From NCBI GenBank assembly GCA_003249025.1, contig QBMH01000004.1, positions 1-64,000 on the forward strand: 64,000 nt of DNA, written 5' to 3'. Origin of the DNA: Leptolyngbya sp. (GTDB lineage: Bacteria; Cyanobacteriota; Cyanobacteriia; Leptolyngbyales; Leptolyngbyaceae). The translations under genes were made by a program, and so were the position numbers. This document shows positions 1 through 64,000 of the stretch, piece after piece. Under the pieces are notes generated by a model. It was given only the letters and a program-made list of their open reading frames with translations, was not told the origin of the DNA and did no database searches. Numbering within the stretch: the first letter of the stretch is position 1; each line of letters starts with the position of its first letter.

Positions 1-255
1 CTCGCCTTGGGCCACAATCTGACGAGCCACCCTGAAAATGAGCGAACCGTAAGTGTTCAAGTGGCAATGCGTCTAAGGTAGGGGCGTTCATAGCAAAGAC
101 TCAACTAGGGGCTTCAACACCTTTGAGTATCCCGTGATTTCAAACTTTGGCAGGTGACAAATACCTTTGCTTAAATGTGATTAGTTCTGCTTCTCCAAGT
201 GATTAAAATCACGCGACCTTAGTTCTTGCATCTGAAGCATTACTCCAATCAAACT

Positions 256-3200
256 ATGACTGCTGAAATCCTCAAGCACTGGCAATTTTGGATCGATCGC
301 GGCGGCACCTTTACCGACATTGTGGCGCGGCATCCCGACGGGTCGCTATCGGTACACAAGCTGCTGTCCGACTGTCCACGCTATCAAGATGCCGCGATTC
401 AGGGCATTCGCGAGATTTTGGGCATCTCTGCGGAGACACCGATTCCAGCGGAGCAGATTGAGGCGATCAAAATGGGCACCACCGTGGCGACGAATGCGCT
501 GCTGGAACGCAAGGGCGATCGCGTTCTATTCATCACCACAAAGGGATTTCGGGATGTGCTGCGGATTGGCTACCAACACCGCCCCAATATTTTCGCCTTG
601 CAGATTGTTTTGCCCGAAATGCTGTACAAGCAGGTGCTTGAAGTAGATGAACGCTACAGTGCTCAGGGTGAAGAACTGGTGGCAATTACCGCTGCTGTGG
701 AGATACAGTTGATCGCATCGCTGCAAGCTGTCTATGACAGTGGTATTCGTGCCTGCGCGATCGCGTTTTTGCATGGCTACCGCTACCCCGATCATGAGCA
801 GCAGGTAGCAGAACTCGCACGGGCGATCGGGTTTACCCAAATCTCCGTTTCCCATCAAGTCAGTCCCTTGATGAAGCTCGTCAGTCGGGGCGATACCACC
901 GTCGTTGATGCTTACCTGTCGCCGATTTTGCGCCGCTACGTTGAGCAAGTGGCGGCAGAGTTAGGTGAGGGGCAATCAGAAACTTTCTCACCTCTCGCCT
1001 CTCACCTCTCGCCTTGCCTCTTTTTCATGCAATCCAACGGCGGTTTAACGACTGCCCACTCTTTTCAGGGCAAGGACAGCATTTTGTCGGGTCCGGCGGG
1101 TGGCATTGTGGGCGCAGTGCAAACCTGCAAACAGGCAGGGCTGGAAAAAATCATCACCTTTGATATGGGCGGCACTTCAACGGATGTAGCGCACTATGCC
1201 GGGGACTATGAACGCGCTTTTGAAACGGAGGTGGCAGGGATTCGCCTACGGGCACCGATGATGGCGATTCACACGGTGGCAGCGGGGGGCGGTTCCATTC
1301 TGAAATTTGATGGGGCGCGTTACCGCGTCGGTCCAGAGTCGGCGGGAGCAAATCCAGGTCCTGCTTGCTATCGTCAAGGTGGATCGCTGACGGTTACAGA
1401 CTGCAATGTGATGTTGGGGCGGGTGCAGCCAGACTTTTTCCCTCAGGTCTTTGGAGTAGAGGGAACTCTACCACTAGATGGGGAAGTGGTGCGGCGGCAG
1501 TTTGCAGAATTGACGGCAGAGATTGCAGCCGCAACTGGCGACCCACGATCGCCCGAACAGGTGGCGGAAGGTTTTTTGGCGATCGCCGTCGAAAAAATGG
1601 CAAATGCCATCAAAAAAATCTCGGTGCAGCGCGGCTATGACATTACGGAATACACGCTCTGCTGTTTCGGCGGCGCGGGGGGACAACATGCCTGCGCGAT
1701 CGCCCAAACCTTGGGCATTCAGCAAATTTTCATTCATCCCTATGCTGGAGTTTTGTCCGCCTATGGGATGGGCTTGGCAAACCAAAGCGTCATCCGCGAA
1801 CGATCGCTTGAAATTCCGTTGACTGAAGCGACTTTGCCCGATCTAGAAGCCGCGATCGCCCAACTCACTGCGACTGCAACCACCGAACTCATCCGCCAAA
1901 ATTCCGACTTTGCAGCATCCCTTCACGCTTCAGCCAAAGCCCACTTGCGCTACCAAGGCACCGATTCTGCCCTGATTGTGGAATACGGAGATATTACTGA
2001 GATGATTGCCCGCTTTGAAGTGGCTCATCGTCAGCGCTATGGCTTTACTACTCAAGGCAAACCCTTGATCGTCGAAACCCTTTCTGTAGAGGTGGTAGAT
2101 AGTATGGCAGCGATAGCTGAACCGATCCTCAAACCTCAACGCACAGAGCCTTTGCAGCCGATCGCCACCCGTCCCATGTACGTTTCCGGCAGTTGGCAAA
2201 GTGTCCCTTTGTATCAGCGCGATCGCCTGAGTTCCGGCGACACCATTCCCGCCCCCGCTCTTATCCTAGAAGCCACAGGCACCAACGTCATCGAACCGGG
2301 CTGGCAGGCGCAGGTGATGGATCAAGGGGGATTGATGTTGACTCACGTTGAGCCAGTTAAAACTCGTCTCTCCACCCCCCACTCGTCACTTTCAAAGCCC
2401 GATCCCGTTTTGCTGGAGATTTTCAATCATCTGTTTATGGCGATCGCTGAGCAGATGGGCGTGACCCTGCAAAACACCAGCTACTCCGTCAATATCAAAG
2501 AGCGGCTCGATTTCTCCTGCGCTGTGTTTGATCAGCAGGGGCAACTGATCGCTAATGCACCCCATATTCCGGTGCATCTCGGTTCCATGGGCGAAAGTGT
2601 GCAAAGCCTGATGCGCGATTCGTTCCGCGATTCCCTTTGGGATCGCGGCAATATGTTCTGTCCCGGCGATGTCTACATCTTGAACAATCCCTACAACGGC
2701 GGCACGCACCTCCCCGACATCACCGTCATCACCCCCGTTTTTTTAGAGGAATCACAACAATCAAATGTGCTTGCTATTTACCCCTCACCCCTCACCTCTC
2801 GCCCCATCTCCTACGGAGACGCTACGCGAACGCCCCTCTTCTTCGTTGCTTCCCGTGGACACCATGCCGACATTGGCGGGATCACGCCGGGTTCCATGCC
2901 ACCCAACAGCGAATCGATTGACCAGGAAGGGGTGTTGATTGATCACTTCAAGCTAATCGATCAAGGAGATTTTCGAGAAGCTGACTTGCTGGAACTGCTT
3001 ACGGCTGGCGAGTATCCAGTTCGTAATCCAGCCCAAAATCTAGCAGATTTAAAGGCGCAAGTCGCCGCCAATGCCAAAGGGGTGCAGGAATTGCAGGCAA
3101 TGGTGCAGCATTTCGGTTTGGAGACGGTGCAGGCATATATGCAGCATGTGCAAGACAACGCTGAATCTGCCGTGCGACGGGTGATTGATGCTTTGGGGAA

Positions 3201-4041
3201 AGATGCGACGAATCGCGCTTTTACCGTGGCGATGGATAATGGGTGTGAGGTTCGGGTGGCGATCTCGATCGATCCAGAAAACCACAGTGCCAAAATCGAT
3301 TTCACGGGCACCTCGCCCCAGCAGTCCAATAACTTCAACGCACCGCTGGCAGTCTGCAAAGCTGCTGTTCTTTACGTTTTCCGCACCTTGGTTGAAGATG
3401 ATATTCCTCTGAATGCTGGATGCCTGAAGCCCTTAGAAATCATCGTCCCAAGCGGCTGTTTGCTCAATCCTCGCCACCCCGCTGCGGTAGTTGCAGGTAA
3501 TGTGGAAACCTCCCAAGTGGTGACCAATGCTCTATATGGAGCGCTGGGCGTGATGGCAGCAGCCCAAGGCACTATGAACAATTTCACCTTTGGCAATCAG
3601 CGCTATCAATACTACGAGACCATTTGTGGCGGATCGGGCGCAGGCGCGACCTTTGATGGCGCGAGTGCCGTGCAAACTCACATGACCAACTCTCGCCTCA
3701 CCGATCCCGAAGTGCTGGAATGGCGCTTTCCAGTTCTGCTAGAAGAATTTTCCATTCGTTCCCACAGTGGCGGCAAGGGACACTATCATGGCGGCGATGG
3801 CGTAGTCCGGCGGCTCAAATTTCGAGAACCGATGACGGCAGCGATTCTATCGGGAAGTCGAACCGTGCCACCTTTTGGCATGAATGGAGGGGGAGCAGGA
3901 GCCGTTGGGCGCAATTGGATTCAGCGGCGCGATGGCACCGCTGAGTGTTTGGGCAGTACGGCAGAAGCCCAAATGCTAGCTGGTGAGGTGTTTGTGATTG
4001 AAACTCCCGGTGGTGGTGGCTATGGATCTAAAGAAGATTAA
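256..4041 (+). CDS. Hydantoinase A/B fusion (5-oxoprolinase family)
   Basis: HyuA motifs (DRGGTFTDIVA, FDMGGTSTDVA, GPAGGIVGA) followed by HyuB motifs (VFDQQGQLIANAPHIPVHLGSM, NNPYNGGTHLPDITV, SRGHHADIGG). ATG at 256 preferred over upstream TTG at 226. Confidence 0.93.
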   Translation: MTAEILKHWQFWIDRGGTFTDIVARHPDGSLSVHKLLSDCPRYQDAAIQGIREILGISAETPIPAEQIEAIKMGTTVATNALLERKGDRVLFITTKGFRDVLRIGYQHRPNIFALQIVLPEMLYKQVLEVDERYSAQGEELVAITAAVEIQLIASLQAVYDSGIRACAIAFLHGYRYPDHEQQVAELARAIGFTQISVSHQVSPLMKLVSRGDTTVVDAYLSPILRRYVEQVAAELGEGQSETFSPLASHLSPCLFFMQSNGGLTTAHSFQGKDSILSGPAGGIVGAVQTCKQAGLEKIITFDMGGTSTDVAHYAGDYERAFETEVAGIRLRAPMMAIHTVAAGGGSILKFDGARYRVGPESAGANPGPACYRQGGSLTVTDCNVMLGRVQPDFFPQVFGVEGTLPLDGEVVRRQFAELTAEIAAATGDPRSPEQVAEGFLAIAVEKMANAIKKISVQRGYDITEYTLCCFGGAGGQHACAIAQTLGIQQIFIHPYAGVLSAYGMGLANQSVIRERSLEIPLTEATLPDLEAAIAQLTATATTELIRQNSDFAASLHASAKAHLRYQGTDSALIVEYGDITEMIARFEVAHRQRYGFTTQGKPLIVETLSVEVVDSMAAIAEPILKPQRTEPLQPIATRPMYVSGSWQSVPLYQRDRLSSGDTIPAPALILEATGTNVIEPGWQAQVMDQGGLMLTHVEPVKTRLSTPHSSLSKPDPVLLEIFNHLFMAIAEQMGVTLQNTSYSVNIKERLDFSCAVFDQQGQLIANAPHIPVHLGSMGESVQSLMRDSFRDSLWDRGNMFCPGDVYILNNPYNGGTHLPDITVITPVFLEESQQSNVLAIYPSPLTSRPISYGDATRTPLFFVASRGHHADIGGITPGSMPPNSESIDQEGVLIDHFKLIDQGDFREADLLELLTAGEYPVRNPAQNLADLKAQVAANAKGVQELQAMVQHFGLETVQAYMQHVQDNAESAVRRVIDALGKDATNRAFTVAMDNGCEVRVAISIDPENHSAKIDFTGTSPQQSNNFNAPLAVCKAAVLYVFRTLVEDDIPLNAGCLKPLEIIVPSGCLLNPRHPAAVVAGNVETSQVVTNALYGALGVMAAAQGTMNNFTFGNQRYQYYETICGGSGAGATFDGASAVQTHMTNSRLTDPEVLEWRFPVLLEEFSIRSHSGGKGHYHGGDGVVRRLKFREPMTAAILSGSRTVPPFGMNGGGAGAVGRNWIQRRDGTAECLGSTAEAQMLAGEVFVIETPGGGGYGSKED

Positions 4042-4081
4042 AGTTCTTGATGTGCAACTGATGCTGACAAACTGCCCTCCC

Positions 4082-6820
4082 CTACTCTACCCGTTGGGTA
4101 CTGAAGGATGCTTGAGCTTGAACTTCGGTACTTTGCAACGCTTCAGTTTTCTCAGAATCTACTGAGGAAGCCGATGTTTCAATAGTGCTGGTAGCTAGCT
4201 CTGGTTCAGCAATGGGTTTTCGGACTTCAATCAGTTTAATGGCTCGATCAACGCTTTCCGGCAAGATGACCACCAGGCTGTTTAACGGAGCATTATCTAG
4301 CGCTGTTTGAATGGCGGTGATCTCGTCTAGAACTGTTTCATAACGGCAATCGGGCTTTGCTTGCTGTAACCCTCGCGCAATCCAACGGGCAGCGTCGCCA
4401 CGGGGTCGCCCACGGGCATCATCGTCTTCTTTAATAATGATGCGATCGAACATCCCAGCCGACAGGGTACCCAAGGTGACGAAATCTTCATCTCGGCGAT
4501 CGCCCGGACCCCCCACTACGCCAATCCGCTCACCGGGCCAATTACGCACGAAGCCTCCCAGCGCTTCATAGCTGTGAGCATTGTGAGCATAATCCACTAA
4601 GGCATGATAAGTTCCCAGATTGAACAAGTTCATGCGCCCCGGCGTTTGCTCGGCAGATGCACGGAAAGTCAGAAGCGCCGCTCGAATGTCTTTAATGTCT
4701 ACGCCTTGAGCGAAGGCTGCTAGGCTAGCTGCCAGCGCATTGGCAATCATGAAGGGTGCACGTCCAGCCAGAGTTAAGGGCACATTCTCAGCAGGCTCGA
4801 TCCGCAGCGTCCAGTCGCCCTTGAGAATCGACAAATATCCATTTTCATGAACTGCTGCCAATCCGCCTTTTTGAGTATGGGCTTTAATTAGCTCATTATC
4901 AGGATTCATCGAGAAATAGGCAACCTGAGCATTAACCCGACGTGCCATGTCTGAGACAAGCGGATCATCGGCATTGAGGACTGCGTAGCCATTAGGCATG
5001 ACGGTCTCAGCCACAACGCTCTTCACCCGTGCCATTTGGTCAATGGTGTTAATATCGCCCAAACCCAAGTGATCTGCCGCAACGTTCAAGACTACGCCCA
5101 CATCACAGGCACTAAACCCTAGACCAGAGCGCAGAATGCCACCCCGGGCGCTTTCCAAAATCGCTACTTCTACCGTGGGGTCTTGCAAGATTAGCTGAGC
5201 GCTTTGCGGTCCGGTATTGTCGCCCGGTTCTGCCATGTAGTCACCGATGTAAGTGCCGTCTGTGGTGGTGTAGCCGACCACTTGCCCCGTTTGCCGGAAA
5301 ATATGGGCAATCAAGCGCGTCGTCGTGGTTTTGCCGTTGGTTCCGGTGAGGGCAATGATGGGCACGCGGCTAGGAGTTCCCGGTGGAAAGAGCATGTTTA
5401 GCACGGGGGCGGCGACGTTGCGGGGAATCCCTTCGCTGGGGCAAACATGCATCCGGAAGCCGGGAGCCGCATTAATTTCGACGATTACTCCATCGACTTC
5501 GCGCAGAGGTTTGGTAATGTCTTGGGTGACTATGTCAATGCCTGCGATATCCAAACCGATGGTTTTAGCAGCCCGTTTGGCAATCCATAGGTTTTCGGGA
5601 TGAATATCGTCGGTGCGATCGACGGAGGTGCCGCCTGTGCTAAGATTTGCGGTCGCCCGCAGGTAAAATAGCTCACCTTTTTGCAAGATCGTTTCAACGG
5701 TGTAGCCCTGTTTCTCTAACAACTGCCAACTGGTGCGATCGAGTTCGATTTTGGTCAGCACATTATCATGACCTTCGCCGCGCCGGGGATCGCTGTTGGT
5801 TGCTTCAATCAATTCTTCAATGGTATGAATGCCATCTCCGACGACGTGAGCCGGAATCCGCTCAGCCACGGCGACCACAGTGCCATCTACGACCAAAACG
5901 CGATGATCCCGCCCTGCATAAAAGCGCTCTACAATCACCGATCGCGAGACTTCTTTGGCGGCATCATAGGCTTCGATCGCTGCTTCCCAAGCATTAATAT
6001 CAATCGTAATGCCGCGCCCATGGTTGCCATCCAGCGGTTTAATCACAATCGGGTAGCCGCCCACATACTCAACGGCTTCCTCTAGTTCATCAAAAAAGTT
6101 GATGACTGTGCCACGCGGCACTGGGATTCCTGCATTTCGCAGAACGCTTTTGGTGCCCTCCTTATCACTGGCAAGCTCTACACCCAAAATGCTGGTGTAA
6201 TTACTCAACGTTGCCTGCATCCGTTTTTGGTGAACCCCATACCCTAGCTGAATCAGATGGCGGGCACCCAGTTCAAACCAGGGAATGCCACGAGCCTCGG
6301 CTTCTTTAATGATCGCCTCGGTGCTAGGGCCTAAAGAAACATCCGCTGCCAACTGACGCAGATCATTCAAATCTTTCTCTAATTCTTCTGAGGAGTAGAT
6401 CCCTTGATCAATAATGCCTTGACAAAGGCGCACAGCCGCTCGCGCCGCATATCGTCCCGCTTGCTCATGGATGTATTCAATCACCACCTGATAGGTGCCT
6501 AGGTCAGCCGTTTCGCGGGTGCGCCCAAAGCCGACGATCATGCCAGCAAGTTCTTGCAACTCCAGCGCCACATGTTCCACGATATGACCCATCATGGTGC
6601 CTTCCTGCACGCGCTTCAGGAAACCGCCACGGCAGCCCGGAGAGCAGAAGTGTTCGACTAAGCTAGGAAGCGTTTGAGTCAGCCCTTCATAGAACCCCGG
6701 AATCACATTAGAAGGCTGATCAGCCAGTTCTTCTAGATCCAGACGCATCACCACCACCTTTTGGCGGCGAATGCTCCAGTAGTTGGGACCGCGTAATGTC
6801 TGGATTTTGAGTATTTTCAT
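4082..6820 (-). CDS. cphA: Cyanophycin synthetase
   Basis: 912 aa; N-terminal MKILKIQTLRGPNYWSI, ATP-grasp region, Mur-ligase-like GTNGKTTTTRLI; next to cyanophycinase. Confidence 0.97.
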   Translation of the reverse strand: MKILKIQTLRGPNYWSIRRQKVVVMRLDLEELADQPSNVIPGFYEGLTQTLPSLVEHFCSPGCRGGFLKRVQEGTMMGHIVEHVALELQELAGMIVGFGRTRETADLGTYQVVIEYIHEQAGRYAARAAVRLCQGIIDQGIYSSEELEKDLNDLRQLAADVSLGPSTEAIIKEAEARGIPWFELGARHLIQLGYGVHQKRMQATLSNYTSILGVELASDKEGTKSVLRNAGIPVPRGTVINFFDELEEAVEYVGGYPIVIKPLDGNHGRGITIDINAWEAAIEAYDAAKEVSRSVIVERFYAGRDHRVLVVDGTVVAVAERIPAHVVGDGIHTIEELIEATNSDPRRGEGHDNVLTKIELDRTSWQLLEKQGYTVETILQKGELFYLRATANLSTGGTSVDRTDDIHPENLWIAKRAAKTIGLDIAGIDIVTQDITKPLREVDGVIVEINAAPGFRMHVCPSEGIPRNVAAPVLNMLFPPGTPSRVPIIALTGTNGKTTTTRLIAHIFRQTGQVVGYTTTDGTYIGDYMAEPGDNTGPQSAQLILQDPTVEVAILESARGGILRSGLGFSACDVGVVLNVAADHLGLGDINTIDQMARVKSVVAETVMPNGYAVLNADDPLVSDMARRVNAQVAYFSMNPDNELIKAHTQKGGLAAVHENGYLSILKGDWTLRIEPAENVPLTLAGRAPFMIANALAASLAAFAQGVDIKDIRAALLTFRASAEQTPGRMNLFNLGTYHALVDYAHNAHSYEALGGFVRNWPGERIGVVGGPGDRRDEDFVTLGTLSAGMFDRIIIKEDDDARGRPRGDAARWIARGLQQAKPDCRYETVLDEITAIQTALDNAPLNSLVVILPESVDRAIKLIEVRKPIAEPELATSTIETSASSVDSEKTEALQSTEVQAQASFSTQRVE

Positions 6821-7130
6821 AGCACTATCCGGGAAAGTTAAGCTGTGGCGCTGTAAATGTTGGCAGTGTTCATCGAGCGATAAACCATCGAGTGAGGAAA
6901 CATCGAGTGATGATTGCTATTGCTCACTCGCGTAACCAATAACTCAGTGTCTTTTGCGATGGGGGTCTAAACTGTTCACCTTGAACGATTTAATCCCCAA
7001 AGCTTCAAGTTTAATCAGTCATTTATCAATCAGTCATTGGGTGGCTTTATCAAATTGATGACGATTCTTTTGTTCCACACTGTACTGCTCGTTAGCCTCA
7101 ATAAGCTCTATCGCTGGTAACGCATTCGCT

Positions 7131-8132
7131 TTAAGTAGGATCAAAGTGAGCATGAATTGGGATGCGCTTGTGTAGATTAAAGCGATCGCCATGAACCAGA
7201 ATGTGAATTCGTAAGTTACCAATACTAAGGGGGTCGGTTGCTCCAATGCGAGGCAAATTGGTGTGAGTCAGTTCTTTTGGATCAATGATTGTTACTGTAC
7301 CCTTTCCTATTACTTGTAGCAGTCCATCTCCTTCAAACAAAGAGCAAGTATCTTCATCAATGCCAATCCCAAAGCGATCGGGGTGCCCCGCGATCGCGCT
7401 CATTAGCCGAGCCATCCGGTTACGGTTATGAAAATGCTGATCGACCAATAGTTCTGGAATGATCCCCAGACCCGTGGTAATGTCCACCAGCGATCGATTA
7501 GGCGACTCGCCACTCCCTCCTCCCGCAATCATGTAATGTCCCATCACCGCAGCACCCGCACTGGTGCCAGCCAGCGTGATTTCGCCTCGCTGTGCCCGCT
7601 GACGAACCAACTCCATCAAAGGCGTATCTGCCAACAACCCACATAGCCGAAGCTGATCGCCCCCCGTCATAAATACGCCCGTACAGCTTTCGGCATAACT
7701 CTGCAAAATGGGGTCTTCACACTGAGCGCGATCTTGAATATCTAAAATTTCGATTCCCTTTGCCCCCATTTCCGTAAAAATTTCGCGGTATCGTTCACCA
7801 ATCACCGCAGGTTCACGAGAGGCAGATGGAATAATCGCAATTTGGGCATCCGTTGAGCCAGAACGAACAAAAAAGCTGTGCAGAATCTCCCGCCCATGCA
7901 CTTTATCTTCGGCTCCACCGATGATCATAATGGCGGTTTTTGTAGATTGGGGCATTTCCTCTCCAAGGGACTGATACTGTAGCCGAGGTGCAGTACTCAT
8001 CATCCCCGACATTGGATAAAACAAGCGATCCAACAGCTTTGCAACTGCCGTAGAGACACTAATTCTACTCATTTTTATAGGTTTGATTCGGTTAGGGGAG
8101 TACCATAATCGAGGGAATGCTGATGCTCTCAT
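7131..8132 (-). CDS. cphB: Cyanophycinase (S51 peptidase); start may be the internal ATG at about 7955 (MPQSTKTAIMIIGGAEDK)
   Basis: IIGGAEDK, FMTGGDQLRL, GTSAGAAVMG nucleophile Ser motif; upstream of cphA on the same strand. Confidence 0.93.
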   Translation of the reverse strand: MRASAFPRLWYSPNRIKPIKMSRISVSTAVAKLLDRLFYPMSGMMSTAPRLQYQSLGEEMPQSTKTAIMIIGGAEDKVHGREILHSFFVRSGSTDAQIAIIPSASREPAVIGERYREIFTEMGAKGIEILDIQDRAQCEDPILQSYAESCTGVFMTGGDQLRLCGLLADTPLMELVRQRAQRGEITLAGTSAGAAVMGHYMIAGGGSGESPNRSLVDITTGLGIIPELLVDQHFHNRNRMARLMSAIAGHPDRFGIGIDEDTCSLFEGDGLLQVIGKGTVTIIDPKELTHTNLPRIGATDPLSIGNLRIHILVHGDRFNLHKRIPIHAHFDPT

Positions 8133-8405
8133 CTACACTAATCTTGCTAAATGATCGGGCAAGTCTGACCTACTTTTGACACCTCTTCAAACTCCGACGG
8201 CTTTTTGCCCAAGAGCTTCTTGCTAAAAATAGCCGGATATCCAGATATATTATGAAAAATACGCATCATGACAGCTTATTAAGCTTAGTTTAAATCAATC
8301 CCAAATGTTTCTTTGTTCAGTTTTTTGCGTCAGTCAAAGCGTTGCTTAAAGTTTAAAGCGCTTGATCAACCGCCCTCATCATAAGCTAAGTATGGATTCG
8401 CAGCT

Positions 8406-9116
8406 ATGCGCTTTGATATTGTGACCCTGTTTCCTGACTTTTTTGTTTCCCCCTTAGGTTCAGGACTATTAGGAAAGGCTCTTGTCAAGCAGATTGCTGA
8501 AGTTCATTTAACCAATCCCCGCGACTTTACAACTGACAAACATCATCGGGTGGATGACGAACCTTATGGTGGCGGGGTAGGCATGTTGATGAAGCCAGAG
8601 CCGATTTTTGCAGCGGTTGAATCGCTTCCAATTTTGCCCCAGCGGCAGGTGTTAATGATGACTCCTCAAGGGGAAACGATGCATCAACGCATGTTTCAAA
8701 GTTTTGCGGCGAATTGTGATCAGTTGGTCATCATTTGTGGACATTATGAAGGAGTCGATGAGCGGGTGTTGAATTTGGTGACGCGAGAAATTTCCTTGGG
8801 AGACTTTGTGCTGACCTGTGGCGAAATTCCAGCGTTGACTCTGCTGAATGGCGTGATTCGGCTGTTGCCAGGAACCGTGGGCAAGGAAGAGTCGCTGAAG
8901 CTGGAAAGTTTTGAGGACGGGTTGTTGGATTATCCGCAATATACTCGCCCGTCTGTGTTTCGAGAATGGGCGGTGCCAGAGGTGTTGCGATCGGGGAATC
9001 ATCAGGCGATCGCCCAGTGGCGGAAAGAACAACAGCAGCAACGCACCCGCGATCGTCGTCCAGACTTATATGAAAAATGGAAGAGGGAAGAGGAAAAAGA
9101 GGAGAGAAATAGATGA
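8406..9116 (+). CDS. trmD: tRNA (guanine-N1)-methyltransferase
   Basis: MRFDIVTLFPDFF, DDEPYGGGVGM, CGHYEGVDERV, SLGDFVLTCGEIPAL. Confidence 0.97.
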   Translation: MRFDIVTLFPDFFVSPLGSGLLGKALVKQIAEVHLTNPRDFTTDKHHRVDDEPYGGGVGMLMKPEPIFAAVESLPILPQRQVLMMTPQGETMHQRMFQSFAANCDQLVIICGHYEGVDERVLNLVTREISLGDFVLTCGEIPALTLLNGVIRLLPGTVGKEESLKLESFEDGLLDYPQYTRPSVFREWAVPEVLRSGNHQAIAQWRKEQQQQRTRDRRPDLYEKWKREEEKEERNR

Positions 9117-9244
9117 TTAGCGCTTGTCAAAGGGGAATGGGGAATCATCAATAATCATGAGGTTTAGAGCGCTGTTAAATTTCGGTGTCTAAAATTGAGT
9201 CATCACTTTAGGTTAAGCGCCGGGGTAGCCATTTTAGGTGTTTT

Positions 9245-10318
9245 ATGAAGTACTCAGCCGTTCAACGGGTCTGCCTGTCTGCAATCGGGTGTTTTTTAGC
9301 CAACGCGATCGCGATCGATCTGTCTGGCTCTTTTCCTAAGGTGTCTGCATCTCTAGGCACAGATGCCCAAGCGAGAAGCAGCGGTGGTCGCAGTGGCGGT
9401 GGTTCCTTTCGCTCCAGCCCATCTCGCCCCTCTAGTCCCAGTCGTCCCTCTAGCCCGTCCTATTCAAACCCGTCCTATTCAAACCCTGGTTCTGGCGGAT
9501 CTTACCAGTCAGACCCCTACAGATATAACCGGGGCGGCGGTACGGTGGTTGTTCCAGTGCCAGTAGGTCCTTCTGGTTACACAACCGGCTATGGCGGCAC
9601 CACGGCGAATGGTTCCTCGGGTATCGTATTTATATTGGGGTTGCTGCTGCTGGGTGGCGCGGGGATTTCTCTATTGCTGGTTTATCTGGCGGTAAAGGCA
9701 AAGCGTGGCAATCTCTCCGGTTTTGGGGCTACTAGCATTGATAAAGAGCTTGACAACAACATCGTGACCGTCAGCAAAATTCAAGTGGCGCTATTAGCAC
9801 AAGCACGGGAGATTCAGGCAGACCTGACCCAGTTCAGCCTGGAAACCGACACCGACACTCAGGCAGGGCTTTATCAACTGATGCAAGAGTCTATTTTGGC
9901 GCTTTTGCGTAGCCCAGAAAATTGGAGCCATGTTTTAGCCAGTTCGGAAACCGTAAAAAGTCGTGAAGCCGCAGAAGCCCTGTTCAACCAAATTTCCGTT
10001 GCAGAGCGCAGCAAGTTTAGTGTGGAAACTGTGAGCAACGTTGGCGGCAAGGTGTATCGACGAGACCTTAAGCTAGATCCAGAGGAAGATCCCGCTTCTT
10101 ACATTGTGGTAACGCTGGTTGCGGGCACCGCGCATGATAAACCGCTGTTTGACAAAATCCAAACGGAGAGCGCCTTGAAGGACTCTTTACAAAAACTAGC
10201 AGCGATTCCGCCCGATTACCTGATGGTGTTTGAGCTATTGTGGAGTCCTCAAGATGCCAAGGACAGCTTGACCTATGAGGAGTTGCTGACTGAATATACA
10301 GAGATGGCTCAAATTTAG
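9245..10318 (+). CDS. DUF1517-family protein with signal peptide, Ser/Pro/Gly-rich linker and TM
   Basis: Signal-like N-terminus, SSPSRPSSPSRPSSPSY linker, TM GIVFILGLLLLGGAGISLLLVYLA, conserved C-terminal domain NDIVTVSKIQVALLA... Confidence 0.8.
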   Translation: MKYSAVQRVCLSAIGCFLANAIAIDLSGSFPKVSASLGTDAQARSSGGRSGGGSFRSSPSRPSSPSRPSSPSYSNPSYSNPGSGGSYQSDPYRYNRGGGTVVVPVPVGPSGYTTGYGGTTANGSSGIVFILGLLLLGGAGISLLLVYLAVKAKRGNLSGFGATSIDKELDNNIVTVSKIQVALLAQAREIQADLTQFSLETDTDTQAGLYQLMQESILALLRSPENWSHVLASSETVKSREAAEALFNQISVAERSKFSVETVSNVGGKVYRRDLKLDPEEDPASYIVVTLVAGTAHDKPLFDKIQTESALKDSLQKLAAIPPDYLMVFELLWSPQDAKDSLTYEELLTEYTEMAQI

Positions 10319-10412
10319 CTTAAATCTCAAGAATCATTGAACTACTCAACCCTGGAAGTGGGTACATTAGCCCTGAAATGGGCACATATTAAAGGAAGGT
10401 AAAAAGGGTGTT

Positions 10413-11018
10413 ATGGTGCAGCTAGAGGGAGCCGATGGCACAGAGTTAACCAACGACATCGTGACGGTTAGCCTGTTGCAGATAGCATTACGGGCGGATG
10501 CGCGCAGACTTCAAACGTTGCTGAATGAGTGGGGGGAAACCGCAGATACCGCAACCCCCGAAGGACTATTTTCACTGCTGCAACAAGTGGCACAGGGGTT
10601 ATTGGACTACTCCCGCCATTGGACTCATGTTTTAGCAAGCTCCAAAACAGTGAATGCCTATGAAGAAGCCGAAGAGGTGTTTAATGCTTGGTCGCTACGA
10701 GAACGCAGCAAGTTTAGTGCCGAAACCTTAACGAATGTGGATGGAGTGATTACGAAGCGATCGCCCATTCCTCCCGACGTTGATGACACTCCCGCTTATA
10801 TTGTGGTAACGCTAATTTTGGGCACAGAAGGCGATCGCCCGCTCTTTAGCGAAATTTATTCCGCTTCTGCGCTCCGAGATGTCCTGGATGATATTCGGAT
10901 GATGCAGCCCCTGTATTTGCTTGTCTTGGAAATGCTCTGGAGTCCTCAAAACCTTGACGACAGCCTTACCGAAGCCGAACGTGCTATGGAATATGCAGAT
11001 ATGGCAGCGATCGCCTAA
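10413..11018 (+). CDS. DUF1517-like soluble paralogue
   Basis: Aligns to the C-terminal domain of the preceding gene (NDIVTVS, HVLASS.TV, ERSKFS.ET, YIVVTL, LLWSPQ/MLWSPQ). Confidence 0.8.
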   Translation: MVQLEGADGTELTNDIVTVSLLQIALRADARRLQTLLNEWGETADTATPEGLFSLLQQVAQGLLDYSRHWTHVLASSKTVNAYEEAEEVFNAWSLRERSKFSAETLTNVDGVITKRSPIPPDVDDTPAYIVVTLILGTEGDRPLFSEIYSASALRDVLDDIRMMQPLYLLVLEMLWSPQNLDDSLTEAERAMEYADMAAIA

Positions 11019-11035
11019 GCCAGAGCAATCATTAG

Positions 11036-11099
11036 GGGTTTGGCATTTGGGCAATCTCTCTATCATTCATCCAAGATTTACATTCCGAATGCTAAACCC
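11036..11099. repeat. 64-bp palindromic intergenic element, copy 1
   Basis: gggtttggcatttgggcaat...attccgaatgctaaaccc; same length and termini as copy at 32842-32905. Confidence 0.75.
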
Positions 11100-11131
11100 T
11101 GACTTACCGCATTCCAGCCTAGAATAAAAAC

Positions 11132-11599
11132 ATGAGTGAAAAGGACGACAGCTACAAACTTATTAGTGACAATCGCTACGCGCGCTTTCAGTTCGAGATT
11201 TTAGAAACTTACGAAGCTGGAATTCAGCTAGTGGGCACTGAAGTGAAATCGATTCGGGCAGGCAAGGTCAATCTTAAGGATGGATTTGCCCTAATTCGTG
11301 ATGGAGAGGCGTTTTTGATGAATGTCCACATTTCTCCCCACAACACAACCCGACAAACCTATAACCACGATCCCCGCCGTAACCGTAAATTGCTGCTTCA
11401 CCGCGATGAACTGCGGAGTCTGACAGGCAAGGTTGAACAGCAAGGTTTAACGTTGGTTCCTCTAAAAATGTATATGAAACGTGGCTGGGTCAAGATTGTG
11501 ATTGGGCTGGCACGGGGTAAAAAACTGCACGACAAACGAGAAGATATCAAACGGCGCGATGATCAGCGCGATATGCAGAGGGCAATGAAAACTCAATAA
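11132..11599 (+). CDS. smpB: SsrA-binding protein
   Basis: ISDNRYARFQFEILETYEAGIQLVGTEVKSIRAGKVNLKDGFA; KLHDKREDIKRRD. Confidence 0.97.
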   Translation: MSEKDDSYKLISDNRYARFQFEILETYEAGIQLVGTEVKSIRAGKVNLKDGFALIRDGEAFLMNVHISPHNTTRQTYNHDPRRNRKLLLHRDELRSLTGKVEQQGLTLVPLKMYMKRGWVKIVIGLARGKKLHDKREDIKRRDDQRDMQRAMKTQ

Positions 11600-11614
11600 A
11601 GAGAAGTTCTTGGT

Positions 11615-11662
11615 GAGTAGATGGGTGCATGAGTAGATGAGTGAATGAGTAGATGGGTGCAT
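11615..11662. repeat. Three tandem copies of a 16-bp unit (gagtagatgggtgcat)
   Basis: Direct reading; middle copy is diverged. Confidence 0.85.
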
Positions 11663-11718
11663 GAATTGGTTGCTTTGCCGCTGATACCCTATGCCTTGCT
11701 TTTTATGACTGACAGCTT

Positions 11719-12324
11719 ATGACTGACAGCAACCGTGCGCGACTGCACCAACTCCTACAAGAACGGATCGAGTATCCAGAGCGAGAACGGGAAGTTGATA
11801 CGCTTATCCATCAAATATTTGATCAAGACTGTGCCATTTTGGTACTAGATCTATGTGGTTTTTCACGGCTAACAATTCGCCACGGCATTATCCACTTTTT
11901 GGCAATGGTGCATCGGATGACTGCGATCGCCGAGCCGCTCGTGACCCATCACAAAGGACGTGTAATTAAACAAGAAGCTGATAATTTGTTTGCGGTTTTT
12001 CCAGATGTGACGATGGCAGTGAATGCAGCCGTGGATATTTTGAAGGGGTTTGCTGCCGTGAATACGGGCTTGCCGGATGATAAGGATCTCCATGCCAGCA
12101 TCGGTATTGGCTATGGCACCACTCTTGTCATTGGCGACAGTGACCTTTATGGCAGCGAAATGAACCTGGCAAGCAAACTGGGTGAAGACTTGGCGCAGCA
12201 AAATGAGATCTTACTGACCGAAGAGGCTTTCAAACAGCTATCCAATAAGTCCGATCTGTCCTTGGAATTGCTAAGCTTTTCTGTTTCTGGCTTATCGCTG
12301 GTTGCTTATGCCTTGAGAAATTAG
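11719..12324 (+). CDS. Stand-alone class III nucleotidyl cyclase-like domain protein
   Basis: ILVLDLCGFSRLT, GRVIKQEADNLFAVFPD, HASIGIGYG, YGSEMNLASKLGED. Confidence 0.8.
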   Translation: MTDSNRARLHQLLQERIEYPEREREVDTLIHQIFDQDCAILVLDLCGFSRLTIRHGIIHFLAMVHRMTAIAEPLVTHHKGRVIKQEADNLFAVFPDVTMAVNAAVDILKGFAAVNTGLPDDKDLHASIGIGYGTTLVIGDSDLYGSEMNLASKLGEDLAQQNEILLTEEAFKQLSNKSDLSLELLSFSVSGLSLVAYALRN

Positions 12325-12461
12325 GCAAGATTTCCCCAGCAACTCTCATGATTGTTTGCGTAGCTGACTTTGGTAGATTCTTTAGCAAGCTAATAAATTC
12401 AACGGAAAGATAAAATTTTTGAATGAGATCCCGAAACTCAAAACGTTGCCAATCTTCTTGT

Positions 12462-12764
12462 TTACAAATTCCGCTGAAATTCTTCTAGCAAATCCATTAA
12501 AACAACTTGGCACTGCATGGGTAGTAAATCCGCTAGAGGAACCTCCCGCTTGCCACCGCCCAGCTTCACTGGAATGGCTTGCAGCAGTTTTAGCAGCTTC
12601 TCTTCTGAAAGCTCGTTGTTTGCCAACACGGGATAAAGCTGCTCTGCTAACACAGTATGCAGATGGGCGTTAGAAAGATATAGGTGCCACTTTGCCACAT
12701 CAATATAAACATTGTCGCCAATCTCGGCGGCAAGAGCATCGATCGCTTGACTAGCCATGAGCAA
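12462..12764 (-). CDS. Conserved cyanobacterial small protein (DUF3181-like)
   Basis: 100 aa, IDALAAEIGDNVYIDVAKWHLYLSNAHLHTVLAEQLYP. Confidence 0.7.
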   Translation of the reverse strand: MLMASQAIDALAAEIGDNVYIDVAKWHLYLSNAHLHTVLAEQLYPVLANNELSEEKLLKLLQAIPVKLGGGKREVPLADLLPMQCQVVLMDLLEEFQRNL

Positions 12765-12792
12765 ACTCCTTAAAAACAGACTTAAACATCAG

Positions 12793-13101
12793 TCACGAAC
12801 TGCGACCAAAACCAGTTCCCGATTTTTTGGGTGGTGTCGGGTCGGGATACCGGGCGATCGCAAAAATAAAAATTCCATGTGCCAGTAAAGCTAACGCCCA
12901 CCCAGCCGTAATCCAGGGAGTTCCCGGTACGCCACCCGGAAGCGCCAGTTCAGAGGTTTTTTCACCAAAAACCCGGAAAAACCAAAGTCCTGAATTGATT
13001 GCGCCAAACGTTGCCACATGGGTAGCAAAATTCATCCGGTCGTCTAGACGGCGAAATTCAGGATCTTTGCGATCGGGTTTACGAGACCAACGAGGAGGCA
13101 T
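12793..13101 (-). CDS. 2TM-domain small membrane protein
   Basis: 102 aa, two hydrophobic segments, basic N-terminus. Confidence 0.65.
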   Translation of the reverse strand: MPPRWSRKPDRKDPEFRRLDDRMNFATHVATFGAINSGLWFFRVFGEKTSELALPGGVPGTPWITAGWALALLAHGIFIFAIARYPDPTPPKKSGTGFGRSS

Positions 13102-13257
13102 AAAGCTTAGTAGTAAAAATTAATTCAGTGATTCCTTTAAACTACCGAATAACGGGTAGAAAGAATGACAATCAATGGGTAGAAATTATAGAAATTTATG
13201 CAAAACGGCTCAATTCAGTGGTTTCTGTCTGGATTGGGCGATCGCATGATTGAAGAG

Positions 13258-13302
13258 GCGATCGCGAAGGGAATTTTGCGATATTTGGGGCGGAGTCGTT
13301 AG
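13258..13302 (+). pseudogene. Duplicated 3' tail of the AMIN-amidase gene (AIAKGILRYLGRSR*)
   Basis: 45 bp matching 38730-38774 at 42/45 positions, including the stop codon. Confidence 0.7.
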
Positions 13303-13348
13303 GAGTGCGAGTTACTATGAAGTCACTGAGCATTAGTTAAAGATAACG

Positions 13349-13603
13349 ATGCTGAAAACATTTAAGGCTTGGTTGATAGGAAGCCGTTTAAGTTGGATTG
13401 GTGATATGCCTGAACTAGAAGAACAAATGCTCCAAGTTCATGTCACATTCTTGGATGACAAACCAGGTTTAGAAACTAAAACACGCGGACGCAGGATGGC
13501 TGAAATATTAGCTAATCTTGCGGCTACTCAAGGATTAGGTGATATTGAGCCGACTTTGTGGCAACAAGAAACTCGGCAAGACCGTTCATCGCCGGGACGA
13601 TAA
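13349..13603 (+). CDS. Hypothetical protein, 84 aa
   Basis: Open reading frame with ATG; no recognised domain. Confidence 0.4.
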   Translation: MLKTFKAWLIGSRLSWIGDMPELEEQMLQVHVTFLDDKPGLETKTRGRRMAEILANLAATQGLGDIEPTLWQQETRQDRSSPGR

Positions 13604-13718
13604 AACGTGCTTCTCGACCTGAATCCGTTTGATCCTGATTCACCCAGCGCGGTTTAACAATGGCGATCGAAAAAGAACTTTTGCGATATTTTGGTAAGTT
13701 ATTAGCGTTGAAATAATT

Positions 13719-14630
13719 ATGAGGCGCGTAAATCCTACACCTTCACAAAAGCAACGCTTACTTGAGGCTAATGCGTTTCGGTGTTGTGTTTGCAAGCGCT
13801 CTAGTGTTGGCTTAAACCTACACCACATTGATGGAGTTTCGTCCAATACAGTTGATACAAACTTAGCTGTTCTATGTGTAGAAGACCATGACGCACATCA
13901 TCGTCCTAGCGAATATAAAGAAAGATCAATGCATCTCGAACTGGATTTCAAAGAGATTCTTCGTTTAAAGAACTCCTGGGAAGCCTTTGTAAATGAAGTT
14001 AAGAAACCAAACCCTAAAGTACTTGCAACTCTCTCATGCTATGGAACTGAGGATTTGATTCACTCGTTACAGCTTGTGTTGCAGTGGTCAGACGAACGTA
14101 TTGAATACAAAAAATCATTTCATTTGCTTGATGGAGATCTCGATAGACTTACAGATGAAGTCTTTAAAGAGCTTGCTTCGCTTGGTTCAGGAATTAAATT
14201 GGCTTTTATAGACGAGCCACTTCCAGTGGAGCATTGTTCATGCTGTGGTACTGGCTTTAGCCGCACGATGAAATCGGCAGTTGTTGCCAGACTAACTGAC
14301 CCAGCATGGCAAACAGATTCCTATTGCAGCATTTACATTAACCCAACCCAAGCATCACTAGCGCTGGTATTTTTCTTGGGTGATCAACAGTTATTGAGTT
14401 CAAGCCTTCACTTATGCCAGGGAAAGTACTTGCACTATCATACTGAAGGTGTCGATGATCGTATTTTAGTGAAGCCTAAGCCAAGTATCCGTGCTCAAGC
14501 AACCCAGATTGTCAGTCATGTCCTTTGTGAATGGGCACCTGCAAATGTCTTTGTAGGCACGGGCGATCCCGATGCACCTGATATTATTACGGATTTAGCT
14601 TTGCCAAAAATATGGGAGAGGCGACTTTAG
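13719..14630 (+). CDS. HNH-nuclease-like protein with second Zn-binding motif
   Basis: N-terminal CCVCKRSSVGLNLHHIDG...NLAVLCVEDHDAHHRP (HNH pattern); later EHCSCCGTGFSR. Confidence 0.7.
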   Translation: MRRVNPTPSQKQRLLEANAFRCCVCKRSSVGLNLHHIDGVSSNTVDTNLAVLCVEDHDAHHRPSEYKERSMHLELDFKEILRLKNSWEAFVNEVKKPNPKVLATLSCYGTEDLIHSLQLVLQWSDERIEYKKSFHLLDGDLDRLTDEVFKELASLGSGIKLAFIDEPLPVEHCSCCGTGFSRTMKSAVVARLTDPAWQTDSYCSIYINPTQASLALVFFLGDQQLLSSSLHLCQGKYLHYHTEGVDDRILVKPKPSIRAQATQIVSHVLCEWAPANVFVGTGDPDAPDIITDLALPKIWERRL

Positions 14631-14752
14631 CAACCTACGCGCTAGGGCAGTACAAGGGTGAAGAAAACTCAGATCTACCTTGCCAGTATTTATACTTATT
14701 GAAAATCTGATTTCTTAGGAGAAGTGCGAAGTCATTCGTTACTCTTCTGTCG

Positions 14753-15718
14753 TCAATTTTCTATTGCGCTGCCTGTGGCTGCGGATTGTTTGGCTGCATT
14801 GGCAACTTTGAGGGTGTAGAGGCTGGCTTCCGGGGTGACGTAAAGTGGGGTGCCGATGGTGAGATAGTCCAAAACCAGGGCAGTGTCTTTGGCAAACAGT
14901 CCGCGCCGACTGCCGATCGCGATCGCTTCAGTGCCCTCATCCCGAATTAGAGTTCCCTGTTCTCCTTCAAATATCAATGCTCCAGTTTCGCCTTGCACTT
15001 CAAAAGTCCGCTTGGCTTGCCATAGCGCTTCTCCTTTGCCATAGGTCACTTCTGCTAAAAGTCCACTTTTGAAGCGTAAATGAGCAGTGCAGAGGCAGGT
15101 GGAATAGTAGAGGCTGGATAGTGAAGAGTGGGAAAATTGGGCTTGGCAGGTGACGGAGGCGACTTCGCCAAAGAGATCGATTAGGCGATGCAGGCGAGAG
15201 AGGGCACCGACCAAAGGAAACCCGAACTCTTGGAGATTGTAACTCCAGCGTTCAGGGGCGGGACGTTCGGGTTTGAGGGTGACGTAGCGGGCAAAGAAGG
15301 GATCGCCAATTAGCGGTAGAGAGGCTTTGAGGGCTTGGTGAACGCCGCCCAGCAGTTCAATATGTTCCACATGCAGGAGTTTTTGCTTGGCTTTTGCTAG
15401 GGCGATCGCGGCTTCGGCTTCGGCAACATCCAGCGCCAGGGGATATTCCACGACCACATGTTTGCCAGCGTTAAGGGCAGCTTGGGCGATCGCGCCATGA
15501 TCCCGGTTAATCGTCGCAATCATTACTAAATCCACATCGGATCGCGCGATTAGATCTTGCCAGGAGTCACAGGCGATCGCGCCATAGGGTTGACTGAATG
15601 CTTGGGCACGCTCTAAGTCCTGTCCTGCAACAACTACCAAATCAGCACGAGGTTCTCCCTGAAGCGCGTCTGCCCGAAGTTTCGCTGCATGTCCGGTTCC
15701 AATCAATCCCACTCGCAT
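14753..15718 (-). CDS. Gfo/Idh/MocA-family oxidoreductase
   Basis: MRVGLIGTGHAAKLRADAL; GKHVVVEYPLALDVAEAEAAI. Confidence 0.88.
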   Translation of the reverse strand: MRVGLIGTGHAAKLRADALQGEPRADLVVVAGQDLERAQAFSQPYGAIACDSWQDLIARSDVDLVMIATINRDHGAIAQAALNAGKHVVVEYPLALDVAEAEAAIALAKAKQKLLHVEHIELLGGVHQALKASLPLIGDPFFARYVTLKPERPAPERWSYNLQEFGFPLVGALSRLHRLIDLFGEVASVTCQAQFSHSSLSSLYYSTCLCTAHLRFKSGLLAEVTYGKGEALWQAKRTFEVQGETGALIFEGEQGTLIRDEGTEAIAIGSRRGLFAKDTALVLDYLTIGTPLYVTPEASLYTLKVANAAKQSAATGSAIEN

Positions 15719-16093
15719 AAAAAATACGGCTTAAAGTCTCAAGAATATATAAGAAACTATCATGATTCAAATCACTCAAAATAAATACTTAATTTGGCTG
15801 ACAAAAAACTCAAAAGTCAATAGTTCAGTGTGTTTTAGTTATTTTTTCGGGCAAAATCGATGATTATTGAGTGTTTTTCCCTCGTCTCATAAGATAAGTA
15901 GATTGGATTGACCATTTCCATTACGAATCCCATTCGTATTAGTCAAGGATCAGGAGTCATAAACCGCTCGTTATCCCGTAGTATCAAGAATGGTAAGGCT
16001 GAAATGTAAAGCAGTCTTAACTTATAAGAATGCACAGTCAGCTTTAAACAAGCTTTCTTAAAGTGCTGTATCCATTAAAGAGAGGACCACTGC

Positions 16094-16393
16094 ATGCCAA
16101 CTTTTAAGGTCACATTAATCAACGAAGCCGAAGGGCTAAATACCACCATCGACGTTCCCGATGATGAGTACATCCTTGACGCAGCCGAAGAACAAGGGAT
16201 TGACCTCCCCTATTCGTGTCGTGCGGGTGCTTGCTCCACCTGTGCTGGCAAGATTGTTTCGGGTGCGGTTGATCAATCTGATCAATCTTTCCTGGATGAT
16301 GACCAAATTCAAGCGGGATATGTGCTGACTTGCGTTGCCTATCCCACTGCCGATGTGACCATTCAGACCCACCAAGAAGAAGCTCTGTACTAG
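16094..16393 (+). CDS. petF: Plant-type 2Fe-2S ferredoxin
   Basis: 99 aa; [16 protein letters not shown]...VLTCVAYP, four cluster cysteines. Confidence 0.95.
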
Positions 16394-16581
16394 TGCTTCT
16401 CCTCTAGCAGCTTGCAAGATTTTGATGCGATTGCCAATTGTAGCGATCGCGTCATTTCAGCAAAAATATATACCTATAAAAATTCACCTCATAGCGATCC
16501 TGCTGTGGGGTGTATTTTTTGAAAGGCGAGAGGGTTTCAGGTTTCGGGTTTCAGATTCATACCCCTATTCCCTGTTTTCTA

Positions 16582-18258
16582 TCACCTGACAAACGGATCA
16601 CGCCAGAAAACAATCGAGTTGTTGATCGGTTGAAGTTCCGTGCCGGGGTAATAAAAGCTGAGGATGCGATCGCTGCTCCAGCCGAGTTTACCCAAGTGAT
16701 ACGATCCTGTTTGGCTCAGTCCTACTCCATGCCCCAAGCCGCCACCAGAGAAGGCATAACCTGTCAGCTTTTTCTTGGCATCCAGCACCGGGTCGAGATA
16801 GAAAAACAAGCTTGCAGGCGCATAGAACGCAACCAGGATGTTGTCTTTTTCCAGGTCGATCGCGCCTAAATCGGTGGTCACTTGCAGTTTTTGCACCCGT
16901 CCAGCGGGCGATCGCTGCACCACCTTTAGCTGCGTAATGCTTTTGAAGTTTGCTAAGGGACTATTTAGAGTTTTTAGATACTCATGTAGATCTTTGTTGA
17001 GTTCAGTTAGGCTGCTGGTGTATTGCCAGCGAAACCACTTTTGATCGGCTTCATTAAAGCCTTTCGTTTGCTTGAGAAATTGGCGTGCCGTTTGTTCATT
17101 GGTTAACGGCTGTCGTGAGAGATCCCATGGATTTGCAACGGCATCAACGCGAGTCACAAGATACGGGCGATCGGGTCCTTCCCAAACATCGTTAAAGGAG
17201 GCAGTTACCCCGCCCGTTGAGGCAGAATAAACCGCATCGACCAGTTCATTTTGGTAAGTCAACACTTTGCCACGAGTTGCCGCGATCGCAGCATCAGTCG
17301 CAGAATGTGCCCCACCTAACCCAAAATAAACCTGACATTGGGTATCGGCACAAAGCTGATAGTTATCCACGGCAAATCGACGCAGGTTTCGTAAAGCATA
17401 GGTACGCGCCAAAATCGCCTGCACCTGAAGCACAGATGCTGCCGCCGTCGTGCCAATTTCATGGGGCACAACCCCACGCAGGTAAGCTTCTAGGGGCACC
17501 TGATTCACCAGGGTATAAGTGCCATAGGTATTCGGCTGAAGGCGCAAACTTCCAGCGTAAAGTCGTTTGTTGCGATCGTCTTTCAACTCGGTTTGCACCT
17601 GCACTACGCCCCGACCTGCCGAAATTTGCACATTATCTTTTGGGTAAGATTTGCCGTTGATCAGCAAAGCGGCTTTTGGCTGCTGTTCCAAGAGGCGACT
17701 ATCTACAAAAGCCGTTTGAATGCCCTTACCTTGCAGGCTTTGTAATAGCAATCGGCGCAAAAGGGGTGTGGTATAAACATCGCGTTTTGCCCACACTTGC
17801 CATCGTTTGGGCTGGGCAATTTCTACCGGGATGCCCTGCGATCGCCAACGATTAGCGCTGTCTTCTGCACTTTCAAAACTGCGATGGGTGCTGAGGACGA
17901 CCCGCTCGGATACTTGCGATTTTGGTAAAGGCTGACTCAATACCTTTAGGGTCGCGGTGTTGGTCGTCAGAGTTTGCTGTTTGCCATCCGCTTGGGGAAA
18001 CTTGAGGGTCAAGCGATCGCCCGGTTGAGCCTGTAACGTCACCGTATCCGTTGGTTGTGTGCCAAACCGTTGCACAATTCCCACTTGCAGATCCACATCT
18101 TTTGCCGGAGCCGCCTGTGGAGCCGAGGCTGGCTGTGTGGCTGGTGTCGTCACGACACTAAAGGGTAACGTGACCATTGCGATCGCCCCAGCCGCCGCTC
18201 CCCAACCCCTTAACCACATCGCACTCATCAATTTTTTATCAGAATGTGCAATAGCCAC
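16582..18258 (-). CDS. SpoIID/LytB domain protein
   Basis: VPLEAYLRGVVPHEIG, QAILARTYAL, ASTGGVT, GGGLGHGVGLSQTGSYHLGKLGWSSDRILSFYYPGTEL. Confidence 0.9.
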   Translation of the reverse strand: MAIAHSDKKLMSAMWLRGWGAAAGAIAMVTLPFSVVTTPATQPASAPQAAPAKDVDLQVGIVQRFGTQPTDTVTLQAQPGDRLTLKFPQADGKQQTLTTNTATLKVLSQPLPKSQVSERVVLSTHRSFESAEDSANRWRSQGIPVEIAQPKRWQVWAKRDVYTTPLLRRLLLQSLQGKGIQTAFVDSRLLEQQPKAALLINGKSYPKDNVQISAGRGVVQVQTELKDDRNKRLYAGSLRLQPNTYGTYTLVNQVPLEAYLRGVVPHEIGTTAAASVLQVQAILARTYALRNLRRFAVDNYQLCADTQCQVYFGLGGAHSATDAAIAATRGKVLTYQNELVDAVYSASTGGVTASFNDVWEGPDRPYLVTRVDAVANPWDLSRQPLTNEQTARQFLKQTKGFNEADQKWFRWQYTSSLTELNKDLHEYLKTLNSPLANFKSITQLKVVQRSPAGRVQKLQVTTDLGAIDLEKDNILVAFYAPASLFFYLDPVLDAKKKLTGYAFSGGGLGHGVGLSQTGSYHLGKLGWSSDRILSFYYPGTELQPINNSIVFWRDPFVR

Positions 18259-18413
18259 GATCTCTCCCTAATCAAAAAATGCATCTCGTTCAGATACTAA
18301 GATACTGGCTAGATGAGATCGCAGCCCATCACTTTTAATAAACCCAATATTTATACTTTGCAAACCATACTCATAACGACTATGATTTAGCAAGATGAAT
18401 TGGAAAAAGTATC

Positions 18414-18677
18414 ATGGTTCGCGTTGAAGCCGTTCCCCTCAAAAAAATTCGCCGTCCCTTATTTAGACAAAATGATCCGGCAAAAGTTGCCGTGCTGATG
18501 GAGTCGATTCAGGAAATCGGCTTGCAGGAACCAATTGATGTGCTGGAAGTGGAGGGCGAATACTATGGTTTTTCGGGCTGTCATCGATATGAAGCCTGCG
18601 ATCGCTTGGGACACGATACGATTCTTTGTCGAGTCCGCCGCGCTCCGAGATCGGTGTTGCAGCGCCACTTGGCTTAG
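18414..18677 (+). CDS. srx: Sulfiredoxin-like protein
   Basis: 87 aa ParB-like fold with FSGCHRYEA active-site motif. Confidence 0.85.
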   Translation: MVRVEAVPLKKIRRPLFRQNDPAKVAVLMESIQEIGLQEPIDVLEVEGEYYGFSGCHRYEACDRLGHDTILCRVRRAPRSVLQRHLA

Positions 18678-18751
18678 ACCAACTCGCTTCCCAAATTTGA
18701 GCCAGCCAAAAATCATCGATACAATAGAGAAACGATTTTTGCTGGTGTTTT

Positions 18752-19486
18752 ATGACGAGCGTTTTGCCCACAGCCCGTTCAACCGAAATCGTTTATCCCA
18801 GTTCGGATGGTGAACCGTTGGCTGAAACATCGGCACATGTTGATGCGATTATCGATGCAGTGGTGATTTTGCGGCAGCTTTTGGCAGACCGGGCGATCGT
18901 TTTAGCTGATCAGTTTTTGTACTACGCTCAGGGTTTTCCCAAATTGCGCGTCGCTCCAGACATTATGGTGATTTTTGACGTGCCGCCGGGAGCGCGAGAT
19001 AACTATAAAACCTGGGAAGAAGGACAGGTTCCCGCTGTGATTTTTGAAATCACCTCCGAAGGCACTCGCAAGCAAGATCAGGACTCTAAAAAGACGCTGT
19101 ATGAACAGCTAGAAGTTCAGGAATATTGGCTGTTTGATCCGAAAGGCGAATGGATTCCAGAGCAGTTGCGCGGCTATCGATTGCAAGGCGACGGGTATGC
19201 AGCGATCGCCGATGGACGTAGCGAACCCTTGCAGTTGCGGCTTCAGGTGGATGGCGCGTTAATCGGTTTCTATCGAGAAGACACAGGCGAAAAACTGCTG
19301 GCTGCGGGTGAGTTGGTGCAGGCACTTCGGGCAGAAACTCTGGCGCGGCAAAGCGCCGAAGAACGCGCCGAACGGGAACATCAACGCGCTGAACAGGAGC
19401 GCCAACGGGCGGAGCAGGCGGAATCGCAGGTGGCACGATTGCAGGCTCAGCTAAAGGCGTTGGGCGTTAATCCAGAGGACGAGTGA
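18752..19486 (+). CDS. Uma2-family (DUF820) putative endonuclease
   Basis: VAPDIMVIFDVPPGARDNYKTWEEGQVPAVIFEITSEGT...KKTLYEQLEVQEYWLFDP, C-terminal coiled coil. Confidence 0.9.
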   Translation: MTSVLPTARSTEIVYPSSDGEPLAETSAHVDAIIDAVVILRQLLADRAIVLADQFLYYAQGFPKLRVAPDIMVIFDVPPGARDNYKTWEEGQVPAVIFEITSEGTRKQDQDSKKTLYEQLEVQEYWLFDPKGEWIPEQLRGYRLQGDGYAAIADGRSEPLQLRLQVDGALIGFYREDTGEKLLAAGELVQALRAETLARQSAEERAEREHQRAEQERQRAEQAESQVARLQAQLKALGVNPEDE

Positions 19487-19506
19487 ATCTGATTTACAAT
19501 AGGCGC

Positions 19507-19665
19507 ATGAAAATTAGAGCAATCATTCATCCCGCAGAAGAAGGTGGCTATTGGGCAGAAGTGCCTGCGCTGCCCGGTTGTATTACCGAAGGAGACACGA
19601 TGGAAGAGGTCGTGGCGAATTTGAAGGACGCGATCGCGGGATGGCTCAATGTTGCTAACAGGTAG
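19507..19665 (+). CDS. HicB-like protein, apparently truncated, no adjacent hicA
   Basis: MKIRAIIHPAEEGGYWAEVPALPGCITEGDTMEEVVANLKDAIAGWL. Confidence 0.75.
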   Translation: MKIRAIIHPAEEGGYWAEVPALPGCITEGDTMEEVVANLKDAIAGWLNVANR

Positions 19666-19934
19666 TCAAAAGTAGAGAAAGCCCGATCACGGTGCCCATG
19701 TGAGCGATTCCTGTCTGAATCGTTGTTATGCTGCGTATTAAATCACTTGTGCAAATCAATTTCCCTTATTCCCCTCAGCAAACACCATTGGGAAGTGTCA
19801 AACCTTCTGCTTAAAGGCATTGGGGAATGCCCCCAAGCAGCGGAGGAACGGGGGGAAGTCCCCCGACACAAATGCTTGACAGGAATGAAATAGGTGTGGA
19901 ATTTGCAGATTTTCAGCGGGATCAAGCATAGTGG

Positions 19935-20786
19935 ATGAACAAGTGCCCCCTTGAATCACAGCAGACGGAACTTCCTATGGCAGACGAGGAACAACTGGAA
20001 CGACTAAAGCAAGATGTCGAAGCCTGGAATGAATGGCGTAAAAACAATCACACAGTCAAAATAGACTTCACCGAAGCAGACCTCAACGGGGCAAACCTCA
20101 GCAAGACAGACCTCAGCGGGGCAGACTTCAGTTGGGCAGACCTCAGATGGGCAGACCTCAGCGGGGCAGACCTCAGTTGGGCAGACTTCAGATGGGCAGA
20201 CCTCAGATGGGCAGACCTCAGCGGGGCAGACCTCAGATGGGCAAACCTCAGATGGGCAAATCTCAACGCGGCAGACCTTTCTAGAATTCAGGCACTCGAT
20301 ACAAATTTCATGGGAGCCTTACTCACAGGGGCTTGTATCGAAGACTGGAACATTAATAGTGAAACGAAACTAGATGGAGTTGAGTGTGATTACATCTATC
20401 TGAAAGACGACAAGCAAGAGCGTCGTCCCAGCGATCCGAGCCGGAACTTTGAGCCAGGGGAATTTTCCAAGCTGTTTCAGGAAGCTCGCAACACCTTGAA
20501 TTTGATTCTCCATAACGGCCTAAACTGGAGAGCCTTTGCTTTTGCCTTTAACGAAACCAATACAGAAGTGATTGATGAGTATGGTGATCGACTTTTTCTT
20601 CGAGGATACGAGCTTCTGGGCGATGGCATGGTGAAGCTCAAGATAAGGTATTGTTTTTTGGAATGGAGTGCAGCGAGTAATCCCAGTTTTAGCAATGGGT
20701 CGTCGTCCGCTGATCGGTACGGCACTTCTGGAGGATTATCATCTCAGCGTCGATTTCTGCGAGGGAGGGACAGTGCTAGTGGATGA
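19935..20786 (+). CDS. Pentapeptide repeat protein
   Basis: Repeats ADLRWADLSGADLSWADFRW...; 15-bp tandem DNA period. Confidence 0.9.
   Translation: MNKCPLESQQTELPMADEEQLERLKQDVEAWNEWRKNNHTVKIDFTEADLNGANLSKTDLSGADFSWADLRWADLSGADLSWADFRWADLRWADLSGADLRWANLRWANLNAADLSRIQALDTNFMGALLTGACIEDWNINSETKLDGVECDYIYLKDDKQERRPSDPSRNFEPGEFSKLFQEARNTLNLILHNGLNWRAFAFAFNETNTEVIDEYGDRLFLRGYELLGDGMVKLKIRYCFLEWSAASNPSFSNGSSSADRYGTSGGLSSQRRFLRGRDSASG
20081..20280 (+). repeat. 15-bp-period tandem repeat (gcagacctcagatgg-type) encoding pentapeptides
   Basis: Nearly identical units read directly. Confidence 0.9.
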
Positions 20787-20792
20787 AATTTT

Positions 20793-21461
20793 GTGATGAA
20801 CCTGATTGAATTGATACAAACAGCTCTCCAAAGCTCCCTAGTTTGGGTCAAGGAGTTGGGAGCGATTGGGGTATTGGCTTACATTTTGATCTACAACCTA
20901 GCGACCGTGTTATTCATTCCCGGTTCCCTGCTCACCTTGGGCGGCGGTGCAATTTATGGCGTGGTCTGGGGATCGCTTTACGTGTTCATTGCCGCCACGT
21001 TGGGGGCAACCTCTGCCTTTTTAATTGGTCGCTATGTTGCCCAAGATTGGGTAAGCAAAAAGATTGAGGGAAACGTCACCTTCAACGCGATCGCATCAGC
21101 CGTTGCCCAAGACGGCTTCAAAGTTGTGCTGCTAACTCGCCTTTCCCCGATTTTTCCATTTAACCTGCTGAACTATGCCTTTGGCGTGACTCAAGTTTCT
21201 TTGAAGGATTACATACTAGGCTCGGTGGGCATGTTGCCCGCAACTATTTTATATGTGTATCTAGGGTCTCTGGCAGGAGATTTGACTTCGATCTCGGCGA
21301 AGCAACCCCTCAGTTCTGAAGCACAAGCCGCCCAATGGGTAATTCGCATCATCGGTTTAGTTGCCACGATCGCCGTCACCCTCTACATTACCCGGATTGC
21401 CAAAAAAGCCTTGGCTGAAAGCGTTGCAGGAAGCACAGATGATTTCTCCCCTCCAAACTGA
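20793..21461 (+). CDS. TVP38/TMEM64 family membrane protein
   Basis: FIPGSLLTLGGGAIYGVVWGSLYVFIAATLGATSAFLIGRY; LTRLSPIFPFNLLNYAFG. Confidence 0.9.
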   Translation: MMNLIELIQTALQSSLVWVKELGAIGVLAYILIYNLATVLFIPGSLLTLGGGAIYGVVWGSLYVFIAATLGATSAFLIGRYVAQDWVSKKIEGNVTFNAIASAVAQDGFKVVLLTRLSPIFPFNLLNYAFGVTQVSLKDYILGSVGMLPATILYVYLGSLAGDLTSISAKQPLSSEAQAAQWVIRIIGLVATIAVTLYITRIAKKALAESVAGSTDDFSPPN

Positions 21462-22986
21462 CTCTTTAATCTCGCCTTTAGATGACTATAATCAGGCATT
21501 GCTTACCCAAGTGCATCCATCAGACTGGGTGAACCCGACTCCGGCTGAGCGCTACGACTTGGTGGTGATTGGAGCCGGAACTGCTGGCTTGGTCGTTGCC
21601 GCTGGAGCCGCCGGACTCGGACTCGGCTTAAAAGTGGCACTGATTGAAAAGCACCTGATGGGCGGCGATTGCCTCAATGTCGGCTGTGTGCCCTCTAAGT
21701 GCATGATTCGCTCCTCGCGAGTGGTTGCGGAACTGCAAGACAGCGATCGCTTTGGGGTGAAAACAACTGGGGCGATAGAGGTTGATTTTGCTGCTGTCAT
21801 GGCACGGATGCGGCAGGTTAGAGCCGAAATCAGCCCCAATGATTCCGCAGATCGGTTGCGATCGCTGGGTGTAGATGTATTTTTCGGACAAGCACACTTT
21901 CAGTCTAGCCAGACGATTCAAGTCGATGATGCCATCCTAAAGTTCAAAAAAGCCGTGATTGCCACGGGCGCACGGGCAAGCCATCCCACCATTCCAGGAC
22001 TGGCAGAGGCTGGTTTTTTAACAAACGAAACGGTGTTTAACCTCACCGATCGCCCGCGTCGATTAGCCGTGATTGGCGGTGGACCGATTGGCTGTGAACT
22101 GGCGCAAACTTTCCAGCGATTGGGATCTGAGGTTGTGCTGTTCCATAAACACACTCATCTCCTCGATCGCGAAGATGACGATGCCGCTGAAATCATCCAG
22201 CAGGTTTTCATTCAGGAAGGGATTCAGCTTCAACTCAATTCCCAACTGGAGCGAGTCGAAAAATCCGAGTCTGGCACAGTGCTGCACTTCACCCGCAACG
22301 GTCAGTCAGAGCACATTACCGTAGACGAAATTTTGATTGGGGCAGGGCGATCGCCCAACGTGGAAGGGCTAAATCTAGAACAGGTTAGCGTGAACTACGA
22401 TCCGCATCAAGGCGTAATGGTCAACGACTATCTGCAAACTAGCAACTCCAACATCTATGCCGCTGGGGATATTTGCATGGATTGGAAATTTACCCATGCC
22501 GCCGATGCTGCCGCCCGGATCGTGATTAAAAATACGCTCTTTTCTCCCTTTGGCATTGGACGCTCGAAACTCAGTGATTTAGTCATGCCCTGGAGTACCT
22601 ACACTTCGCCCGAAATTGCCCATGTAGGACTATATGAGCAAGAAGCGATCGCCAAAGGACTTGAGGTAGACATAATTCACATTCCCTTTAGCACCGTTGA
22701 TCGCGCGATCGCGGATGGTGAAACAAACGGCTTCGTCAAAATCCTGCACAAACGCGGCTCCGATAAAATCCTGGGTGCAACCATCGTTGCCGCTCATGCT
22801 GGCGACTTGATCAGCGAAATCACTCTCGCCATCACTGCCAAAATCGGACTCAGCAAACTGTCTACCGTCATCCACCCCTATCCCACCCAAGCAGAAGCCA
22901 TTAAGAAAGCCGCCGATGCCTATCGCCGCACTCTCCTAACCCCAAAAAGCAAGCGACTGTTAGGAATATTGGCTCGACTGGGATGA
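21439..22986 (+). CDS. Mercuric reductase-like FAD pyridine nucleotide-disulfide oxidoreductase
   Basis: VVIGAGTAGLVVAAGAAGLG, GGDCLNVGCVPSK, AAGDICMDWKFTHAADAAARIV, HPYPTQAEA. ATG at 21439 preferred to the TTG at 21361. Confidence 0.92.
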   Translation: MISPLQTDSLISPLDDYNQALLTQVHPSDWVNPTPAERYDLVVIGAGTAGLVVAAGAAGLGLGLKVALIEKHLMGGDCLNVGCVPSKCMIRSSRVVAELQDSDRFGVKTTGAIEVDFAAVMARMRQVRAEISPNDSADRLRSLGVDVFFGQAHFQSSQTIQVDDAILKFKKAVIATGARASHPTIPGLAEAGFLTNETVFNLTDRPRRLAVIGGGPIGCELAQTFQRLGSEVVLFHKHTHLLDREDDDAAEIIQQVFIQEGIQLQLNSQLERVEKSESGTVLHFTRNGQSEHITVDEILIGAGRSPNVEGLNLEQVSVNYDPHQGVMVNDYLQTSNSNIYAAGDICMDWKFTHAADAAARIVIKNTLFSPFGIGRSKLSDLVMPWSTYTSPEIAHVGLYEQEAIAKGLEVDIIHIPFSTVDRAIADGETNGFVKILHKRGSDKILGATIVAAHAGDLISEITLAITAKIGLSKLSTVIHPYPTQAEAIKKAADAYRRTLLTPKSKRLLGILARLG

Positions 22987-22993
22987 GCCAGGA

Positions 22994-23019
22994 AGTTTTG
23001 AGTTTTGAGTTTTGAGTTT
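22994..23019. repeat. Heptanucleotide tandem repeat (AGTTTTG)n
   Basis: agttttg x3 plus agttt. Confidence 0.9.
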
Positions 23020-23162
23020 ACCACTCGCCACTCACCCTTCTCACCTCTCGCCTTCTTTATACGGCAATCTCTCCAATAATTGTCGAGTATCTACCTGAAG
23101 ACTCTTGAAGAGAGTGATTTAAAGTAGAACTATGTTTGTGAGATGACTTACCCAGTCAACAC

Positions 23163-23780
23163 TTGGAGGCAGCAGGAATGGGTTCTTTAGGCGATCGCTT
23201 TAATCAAATGACAGGCAAAACTCGCTTTGTCGTTTTTCGCCTATTTCTACACTTGGCGGGCAAGGAAGTCGCTCCTTTGCTGGGGGTGTTAAACAGTTCT
23301 GCTCGTCATGCTATAGATGCAGATGGAGATATTCAAGCGTTTGGTGAAGGGCTAGCAGAAATTTGCCAAAGCCTCCTGCAATACGATGTTTACTGGCAGT
23401 CGGTGTCAAACGAGGGGGATGTTTTTTGGGATGAAGGGGAAGCGGGCGACTTTGTTGAGGAACTATTTACCGATTCGGCTCAGCGCTATCACAGTGGTAT
23501 TGAGGTCGAAGGCTTAGAATCGTCCAACGATGTTCTATCAGTGCCCATTACTCAAAACCTGATTGTGATGCTGACGGTTGCCTATGAGGGCGACGTGCCT
23601 GCCTTGGAAACTGACCTTTCTAATATCAGCGCTCTAAAAACTGCTCTAAAGGCGTTGACTAATTTGCACTACCAAGACCGATTACGCGCCGTTCAAATTC
23701 ATTTTTCTCCAGCCCAACTGGGCGATGAGTTGACTTCTGATCAGCTAATGCAGCATTTTCCAGAGTTGATTCCGTTGTAA
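23163..23780 (+). CDS. DUF1517-like protein (third, divergent paralogue)
   Basis: Same layout as 10413-11018: ALxxLL...YWQSVS, FSPAQLGDELTSDQL near the C-terminus. Confidence 0.6.
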   Translation: MEAAGMGSLGDRFNQMTGKTRFVVFRLFLHLAGKEVAPLLGVLNSSARHAIDADGDIQAFGEGLAEICQSLLQYDVYWQSVSNEGDVFWDEGEAGDFVEELFTDSAQRYHSGIEVEGLESSNDVLSVPITQNLIVMLTVAYEGDVPALETDLSNISALKTALKALTNLHYQDRLRAVQIHFSPAQLGDELTSDQLMQHFPELIPL

Positions 23781-23926
23781 TAACTCAGGGTCATAACAGG
23801 GCGATTCGTAAAACGTTAGCGAAGCGTTCTACAGAAATTCCTATGGGAATCCTTCTATTCCGGGGGGCACCTGTAAACCATCACTTTTTTGAATCCGCTA
23901 TTGATAGTCCTAATTCCTTTTTTACT

Positions 23927-24775
23927 ATGAACATGCTCCGTCGATTTCTTGTCTATGCAATAGTTTTATCTCTCGCCGTGACGACTGTTTCTTGCGGAGG
24001 CAACCCTACTCAGGGCGGTTCATCATCTAACCCTACGGCTCAAACAGCAAGTGCCGTTAAAAATCGCTTGGGCAATGGGCAGTATCCCGTGCAGCAGGCA
24101 ACTTACAATGATGCCGATGGCGAGTACACCGTCATGCTGCTGAATACAAAACCGGGTGATTCTTCCGCCTATCGCACTACCAACTTACAGATGGCTCAAT
24201 TGACTGATGAAGAAATTTCAAAGGGACAGAAAAGCTACCTGAAGCTGGAGAACAATCAGGCTTCCATGCACATTGAAAAAGATTTCAAAATTGACTATGT
24301 GCATAATGTGACGGAAGAGCAAGCTAATCCACAAACTGGGCAAACTGAACGGGTCGTTGTGCGCCAAGAATCTAGTTTTTGGTCGCCCTTTGCAGGGGCG
24401 CTAGCAGGTCAGGCGATCGGTAGCATGTTGTTTAGACCGCAATACTACGTGCCGCCTGTTTATCAGTCCGGTGGCATTTTCGGTCATGGTGGCTATGGCA
24501 GTAACTATAACCAGGCGGTCAGTAGCTATCAACAGCGCTATAATGCGCCTCCGGCAGCCGTTCGCAATCGCCAAACGGTACGAAGCACAGGCAATCTGAG
24601 AACGCCGACTGCTAGCCAGCGACGCACAACTGGCTTTGGATCGAGCGATCGCTCTACAGGAGCAGGCTTTGGCACCAACACGCTTCGCCGTAGCAATAGC
24701 CCCAGCTATCGCCAACCTTCTAGAACTGGCTTTGGCAGTGGTTCCCGTAGTCGCAGCTTTGGCAGAAGACGATAA
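23927..24775 (+). CDS. Putative lipoprotein with Arg/Ser/Gly-rich C-terminus
   Basis: MNMLRRFLVYAIVLSLAVTTVSCGGN lipobox-like; C-terminal RTGFGSGSRSRSFGRRR. Confidence 0.65.
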   Translation: MNMLRRFLVYAIVLSLAVTTVSCGGNPTQGGSSSNPTAQTASAVKNRLGNGQYPVQQATYNDADGEYTVMLLNTKPGDSSAYRTTNLQMAQLTDEEISKGQKSYLKLENNQASMHIEKDFKIDYVHNVTEEQANPQTGQTERVVVRQESSFWSPFAGALAGQAIGSMLFRPQYYVPPVYQSGGIFGHGGYGSNYNQAVSSYQQRYNAPPAAVRNRQTVRSTGNLRTPTASQRRTTGFGSSDRSTGAGFGTNTLRRSNSPSYRQPSRTGFGSGSRSRSFGRRR

Positions 24776-24806
24776 TTCTATAGGTTCCTTTCCCGTTGGG
24801 ATAGGC

Positions 24807-25157
24807 TTAGGGCGAAGTTGGCGGCACTTTGGGTGGAAAGGTACACTTCACAGAAATCTCCAGGTTGCTTTCGGCGGAGCCTTCGGTGATGTAAGGAACT
24901 CCCGCTTTGCCGCCCAGTTTCACGCCAAACTTGAGGTTAACTTCCTGCACTTCCGCTGCGCCAAAGTTGCAAAAGGCACTGACTGCTTGGATCGCACAGG
25001 TTCGGATCATCAGGCGAGTCCGATCCATCTGAGAGATCGTGTCCTCCACGAGTCCATACCGTTCATATTCATCGGATTGAGGGGCTATTTTTGAGGTGAC
25101 AGTTATTTGCTGTACCTGTCCATCCACCTCAAAGGCTAGATATTCTTCGTTTTCCAT
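24807..25157 (-). CDS. Trypco1-like (trypsin-co-occurring domain) small protein
   Basis: 116 aa; C-terminal EVNLKFGVKLGGKAGVPYITEGSAESNLEISVKC resembles the Trypco1 core (VEFGLKLS.EAG..I....E..F.V.L.W). Confidence 0.7.
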   Translation of the reverse strand: MENEEYLAFEVDGQVQQITVTSKIAPQSDEYERYGLVEDTISQMDRTRLMIRTCAIQAVSAFCNFGAAEVQEVNLKFGVKLGGKAGVPYITEGSAESNLEISVKCTFPPKVPPTSP

Positions 25158-25294
25158 AAATTCCTTGTGTCCGGCGATCGCAGAATCAGCTTCATTATTA
25201 CGGAAATTAGAAAAGTTTCATTAATTTTCTTGGCGTACGGAAAAAGCCTGTGCCTGAATGAGGTTAATCCTAACCTTATCGTCGCTTCTACCCA

Positions 25295-28200
25295 ATGGCT
25301 CAGCGCTACGCTCTTGTAATTGGCATCTCCACCTATCATCGCTCCGTAGGAAACCTGACTAAACCTGCCACAGATGCTCAAGCGGTTGCTCGATGCTTGC
25401 AGCATCACGGTGGTTTTGAAGTCACGCTACTCACCGAAACGCTGACCCTGGAAGCCCTGCGGCAAGCGCTGAAGCGGTTTTTGCTAGAACAGGCAAACGG
25501 CAACGATGCGCTGATTTATTTCACGGGGCACGGCATTTTGTTGGAAAGCACCACCGGATATCGAGAAACCTTTCTGGCAGCTTCCGACACTGAAATTATT
25601 CGGCAAGCTGGCAAGCCAATGGAGCCGCTGTACATCTTGCCCTTTGGCGAACTGAACAGCCTGATTCAGCAATCTAACCTCAGCAGTTTGGTGTTGCTGC
25701 TGGATTGTTGTCACAGTGGCGATATGCTGGAGCGCGACCCGGTGGAACGGGCGCTGACCGCGTTCAATTCGACGCAGCGCAACTATTGCTTCATTACCGC
25801 TTGCCGCAGTTTTGAGGAATCCCGTGCTAAACGCAGCGACCAGCACAGCCTGTTTACGGGGGCGCTGCTGGAAGCTCTGGCTGCTCCGACTCGTCCCGAA
25901 GATGGGTCAACCATCACCAGTGGACTCCTGTTCTATCGCCTCTCCCAAAGTCTGAAAGGATCGGGACAGGAAGCGCTGCATTTGGGTTGGGGCAATGATA
26001 TCGCGATCGCCATTCACCCCGCAGTCAAAACCGCCGATACTGAACCTGCTCTAAATTTGGTGAATCCCTACATCGGTCTGGCATCTTTTGATAGCGCCAC
26101 CGCTCACTATTTTTATGGACGGGAAGAAGCAGTCCGGGCATTGCAGGCGCGGTTGCTAAATTGCCGAGTGCTGACGGTGTTTGGTCCCTCCGGCTGCGGT
26201 AAATCTTCCTTGATCAAAGCGGGTTTGTTGCCAGAACTGCGCAATCGCCCATTTGAAAGTGCCGCCTGGGAAGTGGAGATGCTGACTCCAACGGCGCAAC
26301 CTCTACAAGTTTTGGGCGATCGCCTGACTCATCGCTCCCAATCCACTACACCGTTTGTCTTGTTCATTGACCAGTTTGAGGAGTTGTTTACGCTCTGTGC
26401 AGAGGACGCGGAACATCGCCAGTTTATTCAATTGATGACTACGGCGATCGCGGCGATGCCCCATCTCAAGCGCGTCGTTATTGCCATTCGCGGCGACTTT
26501 TTGGATAACTGCGCCAGAATTCCCGAATCTGCCACGCTGATCAACCGTGAAAGTGAATTGACGACCTACATGGTGACTCACCTGTGTGCCAGCGAAATGG
26601 TGAGCGCCATTGAGCGCCCCGCTGCCCAGCATGGCGTAGCCTTTGAACGGGGACTGGTGCCGCAAATTATTGCCGATGTGGGCGACGAACCCGGTGCCCT
26701 GCCGTTGTTGCAATATGCCCTGACCCAACTCTGGCAAGTATGCATCCAATCAAGAGCCTCTGAAGGGCTAACCTTTGAGGGCTACCAGCAAATTGGCGGT
26801 GTGCAGGGCGCACTCCAGCAACGAGCCGATCAGCTTTACAGTAGCTTTCATCCTGATGATCAAGCCTTTGTGCGGCAACTGATGATGGAATTGGTGCAGC
26901 TGGGCGCTGGGCAAGAAGTGACTCGCCGTAAAGCAAGCTGGGAAAAGCTCAGGGCGATCGCGCACTATACCCAACTGCTCCGTGTGGTCGAGCGCCTGAC
27001 CCATGAACGGCTGATTGTCACGGATGAAAAAACCGTTGAAGTTGCCCACGAAGCCCTGCTACGCGAATGGACACTGCTGAAAAACTGGATTGAAGACAAC
27101 CGCGAAACCATTCGCCTCAGCCGCCGACTAGAAGCTGATTGCCACGACTGGCAGGAAAAAGAGAGATCGCAGGATTTTCTCCTATCCGCAGGTCGCCTTG
27201 CCGCAATTCAAGAATGGGTGGCAAAAGAACAACCAAAACTGACCCACACTGAAACCGAGTTTTTGAATCAAAGTATTGAGAAACGCGATCGCGAACTGCA
27301 AGCCCAAGTAACCCAAGAACGCAGGTTGAGAGAAGAGGCAGAGGGAAGAGCGATCGCGGAGATCGAAAAGAAAATCGAAGCTGAAGCCCGTGCCCTAGCG
27401 GAAACAGAGAGAGCCAAAGAATTCGGTGCAAGAGCGAAAGCAGAAAGGCAAAAGACCCGGACTGCCATTGGTGCAGGTGCTCTAGTAGCTGTGCTAATCA
27501 CCTCTCTAGGTTTTTTGAAAGTTCAATCAACGAAACAACAAGAACAAATTGCAAGAGCAGGTGAAATAAAATCCCTTGTTGGCTTATCCGAAACATACTA
27601 CAGTACCCACACCCAACTAGAAGCATTAATAGCAAGCGTAAGAACACTATGGAAATTGAGGAATTTTGATGGAAATGATAACGAAACGCTAAAAAGAATC
27701 AATCGAGTTATTAGCGGAATTCATGAAAGAAATCGTTTTGAAGATCATAGCGCTGCTATTTTTGCTGTCGATTTTAGCCCAAAAGGATCTTTTATTGCAT
27801 CTGCAGGAGATGACAAGTTAATAAGAATTTGGAAACCTGACGGCACCCTGATCAAAACAGTTAGTCCAATGCGGCATGAGAAGACAATTTGGACAGTAAA
27901 TTTTAGTTCAAGTGGTGAGTTTATTGCCTCTGGTGACCAGAATGGAATTATAAAGATTTCGAGAAAAGATGGAACTCTACTTGATGTTTTTAAAGGACAT
28001 ACAAGTGACGTAAACTTTGTCTCCTTCAGTCCAGACGAAAAAAGTATCATATCTGCAAGTGATGATAAGACAGTTAAAGTATGGGCATTTGATCTTAGTT
28101 CCAAAAGAGTACTAAAGAAATCACCATTGATTCTTCAACACAACAGTCCTGTTTGGATGACAACATTTAGTCCAAATGGTCATTTAATTGCCTCAGCAAT

Positions 28201-28771
28201 TGATAAACGAGCAATAAATATTTGGCGATCAGACGGTACATTCCTTACGACGCTTATTGGACATACAGCTTCCGTAAGATATGCAAGTTTTAGTTCTGAT
28301 AGTAGAGCTTTAGTATCTGCTAGTGATGACAACACTATAAGAATCTGGCAATGGCAAAAAGACCCGAAGCACTGGATCAGTAAAATTCTGACAGACAAGA
28401 GTAATAAAGGATATACAGTTAGATATAGTCCTGATAATCGAACTATTGCTGCTACAAGTGCCAATGGCACAATTCAACTCTGGCGCTCTAAAGATCTGTC
28501 TCAACTTATACCTTTTGGACGACATTTGGATCGAGTTTTGGATCTAGCATTTAGTCCTGATAGTAAGCAAATCGTTACTGTTAGTCGAGATAAAACAGTA
28601 AGGATCTGGAATCTAGATTCTGTTAATAGTGAAAGTCAAATTAGTGTCGATCATTTACTAGTAAAAAGTTGCTCTTGGCTCTCCGATTATTTGAGAACAA
28701 ACTCAGCAGTGAAACATAACTATAGCGATATTATTACAATTTGTAATGACGTAAAAGTGATTTCTAAGTAG
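25295..28771 (+). CDS. Caspase (peptidase C14)-nSTAND ATPase-TM-WD40 repeat protein
   Basis: Caspase dyad YFTGHG and LLLDCCHSGD; Walker A GPSGCGKSSLIKAGLLP, Walker B FVLFIDQFEELF, AIRGDFLD; TM AIGAGALVAVLITSLGFL; about 7 WD40 repeats. Confidence 0.93.
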   Translation: MAQRYALVIGISTYHRSVGNLTKPATDAQAVARCLQHHGGFEVTLLTETLTLEALRQALKRFLLEQANGNDALIYFTGHGILLESTTGYRETFLAASDTEIIRQAGKPMEPLYILPFGELNSLIQQSNLSSLVLLLDCCHSGDMLERDPVERALTAFNSTQRNYCFITACRSFEESRAKRSDQHSLFTGALLEALAAPTRPEDGSTITSGLLFYRLSQSLKGSGQEALHLGWGNDIAIAIHPAVKTADTEPALNLVNPYIGLASFDSATAHYFYGREEAVRALQARLLNCRVLTVFGPSGCGKSSLIKAGLLPELRNRPFESAAWEVEMLTPTAQPLQVLGDRLTHRSQSTTPFVLFIDQFEELFTLCAEDAEHRQFIQLMTTAIAAMPHLKRVVIAIRGDFLDNCARIPESATLINRESELTTYMVTHLCASEMVSAIERPAAQHGVAFERGLVPQIIADVGDEPGALPLLQYALTQLWQVCIQSRASEGLTFEGYQQIGGVQGALQQRADQLYSSFHPDDQAFVRQLMMELVQLGAGQEVTRRKASWEKLRAIAHYTQLLRVVERLTHERLIVTDEKTVEVAHEALLREWTLLKNWIEDNRETIRLSRRLEADCHDWQEKERSQDFLLSAGRLAAIQEWVAKEQPKLTHTETEFLNQSIEKRDRELQAQVTQERRLREEAEGRAIAEIEKKIEAEARALAETERAKEFGARAKAERQKTRTAIGAGALVAVLITSLGFLKVQSTKQQEQIARAGEIKSLVGLSETYYSTHTQLEALIASVRTLWKLRNFDGNDNETLKRINRVISGIHERNRFEDHSAAIFAVDFSPKGSFIASAGDDKLIRIWKPDGTLIKTVSPMRHEKTIWTVNFSSSGEFIASGDQNGIIKISRKDGTLLDVFKGHTSDVNFVSFSPDEKSIISASDDKTVKVWAFDLSSKRVLKKSPLILQHNSPVWMTTFSPNGHLIASAIDKRAINIWRSDGTFLTTLIGHTASVRYASFSSDSRALVSASDDNTIRIWQWQKDPKHWISKILTDKSNKGYTVRYSPDNRTIAATSANGTIQLWRSKDLSQLIPFGRHLDRVLDLAFSPDSKQIVTVSRDKTVRIWNLDSVNSESQISVDHLLVKSCSWLSDYLRTNSAVKHNYSDIITICNDVKVISK

Positions 28772-28809
28772 TAATATAATTGATTGGAAGTCATAGATTG
28801 GAAGCCATA

Positions 28810-28842
28810 AGACCTAGAGATTTAAGGTCTAGATATTTTTTT
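28810..28842 (+). terminator. Candidate intrinsic terminator/attenuator after the caspase-STAND gene
   Basis: agacct-agagattta-aggtct stem followed by agatATTTTTTT. Confidence 0.5.
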
Positions 28843-28853
28843 AGGAAGTTTTT

Positions 28854-29183
28854 ATGAACAACGTTGAGCTGTCACTAGAAATACTCAAAATAGTCGCCTC
28901 TGATCCTAATTTTCAGAAGATCTCTGATGATGAAAAGATTAATCAGGGGATTCAAGAGTACAAGAAAATTTATCAAAGTCTCTCTCAAACAAATCCTGCC
29001 GGCAACGATGGCGGAGGAGGAAACGGTGGTCATAAATCTCGTAGAGTAGCAGTGGCAATTTTGCAAATCGTTAATACTAGTACTGATATAAACGTAGATA
29101 ATTTGGATTCTAGTGGAAAAACAGATAATTTATTGAAACAACTTGAGCAAATTTCTACAAAGCTTTCCGATACCAGCTTTTAG
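28854..29183 (+). CDS. Hypothetical protein, 109 aa, Gly/Asn-rich centre
   Basis: ATG; NPAGNDGGGGNGGHKSRRVAVAILQ; same AT-rich composition as the WD40 region. Confidence 0.5.
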   Translation: MNNVELSLEILKIVASDPNFQKISDDEKINQGIQEYKKIYQSLSQTNPAGNDGGGGNGGHKSRRVAVAILQIVNTSTDINVDNLDSSGKTDNLLKQLEQISTKLSDTSF

Positions 29184-29330
29184 TCAGAAAATAAAGTCTA
29201 GGTTACTGGGATAGCAATAATAGAGGCGTAGCTTATGGATTCTCTTCCATCGCTAGTGCGTTTAAGCTTTATAAAGCTGCATCTACTCCCTTAGTGCCGT
29301 CACGATATTAGTCAAATACTTCGACGAGGG

Positions 29331-29450
29331 ATCGCATTTTCAAGTTCAAATGTTAGGCGATCGTGTGAATGAATCGGAAGGGCGATCGCATTTTTGGGTT
29401 TAGATGTTGGGCGATTTTGGGAATGAATTGAAGATGCGATCGCATTCTTT
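29331..29450. repeat. 54-bp-period degenerate tandem repeat carrying HIP1-like ends
   Basis: 'atcgca' landmarks at 29331, 29385 and 29439, exactly 54 bp apart, with similar intervening sequence. Confidence 0.75.
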
Positions 29451-29546
29451 GGCACAGGCATGGTTGCAAGTCCCTCGCACTGATTCAACCAGCAAGTTGC
29501 TTCAATGCCTAAATTCCGGCACAATCGGGAAGATCAATCTCCATAA

Positions 29547-30461
29547 ATGCAGTGCCGAATGTCTGTTCAATTTGCCCAACTGGTTCTCAATGGCATTTCT
29601 CTGGGCAGCATCATTGCCCTTGGTTCCGTCGGCTTAACCCTCACCTACGGCATTTTACGCCTCTCAAACTTTGCCCATGGTGACTTTATGACCCTGGGTG
29701 CTTATGCCACGTTGCTAGCCAACAGCCAAGGCATTAATATTTGGCTTTCCATGATTGTGGGGGCAGTGGTGACGATCGCCGCTTTTTTGCTCACCGAAAA
29801 GCTCATCTGGTCACCGATGCGGGTTCGCCGTGCTGCTCCTGCCACGTTGATTATTATTTCGATTGGGCTGGCGCTATTTCTTCGCAATGGCATCATTTTG
29901 ATTTGGGGTGGCAGCAACCAGCGCTATAACTTGCCCGTTGCCGAAGCGCTTGAGTTTTCTAGCCTGCGGCTACCGCTCTATGATCTGGTGGTGATTGGTA
30001 TGGCGATCGCTGCCATTGTCGGGCTGCACTACTTGCTGCAAAATACCAAAATTGGTAAGGCAATGCGGGCGGTGGCAGATGATCTCGATCTGGCACGAGT
30101 GGCAGGTATCAAAGTCGATCGCGTCATCTTTTGGACATGGATTATCGCAGGCGGATTGACAGCCCTAGGTGGCAGTATGTTGGGCTTAGTCGAAGCAGTA
30201 CGCCCTAACATGGGTTGGTTTCTGATTTTGCCGATGTTTGCCGCCGTCATTTTGGGCGGGATCGGCAATGCTTATGGTGCGATCGTGGGTGCCTTCATTA
30301 TTGGAATTGCCCAAGAAGCTAGCACTTACTGCCCCGCATGGCTCCCGCCCTGGCTGAGCCAGCTTTGCATTCGTAACGAATACAAACTTGCCGTTGCGCT
30401 CGTCATCATGATGCTCGTATTGCTAGTTCGCCCCCAAGGTTTGTTTAAAGGGACAACGTAG
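29547..30461 (+). CDS. Branched-chain/neutral amino-acid ABC transporter permease (LivH/NatD type)
   Basis: LVLNGISLGSIIALGSVGLTLTYGILRLSNFAHGDFMTLGAY; GGIGNAYGAIVGAFIIG. Start may be 29559. Confidence 0.9.
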   Translation: MQCRMSVQFAQLVLNGISLGSIIALGSVGLTLTYGILRLSNFAHGDFMTLGAYATLLANSQGINIWLSMIVGAVVTIAAFLLTEKLIWSPMRVRRAAPATLIIISIGLALFLRNGIILIWGGSNQRYNLPVAEALEFSSLRLPLYDLVVIGMAIAAIVGLHYLLQNTKIGKAMRAVADDLDLARVAGIKVDRVIFWTWIIAGGLTALGGSMLGLVEAVRPNMGWFLILPMFAAVILGGIGNAYGAIVGAFIIGIAQEASTYCPAWLPPWLSQLCIRNEYKLAVALVIMMLVLLVRPQGLFKGTT

Positions 30462-30571
30462 GGAAAAGGGAAAAGGGAAAAGGGGAAAGAAGAGAGATTG
30501 CTAGACCTATCAATTTTTTAAATTTTTTAGTCTCTACACCTCTAGCCTCTAGCCCCTAGCCCTTCACTTCT

Positions 30572-30691
30572 TTAAATATTGACAATGTGAGCGTAAATAG
30601 CTGCCACTAAAAAGTTGACTGCCAACAGCAAAATCGCCCAGAAGGCGCGGAACGTGTAAGACGGCTTTTTGGTTGTTGCTTGCGTTGCCAT
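30572..30691 (-). CDS. psaX: Photosystem I 4.8 kDa protein PsaX (not in the ORF track)
   Basis: MATQATTKKPSYTFRAFWAILLLAVNFLVAAIYAHIVNI, 39 aa, strongly resembling recalled Thermosynechococcus PsaX (YxFRxFWAxLLLAxNFLVAAxY). Confidence 0.85.
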   Translation of the reverse strand: MATQATTKKPSYTFRAFWAILLLAVNFLVAAIYAHIVNI

Positions 30692-30840
30692 AAACGGTAC
30701 TCCAAAAGGATAGACTTTTTAAGGAATACCAAAGAATGGGTCGCTTTGCGACACTCTAGGGTCAAATTTAACGTCACAAGGCAAATTAGCCGAAAGGCAG
30801 AGTGTGAAATCAAGGTTTTGGGTTCAGGGTTCGGAAATTA

Positions 30841-30899
30841 GGGTTCGGGTTTCGGGTTTCGGGTTTCGGGGTTTTCTCTAACTCCCGAAACCCGAACCC
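30841..30899. repeat. TTTCGGG heptamer-type repeat with 16-bp perfect inverted arms (possible lipA terminator)
   Basis: gggttcgggtttcggg ... cccgaaacccgaaccc. Confidence 0.75.
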
Positions 30900-30905
30900 T
30901 CACCT

Positions 30906-31862
30906 CTAACTTTTGTCTCCTGCGTGATAGGAACTGCGGACTAGGGGAGCCGATCGCACATGGGAAAAGCCCATTTCACGAGCGATCGCGCCAAGCTGAG
31001 TAAATTCATCCGGTGTCCAATATTTTTGGACGGGCAAGTGTTCTAGAGAAGGGCGCATATATTGACCGAGAGTTAGGCGATCGCAGCCGATGGAGCGCAA
31101 GTCTTGGAGAGTTGCCAAAATCTCATCCTCAGTTTCTCCATGTCCGAGCATCAAGCCTGATTTAGTGGGAATGGAGGGATTTACCGCTTTCACGAGTTGC
31201 AATACTCGCAGCGATCGCTCATATTTGGCACCCCGTCGTACCTTTCCCTGAAGCCGCTCTACGGTTTCAATGTTGTGGTTATAGCAAGCTGGCTCAGCCT
31301 TGACCACGGTTTCCACTCGCTGTTGCTGGAGAGAATCCAATGAAAACCCTTCGTCCTTGCCACCCCAAAAATCTGGGGTCAGCACCTCGATTTGGGTAGC
31401 AGCATTATCTCGACGAATTGCATTCATCGTCTGCACAAACCAAACTGCACCTTGATCCGGCAGATCATCCCGCGCTACAGATGTGAGAACGACATACTTG
31501 AGTCCGAGTAGGTTCACTGCCTCTGCAACCTTCCTTGGCTCCTCTAAATCAAGCGGCATGGGAGCATGTCCCTTATCGACCTGACAAAAAGCACACGATC
31601 GAGTGCAGGTGGGTCCCATCAACAAAAATGTAGCCGTGCCTTGGGCATAACATTCGGCTCGATTCGGGCAACGACCCTCTTCACAAATGGTATGAATCTG
31701 CCGCTGCTTGATAATGCGCTGCACTCTAGAGAGTTCGCTAGCTTTTCCCACAGGACGACGCAACCAGTCTGGCAAGTTGACCAGTTGAGCGCGATCGCCC
31801 TGATTAGAGAAAATTTCGGCTGAGTTCGTTTCAATAGGCATAAAGGCGGGAATACTAGCCAT
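30906..31862 (-). CDS. lipA: Lipoyl synthase (radical SAM)
   Basis: [49 protein letters not shown]. Confidence 0.96.
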
Positions 31863-32217
31863 GACTAGTGAATAAATAATCCATCAAAACCGACATGATA
31901 ACGATTTTAGGGCGTTCTATTCAAAACCAGGCAACAGAAAAATGGATCGGCGATCGCCAGATTATTTAAATCCGTCATGCGGCTGTCGTTATTGCCGTTT
32001 ATAATCCTTCCAATTGGGAAGCGCACTCAGTTGGCAAAGACTAAACTAATTTGTCTGGCTATGGCGTAATTGTGCAGCATGAGTACAATACTGATTAGAT
32101 TGATGCGATCAACCTTCTTAATAATCAGCCTGCTTTAATTTAGTTATTTCAAATACGCTCTAATTAAGATTTAGAAATTTTTCTCTACTATTCCGCAGAC
32201 CACCAAGGAGTTAAGCT

Positions 32218-32781
32218 GTGGCTCACAAAATCCTGGTTATCGACGACAGCAACGTTATCCGCACCATGGTTCGCGACATGTTACCCAAAGGTAACTTTGA
32301 AGTACTCGAAGCTAAGGATGGCGTTCAGGGGCTAAATTTGATTCAACAAGAGCGTCCCAACCTGATTATGTTAGATTTCCTGCTGCCCAAAATGAGCGGC
32401 TGGGAAGTGTTTCAAAATATTCAAACCCAACCTGCACTGCAAGCAATTCCCTTAGTGCTGATGTCGGGGCGCAAAGAAGAAGTCACTGAAAAGCTCCAAG
32501 AACCGTTTGAATATTTTGAGTTTGTCCAAAAGCCATTTGATCAGCCGCAGCTAATCACGGCGATTAAAACCGCCATGGCAAAAGCCAAACGTCGCCCCCC
32601 CGCAGGAGTGGCACCCGTTGCGGTGGCGGCAGCAACAGCGCCCAGTGCAGTTGCCACCACTGGCTCTAGTGACGATATTCAAGCTTTGAATGCAAAAATC
32701 GCCACTATGCAGGCAGAAATTGACGGCATGAAGAAACAAATGGGTCAAATTCTCAATTTCATCAAGCAAAGGATGAAATAG
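32218..32781 (+). CDS. Response regulator receiver protein (GTG start)
   Basis: ILVIDDSNVIRTMV, PNLIMLDFLLPKMSGWEV, PLVLMSG, VQKPF; C-terminal short coiled coil. Confidence 0.9.
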   Translation: MAHKILVIDDSNVIRTMVRDMLPKGNFEVLEAKDGVQGLNLIQQERPNLIMLDFLLPKMSGWEVFQNIQTQPALQAIPLVLMSGRKEEVTEKLQEPFEYFEFVQKPFDQPQLITAIKTAMAKAKRRPPAGVAPVAVAAATAPSAVATTGSSDDIQALNAKIATMQAEIDGMKKQMGQILNFIKQRMK

Positions 32782-32841
32782 TTCAATCAGCAAGAGCAGA
32801 GTGTCTAAGGACTGAAAATTTAATAGTTCAGTATGGGGTAA

Positions 32842-32905
32842 GGGTTTAGCATTTGGGCAATAATTCTGCAACTTAACCAAGAGTCATGTTCCGAATGCTA
32901 AACCC
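32842..32905. repeat. 64-bp palindromic intergenic element, copy 2
   Basis: gggtttagcatttgggcaat...gttccgaatgctaaaccc; 12-bp terminal inverted repeat. Confidence 0.8.
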
Positions 32906-32929
32906 AGAAAACCCAATATTGGATTTTAT

Positions 32930-33523
32930 TTAGTCCAATTCTCGTCGTCCTTCTAAAGCTCTTGCCAGAGTCACCTCGTCGGCATACTCCAAATCACCGC
33001 CCATAGGTAACCCAAAGGCAATGCGGGTTACTTTTGTAAAAGGTTTTAGCAGTTGCCCTACATACAGGGTTGTGGTTTCTCCTTCCACGCTAGGGCTGAT
33101 GGCAATGATCACTTCATCAATTTTTTGCTGGCTAACTCGCCGCACCAAGGGTTGAATGTGAAGCTGATCGGGTCCAATACCGTCCATGGGCGAAATCGTT
33201 CCACCCAACACATGATATTTGCCGCGATATTCGCGGGTTTTTTCCAACGCAATTACATCTTTGGACTCGGACACGACGCAAAGCACGTTGCTATCTCGAT
33301 TGGGCGATCGACAAATTTCACAGACCGGATCGGCGGACAGATGAAAGCAGACCGAACAAAAGCCCACCTGGGTTTTGGCTTCCATCAGGGCGATCGCCAA
33401 GGCTTTTACTTCTTCTTCAGGACGCTTAAGAATATAAAGCGCCAACCGCTGGGCACTTTTAGGACCAATGCCCGGTAAATGTTGAAGTTGCTCAATCAAC
33501 CGAGCAAGGGGACGAGTATAAAT
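32930..33523 (-). CDS. recR: Recombination protein RecR, probably starting at ATT (33523)
   Basis: [20 protein letters not shown], zinc finger [16 protein letters not shown], Toprim; conserved (I)[12 protein letters not shown] lies upstream of the track's TTG start. Confidence 0.93.
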
Positions 33524-33554
33524 CTGGAACCTTCCTCTAAAAGCCTTGGGTATT

Positions 33555-34268
33555 CTATTTTAACGAGAGATGGGCGATCGCGGCGTTGATTTCGCTCAAG
33601 TGTTGATGCGCTTGGTCAATGCAAGATTTCCCGCGCAAAAATCCAATATTGGCTCCAGGGCAGAGATAGTGCAAGGTTTCGGGAGTGAATTCCTCCACAA
33701 GCTTCTGGACGTTTTGAAGTTGCCTTCGCCAGTGAAATGTTTTGGCGGTTTTGATGGGCATGACAGACCCTTGGGGCGTGGGTAATAGATGTCTGCCCGT
33801 AAACAGGATGCCGCCAAAGCCGCCGTAATATAAACAGGATGCACCGGGAGAGTGCCCCGCAGTCCAAATAGCACGACTATGGGACGTTAGCTGAAAGCGG
33901 TGATGAAAAGACGTGACCGTTAACCCTGGTAGTAGGTAGGCTTCTTGTTCTTGAATGAGAATGTTGCAGCCGAAAGTTTGTTGAATTTCCTTGACTTTGC
34001 CGATCGCGCCTCGATGAGTTAAAACGAGCCATTGCACACCGCCCTGCTCTTGCAAAAAGTGTTGGTTTGTATCATTCCAAGCGGGACAATCTATTAGAAT
34101 GTTGACCTCTTCTACAATAAAATAAGCGGTGCCTCCTAAGGTATCTCGGTTGGGAGAGAAGGAAAAAACAGTAGACAGGGCGGCAGTGTTCTTTTCATCA
34201 AAAAGGAGTTTGGGCACCTTATCTGATTGCTGGCGTTGAGTCGGTTCCGGTTGGGAGGTTAAAGACAC
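33555..34268 (-). CDS. MBL-fold metallo-hydrolase
   Basis: [43 protein letters not shown]. Confidence 0.8.
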
Positions 34269-34526
34269 GGTTTCGGTTAAACAAAGGGCAATTGGGAACG
34301 AGTGAATTGCGATAACTAGGTAGGATTGATTGAGTATCGGCTTATTTTGAGTCAGTTGTTATAATTCAATGTCTGCGAGGGGTTAAAGAAATCTTTTACC
34401 TTTAGGCGATCAAATTCTAAACTAATTGAATTCTGCACTTACATAACCGCGATCGCGCAGGTCAGCCTTTTTTCTCTTTTGCTCTGACCAGAAGTGTATG
34501 CTTCTCAGCCCGATTTATTTAGACCC

Positions 34527-36026
34527 ATGAATCCTTTATTTTTGCTCTTTTTACTAGGGCTAACGACTTACTTTATCGTGCGAGGGGTTTCTAACGTCTC
34601 TCGAACTCCCGCTTGGTTATTGTGGCTAGTTGCGATGATGCCTGCCTCCATTTGGATTGGCTGGACGCTGGCAAATGACAAAAAAACGCCACCATTCTAT
34701 TTAATATTTATTCCTTTAGTCGTTTGTCTAACGCTGTATTTCTTTTTGATTCAATGGGGACGGATTCCGACTTCAGAAGCCAGTTCATCCGCAAACCGCG
34801 ACTTGGGTGCGCCACCACTAGAGGAAGGCAATTTGCCAAAAGACCCTTCCGGTCTTCGCCCCATTGACCAATCCGAAGAACGCCATTTGCAAGCCTGTTT
34901 CCCTTGGTCGATTTATTACCTACAAGATTTAGAGTATCGTCCCCAAGCTGTGATTTGTCGGGGACATTTAAAAAGTCAGCCAGAAGTGGCATATCAAACA
35001 ATTCGGGGCAACGTAGAAGAGAAGTTTGGCGATCGCTTTTTGGTAGTCTTTCAAGAAGGAGCCAATGGGAAGCCATTTTTTGCGTTGGTGACCAATCCTC
35101 ATGCTAAAAGCACTCAAACTGGGCAAAATGCGATTCACCGTCCAGTCATCGCAGTAAGCTTGCTGGCTGCAACTTTTGTCACGACTTGTCTCGCCTGGTT
35201 GCAAATTGGTGGAAATTCGAGCGCATCAGGCAATCTTGAGCAAGGATTTCTGATCGCGATCACCCAAGGAGTTCCCTATGCGATCGCCTTGCTGAGCATC
35301 TTGGGACTCCACGAACTTGCCCATTATCTCGCTGCTCGCCGTCATCAGATTCGCACAACGCTACCCTACTTTATTCCCGTCCTGCCGCTACCCTGGTTCC
35401 CTTTTGGCACGTTTGGCGCATTTATTCAAATTCGCTCTCCCATTCCAAACCGCAGAGCGTTATTTGATGTGGGCATTTCAGGGCCTTTAGTCGGTTTTGC
35501 AGTCACCTTACCTTTGCTGCTGTGGGGATTAGTACACTCTACTTTAGTCGCCCTGCCCTCAACGCCCGAACTGCTAAATTTCCAGGCATTTGATCCCAGA
35601 TTCTCGCTTTTGGTCACAATTTTGAGCAAGATGGTCTTGGGTGGCACTTTGACAGCAAATACTGCCCTAAAAATGCACCCAGTTGCCGTTGCTAGCAGTT
35701 TAGGATTAATTGTGGCTGCATTTAACCTGATGCCTGTAGGACAACTTGACGGTGGGCGCATTGTTCATGCCATGTTGGGGCAACGAATGGGCGCAATAGT
35801 CGGTCAAATTGCTCGGTTATTTTTACTGATTTTGTCCTACTGGCAGCGGTATCTGCTGCTTTGGGCGATCATCTTGTTCCTGATGCCCGCCATGGATGAG
35901 CCAGCACTAAACGATGTGACTGAATTGGATAATCGCCGCGATTTTTGGGGTATTGTTTCCCTGGTATTGCTATTGCTGATTATTTTGCCTGCTCCCAAAT
36001 TTTTGACTGCGCTCTTGAACATGTAA
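34527..36026 (+). CDS. Site-2 protease family (M50) membrane metalloprotease
   Basis: LGLHELAHYLAARRH (HExxH) and NLMPVGQLDGGRIVHA. Confidence 0.93.
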   Translation: MNPLFLLFLLGLTTYFIVRGVSNVSRTPAWLLWLVAMMPASIWIGWTLANDKKTPPFYLIFIPLVVCLTLYFFLIQWGRIPTSEASSSANRDLGAPPLEEGNLPKDPSGLRPIDQSEERHLQACFPWSIYYLQDLEYRPQAVICRGHLKSQPEVAYQTIRGNVEEKFGDRFLVVFQEGANGKPFFALVTNPHAKSTQTGQNAIHRPVIAVSLLAATFVTTCLAWLQIGGNSSASGNLEQGFLIAITQGVPYAIALLSILGLHELAHYLAARRHQIRTTLPYFIPVLPLPWFPFGTFGAFIQIRSPIPNRRALFDVGISGPLVGFAVTLPLLLWGLVHSTLVALPSTPELLNFQAFDPRFSLLVTILSKMVLGGTLTANTALKMHPVAVASSLGLIVAAFNLMPVGQLDGGRIVHAMLGQRMGAIVGQIARLFLLILSYWQRYLLLWAIILFLMPAMDEPALNDVTELDNRRDFWGIVSLVLLLLIILPAPKFLTALLNM

Positions 36027-36039
36027 TGGTGCTAAGCCA

Positions 36040-36480
36040 ATGACCCAAAATGTAACGCAATGGCTAGACGAAATTAAAGCGCTGAAGCAGCAGTTGGTAG
36101 AGATGCGGCAAGAGCGGGAAGAGGCTTACGCCAGTGCAATTAATTGGCAGCAGCGCTATGAAACAGAGGCTCAACAGCGGCGGGTTGAAGCAAAGCTGAC
36201 TCAGCAAACCAGTGAACTGCTACAGCAAGACATTCAGCAGCTTAAAGGACGAATGCAACCCGATGAGAGCGGCACTGGCAGGACTCCCGAAATTCAAGCA
36301 GCGGTGGGTGAGTTGAAGACCGAAGCGGAGTTACGATCGCGCCTGATGCAAGCTCTTGTGGAGTGCGATCGGCTAAATCAAGCCTTGCAAACCGAACAGG
36401 CAAATCATATTCAAACCCGCAAAAGCCTAACCAATGCCCTTGGCGACGCGATCGGAACGCTTTCTAAGGGAAAGGAATGA
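36040..36480 (+). CDS. Coiled-coil hypothetical protein
   Basis: 146 aa, Gln/Glu-rich heptads; starts just after the S2P gene. Confidence 0.65.
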   Translation: MTQNVTQWLDEIKALKQQLVEMRQEREEAYASAINWQQRYETEAQQRRVEAKLTQQTSELLQQDIQQLKGRMQPDESGTGRTPEIQAAVGELKTEAELRSRLMQALVECDRLNQALQTEQANHIQTRKSLTNALGDAIGTLSKGKE

Positions 36481-36490
36481 GTTTTGAATT

Positions 36491-37312
36491 TTATAGGGCT
36501 TGGCAGGTGGGACAGTAGTAAAGACGGCGACCTGCCAGAGTTACTTTCAAAATTTCGGTGCCGCAAACAAAGCAGGGTTGTCCTTCGCGGTTGAAGACAA
36601 AGTGACGATAAGCGCGGCGCGGATAGCCTTGTTGTTTCAGCGTGACAACAATGTCTAGATCATTGGTAATGCCATGGGTTTGGTAAGATTGACGACTGAC
36701 CGCGATCGCCGCCATTGCTAGCTTCGCAAGTTGCTCAAAGGAACAATCCACCGGGCGCAGAGATGGATGCACTCCTGCCACAAACAGCACCTCACTTCGC
36801 AGGTAGTTGCCCAACCCGCACAGAAACTGTTGATCCAACAACGACCCAGCTAAGCCACGACGGGCAAAGCGTTTATCTAACAAGCGTTCCTGCACCTGTT
36901 CTACCGTCGTCGCTTCATCCAATACATCCAGTCCTAATCGGCTCAAAAAGGGATGAGTTGCCACCTGCTCATCCGTTAACACTTCGATATCTGAGGCACT
37001 GTAAAGCAATGCCGATTTTTTTGGGGTGTGCAGTGCTAACCGTAGCTGACGGTTGGTTGTGGGATAGGAATGTGCCGCCCGGATGACCCATTTTCCATAA
37101 AGCTGATTGTGGCTGTAGATGCTAAGTTTATTTTGAAATCGAGTTAGTAAGGCTTTGCCACGAGGCTTGACTGAAATGACCTGATGACCGACTAATAGTT
37201 CTTCGTAGGATTTGAGATGGTCGAATGCAAAAAAAATCCCTGTTAATGGCTTTTGGACAATCGCGATCGCGATTCTATCGGCTGCTTGTTTAATTTCTGG
37301 TCCTTCTGGCAT
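36491..37312 (-). CDS. nei: Fpg/Nei-family DNA glycosylase (endonuclease VIII)
   Basis: MPEGPEI N-terminus; GLGNYLRSEVLF; C-terminal CFVCGTEI...YYCPTCQ zinc finger. Confidence 0.9.
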   Translation of the reverse strand: MPEGPEIKQAADRIAIAIVQKPLTGIFFAFDHLKSYEELLVGHQVISVKPRGKALLTRFQNKLSIYSHNQLYGKWVIRAAHSYPTTNRQLRLALHTPKKSALLYSASDIEVLTDEQVATHPFLSRLGLDVLDEATTVEQVQERLLDKRFARRGLAGSLLDQQFLCGLGNYLRSEVLFVAGVHPSLRPVDCSFEQLAKLAMAAIAVSRQSYQTHGITNDLDIVVTLKQQGYPRRAYRHFVFNREGQPCFVCGTEILKVTLAGRRLYYCPTCQAL

Positions 37313-37550
37313 GAATGTAATCTTTAAATGTCAATTCACGAAGGGCAAGTACTCAGGAAGAATAGCATTTCACCTTCGGGCTGTCTCTTATTAAGCCTAG
37401 CTCCCGTTCCCTTTCCTTTCCTGCTGGTTCCATTTTCTAAGAGAGTTTGGGAACATGGTAAGCTGTCAACTCATTCAATCGGATACTATTCACCCTCTCA
37501 CCCTTCAATTTGTTCGCTTCAAAAGGCAGTTAGACGAGGTTATCGTTAGA

Positions 37551-38774
37551 GTGAAATTGCGTTGGTTCCTCCCCAGTATTGCTGGCTTTTTTCTATTATT
37601 ATCTGCCGCCGCAGAAGCTGCCACACTTCAGTTTTGGCGGTTCAACCAAACACAAAATCGGCTAGAAATAAAAGCCGATCAAGGCATTCAACCCCGCGCC
37701 CAATTGTTGCAGAATCCAGCCCGATTGGTGATTGATCTGCCGGGAACGCGGCTCGGTCGCCCCAAGCAAACTGAGGCTTACCGGGGCACAATCACTTCTC
37801 TGCGAGTTGCCCAATTTGAGCGCAACACTACCCGAATTGTGCTGGAGTTAGCGCGGGGCTATACCCTTGACCCAGCGCAGGTCAAGTTTCGCTATAGTAG
37901 CGCCCGTCAGTGGACAGTGGAATTGCCTCAGCCTACGGTGCTGCCGTTGCTTGCAGATATCAATAACTTACCGAGTCAGGCGATCGCCGTTCCCCAAGCC
38001 CCCGGTGTCAGTGCTGACAGTTCACTATTCAACTCCAGTGCGGCAGTTCCATCGCCCAATCCGGGCTATGTGGTCATTCCAACAAAACCGACAAAAACAT
38101 CGCCTAATATCGCAGGGTCTGAACCCTCGCCTAGTTCTGGGTTTTCTCTGCCCAATCGGAGTAGTAGACCTCCGATGCCCGTGAGCCCACCGCCGCCTGC
38201 GATCGATCGCTCTGTTTTTCAACCAGCCAATGGTCGGGTAGTGGTGGTGATTGATCCAGGGCATGGAGGACCTGATCCCGGTGCGGTGGGTATTGGTGGT
38301 TTGAAGGAAACAGACATTGTGTTGGATATTGGTCGCCAAGTCTCGGCGTTGCTAGAACGTCAGGGCATAACCGTGATTCAAACGCGCAATGCAGAGTATG
38401 ACTTGGGTCTAGAACCGCGTGTACAAATGGCAAACCGGGCAAATGCTGCGGTATTTGTCAGTATTCATGCCAACGCGATTAGCATGGCTCGTCCTGATAT
38501 TAATGGATTAGAAACCTACTACTATGATTCTGGAAAAGCCCTGGCAGATATAGTACACCGTACTATTTTGGAAGACATCAGCATCCCCGATCGCCGCGTG
38601 CGATCGGCTCGTTTTTATGTTCTCCGCCGGACCTCTATGCCTTCAATTTTAGTGGAAACGGGCTTCGTCACTGGTGCAGCAGACGCAGCACGGCTGAGGG
38701 ATGCTGGCTATCGCAGCCAGATGGCAGCCGCGATCGCGAAGGGAATTTTGCGCTATTTAGGGCGGAGTAGTTAG
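37551..38774 (+). CDS. N-acetylmuramoyl-L-alanine amidase with AMIN domain
   Basis: AMIN domain followed by VVVIDPGHGGPDPGAVG, VFVSIHANA, PSILVETGFVT; GTG at 37551 followed by signal-like sequence. Confidence 0.92.
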   Translation: MKLRWFLPSIAGFFLLLSAAAEAATLQFWRFNQTQNRLEIKADQGIQPRAQLLQNPARLVIDLPGTRLGRPKQTEAYRGTITSLRVAQFERNTTRIVLELARGYTLDPAQVKFRYSSARQWTVELPQPTVLPLLADINNLPSQAIAVPQAPGVSADSSLFNSSAAVPSPNPGYVVIPTKPTKTSPNIAGSEPSPSSGFSLPNRSSRPPMPVSPPPPAIDRSVFQPANGRVVVVIDPGHGGPDPGAVGIGGLKETDIVLDIGRQVSALLERQGITVIQTRNAEYDLGLEPRVQMANRANAAVFVSIHANAISMARPDINGLETYYYDSGKALADIVHRTILEDISIPDRRVRSARFYVLRRTSMPSILVETGFVTGAADAARLRDAGYRSQMAAAIAKGILRYLGRSS

Positions 38775-38875
38775 AAGCTTGTATTCCACTGTAAACTCAT
38801 TCATTACCGCTGATTGGGTCACCCATACCAGACTGGCGATCGTGGAGAGTTTAGTGATGAAAAAAAAAATAAGAG

Positions 38876-39382
38876 AGAGCGATCGCGATCGCGCGGTCAA
38901 TCGGTGTGAGTGAATTGGTGATTGGCTTAACCGTTGTGGCAGCGGGAACGTCTCTCCCGGAAATGGCAACTTCTTTACTCGCCAGCATCAAAGGTGAACG
39001 CGATATTGCGGTGGGTAATATTGTGGGCAGTAATATTTTTAATATTCTGGCAGTGCTGGGGTTTTCGGCGGCAATCTCTCCGACGGGAGGCATAGCGGTT
39101 TCGGATGCCGCACTGCGGTTTAATATTCCGGTGATGCTTGCAGTAGTGATCGCCTGCCTGCCTATTTTCTTTACAGGTAACCTGATTACCCGCTGGGAAG
39201 GTTTTGGGTTCATGGCGTACTACGCGGTTTATGCAACCTATCTTGTTTTAGATTCTACTCAACACGCCACTTTGCCAATCTTCAGCAATGCGCTCGTGTT
39301 TTTCATCCTGCCCATGACGGTACTGACGATCGCAACTACCACAGCACGGGAAATACAACAGCGGCGAACACGGAGAATTTAA
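38876..39382 (+). pseudogene. 5'-truncated K+-dependent Na+/Ca2+ exchanger (CaxA/YrbG type), second alpha-repeat half only
   Basis: GVSELVIGLTVVAAGTSLPEMATSLLASIKGERDIAVGNIVGSNIFNILAVLG; in-frame stop just upstream at 38870-38872, no N-terminal half. Confidence 0.75.
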
Positions 39383-39514
39383 GGCTGAAAATAATAGAGA
39401 GGGCAATCGCTTCAGTTAATTTGCCCTGATGCTTCAAGAATTCTCCGATTTTGCAATAGGAGCGATCTCGGTCGGTTGGTGGATGCACAACATGGTGGAT
39501 GCACAACATAAAGA

Positions 39515-39542
39515 TTGGCAGACGCAGAGATGCGTCTGCCAA
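39515..39542 (-). terminator. Perfect 12-bp hairpin downstream of the 223-aa gene
   Basis: ttggcagacgca-gaga-tgcgtctgccaa. Confidence 0.6.
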
Positions 39543-39567
39543 GGATGATTAATTTATAGAAACTCGA

Positions 39568-40239
39568 TTAGTGGTCACAGTGAGTGCAATGCGTGCAATG
39601 CGTACAATGGTCACAATCACTGACACATTCAACTCCACCATTGGTGGGAAACTTCCAAAGTGTTTGCGTCAATGTTGTCGGATCAACTTTTTCTCTGGGT
39701 AGGGCGGAGAAGGTTAGAACCCGTGCATCTTCATCTGTTGATTCAACCAAAATATTGCCTGCCGCAACATGGATTTCATCTCGATGGAGGACACTAAAGC
39801 CAAACAAGTCGGCTACGTTCAGGTCAGAAAGCTTCTCAGCGAGTTCCTTGAGAAAAAGCGGGTTGTTAGCCACAACCGTTGCTTGCTCGACCGTGGTAGC
39901 CGCTGTCGCCATTGAATCAACAAATTCCAGCGGCACCCAAAGCCGCTCACCAGATTGCTCGTCCTGCTCAAGCTTCCACATATAGGGCAAGCTATCGTTG
40001 CAGTCAGTCGATGGCTTGATGTATGCGTGGTTGTCGGCAAACTCTTCAACTAATCGTTCTTCATGCGTAAGATCAAAGTGCTTGTGGAGCAAAGAAATAC
40101 CGATTTGTTGGTTCAAACCATGACGACGAATAACATCCCCTAATTCTGGCAGAAGGTCTTTTTTATCTTCCAACTGTTCCCTTGCAGATTCAAAGGTATC
40201 CAGATTTTCAAAAACTTCAGGCTTATAAGTCGTTAGCAT
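39568..40239 (-). CDS. Hypothetical protein with C-terminal Cys/His repeat tail
   Basis: 223 aa ending CVSDCDHCTHCTHCTHCDH; tail encoded by 9-bp tandem DNA repeats. Confidence 0.7.
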   Translation of the reverse strand: MLTTYKPEVFENLDTFESAREQLEDKKDLLPELGDVIRRHGLNQQIGISLLHKHFDLTHEERLVEEFADNHAYIKPSTDCNDSLPYMWKLEQDEQSGERLWVPLEFVDSMATAATTVEQATVVANNPLFLKELAEKLSDLNVADLFGFSVLHRDEIHVAAGNILVESTDEDARVLTFSALPREKVDPTTLTQTLWKFPTNGGVECVSDCDHCTHCTHCTHCDH

Positions 40240-40321
40240 AGAAAAAGCTTCTCTTTGAAACTATACGCTCAGAATCGTATTCTTCAAGTGATTAAAAAGT
40301 CAATGTTGATTCTACCTATTA

Positions 40322-40414
40322 CGGTACTCGCGATCGCAATTGCCACAGCATGAGAGCTACAACAGCGGCGAACACGGAGAATTTAAGGCTGAAAACAATA
40401 GAGGGGGCGATCGC
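40322..40414 (+). repeat. Duplicate of the caxA-fragment 3' tail (second copy; first about 39319-39402)
   Basis: acagcggcgaacacggagaatttaaggctgaaaa.aatagag shared, flanking the 223-aa gene. Confidence 0.75.
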
Positions 40415-40438
40415 GGCAATGCGATCGCCCCCTCTATT
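40397..40438 (-). terminator. Perfect 18-bp inverted repeat downstream of psaJ
   Basis: aatagagggggcgatcgc-ggcaat-gcgatcgccccctctatt; HIP1 in each arm. Confidence 0.65.
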
Positions 40439-40459
40439 AATGAACAACTATTTCCTACT

Positions 40460-40588
40460 TTAAGGCAACGGATGGAACAGCAAATCAGGGAAGAAACGAT
40501 TGAACTCAATCAAAATGCCAGCGGTGATAACCATCCAAACGGTGGCAACCACAGGAGCAGTAGACAGATACTTCAAAAAATATTTCAT
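40460..40588 (-). CDS. psaJ: Photosystem I subunit IX PsaJ (not in the ORF track)
   Basis: [42 protein letters not shown]; immediately downstream of psaF. Confidence 0.95.
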
Positions 40589-40624
40589 GAAGAATTCTCC
40601 TAGGAATAGATAGGGTGAGGAACT

Positions 40625-41110
40625 TTAGCGGGGTGAAACAGTAATTTCATTATCCTTGGCGGTCAATTCCCCGGTGGTAAATTCCTTCAAAGCCATGAGG
40701 GGCCACGCAAAACCAGAAAGCGCGAACTTGACTGCAAGAGGGACATCAATAATGATTTCCTTCTCTTCAGGAGAACCGCTTTTCTTCGCTGCTTGGAGGT
40801 ATGCTCGTCCAACCCAACCAATCCAGCCTGCGATATACAGGAACAGGATGCTAGGGATCAGAAATTCACCAGCATGATTCAGGCTGCCATCCACAATCAG
40901 GTGAGGCAGACCATCTTCACCACATAGCACTCCAGACTTCGCATAGGCATCGAAGCGTCGAGCGGCAGTGGGGCTAATTGAGTCTTTGGCACGCTGGGCG
41001 AAGGCGGCACTTTCGCTGCAAGGAGTCAGATTAAAAGCATATGCGGGCTGAGACGGAGTGAATCCGAACCAGAGGGTAACCGCAAGCATGAGAGCAAACA
41101 ATCGGCGCAT
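40625..41110 (-). CDS. psaF: Photosystem I subunit III PsaF
   Basis: [15 protein letters not shown] signal; NLTPCSES...[44 protein letters not shown]. Confidence 0.96.
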
Positions 41111-41290
41111 GGAATTGTTTCCCTTCGTTACAAGAATGAACGTTATGTTAACAAAATGAGACTGGACGTTTATCAAGCTATGTTCGCTAGACTGTTTAAC
41201 ATTGAGTCTGTTTGAACATTAAGCGCATGGACGTATTCGTCCAAATTTAAGCTCAATAAATAGCCTATTTCTTCAAGAAATTACCAGCAA

Positions 41291-42331
41291 ATGGCGACCA
41301 TTTTGGCAATTGAAACAAGTTGTGACGAAACAGCCGTGGCGATAGTCAACGATCGCACCATTTTGAGCAGCATTGTGTCGTCTCAGATTGCAACTCATCA
41401 ACCGTATGGCGGTGTGGTGCCAGAGGTTGCCTCGCGTCAACATGTGGAGTTGCTGAATCTGGCGATCGCCCAAGCATTGGATTCCGCCCAGCTTACCTGG
41501 TCAGCCATTGATGGTATCGCCGCCACCTGTACGCCTGGATTAGTCGGAGCGCTGTTGGTGGGAGTGACCGCCGCAAAAACTTTAGCGATCGTCCATCAAA
41601 AGCCTTTTCTAGGAGTCCATCACCTAGAAGGACACATTTACGCCTCCTATCTCAGCAGTCCCGATTTAGAGCCGCCTTTTGTCTGTCTGCTGGTCTCTGG
41701 GGGGCACACCAGCCTAATTTTAGTGAAAGCCTGTGGAGACTACGAAACCGTAGGGCAAACTCGCGACGATGCGGCTGGGGAAGCGTTTGATAAAGTGGCG
41801 CGGTTAATGAATCTTGGCTATCCCGGTGGTCCGATCCTCGATCGCCTAGCCAAAAAGGGTAACCCCAAAGCATTTCTTTTGCCTGAAGGTCAAATTTCGT
41901 TACCAAAAGGGGGCTTTCACCGCTACGACTCCAGCTTTAGCGGCTTAAAAACCGCCGTTCTGCGCCTAACTCAAAAGCTCCAGCTAGAATCACCTCATCT
42001 GCCTGTGGAAGATTTGGCGGCAAGCTTTCAGGCAACGGTGGCAAAAGGATTGACGAAGCGGGCGATCGCCTGTGCGCTGGACTATGGATTGGGCACGATC
42101 GCCGTTGGCGGTGGCGTAGCGGCAAATAGCGGTTTGCGCCAACATCTTCAAGCTGCCGCTGCTCACCACAATTTGCGCGTTCTGTTTCCGCCGCTGGAAT
42201 TCTGCACCGATAACGCCGCCATGATTGCCTGTGCCGCCGCTGAACATTTTAATCAAGGAGAGCGATCGCCGCTGACCTTGGGCGTTCTCTCGCGAATGCC
42301 GATCGCCAACGTCAAGCAGCTTTACACCTAA
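41291..42331 (+). CDS. tsaD: tRNA N6-adenosine threonylcarbamoyltransferase
   Basis: [43 protein letters not shown]. Confidence 0.97.
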
Positions 42332-42363
42332 TTGACTTACACCTAATTGAATCAATCCAGTCC

Positions 42364-43089
42364 CTAAAATCGCCTGCCCAGAAGCCGCTGCCGTACTCCT
42401 TCGGCGATTTTTTGTCCCAAATACTCTGGAATGATGCTTTCGTTTGGTCCCAGAAGATAAAGAATCAAGCGAGTTCGCCCCCGCCACACGAGCAAATTGG
42501 CATTGACGACCATCAAGTCTTCTTGCCAAATGGCGTACATCACCTTATAAAACAGTCCGGGTTGGTTATCCGCTTCAATCAGCAGAGCGGGTAAGTGAAA
42601 CACTGGATCAACGTAAAATTCGGTTTCTACCTGTTCCAAGCCAGCATCCAGGTTAAATTCGACCGCTAGCATTTCTTCCACCTCAAACCGACCCGCCAAG
42701 GCTTCTCGAACGGCTCTGCAAACGTTTTCAGCGGTTTTTTCGGTTAACGCTTTGCCACTGCGCGACACAATCAGCTTGACAAAGACGAGCATCGGCGGAT
42801 AAATCTGTCCGTATAAACTCAAACTATGAATCGTTAAGCCGTAGGCAGCCAATACGCCAAAAATATCGCTGAGCAAAAAAGATTGATTGCGATAGGCGAA
42901 ATGCAGAGCGCTTTTACTGCCTTCGGGTTTTAGTTCAATGACGGCTTGTTTAGTCTTGTAAAGCTGATACGCCAAGCGTAAATTTTGCAGTTGAATTTCG
43001 CTGCTCACAAACTGCTCATAAAACTGCGGAAACGCTCGATTAAAACGTTTTAGAAGTTCTACCGTGGATGACTTTAAACCTAAAGCCAT
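42364..43089 (-). CDS. Conserved cyanobacterial protein, possible ACT-like domains
   Basis: ALLIEADNQPGLFYKVMYAIWQEDLMVVNANLL and FLLSDIFGVLAAYGLTIHSLSLY read like ACT regulatory domains. Confidence 0.6.
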   Translation of the reverse strand: MALGLKSSTVELLKRFNRAFPQFYEQFVSSEIQLQNLRLAYQLYKTKQAVIELKPEGSKSALHFAYRNQSFLLSDIFGVLAAYGLTIHSLSLYGQIYPPMLVFVKLIVSRSGKALTEKTAENVCRAVREALAGRFEVEEMLAVEFNLDAGLEQVETEFYVDPVFHLPALLIEADNQPGLFYKVMYAIWQEDLMVVNANLLVWRGRTRLILYLLGPNESIIPEYLGQKIAEGVRQRLLGRRF

Positions 43090-43340
43090 AATTAAACATC
43101 TATCTCGCTTACTTAAGTTAAAACCCTAAAATTGGTGCAACTGCTGCAATAGAGAGGGTTTGGAGGAGAAGCTATCACTCTAAACTAATTTTGAAGCATT
43201 GGCTACGCCTTCCTTTATCTCTTTTCCTAAGTTGATTTGCTCATTGGAGACTTAAAAGCTGAGGAATCAATGTTAAAAGGGGATGAAGGCTATACTATTC
43301 TGTACTGATATCAACCTTTTATTATCTTACTTACGCTTAC

Positions 43341-43859
43341 ATGGGTTTTTGGAAAAGCCTATTCAGTAGCGCTGATGCTCCTTCTGCTACTAAATCTATG
43401 TCGATCGCGCTGGAATCTGATGAAGGGGCGAACGATCGCGGCTCTCAAGTTTACTTTAGTACAGAGCGAGAGATTGACCTGTACGAGTTAGAGGAGCTTT
43501 GTAGCGCTGTAGGGTGGTCTCGTCGCCCTCTGCGAAAAGTGAAGAAAGCGATTCAGCACAGCTTTCTAGTCGTGACGATGTGGGAGCAACGGGGCACCCA
43601 ACGTCGCCTTGTGGGATTTTCACGGGCAACCTCTGACCATGCCTTCAATGCCACGATTTGGGATGTGGTTATTCATCCTGATTTCCAAAGCCGAGGGTTG
43701 GGTAAAGAATTGATGAAGTACATGATCAAAAAACTACGCAGCGAAGACATTAGCAATATCACGCTGTTTGCCGATCCGCAGGTCGTAGACTTTTATCGCA
43801 GACTTGGCTTTATGTCTGATCCTGAGGGCATTAAAGGCATGTTCTGGTATCCAGACTGA
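43341..43859 (+). CDS. GNAT-family N-acetyltransferase
   Basis: [47 protein letters not shown]. Confidence 0.9.
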
Positions 43860-43887
43860 TTTGTTGCCCTGCGATCGCCCAGAGGCA

Positions 43888-45447
43888 TTATGGATTGTTG
43901 AATGCTTTCTGCATAACCGTTGGCAAGTCATTTTTCAGCAATCCATCTTGGACAAACTTGGTGTAAGTTTGGGATTCGATCGCCAAAACTTTTTCTTGGT
44001 GTTGTTGCAGGCTAAAAGCTTGTAGTTCGGGATGTTGGTCTTGTAGATAGGCAATATCTATCTGTAGCTGTTGAAGCTGTTGGGTTACAAAGTCTAGATG
44101 AGTTTGATGCTGCGTGGCGCTAATCGCCGACTGGGATTGAGTTTCAGTTAAGTGATCAAACACTTGCTGTAATGCTTCTTGACGAGCAATCAATTGAATA
44201 AATTGCTGCTGCAAAGAGGTATCTTCTAGCAAATTTAGTTTTTCTAATAAAAACTTTGCGGTTAATCCTTGGACTAAAAGAGTGAACCAGACGACTCCAA
44301 AGGAATTGGCGATAATTTCATCGCGTCCAACGACGGCAACCGGAATGCTTAAGGCAAGGGCGATCGCCACGGAACCGCGCAACCCTGTCCACCAAAGCAG
44401 GGTTTGTTCTTGCCAGGAGATTTTCACGGTTCCCAGCCATCTGAGTAACCCGGTGAATCCATAAATCACGATCGCCCGTGACACGACAATGGCAACAATG
44501 GCGATCGTGGTCGTTTGAATATTTTGAACAAGCTTAGGCAGATGAATTTGATCGCCCAGCAGCAGAAACAAAATAGAGTTGACAAAAAATACAATAAATT
44601 CCCAGAACTCAATCATGCTAGAGCGCTTAATCGGTTGAGTGCCTGGTTGAATGCTAAAGTTGCCAATCACTAAACCCGCCGTCACCACCCCAATTACGCC
44701 CGATCCACCTAGTTCTTCGACTAACAGATACGTGCCATAGGCCGTGACCAGGGTAAGGCTTTGTTCAACCCAATTCAGTTCATATTTTTGGCTCAGGAGC
44801 GCAACACAAATCCCAATCAATCCGCCGACTCCAATCCCAATTCCCGTCACAACAAAAAATCGGAGAACCGTGGTCGAAAGCTGAAACGGTTGGGGAACAA
44901 CGGCAAGTTCCACTAACACACCGAAGGCGACCACAGCGGCACCATCGTTAAATAAGCTTTCTCCTTCCAGCAGCGTTGTCAATCGTTTTCCGGCTCCAAC
45001 TTCGCGAAACAAACCCAAAACTGCCGCCGAGTCTGTTGCGGCTAAACAGGCTCCCACCAGTAAGCCGGTCATCCAGGGAATATCCATGAATTGATGGAGT
45101 GCCCACCCGACTCCGGCGATCGACAGTAAAACGCCGCCCACTGCATACAACGTGCTGGGCAAGATCTGTTGGCGTAACTCAGACCATTTCATTGTCCACC
45201 CTGCTTCAAACAGCAGCGGCGGCAGAAACACCATGAGAATGAATCCGGGTGACAGATCCAGCAGACGAATATCTACGAGCGCCAACCCTAAGCCGACTAT
45301 CACCAACAGCAGCGTATAGGGAATTTGACGAAGCGACACAAATATTTTGGGTAGAATTGCCGCGCTTAGAGCAATCAGGAGAATGATCAAAAATTGCTCA
45401 AGATCTTGTTCGATCGCAACATCTGTGGCGTTCGTCAAGAAACTCAT
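43888..45447 (-). CDS. CPA1-family Na+/H+ antiporter
   Basis: GACLAATDSAAVLGLFREVGAGKRLTTLLEGESLFNDGAAVVAF; LLWWTGLRGSVAIALALSIP. Confidence 0.92.
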   Translation of the reverse strand: MSFLTNATDVAIEQDLEQFLIILLIALSAAILPKIFVSLRQIPYTLLLVIVGLGLALVDIRLLDLSPGFILMVFLPPLLFEAGWTMKWSELRQQILPSTLYAVGGVLLSIAGVGWALHQFMDIPWMTGLLVGACLAATDSAAVLGLFREVGAGKRLTTLLEGESLFNDGAAVVAFGVLVELAVVPQPFQLSTTVLRFFVVTGIGIGVGGLIGICVALLSQKYELNWVEQSLTLVTAYGTYLLVEELGGSGVIGVVTAGLVIGNFSIQPGTQPIKRSSMIEFWEFIVFFVNSILFLLLGDQIHLPKLVQNIQTTTIAIVAIVVSRAIVIYGFTGLLRWLGTVKISWQEQTLLWWTGLRGSVAIALALSIPVAVVGRDEIIANSFGVVWFTLLVQGLTAKFLLEKLNLLEDTSLQQQFIQLIARQEALQQVFDHLTETQSQSAISATQHQTHLDFVTQQLQQLQIDIAYLQDQHPELQAFSLQQHQEKVLAIESQTYTKFVQDGLLKNDLPTVMQKAFNNP

Positions 45448-45683
45448 AAGTTCTTCACGAGATGGATGAGATCTTGAGGTAAATGACTAATCTCAAACCA
45501 CAAATTCTTTGGGCTAATGCCAAAGACATATTGCAGAACTAAAGTAATAGCAACGATGGTCAGAATGAGTCCTAGTCCAACGTTTAAGAATCGAAAAACT
45601 AATCGAATCAGTAATAGGGATACGGCGATCGCTGCGATTAACAACACTGCTTGTGAATCTACAGCATTTGTCAAAGAATCCAT
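45444..45683 (-). CDS. Small membrane protein overlapping the antiporter start
   Basis: 79 aa, two TM segments; stop overlaps the antiporter ATG. Confidence 0.65.
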   Translation of the reverse strand: MDSLTNAVDSQAVLLIAAIAVSLLLIRLVFRFLNVGLGLILTIVAITLVLQYVFGISPKNLWFEISHLPQDLIHLVKNL

Positions 45684-45718
45684 GAAATAACCTCATCACT
45701 TACTTAGGCTAAAGCGCC

Positions 45719-46315
45719 TTATTCTGCCATTTTGTCCTGCATCATTTTCATTCCAGCGTTGATTTTTTCACCAATCGTCTCTGGAGTTGGCATAAACTGT
45801 TCGGCATTCTTCATTTTCGCGCTAATTTTCTCGCTGACTCCCTCTGGTAAAGTGGTTCTCTTCATTTTCATACTGGCGTTGATCTTCTCGTTGATGCTTT
45901 CAGCCGTAGGCATGAATGCCTCTTTATTTTTCATGAAAAATTGCTTCTTCTCTTCTGGCGTTAGCGCTGCTAAGGTGTCTCTTTTGGGCAGTGATTTTAG
46001 AACCGTTGCCAATTGGAATTTTTGGTCAGGAGAAAGGGTAATTGACTTAAATACTTTACGCAGACTGGTTTCGCCTTTCAATATGGCGGCTTCTAATTGC
46101 TCGCTTTGCTCAGAGGTAAGAATCTTTTCGATTTTTGGAAGAACTTGAGTTTTTAGTTGCTGAATAAAAGGTAGGTTAGAGTTAGTTTGATCAGCTAAAG
46201 TAGAATTCAAAGTAGCTGTTGTAGTACCCAATATCTGTGCGTTAGCGCTACTAGAAATCATCATATTTGATACTGCTATCAAACCAGCCAATACCAACAT
46301 AAATAGCCGTTTCAT
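45719..46315 (-). CDS. Secreted repeat-containing hypothetical protein
   Basis: Signal peptide MKRLFMLVLAGLIAVSNMMISSSANA; repeats FMPTAESINEKINASMKMK / FMPTPETIGEKINAGMKMM. Confidence 0.6.
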   Translation of the reverse strand: MKRLFMLVLAGLIAVSNMMISSSANAQILGTTTATLNSTLADQTNSNLPFIQQLKTQVLPKIEKILTSEQSEQLEAAILKGETSLRKVFKSITLSPDQKFQLATVLKSLPKRDTLAALTPEEKKQFFMKNKEAFMPTAESINEKINASMKMKRTTLPEGVSEKISAKMKNAEQFMPTPETIGEKINAGMKMMQDKMAE

Positions 46316-46378
46316 TGTCTATTGTCTCCTAAAGTATTTGAACGAATTAAGTGACCCAGATAGTCTAGATTTAGAAGA

Positions 46379-47167
46379 CTATGCAACAGCAGACGATCGC
46401 CCGTGCTGAACATAAGCCGCGATCGCCAGGATGGTGATTGCCATTAACGGCAAAATTAAGCTCCACCAAGTTTCGGACATCAGAATAAAAATTGCTGCCG
46501 CCGCGCCACCCAATGCAAACCCTGCAATCACGGGAACAAATCGTCCCATACGTTCTAACGCTTCTGCTGCTTCCTGTTGTGCGGCTTCGCTGGGCGATCG
46601 CGACAGTTTAGAACTCAAAAACTTTACCAGGTCGATGGTTAGCTGCGTAGTGTTCCCCGTCATCACGGTGGTTGGAATATAGCTCTTAAACACTCCGTGC
46701 GATTCTTTCATCAGAGCATTTTGAATCGCCATGGCAACCACTCCCGCCATGCCAATTGGCAAAATGTATTCTTCTTGCACATCTAGCAATAAGGCAGGGG
46801 AGAGTGTGGTGCCAATAATCAAAAAACCCGTCAGGGCGATCGCCTCAGCCGTAAGCAACACCGCAAACACCGACCATTTTTTTTGACGGGCATAGCGAGC
46901 CAATAGCGACGTTAAGGCAACAGTCACCATAAATGCAGGCAGCATTAACAATCTGGTGACCGTTGACCCTTCATCAGAACTGACAAAAGAAGCTCCTGCC
47001 AAAGCAATGTTGCCCGTCACATGAGCCGTAAAGATGCCAAACAAAATGATAAATGCGGAGGTATCAACAAATCCTGCGACCCAACTGAGGATGAAGCCCG
47101 CAGGTCCATCGCTGATCAAAAACTCGCTAAGGCTAAAATTGCTGGTTTTATCTGAAACTACAGTCAT
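46379..47167 (-). CDS. YoaK/DUF1275 family membrane protein
   Basis: SWVAGFVDTSAFIILFGIFTAHVTGNIALAG; TTVMTGNTTQLTIDL. Confidence 0.85.
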   Translation of the reverse strand: MTVVSDKTSNFSLSEFLISDGPAGFILSWVAGFVDTSAFIILFGIFTAHVTGNIALAGASFVSSDEGSTVTRLLMLPAFMVTVALTSLLARYARQKKWSVFAVLLTAEAIALTGFLIIGTTLSPALLLDVQEEYILPIGMAGVVAMAIQNALMKESHGVFKSYIPTTVMTGNTTQLTIDLVKFLSSKLSRSPSEAAQQEAAEALERMGRFVPVIAGFALGGAAAAIFILMSETWWSLILPLMAITILAIAAYVQHGRSSAVA

Positions 47168-47224
47168 CGCTCCCCCTTTTATCAGGTGCAATAGGGTTTA
47201 TGGAAAGTTGACGCGATCGCACTC

Positions 47225-47743
47225 CTACTCAGCAACAGGCTCCTCAGTTACTATCACTTTTTCTGCTGCGGCTTTTTCTGCTGCGGCTTTTTTCGCTGCC
47301 ACCTTTGCCGCTTTTTCCTCCGCTTTCTTCGCTTCCTTCACTTTCTTTGCCTCAGCCTTTGCTGTTTCCTTAGCTTTTTTCGCTTCAGCTTTAGCTGCTT
47401 CCTTGGCTTTTTTCGCTTCAGCTTTAGCCGCTGTTGCCTCAGCCTTTGCTGTTTCCTTAGCTTTTTTCGCTTCAGCTTTAGCCATATCTTCTGCCGCTTC
47501 TTCTGCGTCCTCAACGGTCTCTTTTGCTGCCTCTACTGGAGCTTCAGCGACAGCGGCTAGTAGGGATGAAGAGCGGAAATGACCCACCGAGTCTATCCAA
47601 GTGATAGACGGGTTGACTCGATCAAAATTTGCAGCATTGGCAATAACCGGATTGCCAATCAAAACGCTGAAACAAAGAGAAGCTGTCAGGATCAGAATGT
47701 TGAACTTTGATAAAAACTTGAGCATATCTATGAATTTCTCCAA
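47225..47743 (-). CDS. Secreted Lys/Ala/Glu-rich low-complexity repeat protein
   Basis: Hydrophobic N-terminus; KKAKETAKAEAKKAKEAAKAEAKKAKETAKAEAKK. Confidence 0.65.
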   Translation of the reverse strand: MEKFIDMLKFLSKFNILILTASLCFSVLIGNPVIANAANFDRVNPSITWIDSVGHFRSSSLLAAVAEAPVEAAKETVEDAEEAAEDMAKAEAKKAKETAKAEATAAKAEAKKAKEAAKAEAKKAKETAKAEAKKVKEAKKAEEKAAKVAAKKAAAEKAAAEKVIVTEEPVAE

Positions 47744-47967
47744 TCAGAGTATTGGTAATCCAGCCCTTCTGCGAAAAGGGAAGAACTATCCAGTCCATTG
47801 CTCAGTAGTTTACGTCTACACCCCAACGTGTCTTCTGTCTTGCAGGATACGGAATGGGTTGAAATTACGGTATACCGTATACATGACTTTGTGGCGACGT
47901 AACTTTTCTGGCAAAAACTTCAGAAAGTTGAGTGTGGCTGTACTTGAATTAATTCTGAGGATTCCTA

Positions 47968-49439
47968 ATGGCACATGCTGAAACTCATGCAGTCGGTGCG
48001 AGTGGATCTGCAACTCGCTCAAGGCTGCTTTACGGATTAAACGATAGACCGCCCCCAAGAGATGCATTGTTTGTTGCATTTCAACATGTGTGTGCGATTT
48101 TTATTCCGATCGTCACACCGGGTTTACTGATTACGAGCGCGTTAGGGCTAGAAGTCGATAAAGCCGCCTACATTTTGGGCATGTCTTTGTTTGTCTCTGG
48201 GCTGGGCACTTTCATTCAATGTCATTAGGTTGGACTGATTGGGTCTGGGTTGCTGAGCGTGCAGGGAACGAGCTTTGCGTTTGTCACGCCGATTTTGGCA
48301 GTGGTGGCGGTATCACTGAAGCAGGGTAAAACCCCAGAAGAAACGCTGGCGCTGATTTTAGGATTATGCTTTTTTGGCTCATTTATTCCCATTATCATGA
48401 GCCGCTTTTTACACCTGACCCGGAAGATTTTCACCCCGTTGGTGACGGGCACGGCAGTGACGCTGATTGGGTTGTGCCTGATTAAGGTGGGTATGTTTTA
48501 TATGGCTGGAGGTGGCAAGGTGCAGGCGATCGCTGCTAAAGCGCCCGACAGCCCGCAGGCATTCGGCAGTATGCAAAATTGGGGATTGTCGCTGTTGGTG
48601 TTTGCGATCGTTGGGGTTTGCTGTGCCAGTACCAATCGATTTTTGCGAATGGGATCGGTGATTATTGGGTTATCAACTGGCTTTTTGGTTTCGATCTTCA
48701 TGGGTGTCGCTGATTTCAGTAAGAGCGGCACGTTGCCAATCATTAACTTCCCCATTCCATTCCATTCCGCTTTGGTTTGGGCTTTGATTTCGTGACGTTT
48801 ATCTCATTTATCATCATCTACATCACGTTGACCTTAGAAGTGCTGGGCGACATTACCGCAACCTCCATGGTTTCAGGGGAGCCAATCGTAGGCAGCACCT
48901 ACATGAGGCGGCTAAAAGGAGGAATTTTGGGCGATGGGGTCAATTCATTGATCGCTTCGATCTGCGGTACGTTTCCAATTGTGACCCCAGCGCAGAACAA
49001 CGGGATTATCCAACTGACGGGAGTTGGCAGCCGCTATGTGGGCTATTACATTGCTGGAATTCTGATGTTCTTTGGTCTATTTCCAGCGTTGGTGGGGGTA
49101 TTGTTGGCGATTCCCACAGCGGTGGTGGGTGGAGCCGTGATGCTGATGTTTGGGACGGTGGCGGTGGCGGGGTTTAATATCCTGCGAGAAGTCGCAATGG
49201 ATAATCGCTCTTTTGTGATTCTGGCAATTTCTCTATCTGCGGGTTTAGGAGTCACTTTTCTTCCCGAAGCACTGGAGCATTTCCCGCCTGCAATGAAAAG
49301 TGTGCTGGAATCTGGAATTGGAACCGGTTCGATTTGTGCGCTGGTTTTGAATCTGGTGATGCCAAAAATCAATGAAGCACCAATCTCGGCGCATATTGAA
49401 GGAAATGGAATGGAGGTTACTGTTGGAGTTGAAGAGTGA
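47968..49439 (+). pseudogene. NCS2 nucleobase:cation symporter (uracil-xanthine permease type) interrupted by TAG and a 5-nt frameshift
   Basis: Three consecutive ORFs read as one permease: LNDRPPPRDALFVAFQHVCAIFIPIVTPGLL / SVQGTSFAFVTPILAV / EVLGDITATSMVSGEPIVGSTYMRRLKGGILGDGVNSLIA. Confidence 0.85.
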
Positions 49440-49513
49440 TCGATGGTTTAAGTCTACTTTCTGTATCAATGTTTCATGAATGTTTTTACAGAAGGTAGAC
49501 CAACAGATTCCCG

Positions 49514-49951
49514 CTATAGCGTTTCAATGGCTGCCAGCAAGGGGCGATCGCCGCTGAACACAATGTACATCGGAACATCTGCTTCGTTCCATTCATCGAT
49601 CGCAGATTGAAAAATTTCAATTAGGGTTTTCCAATCTTTTGGATGAGCTTGAGCAAACGGTTTGGGATGGCTGTAAAGCAATAGATAGCCGCTAGCCGGC
49701 AGCCATTCTAAGTCGGTGAGGCATTCTTCTAAAGCATCCCAGTTAGACCCAAAGGAGCTAGGGAATTTTAGTGCAGTGGCGCAAGCGCTGAGGAATTCTG
49801 CTTTGGTGGTGATAGTGGCACCGTTAAAATATCCCAGTTGAAAATCTTGTTCCTGACAACTGGCGGCGAGTTCTTCCAGGTCTAGGTCTGCTGCACTTTG
49901 ATAAAGTCCAGGGTTGCGATCGCCTTGTAATGCTGAAATCAGTTCATCCAT
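49514..49951 (-). CDS. Barstar-family RNase inhibitor
   Basis: FNGATITTKAEFLSACATALKFPSSFGSNWDALEECLTDLEWLPASGYLLLYS. Confidence 0.9.
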   Translation of the reverse strand: MDELISALQGDRNPGLYQSAADLDLEELAASCQEQDFQLGYFNGATITTKAEFLSACATALKFPSSFGSNWDALEECLTDLEWLPASGYLLLYSHPKPFAQAHPKDWKTLIEIFQSAIDEWNEADVPMYIVFSGDRPLLAAIETL

Positions 49952-49971
49952 GCTGTCTGTCTTTGCCGCTT

Positions 49972-50388
49972 TTATAATTTGACTTTAGAGAAGCTGCGGT
50001 AGTGATCTTGCGTGTAGTAATACTCTTGCGGTTGCCCGGTCACAATTCGCCGCGCCCCGCGATCGCGAGAACCCGGCGTGGGCACAGTATATTCTCGGTA
50101 ATATCGACTGGGTGCCAAGGGTAGGCGTTTTTCTCGATTGCCAAAGAAGGTGCCATCCTTGCGATAGGGAAAAGGACCACCGCGTTGAATCAGGTCAATC
50201 GTTTGACGAGCTTCTGGTGGGAGTTGCCGAATCGAAACAGTTGGCATCGCGGCTTGAAACGCCAATTCCACCGGACTAGGGTTAGCAAGGGCAACAGGTA
50301 AAGGATCAGAAGAATTGGTTAGCGGGTGACTCCCAAAAAAGAGCAAAAAGGCAGTTGTACAGCCAAGACCCAAACGGATTGTATTCAT
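49972..50388 (-). CDS. Secreted guanyl-specific (barnase/RNase Sa-like) ribonuclease
   Basis: Signal-like N-terminus; FGNREKRLP...YYREYTVPTPGSRDRGARRIVTG...YYYTQDHYRSF with candidate Glu/Arg/His catalytic set. Confidence 0.9.
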   Translation of the reverse strand: MNTIRLGLGCTTAFLLFFGSHPLTNSSDPLPVALANPSPVELAFQAAMPTVSIRQLPPEARQTIDLIQRGGPFPYRKDGTFFGNREKRLPLAPSRYYREYTVPTPGSRDRGARRIVTGQPQEYYYTQDHYRSFSKVKL

Positions 50389-50405
50389 ACAGATTGATGA
50401 GAGCG

Positions 50406-51830
50406 CTAAATTTTTACGCTGGCATTAAAATTGCCGATCGCAGCAATTCGCCTTTCAAACACTTTCAGCACCGCTTGCACAATGCCTTTCACCACCGTGC
50501 GATCGCAGTGGCTCAAAAACTCTTCCCCTGACAAGCCTGATGATTTTGACTTATCGGCTAATTTAGGCTTGAAGTATTCTTTTGCGTATCCAAGCAACCG
50601 CTGTGATTCAGAGAAGCCTAACGATTTAATCATGTAAGTGGCGACGGGAGAATTCTTTACGTCATAGCTAGAAGACTTACTGCGTCCTTTTTCTAGCAGT
50701 TCCAAAACCTCCTGCTCTAACGGCGTTGTGGGCATAACGGGATCAGCAACCGGGGGCAGAAAATTCTCCAACTGCGCGGTTGACAAGCCGCGACCGGGCA
50801 ATTCACCCATCATAGTTGCCAGGGGAATATCTTGCCCTAACCGTTGAGAAAGCGCTTCGATAACGGCAATGGACAGCAGCTTACTGCCTAAATAAAGTCG
50901 CGCAACTTCTAGGTTCTTTTGAGTACGACTGATAGCAGACTTGTATGTAGCCAAATCAGGCTCATCCAAGTAGCGCTGAAACACAACTTCTGGTTTGAGG
51001 AAATACATAAAGCCTTCCATTTTTTGCAGAGAAAGACGATAGCCAGAAACGGTGTAAGAATTAGCGCTAATCAAGTCATGATTCGTTTCGGGCATCAGGT
51101 TCCAGGTGTTGTCCAGAAATTCGGCTGAGGAAATGTAGGCAAAATTTTCAACATCACGGTTTGCCAGTCGCACGGCTCGCTGCACAATGACGTGTAAGTC
51201 TTCTTCGCTCCAGGCAAACCCAAACTCTTCGTTAGTAATTAAGAGGCGATCGCGAAGGCGTTCTCCAGCAGTCTGTCCATTTTCAGATTTAGACCGAAAT
51301 GGAATGGTCGCTTCAATACAAGCCACAACCTCAGCAATCACGCTCATCGGCAAAGCGTGTTCTAAGCATTTCGCCCCAATCACAGCGCTGAGAAATTCAT
51401 TTTGTCCGGCTGCGGGCTGCAAAGTTTGCTCTGGAGCAAAATTAAAGATTTGAGCAACCATGTCAAACATGCGATCGGGCACAAGCTGAGAGTGACTCAA
51501 AATCACCAACTCTCCATCGATCTCTTTGACAAAGGGGGCAATCCGGCGACTAATATTAACGCTGACCCCTTGGTCTACCTGAACGTAGACTAAATCGTGA
51601 AACAGGGCAGCTAAGATCTCGATCGCATCGTCCGATCCCCCCACCTCAAAGATATGTTCTGAGGTGTGAAAATAGCGCCAGGGTCCTGACATGGTTTGAA
51701 TAATCAGTTCAGCCGTAATTGCAAGCTGCTCTGAATCTGCGTTGCCGCCTAGTTGAGCGATCGCCCAGTCTAAACTTTTTAGGCAACGCTCATAGTCTCG
51801 TCCAAATATCTGATCTCGTCCGTGCCGCAT
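50406..51830 (-). CDS. Hypothetical protein with HD-like N-terminal region
   Basis: FHTSEHIFEVGG...EILAALFHDLVYVQVDQ. Confidence 0.55.
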   Translation of the reverse strand: MRHGRDQIFGRDYERCLKSLDWAIAQLGGNADSEQLAITAELIIQTMSGPWRYFHTSEHIFEVGGSDDAIEILAALFHDLVYVQVDQGVSVNISRRIAPFVKEIDGELVILSHSQLVPDRMFDMVAQIFNFAPEQTLQPAAGQNEFLSAVIGAKCLEHALPMSVIAEVVACIEATIPFRSKSENGQTAGERLRDRLLITNEEFGFAWSEEDLHVIVQRAVRLANRDVENFAYISSAEFLDNTWNLMPETNHDLISANSYTVSGYRLSLQKMEGFMYFLKPEVVFQRYLDEPDLATYKSAISRTQKNLEVARLYLGSKLLSIAVIEALSQRLGQDIPLATMMGELPGRGLSTAQLENFLPPVADPVMPTTPLEQEVLELLEKGRSKSSSYDVKNSPVATYMIKSLGFSESQRLLGYAKEYFKPKLADKSKSSGLSGEEFLSHCDRTVVKGIVQAVLKVFERRIAAIGNFNASVKI

Positions 51831-52084
51831 GGCAGTTTCCCCACTCTAATTGAGTGCGATGCACTAAGTTTTTTGAATGGTATCAGGAATGGTGAGGTAG
51901 TGTGACATACCTCGCTACCATTACCAAAATTACTTGGATTGGCTCAGAGTGCCCAAATCGATCGCTACTTAAGCAACTAAGTTAACAAAAAACAACAGGG
52001 ATGAAGCACCTCATCCCTTATTTGTACTTATTTTGAACCCTCAAGCCAGACCCACTTCCTTTCGATGAATGGCTGCGGCAAGTG

Positions 52085-53608
52085 CTACCTAGATGAAACC
52101 AAGTAGCGTTGGGCTGCGGCTGCTAAGGTGTCAGTCCAATGGAGAACTAGATCCTCACTAGCCGCTTCTACCATCACGCGAATTAAGGGTTCTGTTCCAG
52201 AGGCGCGCACCAGCACACGCCCTTGATTGCCCATTGCCAATTCGGCGGCGGCGATCGCCTGCATCAACGGTTCGCACGCTTGCCAATTCACCCGCCGCGC
52301 CCGATCTTCAACTCGCACATTTTTTAGCTTCTGGGGAAACGTTTGAAAGCTTTGATCTACTAAATCAGAAAACGATGCGCCCGATCGCTTGATTAACTGT
52401 GCCAAATGGAGTGCCGTTAACATCCCATCACCGCTGACCCCATAATGACGACACAGGACATGTCCAGACTGTTCGCCGCCCAGCATGGCACCGTGTCTGA
52501 GCATTTCTGCATGAACATATTGATCCCCTACGTTTGCCCTCACGAGCTTGCCGCCCTGTTTTTCCCAGGCGCGCTCAAAGCCCAGATTCGACATGACCGT
52601 GGCAACAATGGTGTGTCCAGGCAGTTGATTGCTCTGGTTTAGCGCCATACCCCATAAGTATAAGATGTAGTCTCCATCCACTGGACGACCCAGATTATCG
52701 ACTGCCAATACGCGATCGGCATCGCCATCAAAAGCAACGCCTAAGTCTGCCTGATGCGCTTTGACGGCTGCTTGAAGCGTGCCCAAATGGGTGGAACCAC
52801 AGTCAACATTAATCCGATCTCCATCGGGTTGGTCATGCAAACAAATCACTTCTGCACCCAAGGCTTGAAAGGCGATCGGGGCGAGTTCCACGGCAGCACC
52901 CCAGGCTAAATCCAGCACAATTCGCATTCCGCTTAAGGGCAACTCATTAGAGGCAGAGTGCAGAGTTGCTTGAATAGCAGTGCAGTAGTCTTTTGCTAGT
53001 TCTGGACGGTGGTAATGAGTTCCCCAACCGCTGATGGCGGGTTGAATAAATTCTTGTACATTACCTCTTAAGGCAGCTTCGATTTGGTTTTGTAGCGCGA
53101 TCGCCAGCTTGCTGCCATTGGCTCCAAACAGCTTGATGCCGTTATCTGGTGGAGGATTGTGGCTAGCAGAAATCATCACCCCGCCGATCGCCTCAGTAGT
53201 ATCAATCACCTGAGCGACGGCTGGCGTGGGGCACAATCCCAAATCCCACACTTCCAATCCGGCAGCCGTCAATCCCGCAGACAGCGCCATTGCTAACATG
53301 CTGCTAGAATTGCGAGAATCTTGTCCAATCACTACAGGACCGATAGTCGCGGCATTTGCCAATAAGATCCGTCCTGCCCAAAAACCAACCTGTAATGCCA
53401 ATGGCGCACTCAGCAGTTCTCCTGCCCGGCCCCGAATGCCATCGGTGCCAAACAATCGGCTTTCAGGCAAAGACAGCATTCCAGCCGAAAAGCTTGCACT
53501 TGCATCCGCTACTACGTTGTCTGTATCTTCAGACAATTTATGGGTCAGGGACTCCATAGGTAGGGCGATACTGCCCACTTTCTGCAATCTGACAGGGGTC
53601 GAAACCAT
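52085..53608 (-). CDS. glmM: Phosphoglucosamine mutase
   Basis: [57 protein letters not shown]. Confidence 0.95.
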
Positions 53609-53773
53609 AGATTAACTCCGCACACTACACACAGAGGAAGATAACACTTTCTTTAGAAAAAGCCGCCTAAAAGATGATAAAGATCTAAAAAAAACGGTGA
53701 ATCCGATGGCGAGATCACAGCCAGGGATCACCAGTCACCCTTCTATCTTCTGTGTCAGATAAGTCTATCCGGA

Positions 53774-54067
53774 TTAAACTCCGACCTGAGTCAGCAACGG
53801 CTCCATCTTCTCCCAGGTTAGCCCTTGCTGAATATACTGAGGTGCGTCGGGATTGTAGGGGCTGCGGAGGCGATCGATCGCGATAATATCAGCACCGTCT
53901 GGTAGCACAGGCACATCGGGATCGGATGCAGTAGACCGAGTTAAAGAACTGGAAAAGCCTTTAAAGACAGCCACTTCATCCAGTTCTTCGCCAATGTTTG
54001 CTCTGACTAGCAGCAGTTCTTGAGGTCGCTTGAGAGTATATTGCTCTAACCGTAAGAGTTTATTCAT
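53774..54067 (-). CDS. Conserved small hypothetical protein
   Basis: 97 aa; PQELLLVRANIGEELDEVAVFKGFSSSLTRSTASDPDVPVLP. Confidence 0.6.
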   Translation of the reverse strand: MNKLLRLEQYTLKRPQELLLVRANIGEELDEVAVFKGFSSSLTRSTASDPDVPVLPDGADIIAIDRLRSPYNPDAPQYIQQGLTWEKMEPLLTQVGV

Positions 54068-54085
54068 ACTGATTACTCATACGCC

Positions 54086-54706
54086 TTACACGCCCGTTGC
54101 AGAACGCCCCTGTTTGCCAAATCGAACAAACACAAAATAGCCTAAATATAAAACGTAAATGACTAACGCCATGGTGGCTAGCAGCCCAATTGTGTAAGGC
54201 TTCATGCCGCTAATCAAATATTGTTTAAATATCCACGGTGGTTGAAGCCAAATATTACAGAATGGCTGGTCGATCAGTTGCTTAGAAGGCAAAAATGCAC
54301 ATTGAAGCGCAGGAATTGCAGCGATCGCGCCCAGCAAGGTGTAAAGCGTTACTCCCCAGCGCCATGAGCTAAACGCCAGCTTCAATTGACTCTTGGGTTG
54401 TTCATTGATCTCGTAATTCAAATCGACCCAAAACCATAAGGACAGCGGGATCAGAATTCTGGCAATCCAACCCGTCAAAAAACCTAAGGGAATTGCGGCG
54501 ATGAGTAACCCTACCGTAATGACAAGTAGGCTAGCAACACGCCAATAAATAATCAGCAAATGCTGAATCGATTCAGATTTTTGGATAAATGCCCAAATGA
54601 GTAGCGCTAATGGAAACAGAACTGTAAATAAAACAGCCAGCCGATAATCAGTCCAAACGAGAGAAGGTAGCCAAGACGGGCTTTGCATAACGAATAGGAA
54701 AAACAA
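54086..54706 (-). CDS. Hypothetical multi-TM membrane protein
   Basis: Several hydrophobic helices; close upstream of the 97-aa ORF. Confidence 0.65.
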   Translation of the reverse strand: MFFLFVMQSPSWLPSLVWTDYRLAVLFTVLFPLALLIWAFIQKSESIQHLLIIYWRVASLLVITVGLLIAAIPLGFLTGWIARILIPLSLWFWVDLNYEINEQPKSQLKLAFSSWRWGVTLYTLLGAIAAIPALQCAFLPSKQLIDQPFCNIWLQPPWIFKQYLISGMKPYTIGLLATMALVIYVLYLGYFVFVRFGKQGRSATGV

Positions 54707-54810
54707 GAAACGATCACAAAAAATAAAGTAGCCTGAATGCTAATTTGCATCCAAACTACTTTATAAACCTGAGAGACTATAGATCAACCCATAGCCAGAA
54801 AAAAGTGTGT

Positions 54811-55032
54811 TTAATCGTCATAAATGCGGCATTCAGCAGCTTCAGGATTATCATCACAATATTTTTCAAGGGAGTTTTTAGGCTTCACTTGTTTCTGATG
54901 AGAAGCCTCTGCTTGCAATTCTTCAACTGCATCCCAAGCAGCAGCACACTCTGGTGAGGTGCCCCCTTTGATATCGCAAACTTCGCGAGCTTCTTGTAGC
55001 TCTTCTTCAATTTTTTGCTTAATGTCGCTCAT
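54811..55032 (-). CDS. cp12: Calvin-cycle regulator CP12
   Basis: EVCDIKGGTSPECAAAWDAVEELQAEASHQK...SLEKYCDDNPEAAECRIYDD; both Cys pairs present. Confidence 0.95.
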   Translation of the reverse strand: MSDIKQKIEEELQEAREVCDIKGGTSPECAAAWDAVEELQAEASHQKQVKPKNSLEKYCDDNPEAAECRIYDD

Positions 55033-55421
55033 GATGGATACTTTCCAGACAACTTTTTAAGGAGATTAAGAGTGTGGTGAGCTACCTCAACCGTCAGCGA
55101 TAAATGTATCCCACTATAAGCAGAATGATGAACAGGTCAATGATTCATGTACCGATTAGGTTACATAAGGTAAACACTTTAGATAAGTGCCAATGCTAGT
55201 GTAACGCGAAGTAACCCTTCCTTGAATAAAGGCTTTACCAGAAGGGACAGTTCAACGGCTTTTTTAAGCCCTATTCTTTGCAGGAATATTCTCTATTGCC
55301 TCGTTTGCACGACTTTTGTTTTGCAAGGAACTATTTTGAGTTTTGAGATTGGTACTTATGCCACGCTATTTTGCATTTGCCGATCTGCGATCGCAGATCG
55401 CATTTAACTAACTGGCTGCTT

Positions 55422-56018
55422 TTAAGGCATTGGGAGGTGATAGTAGCAAGTGAGGATGGAGTCGATCTCTTCTTTGCCAGTCGCGATCGCGTTTACTTTT
55501 TCGCAATGGGCTGGATCAATCAGGTGCCTGAGGGGTTGCTCTACGCTGTTAAAATGCTGCATTGCTTCTGAGGCTTGGCGATCCCATTCAGGATAATAGT
55601 GCAGCATATCATCGGGCATGACTTTGGTGCGGGTAGTGTTTGGCTCAGGAAAGCAATAAAAGGGCTTGTCTAGGTTGAAGTAGCCATAGTCATCTGTAAT
55701 CTCATCGCCGGGGAAGATATCTCTGGCGGCAAGCTCAAATTTATAAGGAGTGGCGATCAGGGTCGAGTTGAAGCTGTGGTTGACGTAGCGGGCAATATCC
55801 CAACACAGGATATATTGCCCATGTTCGTCGCGAAAACAATATTTCAGCAGGCGATCGCGGATCAGCAAGTCCAAAGACATAATGTAAGCTTCGTCAAATT
55901 TCTGATCTAGCTCATCCAGAATCCAGGTAATGGTGCCTTTGGGAATGAATTGAGTTGCAAACACACCATAACCAATGGATTCGTCAATGAATCGAAGTTC
56001 TGTATGTGGATGCATCAT
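55422..56018 (-). CDS. SET-domain protein
   Basis: GYGVFATQFIPKGTITWILD; ARYVNHSFNSTLIAT; GDEITDDYGYF. Confidence 0.88.
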   Translation of the reverse strand: MMHPHTELRFIDESIGYGVFATQFIPKGTITWILDELDQKFDEAYIMSLDLLIRDRLLKYCFRDEHGQYILCWDIARYVNHSFNSTLIATPYKFELAARDIFPGDEITDDYGYFNLDKPFYCFPEPNTTRTKVMPDDMLHYYPEWDRQASEAMQHFNSVEQPLRHLIDPAHCEKVNAIATGKEEIDSILTCYYHLPMP

Positions 56019-56023
56019 TGTCG

Positions 56024-57025
56024 TTAGTAGCCTTCCTCTTCGTATTCAGGAGTTTTTGTTTTTTCGGGAATATTGACACGAGGGGCATTGTAGCTACTCG
56101 CTTGCTTATCTGCCCAAGCATCTTCCTCTAAATCGTCGAAGGGCGCGTCATACTGATCGTCATAATCATCGTCGTAGTCGCCTTCGCTGTAAGGCTGGGC
56201 TTGGGGTTCACGCTCGTAGCGATCGCTAGCGGTTTTTTCACTCCAGTTGTCGCCTTCATCTTCATCTTCATCCTCCTCATCGTCGTAATAAAGCGGTTCT
56301 GCACGACGCTCTTGCTGACGGATTTGGCGAGGTTCTGGCTCTCCCCAATTATCTTCATCCCAAGTTTCTTGAACGACTGGCTCCCGCTGCCGCAGTTGAG
56401 CATTTACAGGGGTTCGTAAGCCTGTTCCAAGTTGATTTTCAGACCGCATGGGGGCGATGTAGCCATCCTCATCGTCTCGCTCCCAGGGTGGGCTACCGAT
56501 GCCTAACCGCTCTAATACACCGACTGATAGCTGGATTAGACGATCTTCCGAGCCTTCAAACACAATCAGGCGATCGGGTCCACTGCTGACAATTTCTTCG
56601 ATCGGCAGTTCATAGGTGCTGACCACTTGATCGGGAATCAAGGGAACGCCGATGGACGCGATGATTAAGGATGTGACTTTGCCGTCGTCCACATCAAATT
56701 TGAAGCCGCGTACTTTTCCCAGAAGTTCGCCTGTTTCGGTGATCACTTCACAGTTAATCAAGCTACTGTAATTTTCTGTATCAATTTCTTCGATTACATC
56801 TTCATCGTCTACCAGAATGACATCGCCAATTTGCCGAATGCTGGTCAGCAGCATGGGTTGGGGAGTGCCATAAAGCAGATTGGGACGAAGACTCAGCGCC
56901 ACGACTTCGCGCTGGTCAATATCGACCCAAAGTTGACTGACTACGCCAAGTTTTTTTCCACTATCACGGGTGACCACTAATGTACCCAGAATGTCAGACC
57001 GTTGGCGAATTGCTTCAGATGCCAT
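56024..57025 (-). CDS. PRC-barrel domain protein with acidic disordered C-terminus
   Basis: Two PRC-like segments (LGTLVVTRDSGKKLGVVSQLWVD; INCEVITETGELLGKVRGFKFD), then DDEEDEDEDEGDNW. Confidence 0.85.
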   Translation of the reverse strand: MASEAIRQRSDILGTLVVTRDSGKKLGVVSQLWVDIDQREVVALSLRPNLLYGTPQPMLLTSIRQIGDVILVDDEDVIEEIDTENYSSLINCEVITETGELLGKVRGFKFDVDDGKVTSLIIASIGVPLIPDQVVSTYELPIEEIVSSGPDRLIVFEGSEDRLIQLSVGVLERLGIGSPPWERDDEDGYIAPMRSENQLGTGLRTPVNAQLRQREPVVQETWDEDNWGEPEPRQIRQQERRAEPLYYDDEEDEDEDEGDNWSEKTASDRYEREPQAQPYSEGDYDDDYDDQYDAPFDDLEEDAWADKQASSYNAPRVNIPEKTKTPEYEEEGY

Positions 57026-57076
57026 TTATTTTTTCCCGAATCCTAACCCGCGAATCATGTTAGATGTTACATCAAA

Positions 57077-60000
57077 TCACAAAGAGGCTCTTTGTGGAAC
57101 TAGGTCAATTCCTAAAACTTGGGTGAACGCACCACGAGCTTGGGTCACACCAATCTGGCGCTGGGCAGATTCAATCATGGGACGACGAAGGCTCACGACA
57201 ATAAACTGCGCCTGCTGCGATTGCTGTTTGATCATTCTAGCTAATCGCTCTACATTTGCCCCATCAAGAAACATATCGACCTCATCGAAGGCGTAAAACG
57301 GCGAGGGGCGGTAGCGTTGGAGGGCGAAGATAAAGCTGAGGGCGGTGAGGGATTTTTCGCCGCCGGACATGGATGCAAGCCGCTGAATAGGCTTGCCTTT
57401 GGGATGGGCAACCAAGTTTAAGCCGCCGTTAAACGGATCGGTGGAGTCATCCAGTTGCAGGTGCCCGTCGCCATCGGAGAGGATGGCAAAAATGGATTGA
57501 AAGTTTTCGTTGACGGCATCAAAAGCTTCTTTGAAGGCGCGTTGTCGAAGGGTGGTGAAGTTTTCGATGCGGAGCAGGAGTTCGGTACGCTCTTCCTCTA
57601 AGGTGCGGAGTTTTTCGCTGAGTTCATCTAGTCTGGCTTGGGTGCGATCGTATTCTTCCAGTGCCAACATGTTGACTGGTTCCATTGCTTGAAGGCGCTT
57701 TTGCAGCGATCGCAGTTCTTGCTGAAGTTGTTCTAAACCAATGTCGTCGGGTACGTCGGGCAGGGGATCGGGCAGATTGGCGTGTTGAGTCTGCACTTGC
57801 TCTTGCAGGGCGATCAGTTGTTCCCGGCGGGTTTGCTGAGTTTCCTGAACTTTCTGCCGATCCCATTCTCGTTGTTGGTGCTGCAATTGCCGATCGCGCA
57901 GGTGGCGTTCGGCGCTGTCTCGTTGCCCTTTTTCGGCTCCCAATCGCTTTTCCAAAGAAACCTGGGTCGATCGCGCTTCGGTAATCTGGTCGTTAATGGT
58001 GGCTTGCTGGGTGCTGAGCGTGGCTTGCTGCTGGAGTTGGACAGTTTGCTGGGTGCGGTAATCCTGGAGGCGTGCCTGAGATTGAGCGATTTTCTCTGCC
58101 AAGCGTTGGCATTGGTTATCTAAATCGCGCAGGCGTTGTTCGACGGTTCGTAGTGCCAGTTCTTTTTGGCTGAGGTCGGCTTCTTGCGATCTCAGGGTTG
58201 CTTGAATTTGTTGCCATTCGCTGTGGGTGTGGGATTGTTCTAACTCGGTTAGGGTTTGTCGCAATTGGTGCAACTGGGTTGATTGCGCTGGGATCGCTGC
58301 TTCTAAGGCATGTAAGCGGGTTTGGGCGGTGGTGAATTCTTGGGTTTGCTGGGTCTGCTGGGAGTTGAGGTGAGCAACGTTGGCTTCTAGGGTTTGCAGG
58401 TCTTTGGTCAACTGGTTTTTTTGAATCTCAGTTTCGCGGTGCTGCTGGCGGTGTTCCGTGAGGGCTTGCGTCCGCTCTCGCACTAGATCGGTGGCGCGAT
58501 GGATGCTGTTGTCGCAGTGGATCAGGATGCGATCGATTTCCTGGAGGCGATCGCGCAGCGCTTTGACTTCATCGGAGTCCCCTGCATCCATGGTGCCAAA
58601 ATGGAGGGCTTGGCGGGTGTTGTTGCTACCGCCCGTCATTGCCCCGGAGGATTCCAGCAGGTCGCCGGTGATTGTGACAATCCGGTAGTCGCCCAAGTGA
58701 CGACGGGCATCGCTGAGGGTTTCAAATACAACGGTGGAGCCGAAGACGTAGGCAAAAACATCTCGATAGCGATCGTCAAATTCGATCAGGTCGAGGGCGT
58801 AACCAATGCAGCCAGCCAGCGATCGCAGGGTGCCCCGGTTGGGCGATCGCCCTGGTTGAATTTTGTTTAGCGGCAGGAAGGTGGCGCGTCCGGCTTTGCG
58901 CTGTTTCAGCAGTTCAATGGCGGCGGCGGCAACGCCATCATCGTCCACCACGAGATTTCCTAATCGGGCACCCGCAGCGGTTTCCAGCGCCAGTCGATAG
59001 CGTGGCTCCACTCGTCCCAGTTGGGCAACCAAGCCGCAAATACCGGGCAGGTTCATTTGCAGAATGAGTTGCGTGGCATGGGTGCCTTGGGCTTCTTGGA
59101 GAGCCTGAGTTTGAGCTTCTAGCTTGTCGAGACGGCGCTGTTTTTCCCGCTGTTCATTTAGCAGGCGATCGCGGGTTTCTTGCTGAATTTGTCGTTCTTG
59201 CTCGGCATTTGCCAATCCTTGCGCCAAAGATTGAATCTGTTCTTGGGATGCAGCAAGTTGAGTTTCCACTATGGCTTGCTGGGTCTTTTGCTCCTTAAGC
59301 TGCTGTTCTAAAGTTTGTTGGCTTTGGGTTTGCTCTTGGATTTGGCGCTCTAATCGGTGGATGCGCTCTTGCAGTTGGGCTTGCTCCGTGCGCTGAGGAT
59401 CTAGAATTGCCAAAATTGCATCAATTTGGTGACGCAGATCGGTTTGCTCTTGCACCCAGGCTTCGGCACTGGCGGCACTGGCACTGGCGGCTTCGCGGCT
59501 GTGGTTTAGCTGTTGGTGGGCGCGATCGCGATCGACCTTCAACGTGACAAAATCCCGTGTCTCTAATTTACTTTTCTCTTGGGTCAGAGCATCCAACTGC
59601 TGTTGCTGCTCTTGTCGTTCTTGCTGAATCCGGCTCAGATTCACTGTCAATTCACGGCTGGCAGTTTGCAAATCTTGCTCTTGCCGCTGCAATTGGCGCA
59701 GTTCAGCTTCGCGGGTTGCCAGAGTTGCCTGCAATGCCAATAGCTCTTCTTCACCCAAGGCTTTAACACGGGCGTTCAGTTGATCGAGCGCAGTGGTGGC
59801 TTGCTGAATTTCGCTGGCAAGAGCCGCAAGCTGTTCAGTCAGATCCGCGATCGCCCGTTCGTCACTGCCAAGCTGCTGTTGAAGCTGCTGTACGGCACGG
59901 GTCGATTGGCGATATTGAATCACCGTCTCCCATTGCTCCTTGCGCTGTAGCTCTTGCCTGAGCTTTTGATATTTTTCGGCTTTGATCCGGTCTTGGGCAA

Positions 60001-60754
60001 GGCGATCGCGCTGGTCGATCAGTTCTCGCTCAACGATGTGATATTTGTCTTCCCGATCTTTGACTGCATTCAGTTTTTCTCGCGCCTGCACTATCTTGCG
60101 ATCGAATGCCGCTACGCCTGCTAGTTCATCAATAATTTCCCGGCGCTCCCGCGAGTTCATCGAAATAATGCGGGTTACATCTCCTTGCAGCACAACGTTG
60201 TAGCCTTCAGGATAAACCCGCAGCCGATTTAGAGAGTCGTGCAGTTCTGTGAGGGTGCAGGGTTCGCCATTGATGTAATAGTTCGAGGTGTAGGTGCCCT
60301 GCTGAGTCACCCTTAGCTTGCGGGTAACGCTCCATTCTCGCGCTGCGTGATGCCCGTTCCCGTTGCCATTTGCGCCGTTCTCAGCCTGTCCGTTAAGCTC
60401 CGCACCACTCAATAAATCGGACTCAGTCACCATTGAACCGTCCACATTGACCGATTGTTCAATTTGATCATCCATCGACAGCGGCTCGTCCGTCAGGTCA
60501 AAGGTGACGGTGACGCTGGCTTCTACGGTGGAACGGTTGCGCGTCGTTTGGGTCTGGTTTACCAAATCAGGAAGTCGCTCTGCACGCATTCCTTTAGAGC
60601 CTGCTAATCCTAAACAAAACAGCAAGCCATCGATCAAATTAGACTTGCCTGATCCGTTTGGACCTGACACCACGGTAAACCCTGGCAGCAAGGGGATTGT
60701 CACCTTGCCGCCAAAGGATTTGAAGTTAGAAAGTTCCAGGCGTTTAATATACAC
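57077..60754 (-). CDS. smc: Chromosome segregation protein SMC
   Basis: Walker A [19 protein letters not shown], hinge, signature [20 protein letters not shown], Walker B [12 protein letters not shown]. Confidence 0.97.
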   Translation of the reverse strand: [1225 protein letters not shown]

Positions 60755-60886
60755 AGCCTGTCAGGTTTAGGGTTTAGAAAAGGGCGATAAGTCGTGTTAA
60801 GTGTAATTGCTAACTGTGAAACTAAACAAAAATCTCGAAATCCCCCTTTCTTATAGCACAAACCAGAACAAGCGTCCTATAAAAAA

Positions 60887-61993
60887 CTACATTGCGCCGG
60901 ATTTTTTGTTGAAAATGACCAGAATGGTTTTGACAATTAGCTCTAGGTCATATTTCAAGCTCCAGTTTTCCTGATATTTCAGGTCAAGCTGCACGATATC
61001 TTCAAAGTTTTTCACGGACGATCGCCCATTAACTTGCCATTCTCCCGTCATACCGGGTTTAATATCCAACCGCTGCCACTGGGGAATCTCATATTTGTCT
61101 ACTTCATCGGGTGTAGGCGGACGGGTGCCCACCAAGCTCATTTCACCCTTCAGCACGTTCCAAAATTGGGGCAGCTCATCCAAGCTGGTTTTTCGTAAAA
61201 TCCGACCGACGCGGGTAACACGGGGGTCGTTCTTTGCCTTAAAGATCGCGCCTTCGGCATCATTTTGAACGAGGTGCTTTTTGGCTTCGGCATCGGTCAC
61301 CATTGACCGAAACTTCCACATTTTGAAGCGCTTGCCCATTTGAGAGCAGCGGACTTGCCCAAAAAAGAGGGGACCGGGGCTATCGAGCTTGATGGCGATC
61401 GCGATCGGAATAATCACGACACCCGTAATTGCTAATCCCACAATGGAACCCACAATATCAATCATCCGCTTGGGCACCGACTTGACAGAAGGATGGGTAA
61501 TAAACGGCTGCTCATCCGCTTTAACCATATTTCTCAGGCGCTGCGGCATTAACCTGCCAGGAGCGCCCTCAGCAACCCTTTGTGCCGGGTTTTCAGATAG
61601 AGTTGTGGACTGAGAATGAGAATTTTGAGAATCTCCGGCGGAGGCAGCGAACCCCGATGGCACTCCTTGCTCAATCACAAAAAATGTATCTAAATCAGCC
61701 AAAGCAAGAGCAGACATCACTTGGGGCGGAACGTTTTGTAGCACGAGATTAAACCCTGTTTTTTGCGCCATTTTGCGACTGGCAACTAGGGCACCAATGC
61801 CGCTGCTATCCATAAACTTCGTTTCGCTGAAATCAAGCGCAATGCGCGTTAAGTCGGGGTTATTTTGGCAAACGTCTTGAAAACTCTGCTTAAATTCCAC
61901 TGCTTTTTTGACCGTAAAAACGGGTGGAATACGGATAGAGCAGGCGTGATCCAATATCGTTACTTGACTAGGGTTTCCGTTAGATTCAACCAC
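60887..61993 (-). CDS. STAS domain-bacterial sugar transferase fusion
   Basis: N-terminal STAS (DFSETKFMDSSGIGALV); C-terminal sugar transferase (KRMIDIVGSIVGL, DSPGPLFFGQVR, KMWKFRSMV, LRKTSLDELPQFWNVLKGEMSLVGTRP). Confidence 0.93.
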   Translation of the reverse strand: MVESNGNPSQVTILDHACSIRIPPVFTVKKAVEFKQSFQDVCQNNPDLTRIALDFSETKFMDSSGIGALVASRKMAQKTGFNLVLQNVPPQVMSALALADLDTFFVIEQGVPSGFAASAGDSQNSHSQSTTLSENPAQRVAEGAPGRLMPQRLRNMVKADEQPFITHPSVKSVPKRMIDIVGSIVGLAITGVVIIPIAIAIKLDSPGPLFFGQVRCSQMGKRFKMWKFRSMVTDAEAKKHLVQNDAEGAIFKAKNDPRVTRVGRILRKTSLDELPQFWNVLKGEMSLVGTRPPTPDEVDKYEIPQWQRLDIKPGMTGEWQVNGRSSVKNFEDIVQLDLKYQENWSLKYDLELIVKTILVIFNKKSGAM

Positions 61994-62196
61994 AGCGCTA
62001 GCTCAACTTATGTAAGTGGACTATAAAGCAATTGGTAGATAAGGCAGCATATCGAACTGAAATATACTGTAATGTTGCACCCTGCATCTTAATCACGAGA
62101 TTACTCAACGGGTTATGAAAATTGAAATAGTTTGTAAACTCTTGATCTCGCTTCACCAGCATTCACCTATTCAATGATCCTCACAGTAAAATCTAA

Positions 62197-63105
62197 TCAT
62201 TGGTGCGATCGCTTCCACCCTTTAGCAACGAAATCAAGTCCATAGAAACGCTGCCAGAAGCGATCTACAGTTCTAGTAGATCGCACCTTCGTCAGGAAAA
62301 ACAACAGAAATCTACCTCCTGTGGCTTCAACATAGCGCGGCTGAGGACGACGGGTATTAAGTGCTTTGATAATAGCCCCAGCGACTCGCTCCGAAGTCCA
62401 AGCATTGGCGCTTGTTTGCTGCTCTAGCGCCTCCATTTTCTGAAAAGCTGCATGATCGGGCGTAGTTTCTGGATTAGGAAATATCTTGGTGATCTCTTGC
62501 CGCACCACTTCAAAAAAGTTTGTGCTAACGGGACTGGGTTCAATCACACTCACCTGAATGTTAAAAGGTTGCAGTTCCATCCGCAGGGTATCGCTGAGGG
62601 CTTCTAGGGCAAATTTGGAAGCACTATAAAGTCCACCCAAGGGAGAGGCAGTTCTGCCCCCAATGGAACTGATGTTGATAATTTTGCCGCCGCCGCGATC
62701 TCGCATTGCCGGAATTAGCGCTTGTATCAGAGTCAGGGGACCCAGTACAGTCACTTCAAACTGCCGACGAGCAGCCTCCGGAGGCACCAGTTCTAAAACC
62801 TCCATTTGCCCATAGCCTGCATGATTGACGAGGGCATCCACCTGCCCAAACCGATTTAACGCTGTCTTTGCTAACGCTTGCACCTGATGGATATGAGCCA
62901 GGTCAGCAGCATCGGTGAGAGCTTGTGACCCAGAGGCATAGCACAGAGTTGCCACAGCATCGAGTTTTTCGAGGTTACGAGCCGCTAGAACTAATCGAAT
63001 GCCTGGGTATTGCTGGGCTAAAACCTGTGCCAAGGATGCACCGATTCCGGTAGAAGCGCCCGTAATCAGGATGACTTGTTCGGCAAGATTAGAAGATGGA
63101 GGCAT
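62197..63105 (-). CDS. SDR-family oxidoreductase
   Basis: ILITGASTGIGASLAQVLA; VNHAGYG; ISSIGGRTASPLGGLYSASKFALEAL. Confidence 0.93.
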   Translation of the reverse strand: MPPSSNLAEQVILITGASTGIGASLAQVLAQQYPGIRLVLAARNLEKLDAVATLCYASGSQALTDAADLAHIHQVQALAKTALNRFGQVDALVNHAGYGQMEVLELVPPEAARRQFEVTVLGPLTLIQALIPAMRDRGGGKIINISSIGGRTASPLGGLYSASKFALEALSDTLRMELQPFNIQVSVIEPSPVSTNFFEVVRQEITKIFPNPETTPDHAAFQKMEALEQQTSANAWTSERVAGAIIKALNTRRPQPRYVEATGGRFLLFFLTKVRSTRTVDRFWQRFYGLDFVAKGWKRSHQ

Positions 63106-63357
63106 GAATTACGAGGAAACCAATCAATAAGATCAGGACGCTACTATCTTGGCATTCTGTGGAATGAATCGCACTTATTGTGCCCGTAAGATAAAGAGTT
63201 TCAACGTATCTTCATTAAATATTTTAGGGGGTCGGGTTTCAGGGGTCGGGTTTCAGGTATCCGAATGAACATCAGGCAAGCGGAAGAAGCTGTAAATGTT
63301 TTTTCCGCACTCTGTACCCCGCACCCTGCGCCCGCATCTACTGCCTTTCAGGCAAAT

Positions 63358-64000
63358 TTACACCCCATCACTGTGCTTCAGTCGGCTCTTCAGACGGCGT
63401 TTGAAGGTACGAAGACCACCTAAGCCCAACACAGCACCTAAAATAGTTGCAGGTTCGGGAACTGCGGCGGCAGGAACTGATGTGATGCCGATTGGACGTA
63501 GCAAACTGCCATCGGTAAACAGGTTACCTAAGAAACTAGAGGCACTTCCCTGGGCTTGGTCAAATGCCAGAATTGAGCCAATGTTTTGGTTGCGGGTATC
63601 AAACCCGATCGCATACAGGTCGCTGCTATCCGTACCAAACGTCAGACTGCCAACGTAGTTTTTGCTAGGAATGGTGCCGGTGTAATTGGTGGATAGAATG
63701 CTCAAAAGAGTTCCGGCAAAGTCATACTGGCGGATGCCACCCGCAAAATCACTCACGTAGAGGCTTTGAGCATCGGGCGCGATCTCCAACCCCAAGAGGC
63801 TGATAAATCCCGGTGATTCTGGTAAGAGTGCGGGTTTATCAATAAAGATGGTGGGTGTGGTGGTCGGTGATAACCCCAATACTTGCTCTGGGCTGTAGCG
63901 CAGAACTTGACTGGCATAGGGAAACCCTAGACTGCCGTTGGTCAGATTAGCCGTGCCCTGCGTGGTGACATATAAACTGCCATCGGGGGCAAACAGCAGA
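63358..64000 (-). CDS. PEP-CTERM-sorted beta-propeller-like secreted protein (partial; continues beyond the window)
   Basis: C-terminal VPEPATILGAVLGLGGLRTFKRRLKSR; frame open to the window edge (LLFAPDGSLYVTTQGTANL). Confidence 0.8.
   Translation of the reverse strand, partial: LLFAPDGSLYVTTQGTANLTNGSLGFPYASQVLRYSPEQVLGLSPTTTPTIFIDKPALLPESPGFISLLGLEIAPDAQSLYVSDFAGGIRQYDFAGTLLSILSTNYTGTIPSKNYVGSLTFGTDSSDLYAIGFDTRNQNIGSILAFDQAQGSASSFLGNLFTDGSLLRPIGITSVPAAAVPEPATILGAVLGLGGLRTFKRRLKSRLKHSDGV

Follow-up and report, generated by a model that had tools for sequence, protein, structure and literature searches.

Three open reading frames lie between positions 24807 and 29183 of a 64,000-nucleotide stretch of Leptolyngbya sp. 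DNA (contig QBMH01000004.1; hereafter, the window), raising the question of whether they make up a single system and, if so, of what kind. The original prediction, made from the sequence without database searches, was a conflict or defense module in which a membrane-anchored caspase is controlled by a STAND ATPase and a WD40 sensor, with two small proteins serving as substrate, adaptor, or regulator. Here, this locus is examined by profile searches, structural modeling, and comparison with related loci.

Domain content and predicted topology

All three open reading frames (ORFs) are located where originally placed, with 137 bp (25158-25294) separating the divergent start codons of the first two. 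The 116-aa protein encoded on the minus strand (24807-25157) is a Trypco1 domain protein, as had been proposed from its C-terminal motif: PF19493 is its sole Pfam match (5.6e-15; 56.2 bits vs a cut-off of 24.6), and NCBIfam assigns it to the CU044_2847 family (NF041216; 1.5e-18; 67 bits, cut-off 23). The AlphaFold2 model of this protein has a beta-beta-alpha-beta-beta topology at low confidence (pLDDT 63, pTM 0.39), and a PDB fold search with this model yielded nothing below E 1; therefore, no function is claimed from the fold. No relatives of this Trypco1 were found in phage records or viral contigs, so that a phage-borne or counter-defense origin is unsupported.

The gene on the plus strand (25295-28771) encodes a 1158-aa protein, and its predicted Peptidase_C14-nSTAND1-TM-WD40 architecture was recovered by Pfam and, for the single transmembrane (TM) segment, by hydropathy. 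The caspase domain occupies residues 1-240 (25295-26014), with the Peptidase_C14 match spanning residues 4-200 (6e-20; 72.4 bits vs a cut-off of 21.4). Its catalytic dyad, His79 and Cys139, is invariant in 64 of 64 aligned caspase domains of Trypco1 partners, and the codon for Cys139, the second cysteine of the DCCHSG motif, starts at 25709, as stated originally. The nSTAND1 NTPase domain follows (residues 258-626; 26066-27172; 372.9 bits, 3.6e-111) and contains the P-loop GPSGCGKSS, in which Gly297, Ser299, Gly300, Gly302, Lys303, and Ser304 are invariant across 25 aligned proteins. Beyond a linker that is a long helix or coiled-coil-like in the AlphaFold2 secondary structure (residues 651-711; 27245-27427), the protein contains one predicted TM helix (residues 723-741; 27461-27517; mean Kyte-Doolittle hydropathy 2.06), the WD40 region, which is the variable, putative sensor (residues about 811-1110; 27725-28624; 180.5 bits), and a conserved helical C-terminal tail (28646-28765). 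About seven WD40 repeats had been counted originally; six repeats pass individually in Pfam, and the propeller in the AlphaFold model (residues 811-1106) has 7-bladed structures as its best PDB matches (TMt 0.94).

Among 26 membrane-type WD40 relatives, 23, the window protein being one of them, carry more positive charge on the N-terminal flank of the TM helix. Furthermore, the tail cysteines, Cys1126 and Cys1150, occupy columns that are invariant or nearly so among the aligned relatives, and are the only two cysteines beyond the TM helix in the window protein. Because of this charge bias and the paired cysteines, we favor a topology with the WD40 domain outside the cytoplasm and the caspase and ATPase inside. 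Thus, the propeller keeps the sensor role proposed for it, but the signal, originally an invader or stress, would come from outside the cytoplasm and not from an invader within the cell.

The head-to-head Trypco1-caspase pair

Trypco1 and caspase genes are neighbors in related genomes, too: when the 74 Trypco1 loci closest to this one were compared across GTDB genomes, 66 had a divergent caspase gene as neighbor, usually caspase-nSTAND1, a recurrence far beyond chance. Both findings named beforehand as contradicting the original prediction, a 116-aa protein without a Trypco1 profile match and genes unlinked in related genomes, are therefore absent. The same head-to-head arrangement was detected in 20 of 30 loci of an evenly drawn phylum sample, including nearly all the strongest loci, and in all six plasmid pairs inspected; among the plasmid records that carry the module, three of five are conjugative. 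The spacing of the divergent starts recurs in classes (64, 79, 145-147, and 165 bp), and the window belongs to a 120-150 bp class of intergenic regions comprising 28 loci. No shared operator motif was found when intergenic regions were compared across distant members, and with their divergent orientation, the two genes may be regulated independently of each other instead of together.

The middle domain of the partner varies (nSTAND1, NB-ARC, nSTAND5, or none), and so does its C-terminus (WD40, pentapeptide, FGE-sulfatase, CHASE2, cyclase, or TPR), which implies that Trypco1 goes with the caspase and not with the sensor. Evolutionary distances of Trypco1 and the caspase are correlated (0.87), and the partial correlation of Trypco1 with the caspase given nSTAND (0.69) exceeds that of Trypco1 with nSTAND given the caspase (0.38), with non-overlapping bootstrap intervals. 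Where one genome carries two modules, the Trypco1 and caspase sequences cluster for the most part by module, not by genome. Judged from these sequence comparisons, Trypco1 tracks the caspase domain rather than the STAND or WD40 part.

Trypco1, named after trypsin and seldom mentioned in the literature searched, was described as the trypsin partner in the VMAP (MoxR-vWA) ternary systems, and the Trypco-trypsin and caspase pairings are mutually exclusive in published accounts (Kaur et al. 2020, PMC7159879). The window pair is a Trypco1-caspase variant, and it is the caspase pairing that is unusual. The resemblance to the VMAP ternary systems lies in a Trypco1 gene next to a gene for a peptidase-bearing protein typical of NTP-dependent conflict systems, and in occurrence in multicellular prokaryotes (PMC7159879); the VMAP systems, however, combine Trypco1 or Trypco2 with a trypsin-like peptidase, whereas the window peptidase is a caspase and the genes are divergent. 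When the main neighboring proteins from 16.6 to 36.0 kb were compared with Pfam, no MoxR AAA+ or vWA gene, no alpha/beta-hydrolase gene (as in the VMAP caspase variant), and no trypsin-like peptidase were detected, the partner being Peptidase_C14. The EACC1-caspase two-gene systems (System 4 of Kaur et al. 2020) similarly include a small constant partner gene, a constant N-terminal caspase with a variable C-terminus, and membrane association, but are found mainly in actinobacteria rather than cyanobacteria, and their partner is EACC1, with one conserved TM helix, instead of a divergently encoded protein that matches Trypco1 only; the window caspase scores 95 bits against the NCBIfam model ‘caspase, EACC1-associated type’, below the cut-off of 140. 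The trypsin-STAND-sensor proteins (e.g., L187, L189, and L163) share the Trypco1 partner and the peptidase-STAND-sensor layout, with Trypsin_2 in place of Peptidase_C14 and with Trypco1 encoded co-directionally upstream, across a short gap or overlap. Given the conserved divergent pair, Trypco1 appears to serve STAND-fused peptidases of two unrelated folds, and its point of action is therefore most likely the activation of the peptidase.

The sensor cassette and the downstream gene

In close relatives, the caspase, Trypco1, and nSTAND sequences are about 92-94% identical and the WD40 sequences only about 40%; as these alignments indicate, the caspase end is constant and the sensor end is swapped among strains. 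The break appears within the window as well, where GC3 drops from ~0.58 to ~0.25 close to the TM helix, with values of 0.57-0.59 in the caspase and nSTAND regions and 0.23-0.32 in the AT-rich sensor cassette (TM helix, WD40, tail, and the downstream ORF; 27461-29183, plus strand), compared with 0.50 +/- 0.05 for 24 other coding sequences of the window.

The downstream ORF (28854-29183, plus strand) encodes a 109-aa protein in which a ~40-aa helical motif occurs twice, an internal repeat with a score that was reached in 0 of 2000 shuffles. It produced no match in the Pfam, PADLOC, and NCBIfam libraries, and when the protein alone was compared with 291 other genomes of the phylum, no relative was found; a profile of the motif gave only weak matches elsewhere, mainly in lineages that have small genomes and do not belong to the class, and these were treated as chance. 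Relatives were found only directly 3' of caspase genes (L057, L063, L070, L080, and L082), and because they hold the same place in these five other loci, the ORF is very probably a real gene, belonging to a fast-evolving family confined to this position. Both the WD40 domain and the small ORF are shared within the pairs L068/L069 and L070/L082, and relatives whose caspases are 92-98% identical but whose sensors differ encode unrelated small ORFs, so that, in the comparable loci of close relatives, the small ORF is inherited with the sensor. This assignment is based on close relatives and not on the rank correlation of small-ORF similarity with WD40 identity over all pairs, which is weak (0.17), most pairs being unrelated. 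Many loci, including most of those in Nostoc, lack an ORF of at least 60 aa downstream of the caspase gene. A role of the 109-aa protein as a caspase substrate, considered on account of basic residues in a Gly-rich linker, was set aside given that the ORF co-varies with the sensor.

Function and alternative explanations

The module is probably a cyanobacterial two-gene, sometimes three-gene, conflict or cell-death system with a constant core and an interchangeable sensor. Although its domain identities and gene linkage are those of the original prediction, the roles of Trypco1, the 109-aa protein, and the WD40 propeller are refined, and the combination of a constant caspase end with a swapped sensor end suggests an apoptosome-like immune receptor. 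The core would consist of Trypco1 and the N-terminal caspase domain, encoded head-to-head across a short shared intergenic region. In the large protein, the caspase is followed by a STAND ATPase as the switch and by an exchangeable sensor; in the window, this sensor is a WD40 propeller on a single-TM anchor, predicted to lie on the outer side of the membrane while the caspase and ATPase stay in the cytoplasm. Binding of a ligand to the propeller would trigger ATP-dependent STAND oligomerization, gathering and activating the caspase domains in an apoptosome-like manner, and the active caspase would cut host or partner proteins, causing cell death or shutdown. Trypco1 would be a partner dedicated to the caspase side, acting most likely as an inhibitor or chaperone that restrains the caspase, otherwise as an adaptor or substrate, and the 109-aa protein, as part of the sensor cassette, would probably tune or match the sensor. 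In Apaf-1, too, a STAND ATPase and a WD40 propeller control a caspase, but the window protein carries its caspase within the same chain. Apaf-1 turned up in the fold search with the model, although the long alignment superposes poorly (TM 0.26, rmsd 20) and the similarity is local only.

Several observations weigh against a conflict module, among them the divergent orientation noted above and the Trypco1 genes without a peptidase partner described below. The window neighborhood is housekeeping, with no defense island, and PADLOC identified no known anti-phage system, only generic caspase and repeat matches and nothing for Trypco1. The large protein has the architecture of cyanobacterial orthocaspases with NACHT/AAA_16 and WD40 domains, which includes a TM helix and a proposed outside WD40 domain (PMC7475262, PMC8283722, PMC2853523); passages from two of these papers mention neither a partner gene nor Trypco1 or sensor swapping. 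Orthocaspases of this kind with an outside WD40 domain are proposed receptors of growth or death factors (PMC7475262), and cyanobacterial orthocaspases have a reported link to stress responses as well (PMC7889975). One alternative is a signaling or stress-response protease: an environmental or developmental cue would be detected by the outside WD40 domain, the caspase would cut a regulator in a limited manner, and Trypco1 would be a substrate or regulator; the signaling domains, CHASE2 or cyclase, of some partners are in line with it. Rapid replacement of sensors on a constant effector, however, points more to an arms race than to a housekeeping circuit, as do plasmid carriage and patchy presence: the segment 24778-29496 has no counterpart in the same-genus genome G041, where blastn homology ends at 24777 and restarts at 29497 on two different contigs, with synteny broken at both edges. 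We consider a signaling protease rather unlikely. In complete genomes of the family such as G012 and G016, the sequences flanking the segment are found far from each other.

The polymorphism of the WD40 domain and small ORF as one cassette, together with the predicted location of the propeller outside the cytoplasm, would also suit kin or self-recognition (allorecognition) in filamentous cyanobacteria, with the WD40 domain matched to its own small protein and a mismatch leading to caspase-mediated death. Yet the many loci without a downstream small ORF do not fit, the small proteins show no evident signal peptide that would bring them to an outside propeller, and the sensor could equally track phages, making this explanation improbable. 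A broader variant is unlikely as well, namely a cyanobacterial recognition system not described before. In it, the TM-WD40 region and matched small protein would make up a polymorphic cassette that strains exchange while the Trypco1-caspase-STAND death engine stays constant; the small protein would serve its own sensor as self ligand or inhibitor, and recognition of non-self or kin would lead to caspase-mediated death. Finally, the adjacency could be a by-product of two abundant families in large cyanobacterial genomes, the genes working separately; indeed, one conserved group of Trypco1 genes without a peptidase partner adjoins cobD/cbiB, and the closest relative of the window Trypco1 in the family (G016, 73%) faces a HEAT-NACHT gene, without a caspase. 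The predominance of head-to-head loci with recurrent spacing classes contradicts this explanation, as does the co-inheritance of Trypco1 and caspase through paralogous modules and on plasmids, and we regard it as highly improbable.

Under the preferred reading of a conflict or cell-death system, the module would supply an apoptosome-like protein made of one chain, and the constant caspase with replaced WD40 domains would amount to a natural experiment in sensor exchange, opening both the function of Trypco1 and the ligands recognized by bacterial WD40 receptors to direct testing.

The Trypco1–caspase pair

All three ORFs of the original prediction were found at the coordinates proposed: a 116-aa ORF (24807-25157, minus strand), a divergent 1158-aa ORF (25295-28771, plus strand), and a 109-aa ORF directly downstream of the latter (28854-29183, plus strand). 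Profile searches bore out the Trypco1 (PF19493) identity of the first protein, matched Peptidase_C14, nSTAND1, and WD40 in the second, as anticipated, and yielded no family match in the databases for the third. In the predicted structure of the full-length 1158-aa protein (pLDDT 79.5), a caspase region, an NTPase region, a long helix, and a WD40 propeller were modeled, with the transmembrane (TM) segment falling inside an uncertain stretch (residues 703–744).

The Trypco1–caspase pair is real and conserved. The nearest relatives of the window Trypco1, surveyed in GTDB with one genome per species, occupy 80 loci of filamentous and unicellular cyanobacteria. Trypco1 was recovered by ORF calling in 74 of these, and 66 of the 74 carry the predicted neighbor, a divergent upstream caspase gene. 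The queries used for this survey were somewhat biased to caspase-linked Trypco1, but cobD-linked copies and two without a divergent caspase were among them. Spacings of 64, 79, 145–147, and 165 bp recur. A profile search of a 292-genome phylum sample detected 30 Trypco1 loci, 20 with a head-to-head caspase, and nearly all the strongest matches fall among these 20. On plasmids, all six pairs (five records) are head-to-head; the five partners scanned are caspase–nSTAND1 proteins with varied C-termini, while the annotation of the sixth describes a short caspase family protein. Because a genome encodes only a handful of caspases among several thousand genes, we estimate chance adjacency at well below 1% per locus.

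Partners and other settings of Trypco1

The caspase domain was constant in every partner without WD40 scanned against Pfam, and each of the 64 caspase domains aligned retains an intact His/Cys dyad. By Pfam, the middle region of the partners varies (nSTAND1, NB-ARC, nSTAND5, or nothing recognizable), as does the C-terminus (WD40, pentapeptide, FGE-sulfatase, CHASE2, guanylate cyclase, or TPR). Trypco1 and caspase protein distances are correlated (r 0.87), with a partial correlation of 0.69 given nSTAND, compared with 0.38 for Trypco1 and nSTAND given caspase. Seven genomes harbor two modules, with Trypco1 about 50% identical between modules within one genome; in six of these genomes, Trypco1 and caspase alike show far higher identity to the equivalent module in other species.

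A PF19493 census of 42 Leptolyngbyaceae genomes revealed three main settings: divergent from caspase–STAND genes, beside cobD/cbiB, and co-directional immediately upstream of large proteins. In the three such large proteins scanned, Trypsin_2 is joined to either a STAND-type or an AAA domain (L163, L187, and L189; gaps of -4 to 61 bp). The cobD/cbiB-adjoining subgroup, present in many family genomes with no recognized peptidase beside it (G000:C129:7624-8154, locus L052; also L041, L044, L046, L048, L049, L053, L177, and L184), looks vertically inherited. Within the family, the Trypco1 most similar to that of the window (73%; genome G016) faces a membrane HEAT-NACHT-NCH4 protein (L034:5747-8841) rather than a caspase, which may reflect a swap of partners. 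Elsewhere, a 1114-aa caspase with a complete C-terminal serpin domain, joining protease and protease inhibitor on a single chain, is convergent with Trypco1 (L036:5470-8814). A separate long caspase protein (~1600-1790 aa; G000:C321:19707-20411) occurs about once per genome, with a copy in most family genomes.

Sensor exchange, topology, and the 109-aa ORF

Across 33 locus pairs with caspase parts at least 85% identical, median identities were 92% for Trypco1, 94% for caspase, and 92% for nSTAND, but 40% for WD40; this divergence is pronounced in the membrane-type group, and less so (WD40 identity ~70%) among the soluble partners with a longer WD40 part. Loci L068 and L069 present the reverse pattern, with identical WD40 parts and caspases 91% identical, which points to recombination. 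The exchange boundary also shows in the window as a composition shift: caspase and nSTAND have a GC3 of 0.57–0.59, the stretch that runs from the TM helix to the protein end has 0.23–0.30, and the 109-aa ORF has 0.32 (24 other window genes, 0.50 ± 0.05). At L081, nSTAND is just 54-55% identical to those of L085, L088, and L090, compared with 88-91% for caspase and 69-75% for WD40, an apparent internal exchange of the STAND domain.

In 23 of the 26 WD40 partners of the membrane type, the 15 residues preceding the TM helix carry a more positive charge than the 15 that follow, and 15 of the 24 complete ones have exactly two cysteines after the helix, as does the window protein, where both lie in the C-terminal tail. 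This charge bias and cysteine count favor a cytoplasmic caspase/STAND end and a propeller outside; outside WD40 has been proposed for such orthocaspases (PMC7475262).

The first 46 residues of the 109-aa protein (MNNVELSLEILKIV…EKINQGIQEYKKIYQSL), whose matched motif occurs twice within it, match proteins at five other loci, always directly downstream of the same kind of caspase gene, with no further clear match among ~18,000 stop-to-stop frames. Elsewhere, other small ORFs fill the position, and at many loci, most of those in Nostoc among them, no ORF there reaches 60 aa, so the gene is accessory. Among Microcoleus/Tychonema-type loci (caspases 91–99% identical), loci that share a WD40 domain also share the small ORF, which is otherwise unrelated; since the two are shared together, the 109-aa ORF belongs with the sensor cassette (TM helix, WD40, and C-terminal tail). 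Small ORFs at this position in L062 and L095 start like the 109-aa family (MENLEAN and MMDNLKAN) and continue with short repeats (EPGPSHT, GSHDPSPKG); tandem short-repeat frames (e.g., LRTRNFV, EAQLSAF) lie 3' of soluble WD40 partners at L083, L089, and L090.

Relation to known conflict systems

The window module lies among housekeeping genes and is missing from the single same-genus genome compared (G041, 85% complete), homology to which ends at 24,777 and picks up at 29,497 on different G041 contigs. The module neighbors that were scanned include no gene for MoxR, vWA, or an alpha/beta-hydrolase, so the module falls outside the VMAP ternary systems. Of the papers searched, only two mention Trypco1: Kaur et al. 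(PMC7159879) and a 2024 paper that places Trypco1/2 in the vicinity of effectors resembling trypsin or caspase at DGR loci; the searched text of the latter makes no mention of the divergent two-gene arrangement. From the settings census and the Trypsin_2 scans, the peptidase slot of a peptidase–STAND–sensor protein can hold either a trypsin or a caspase, and Trypco1 is the partner they have in common. The Trypco1–caspase module is a novel version of an already known type of predicted conflict system.
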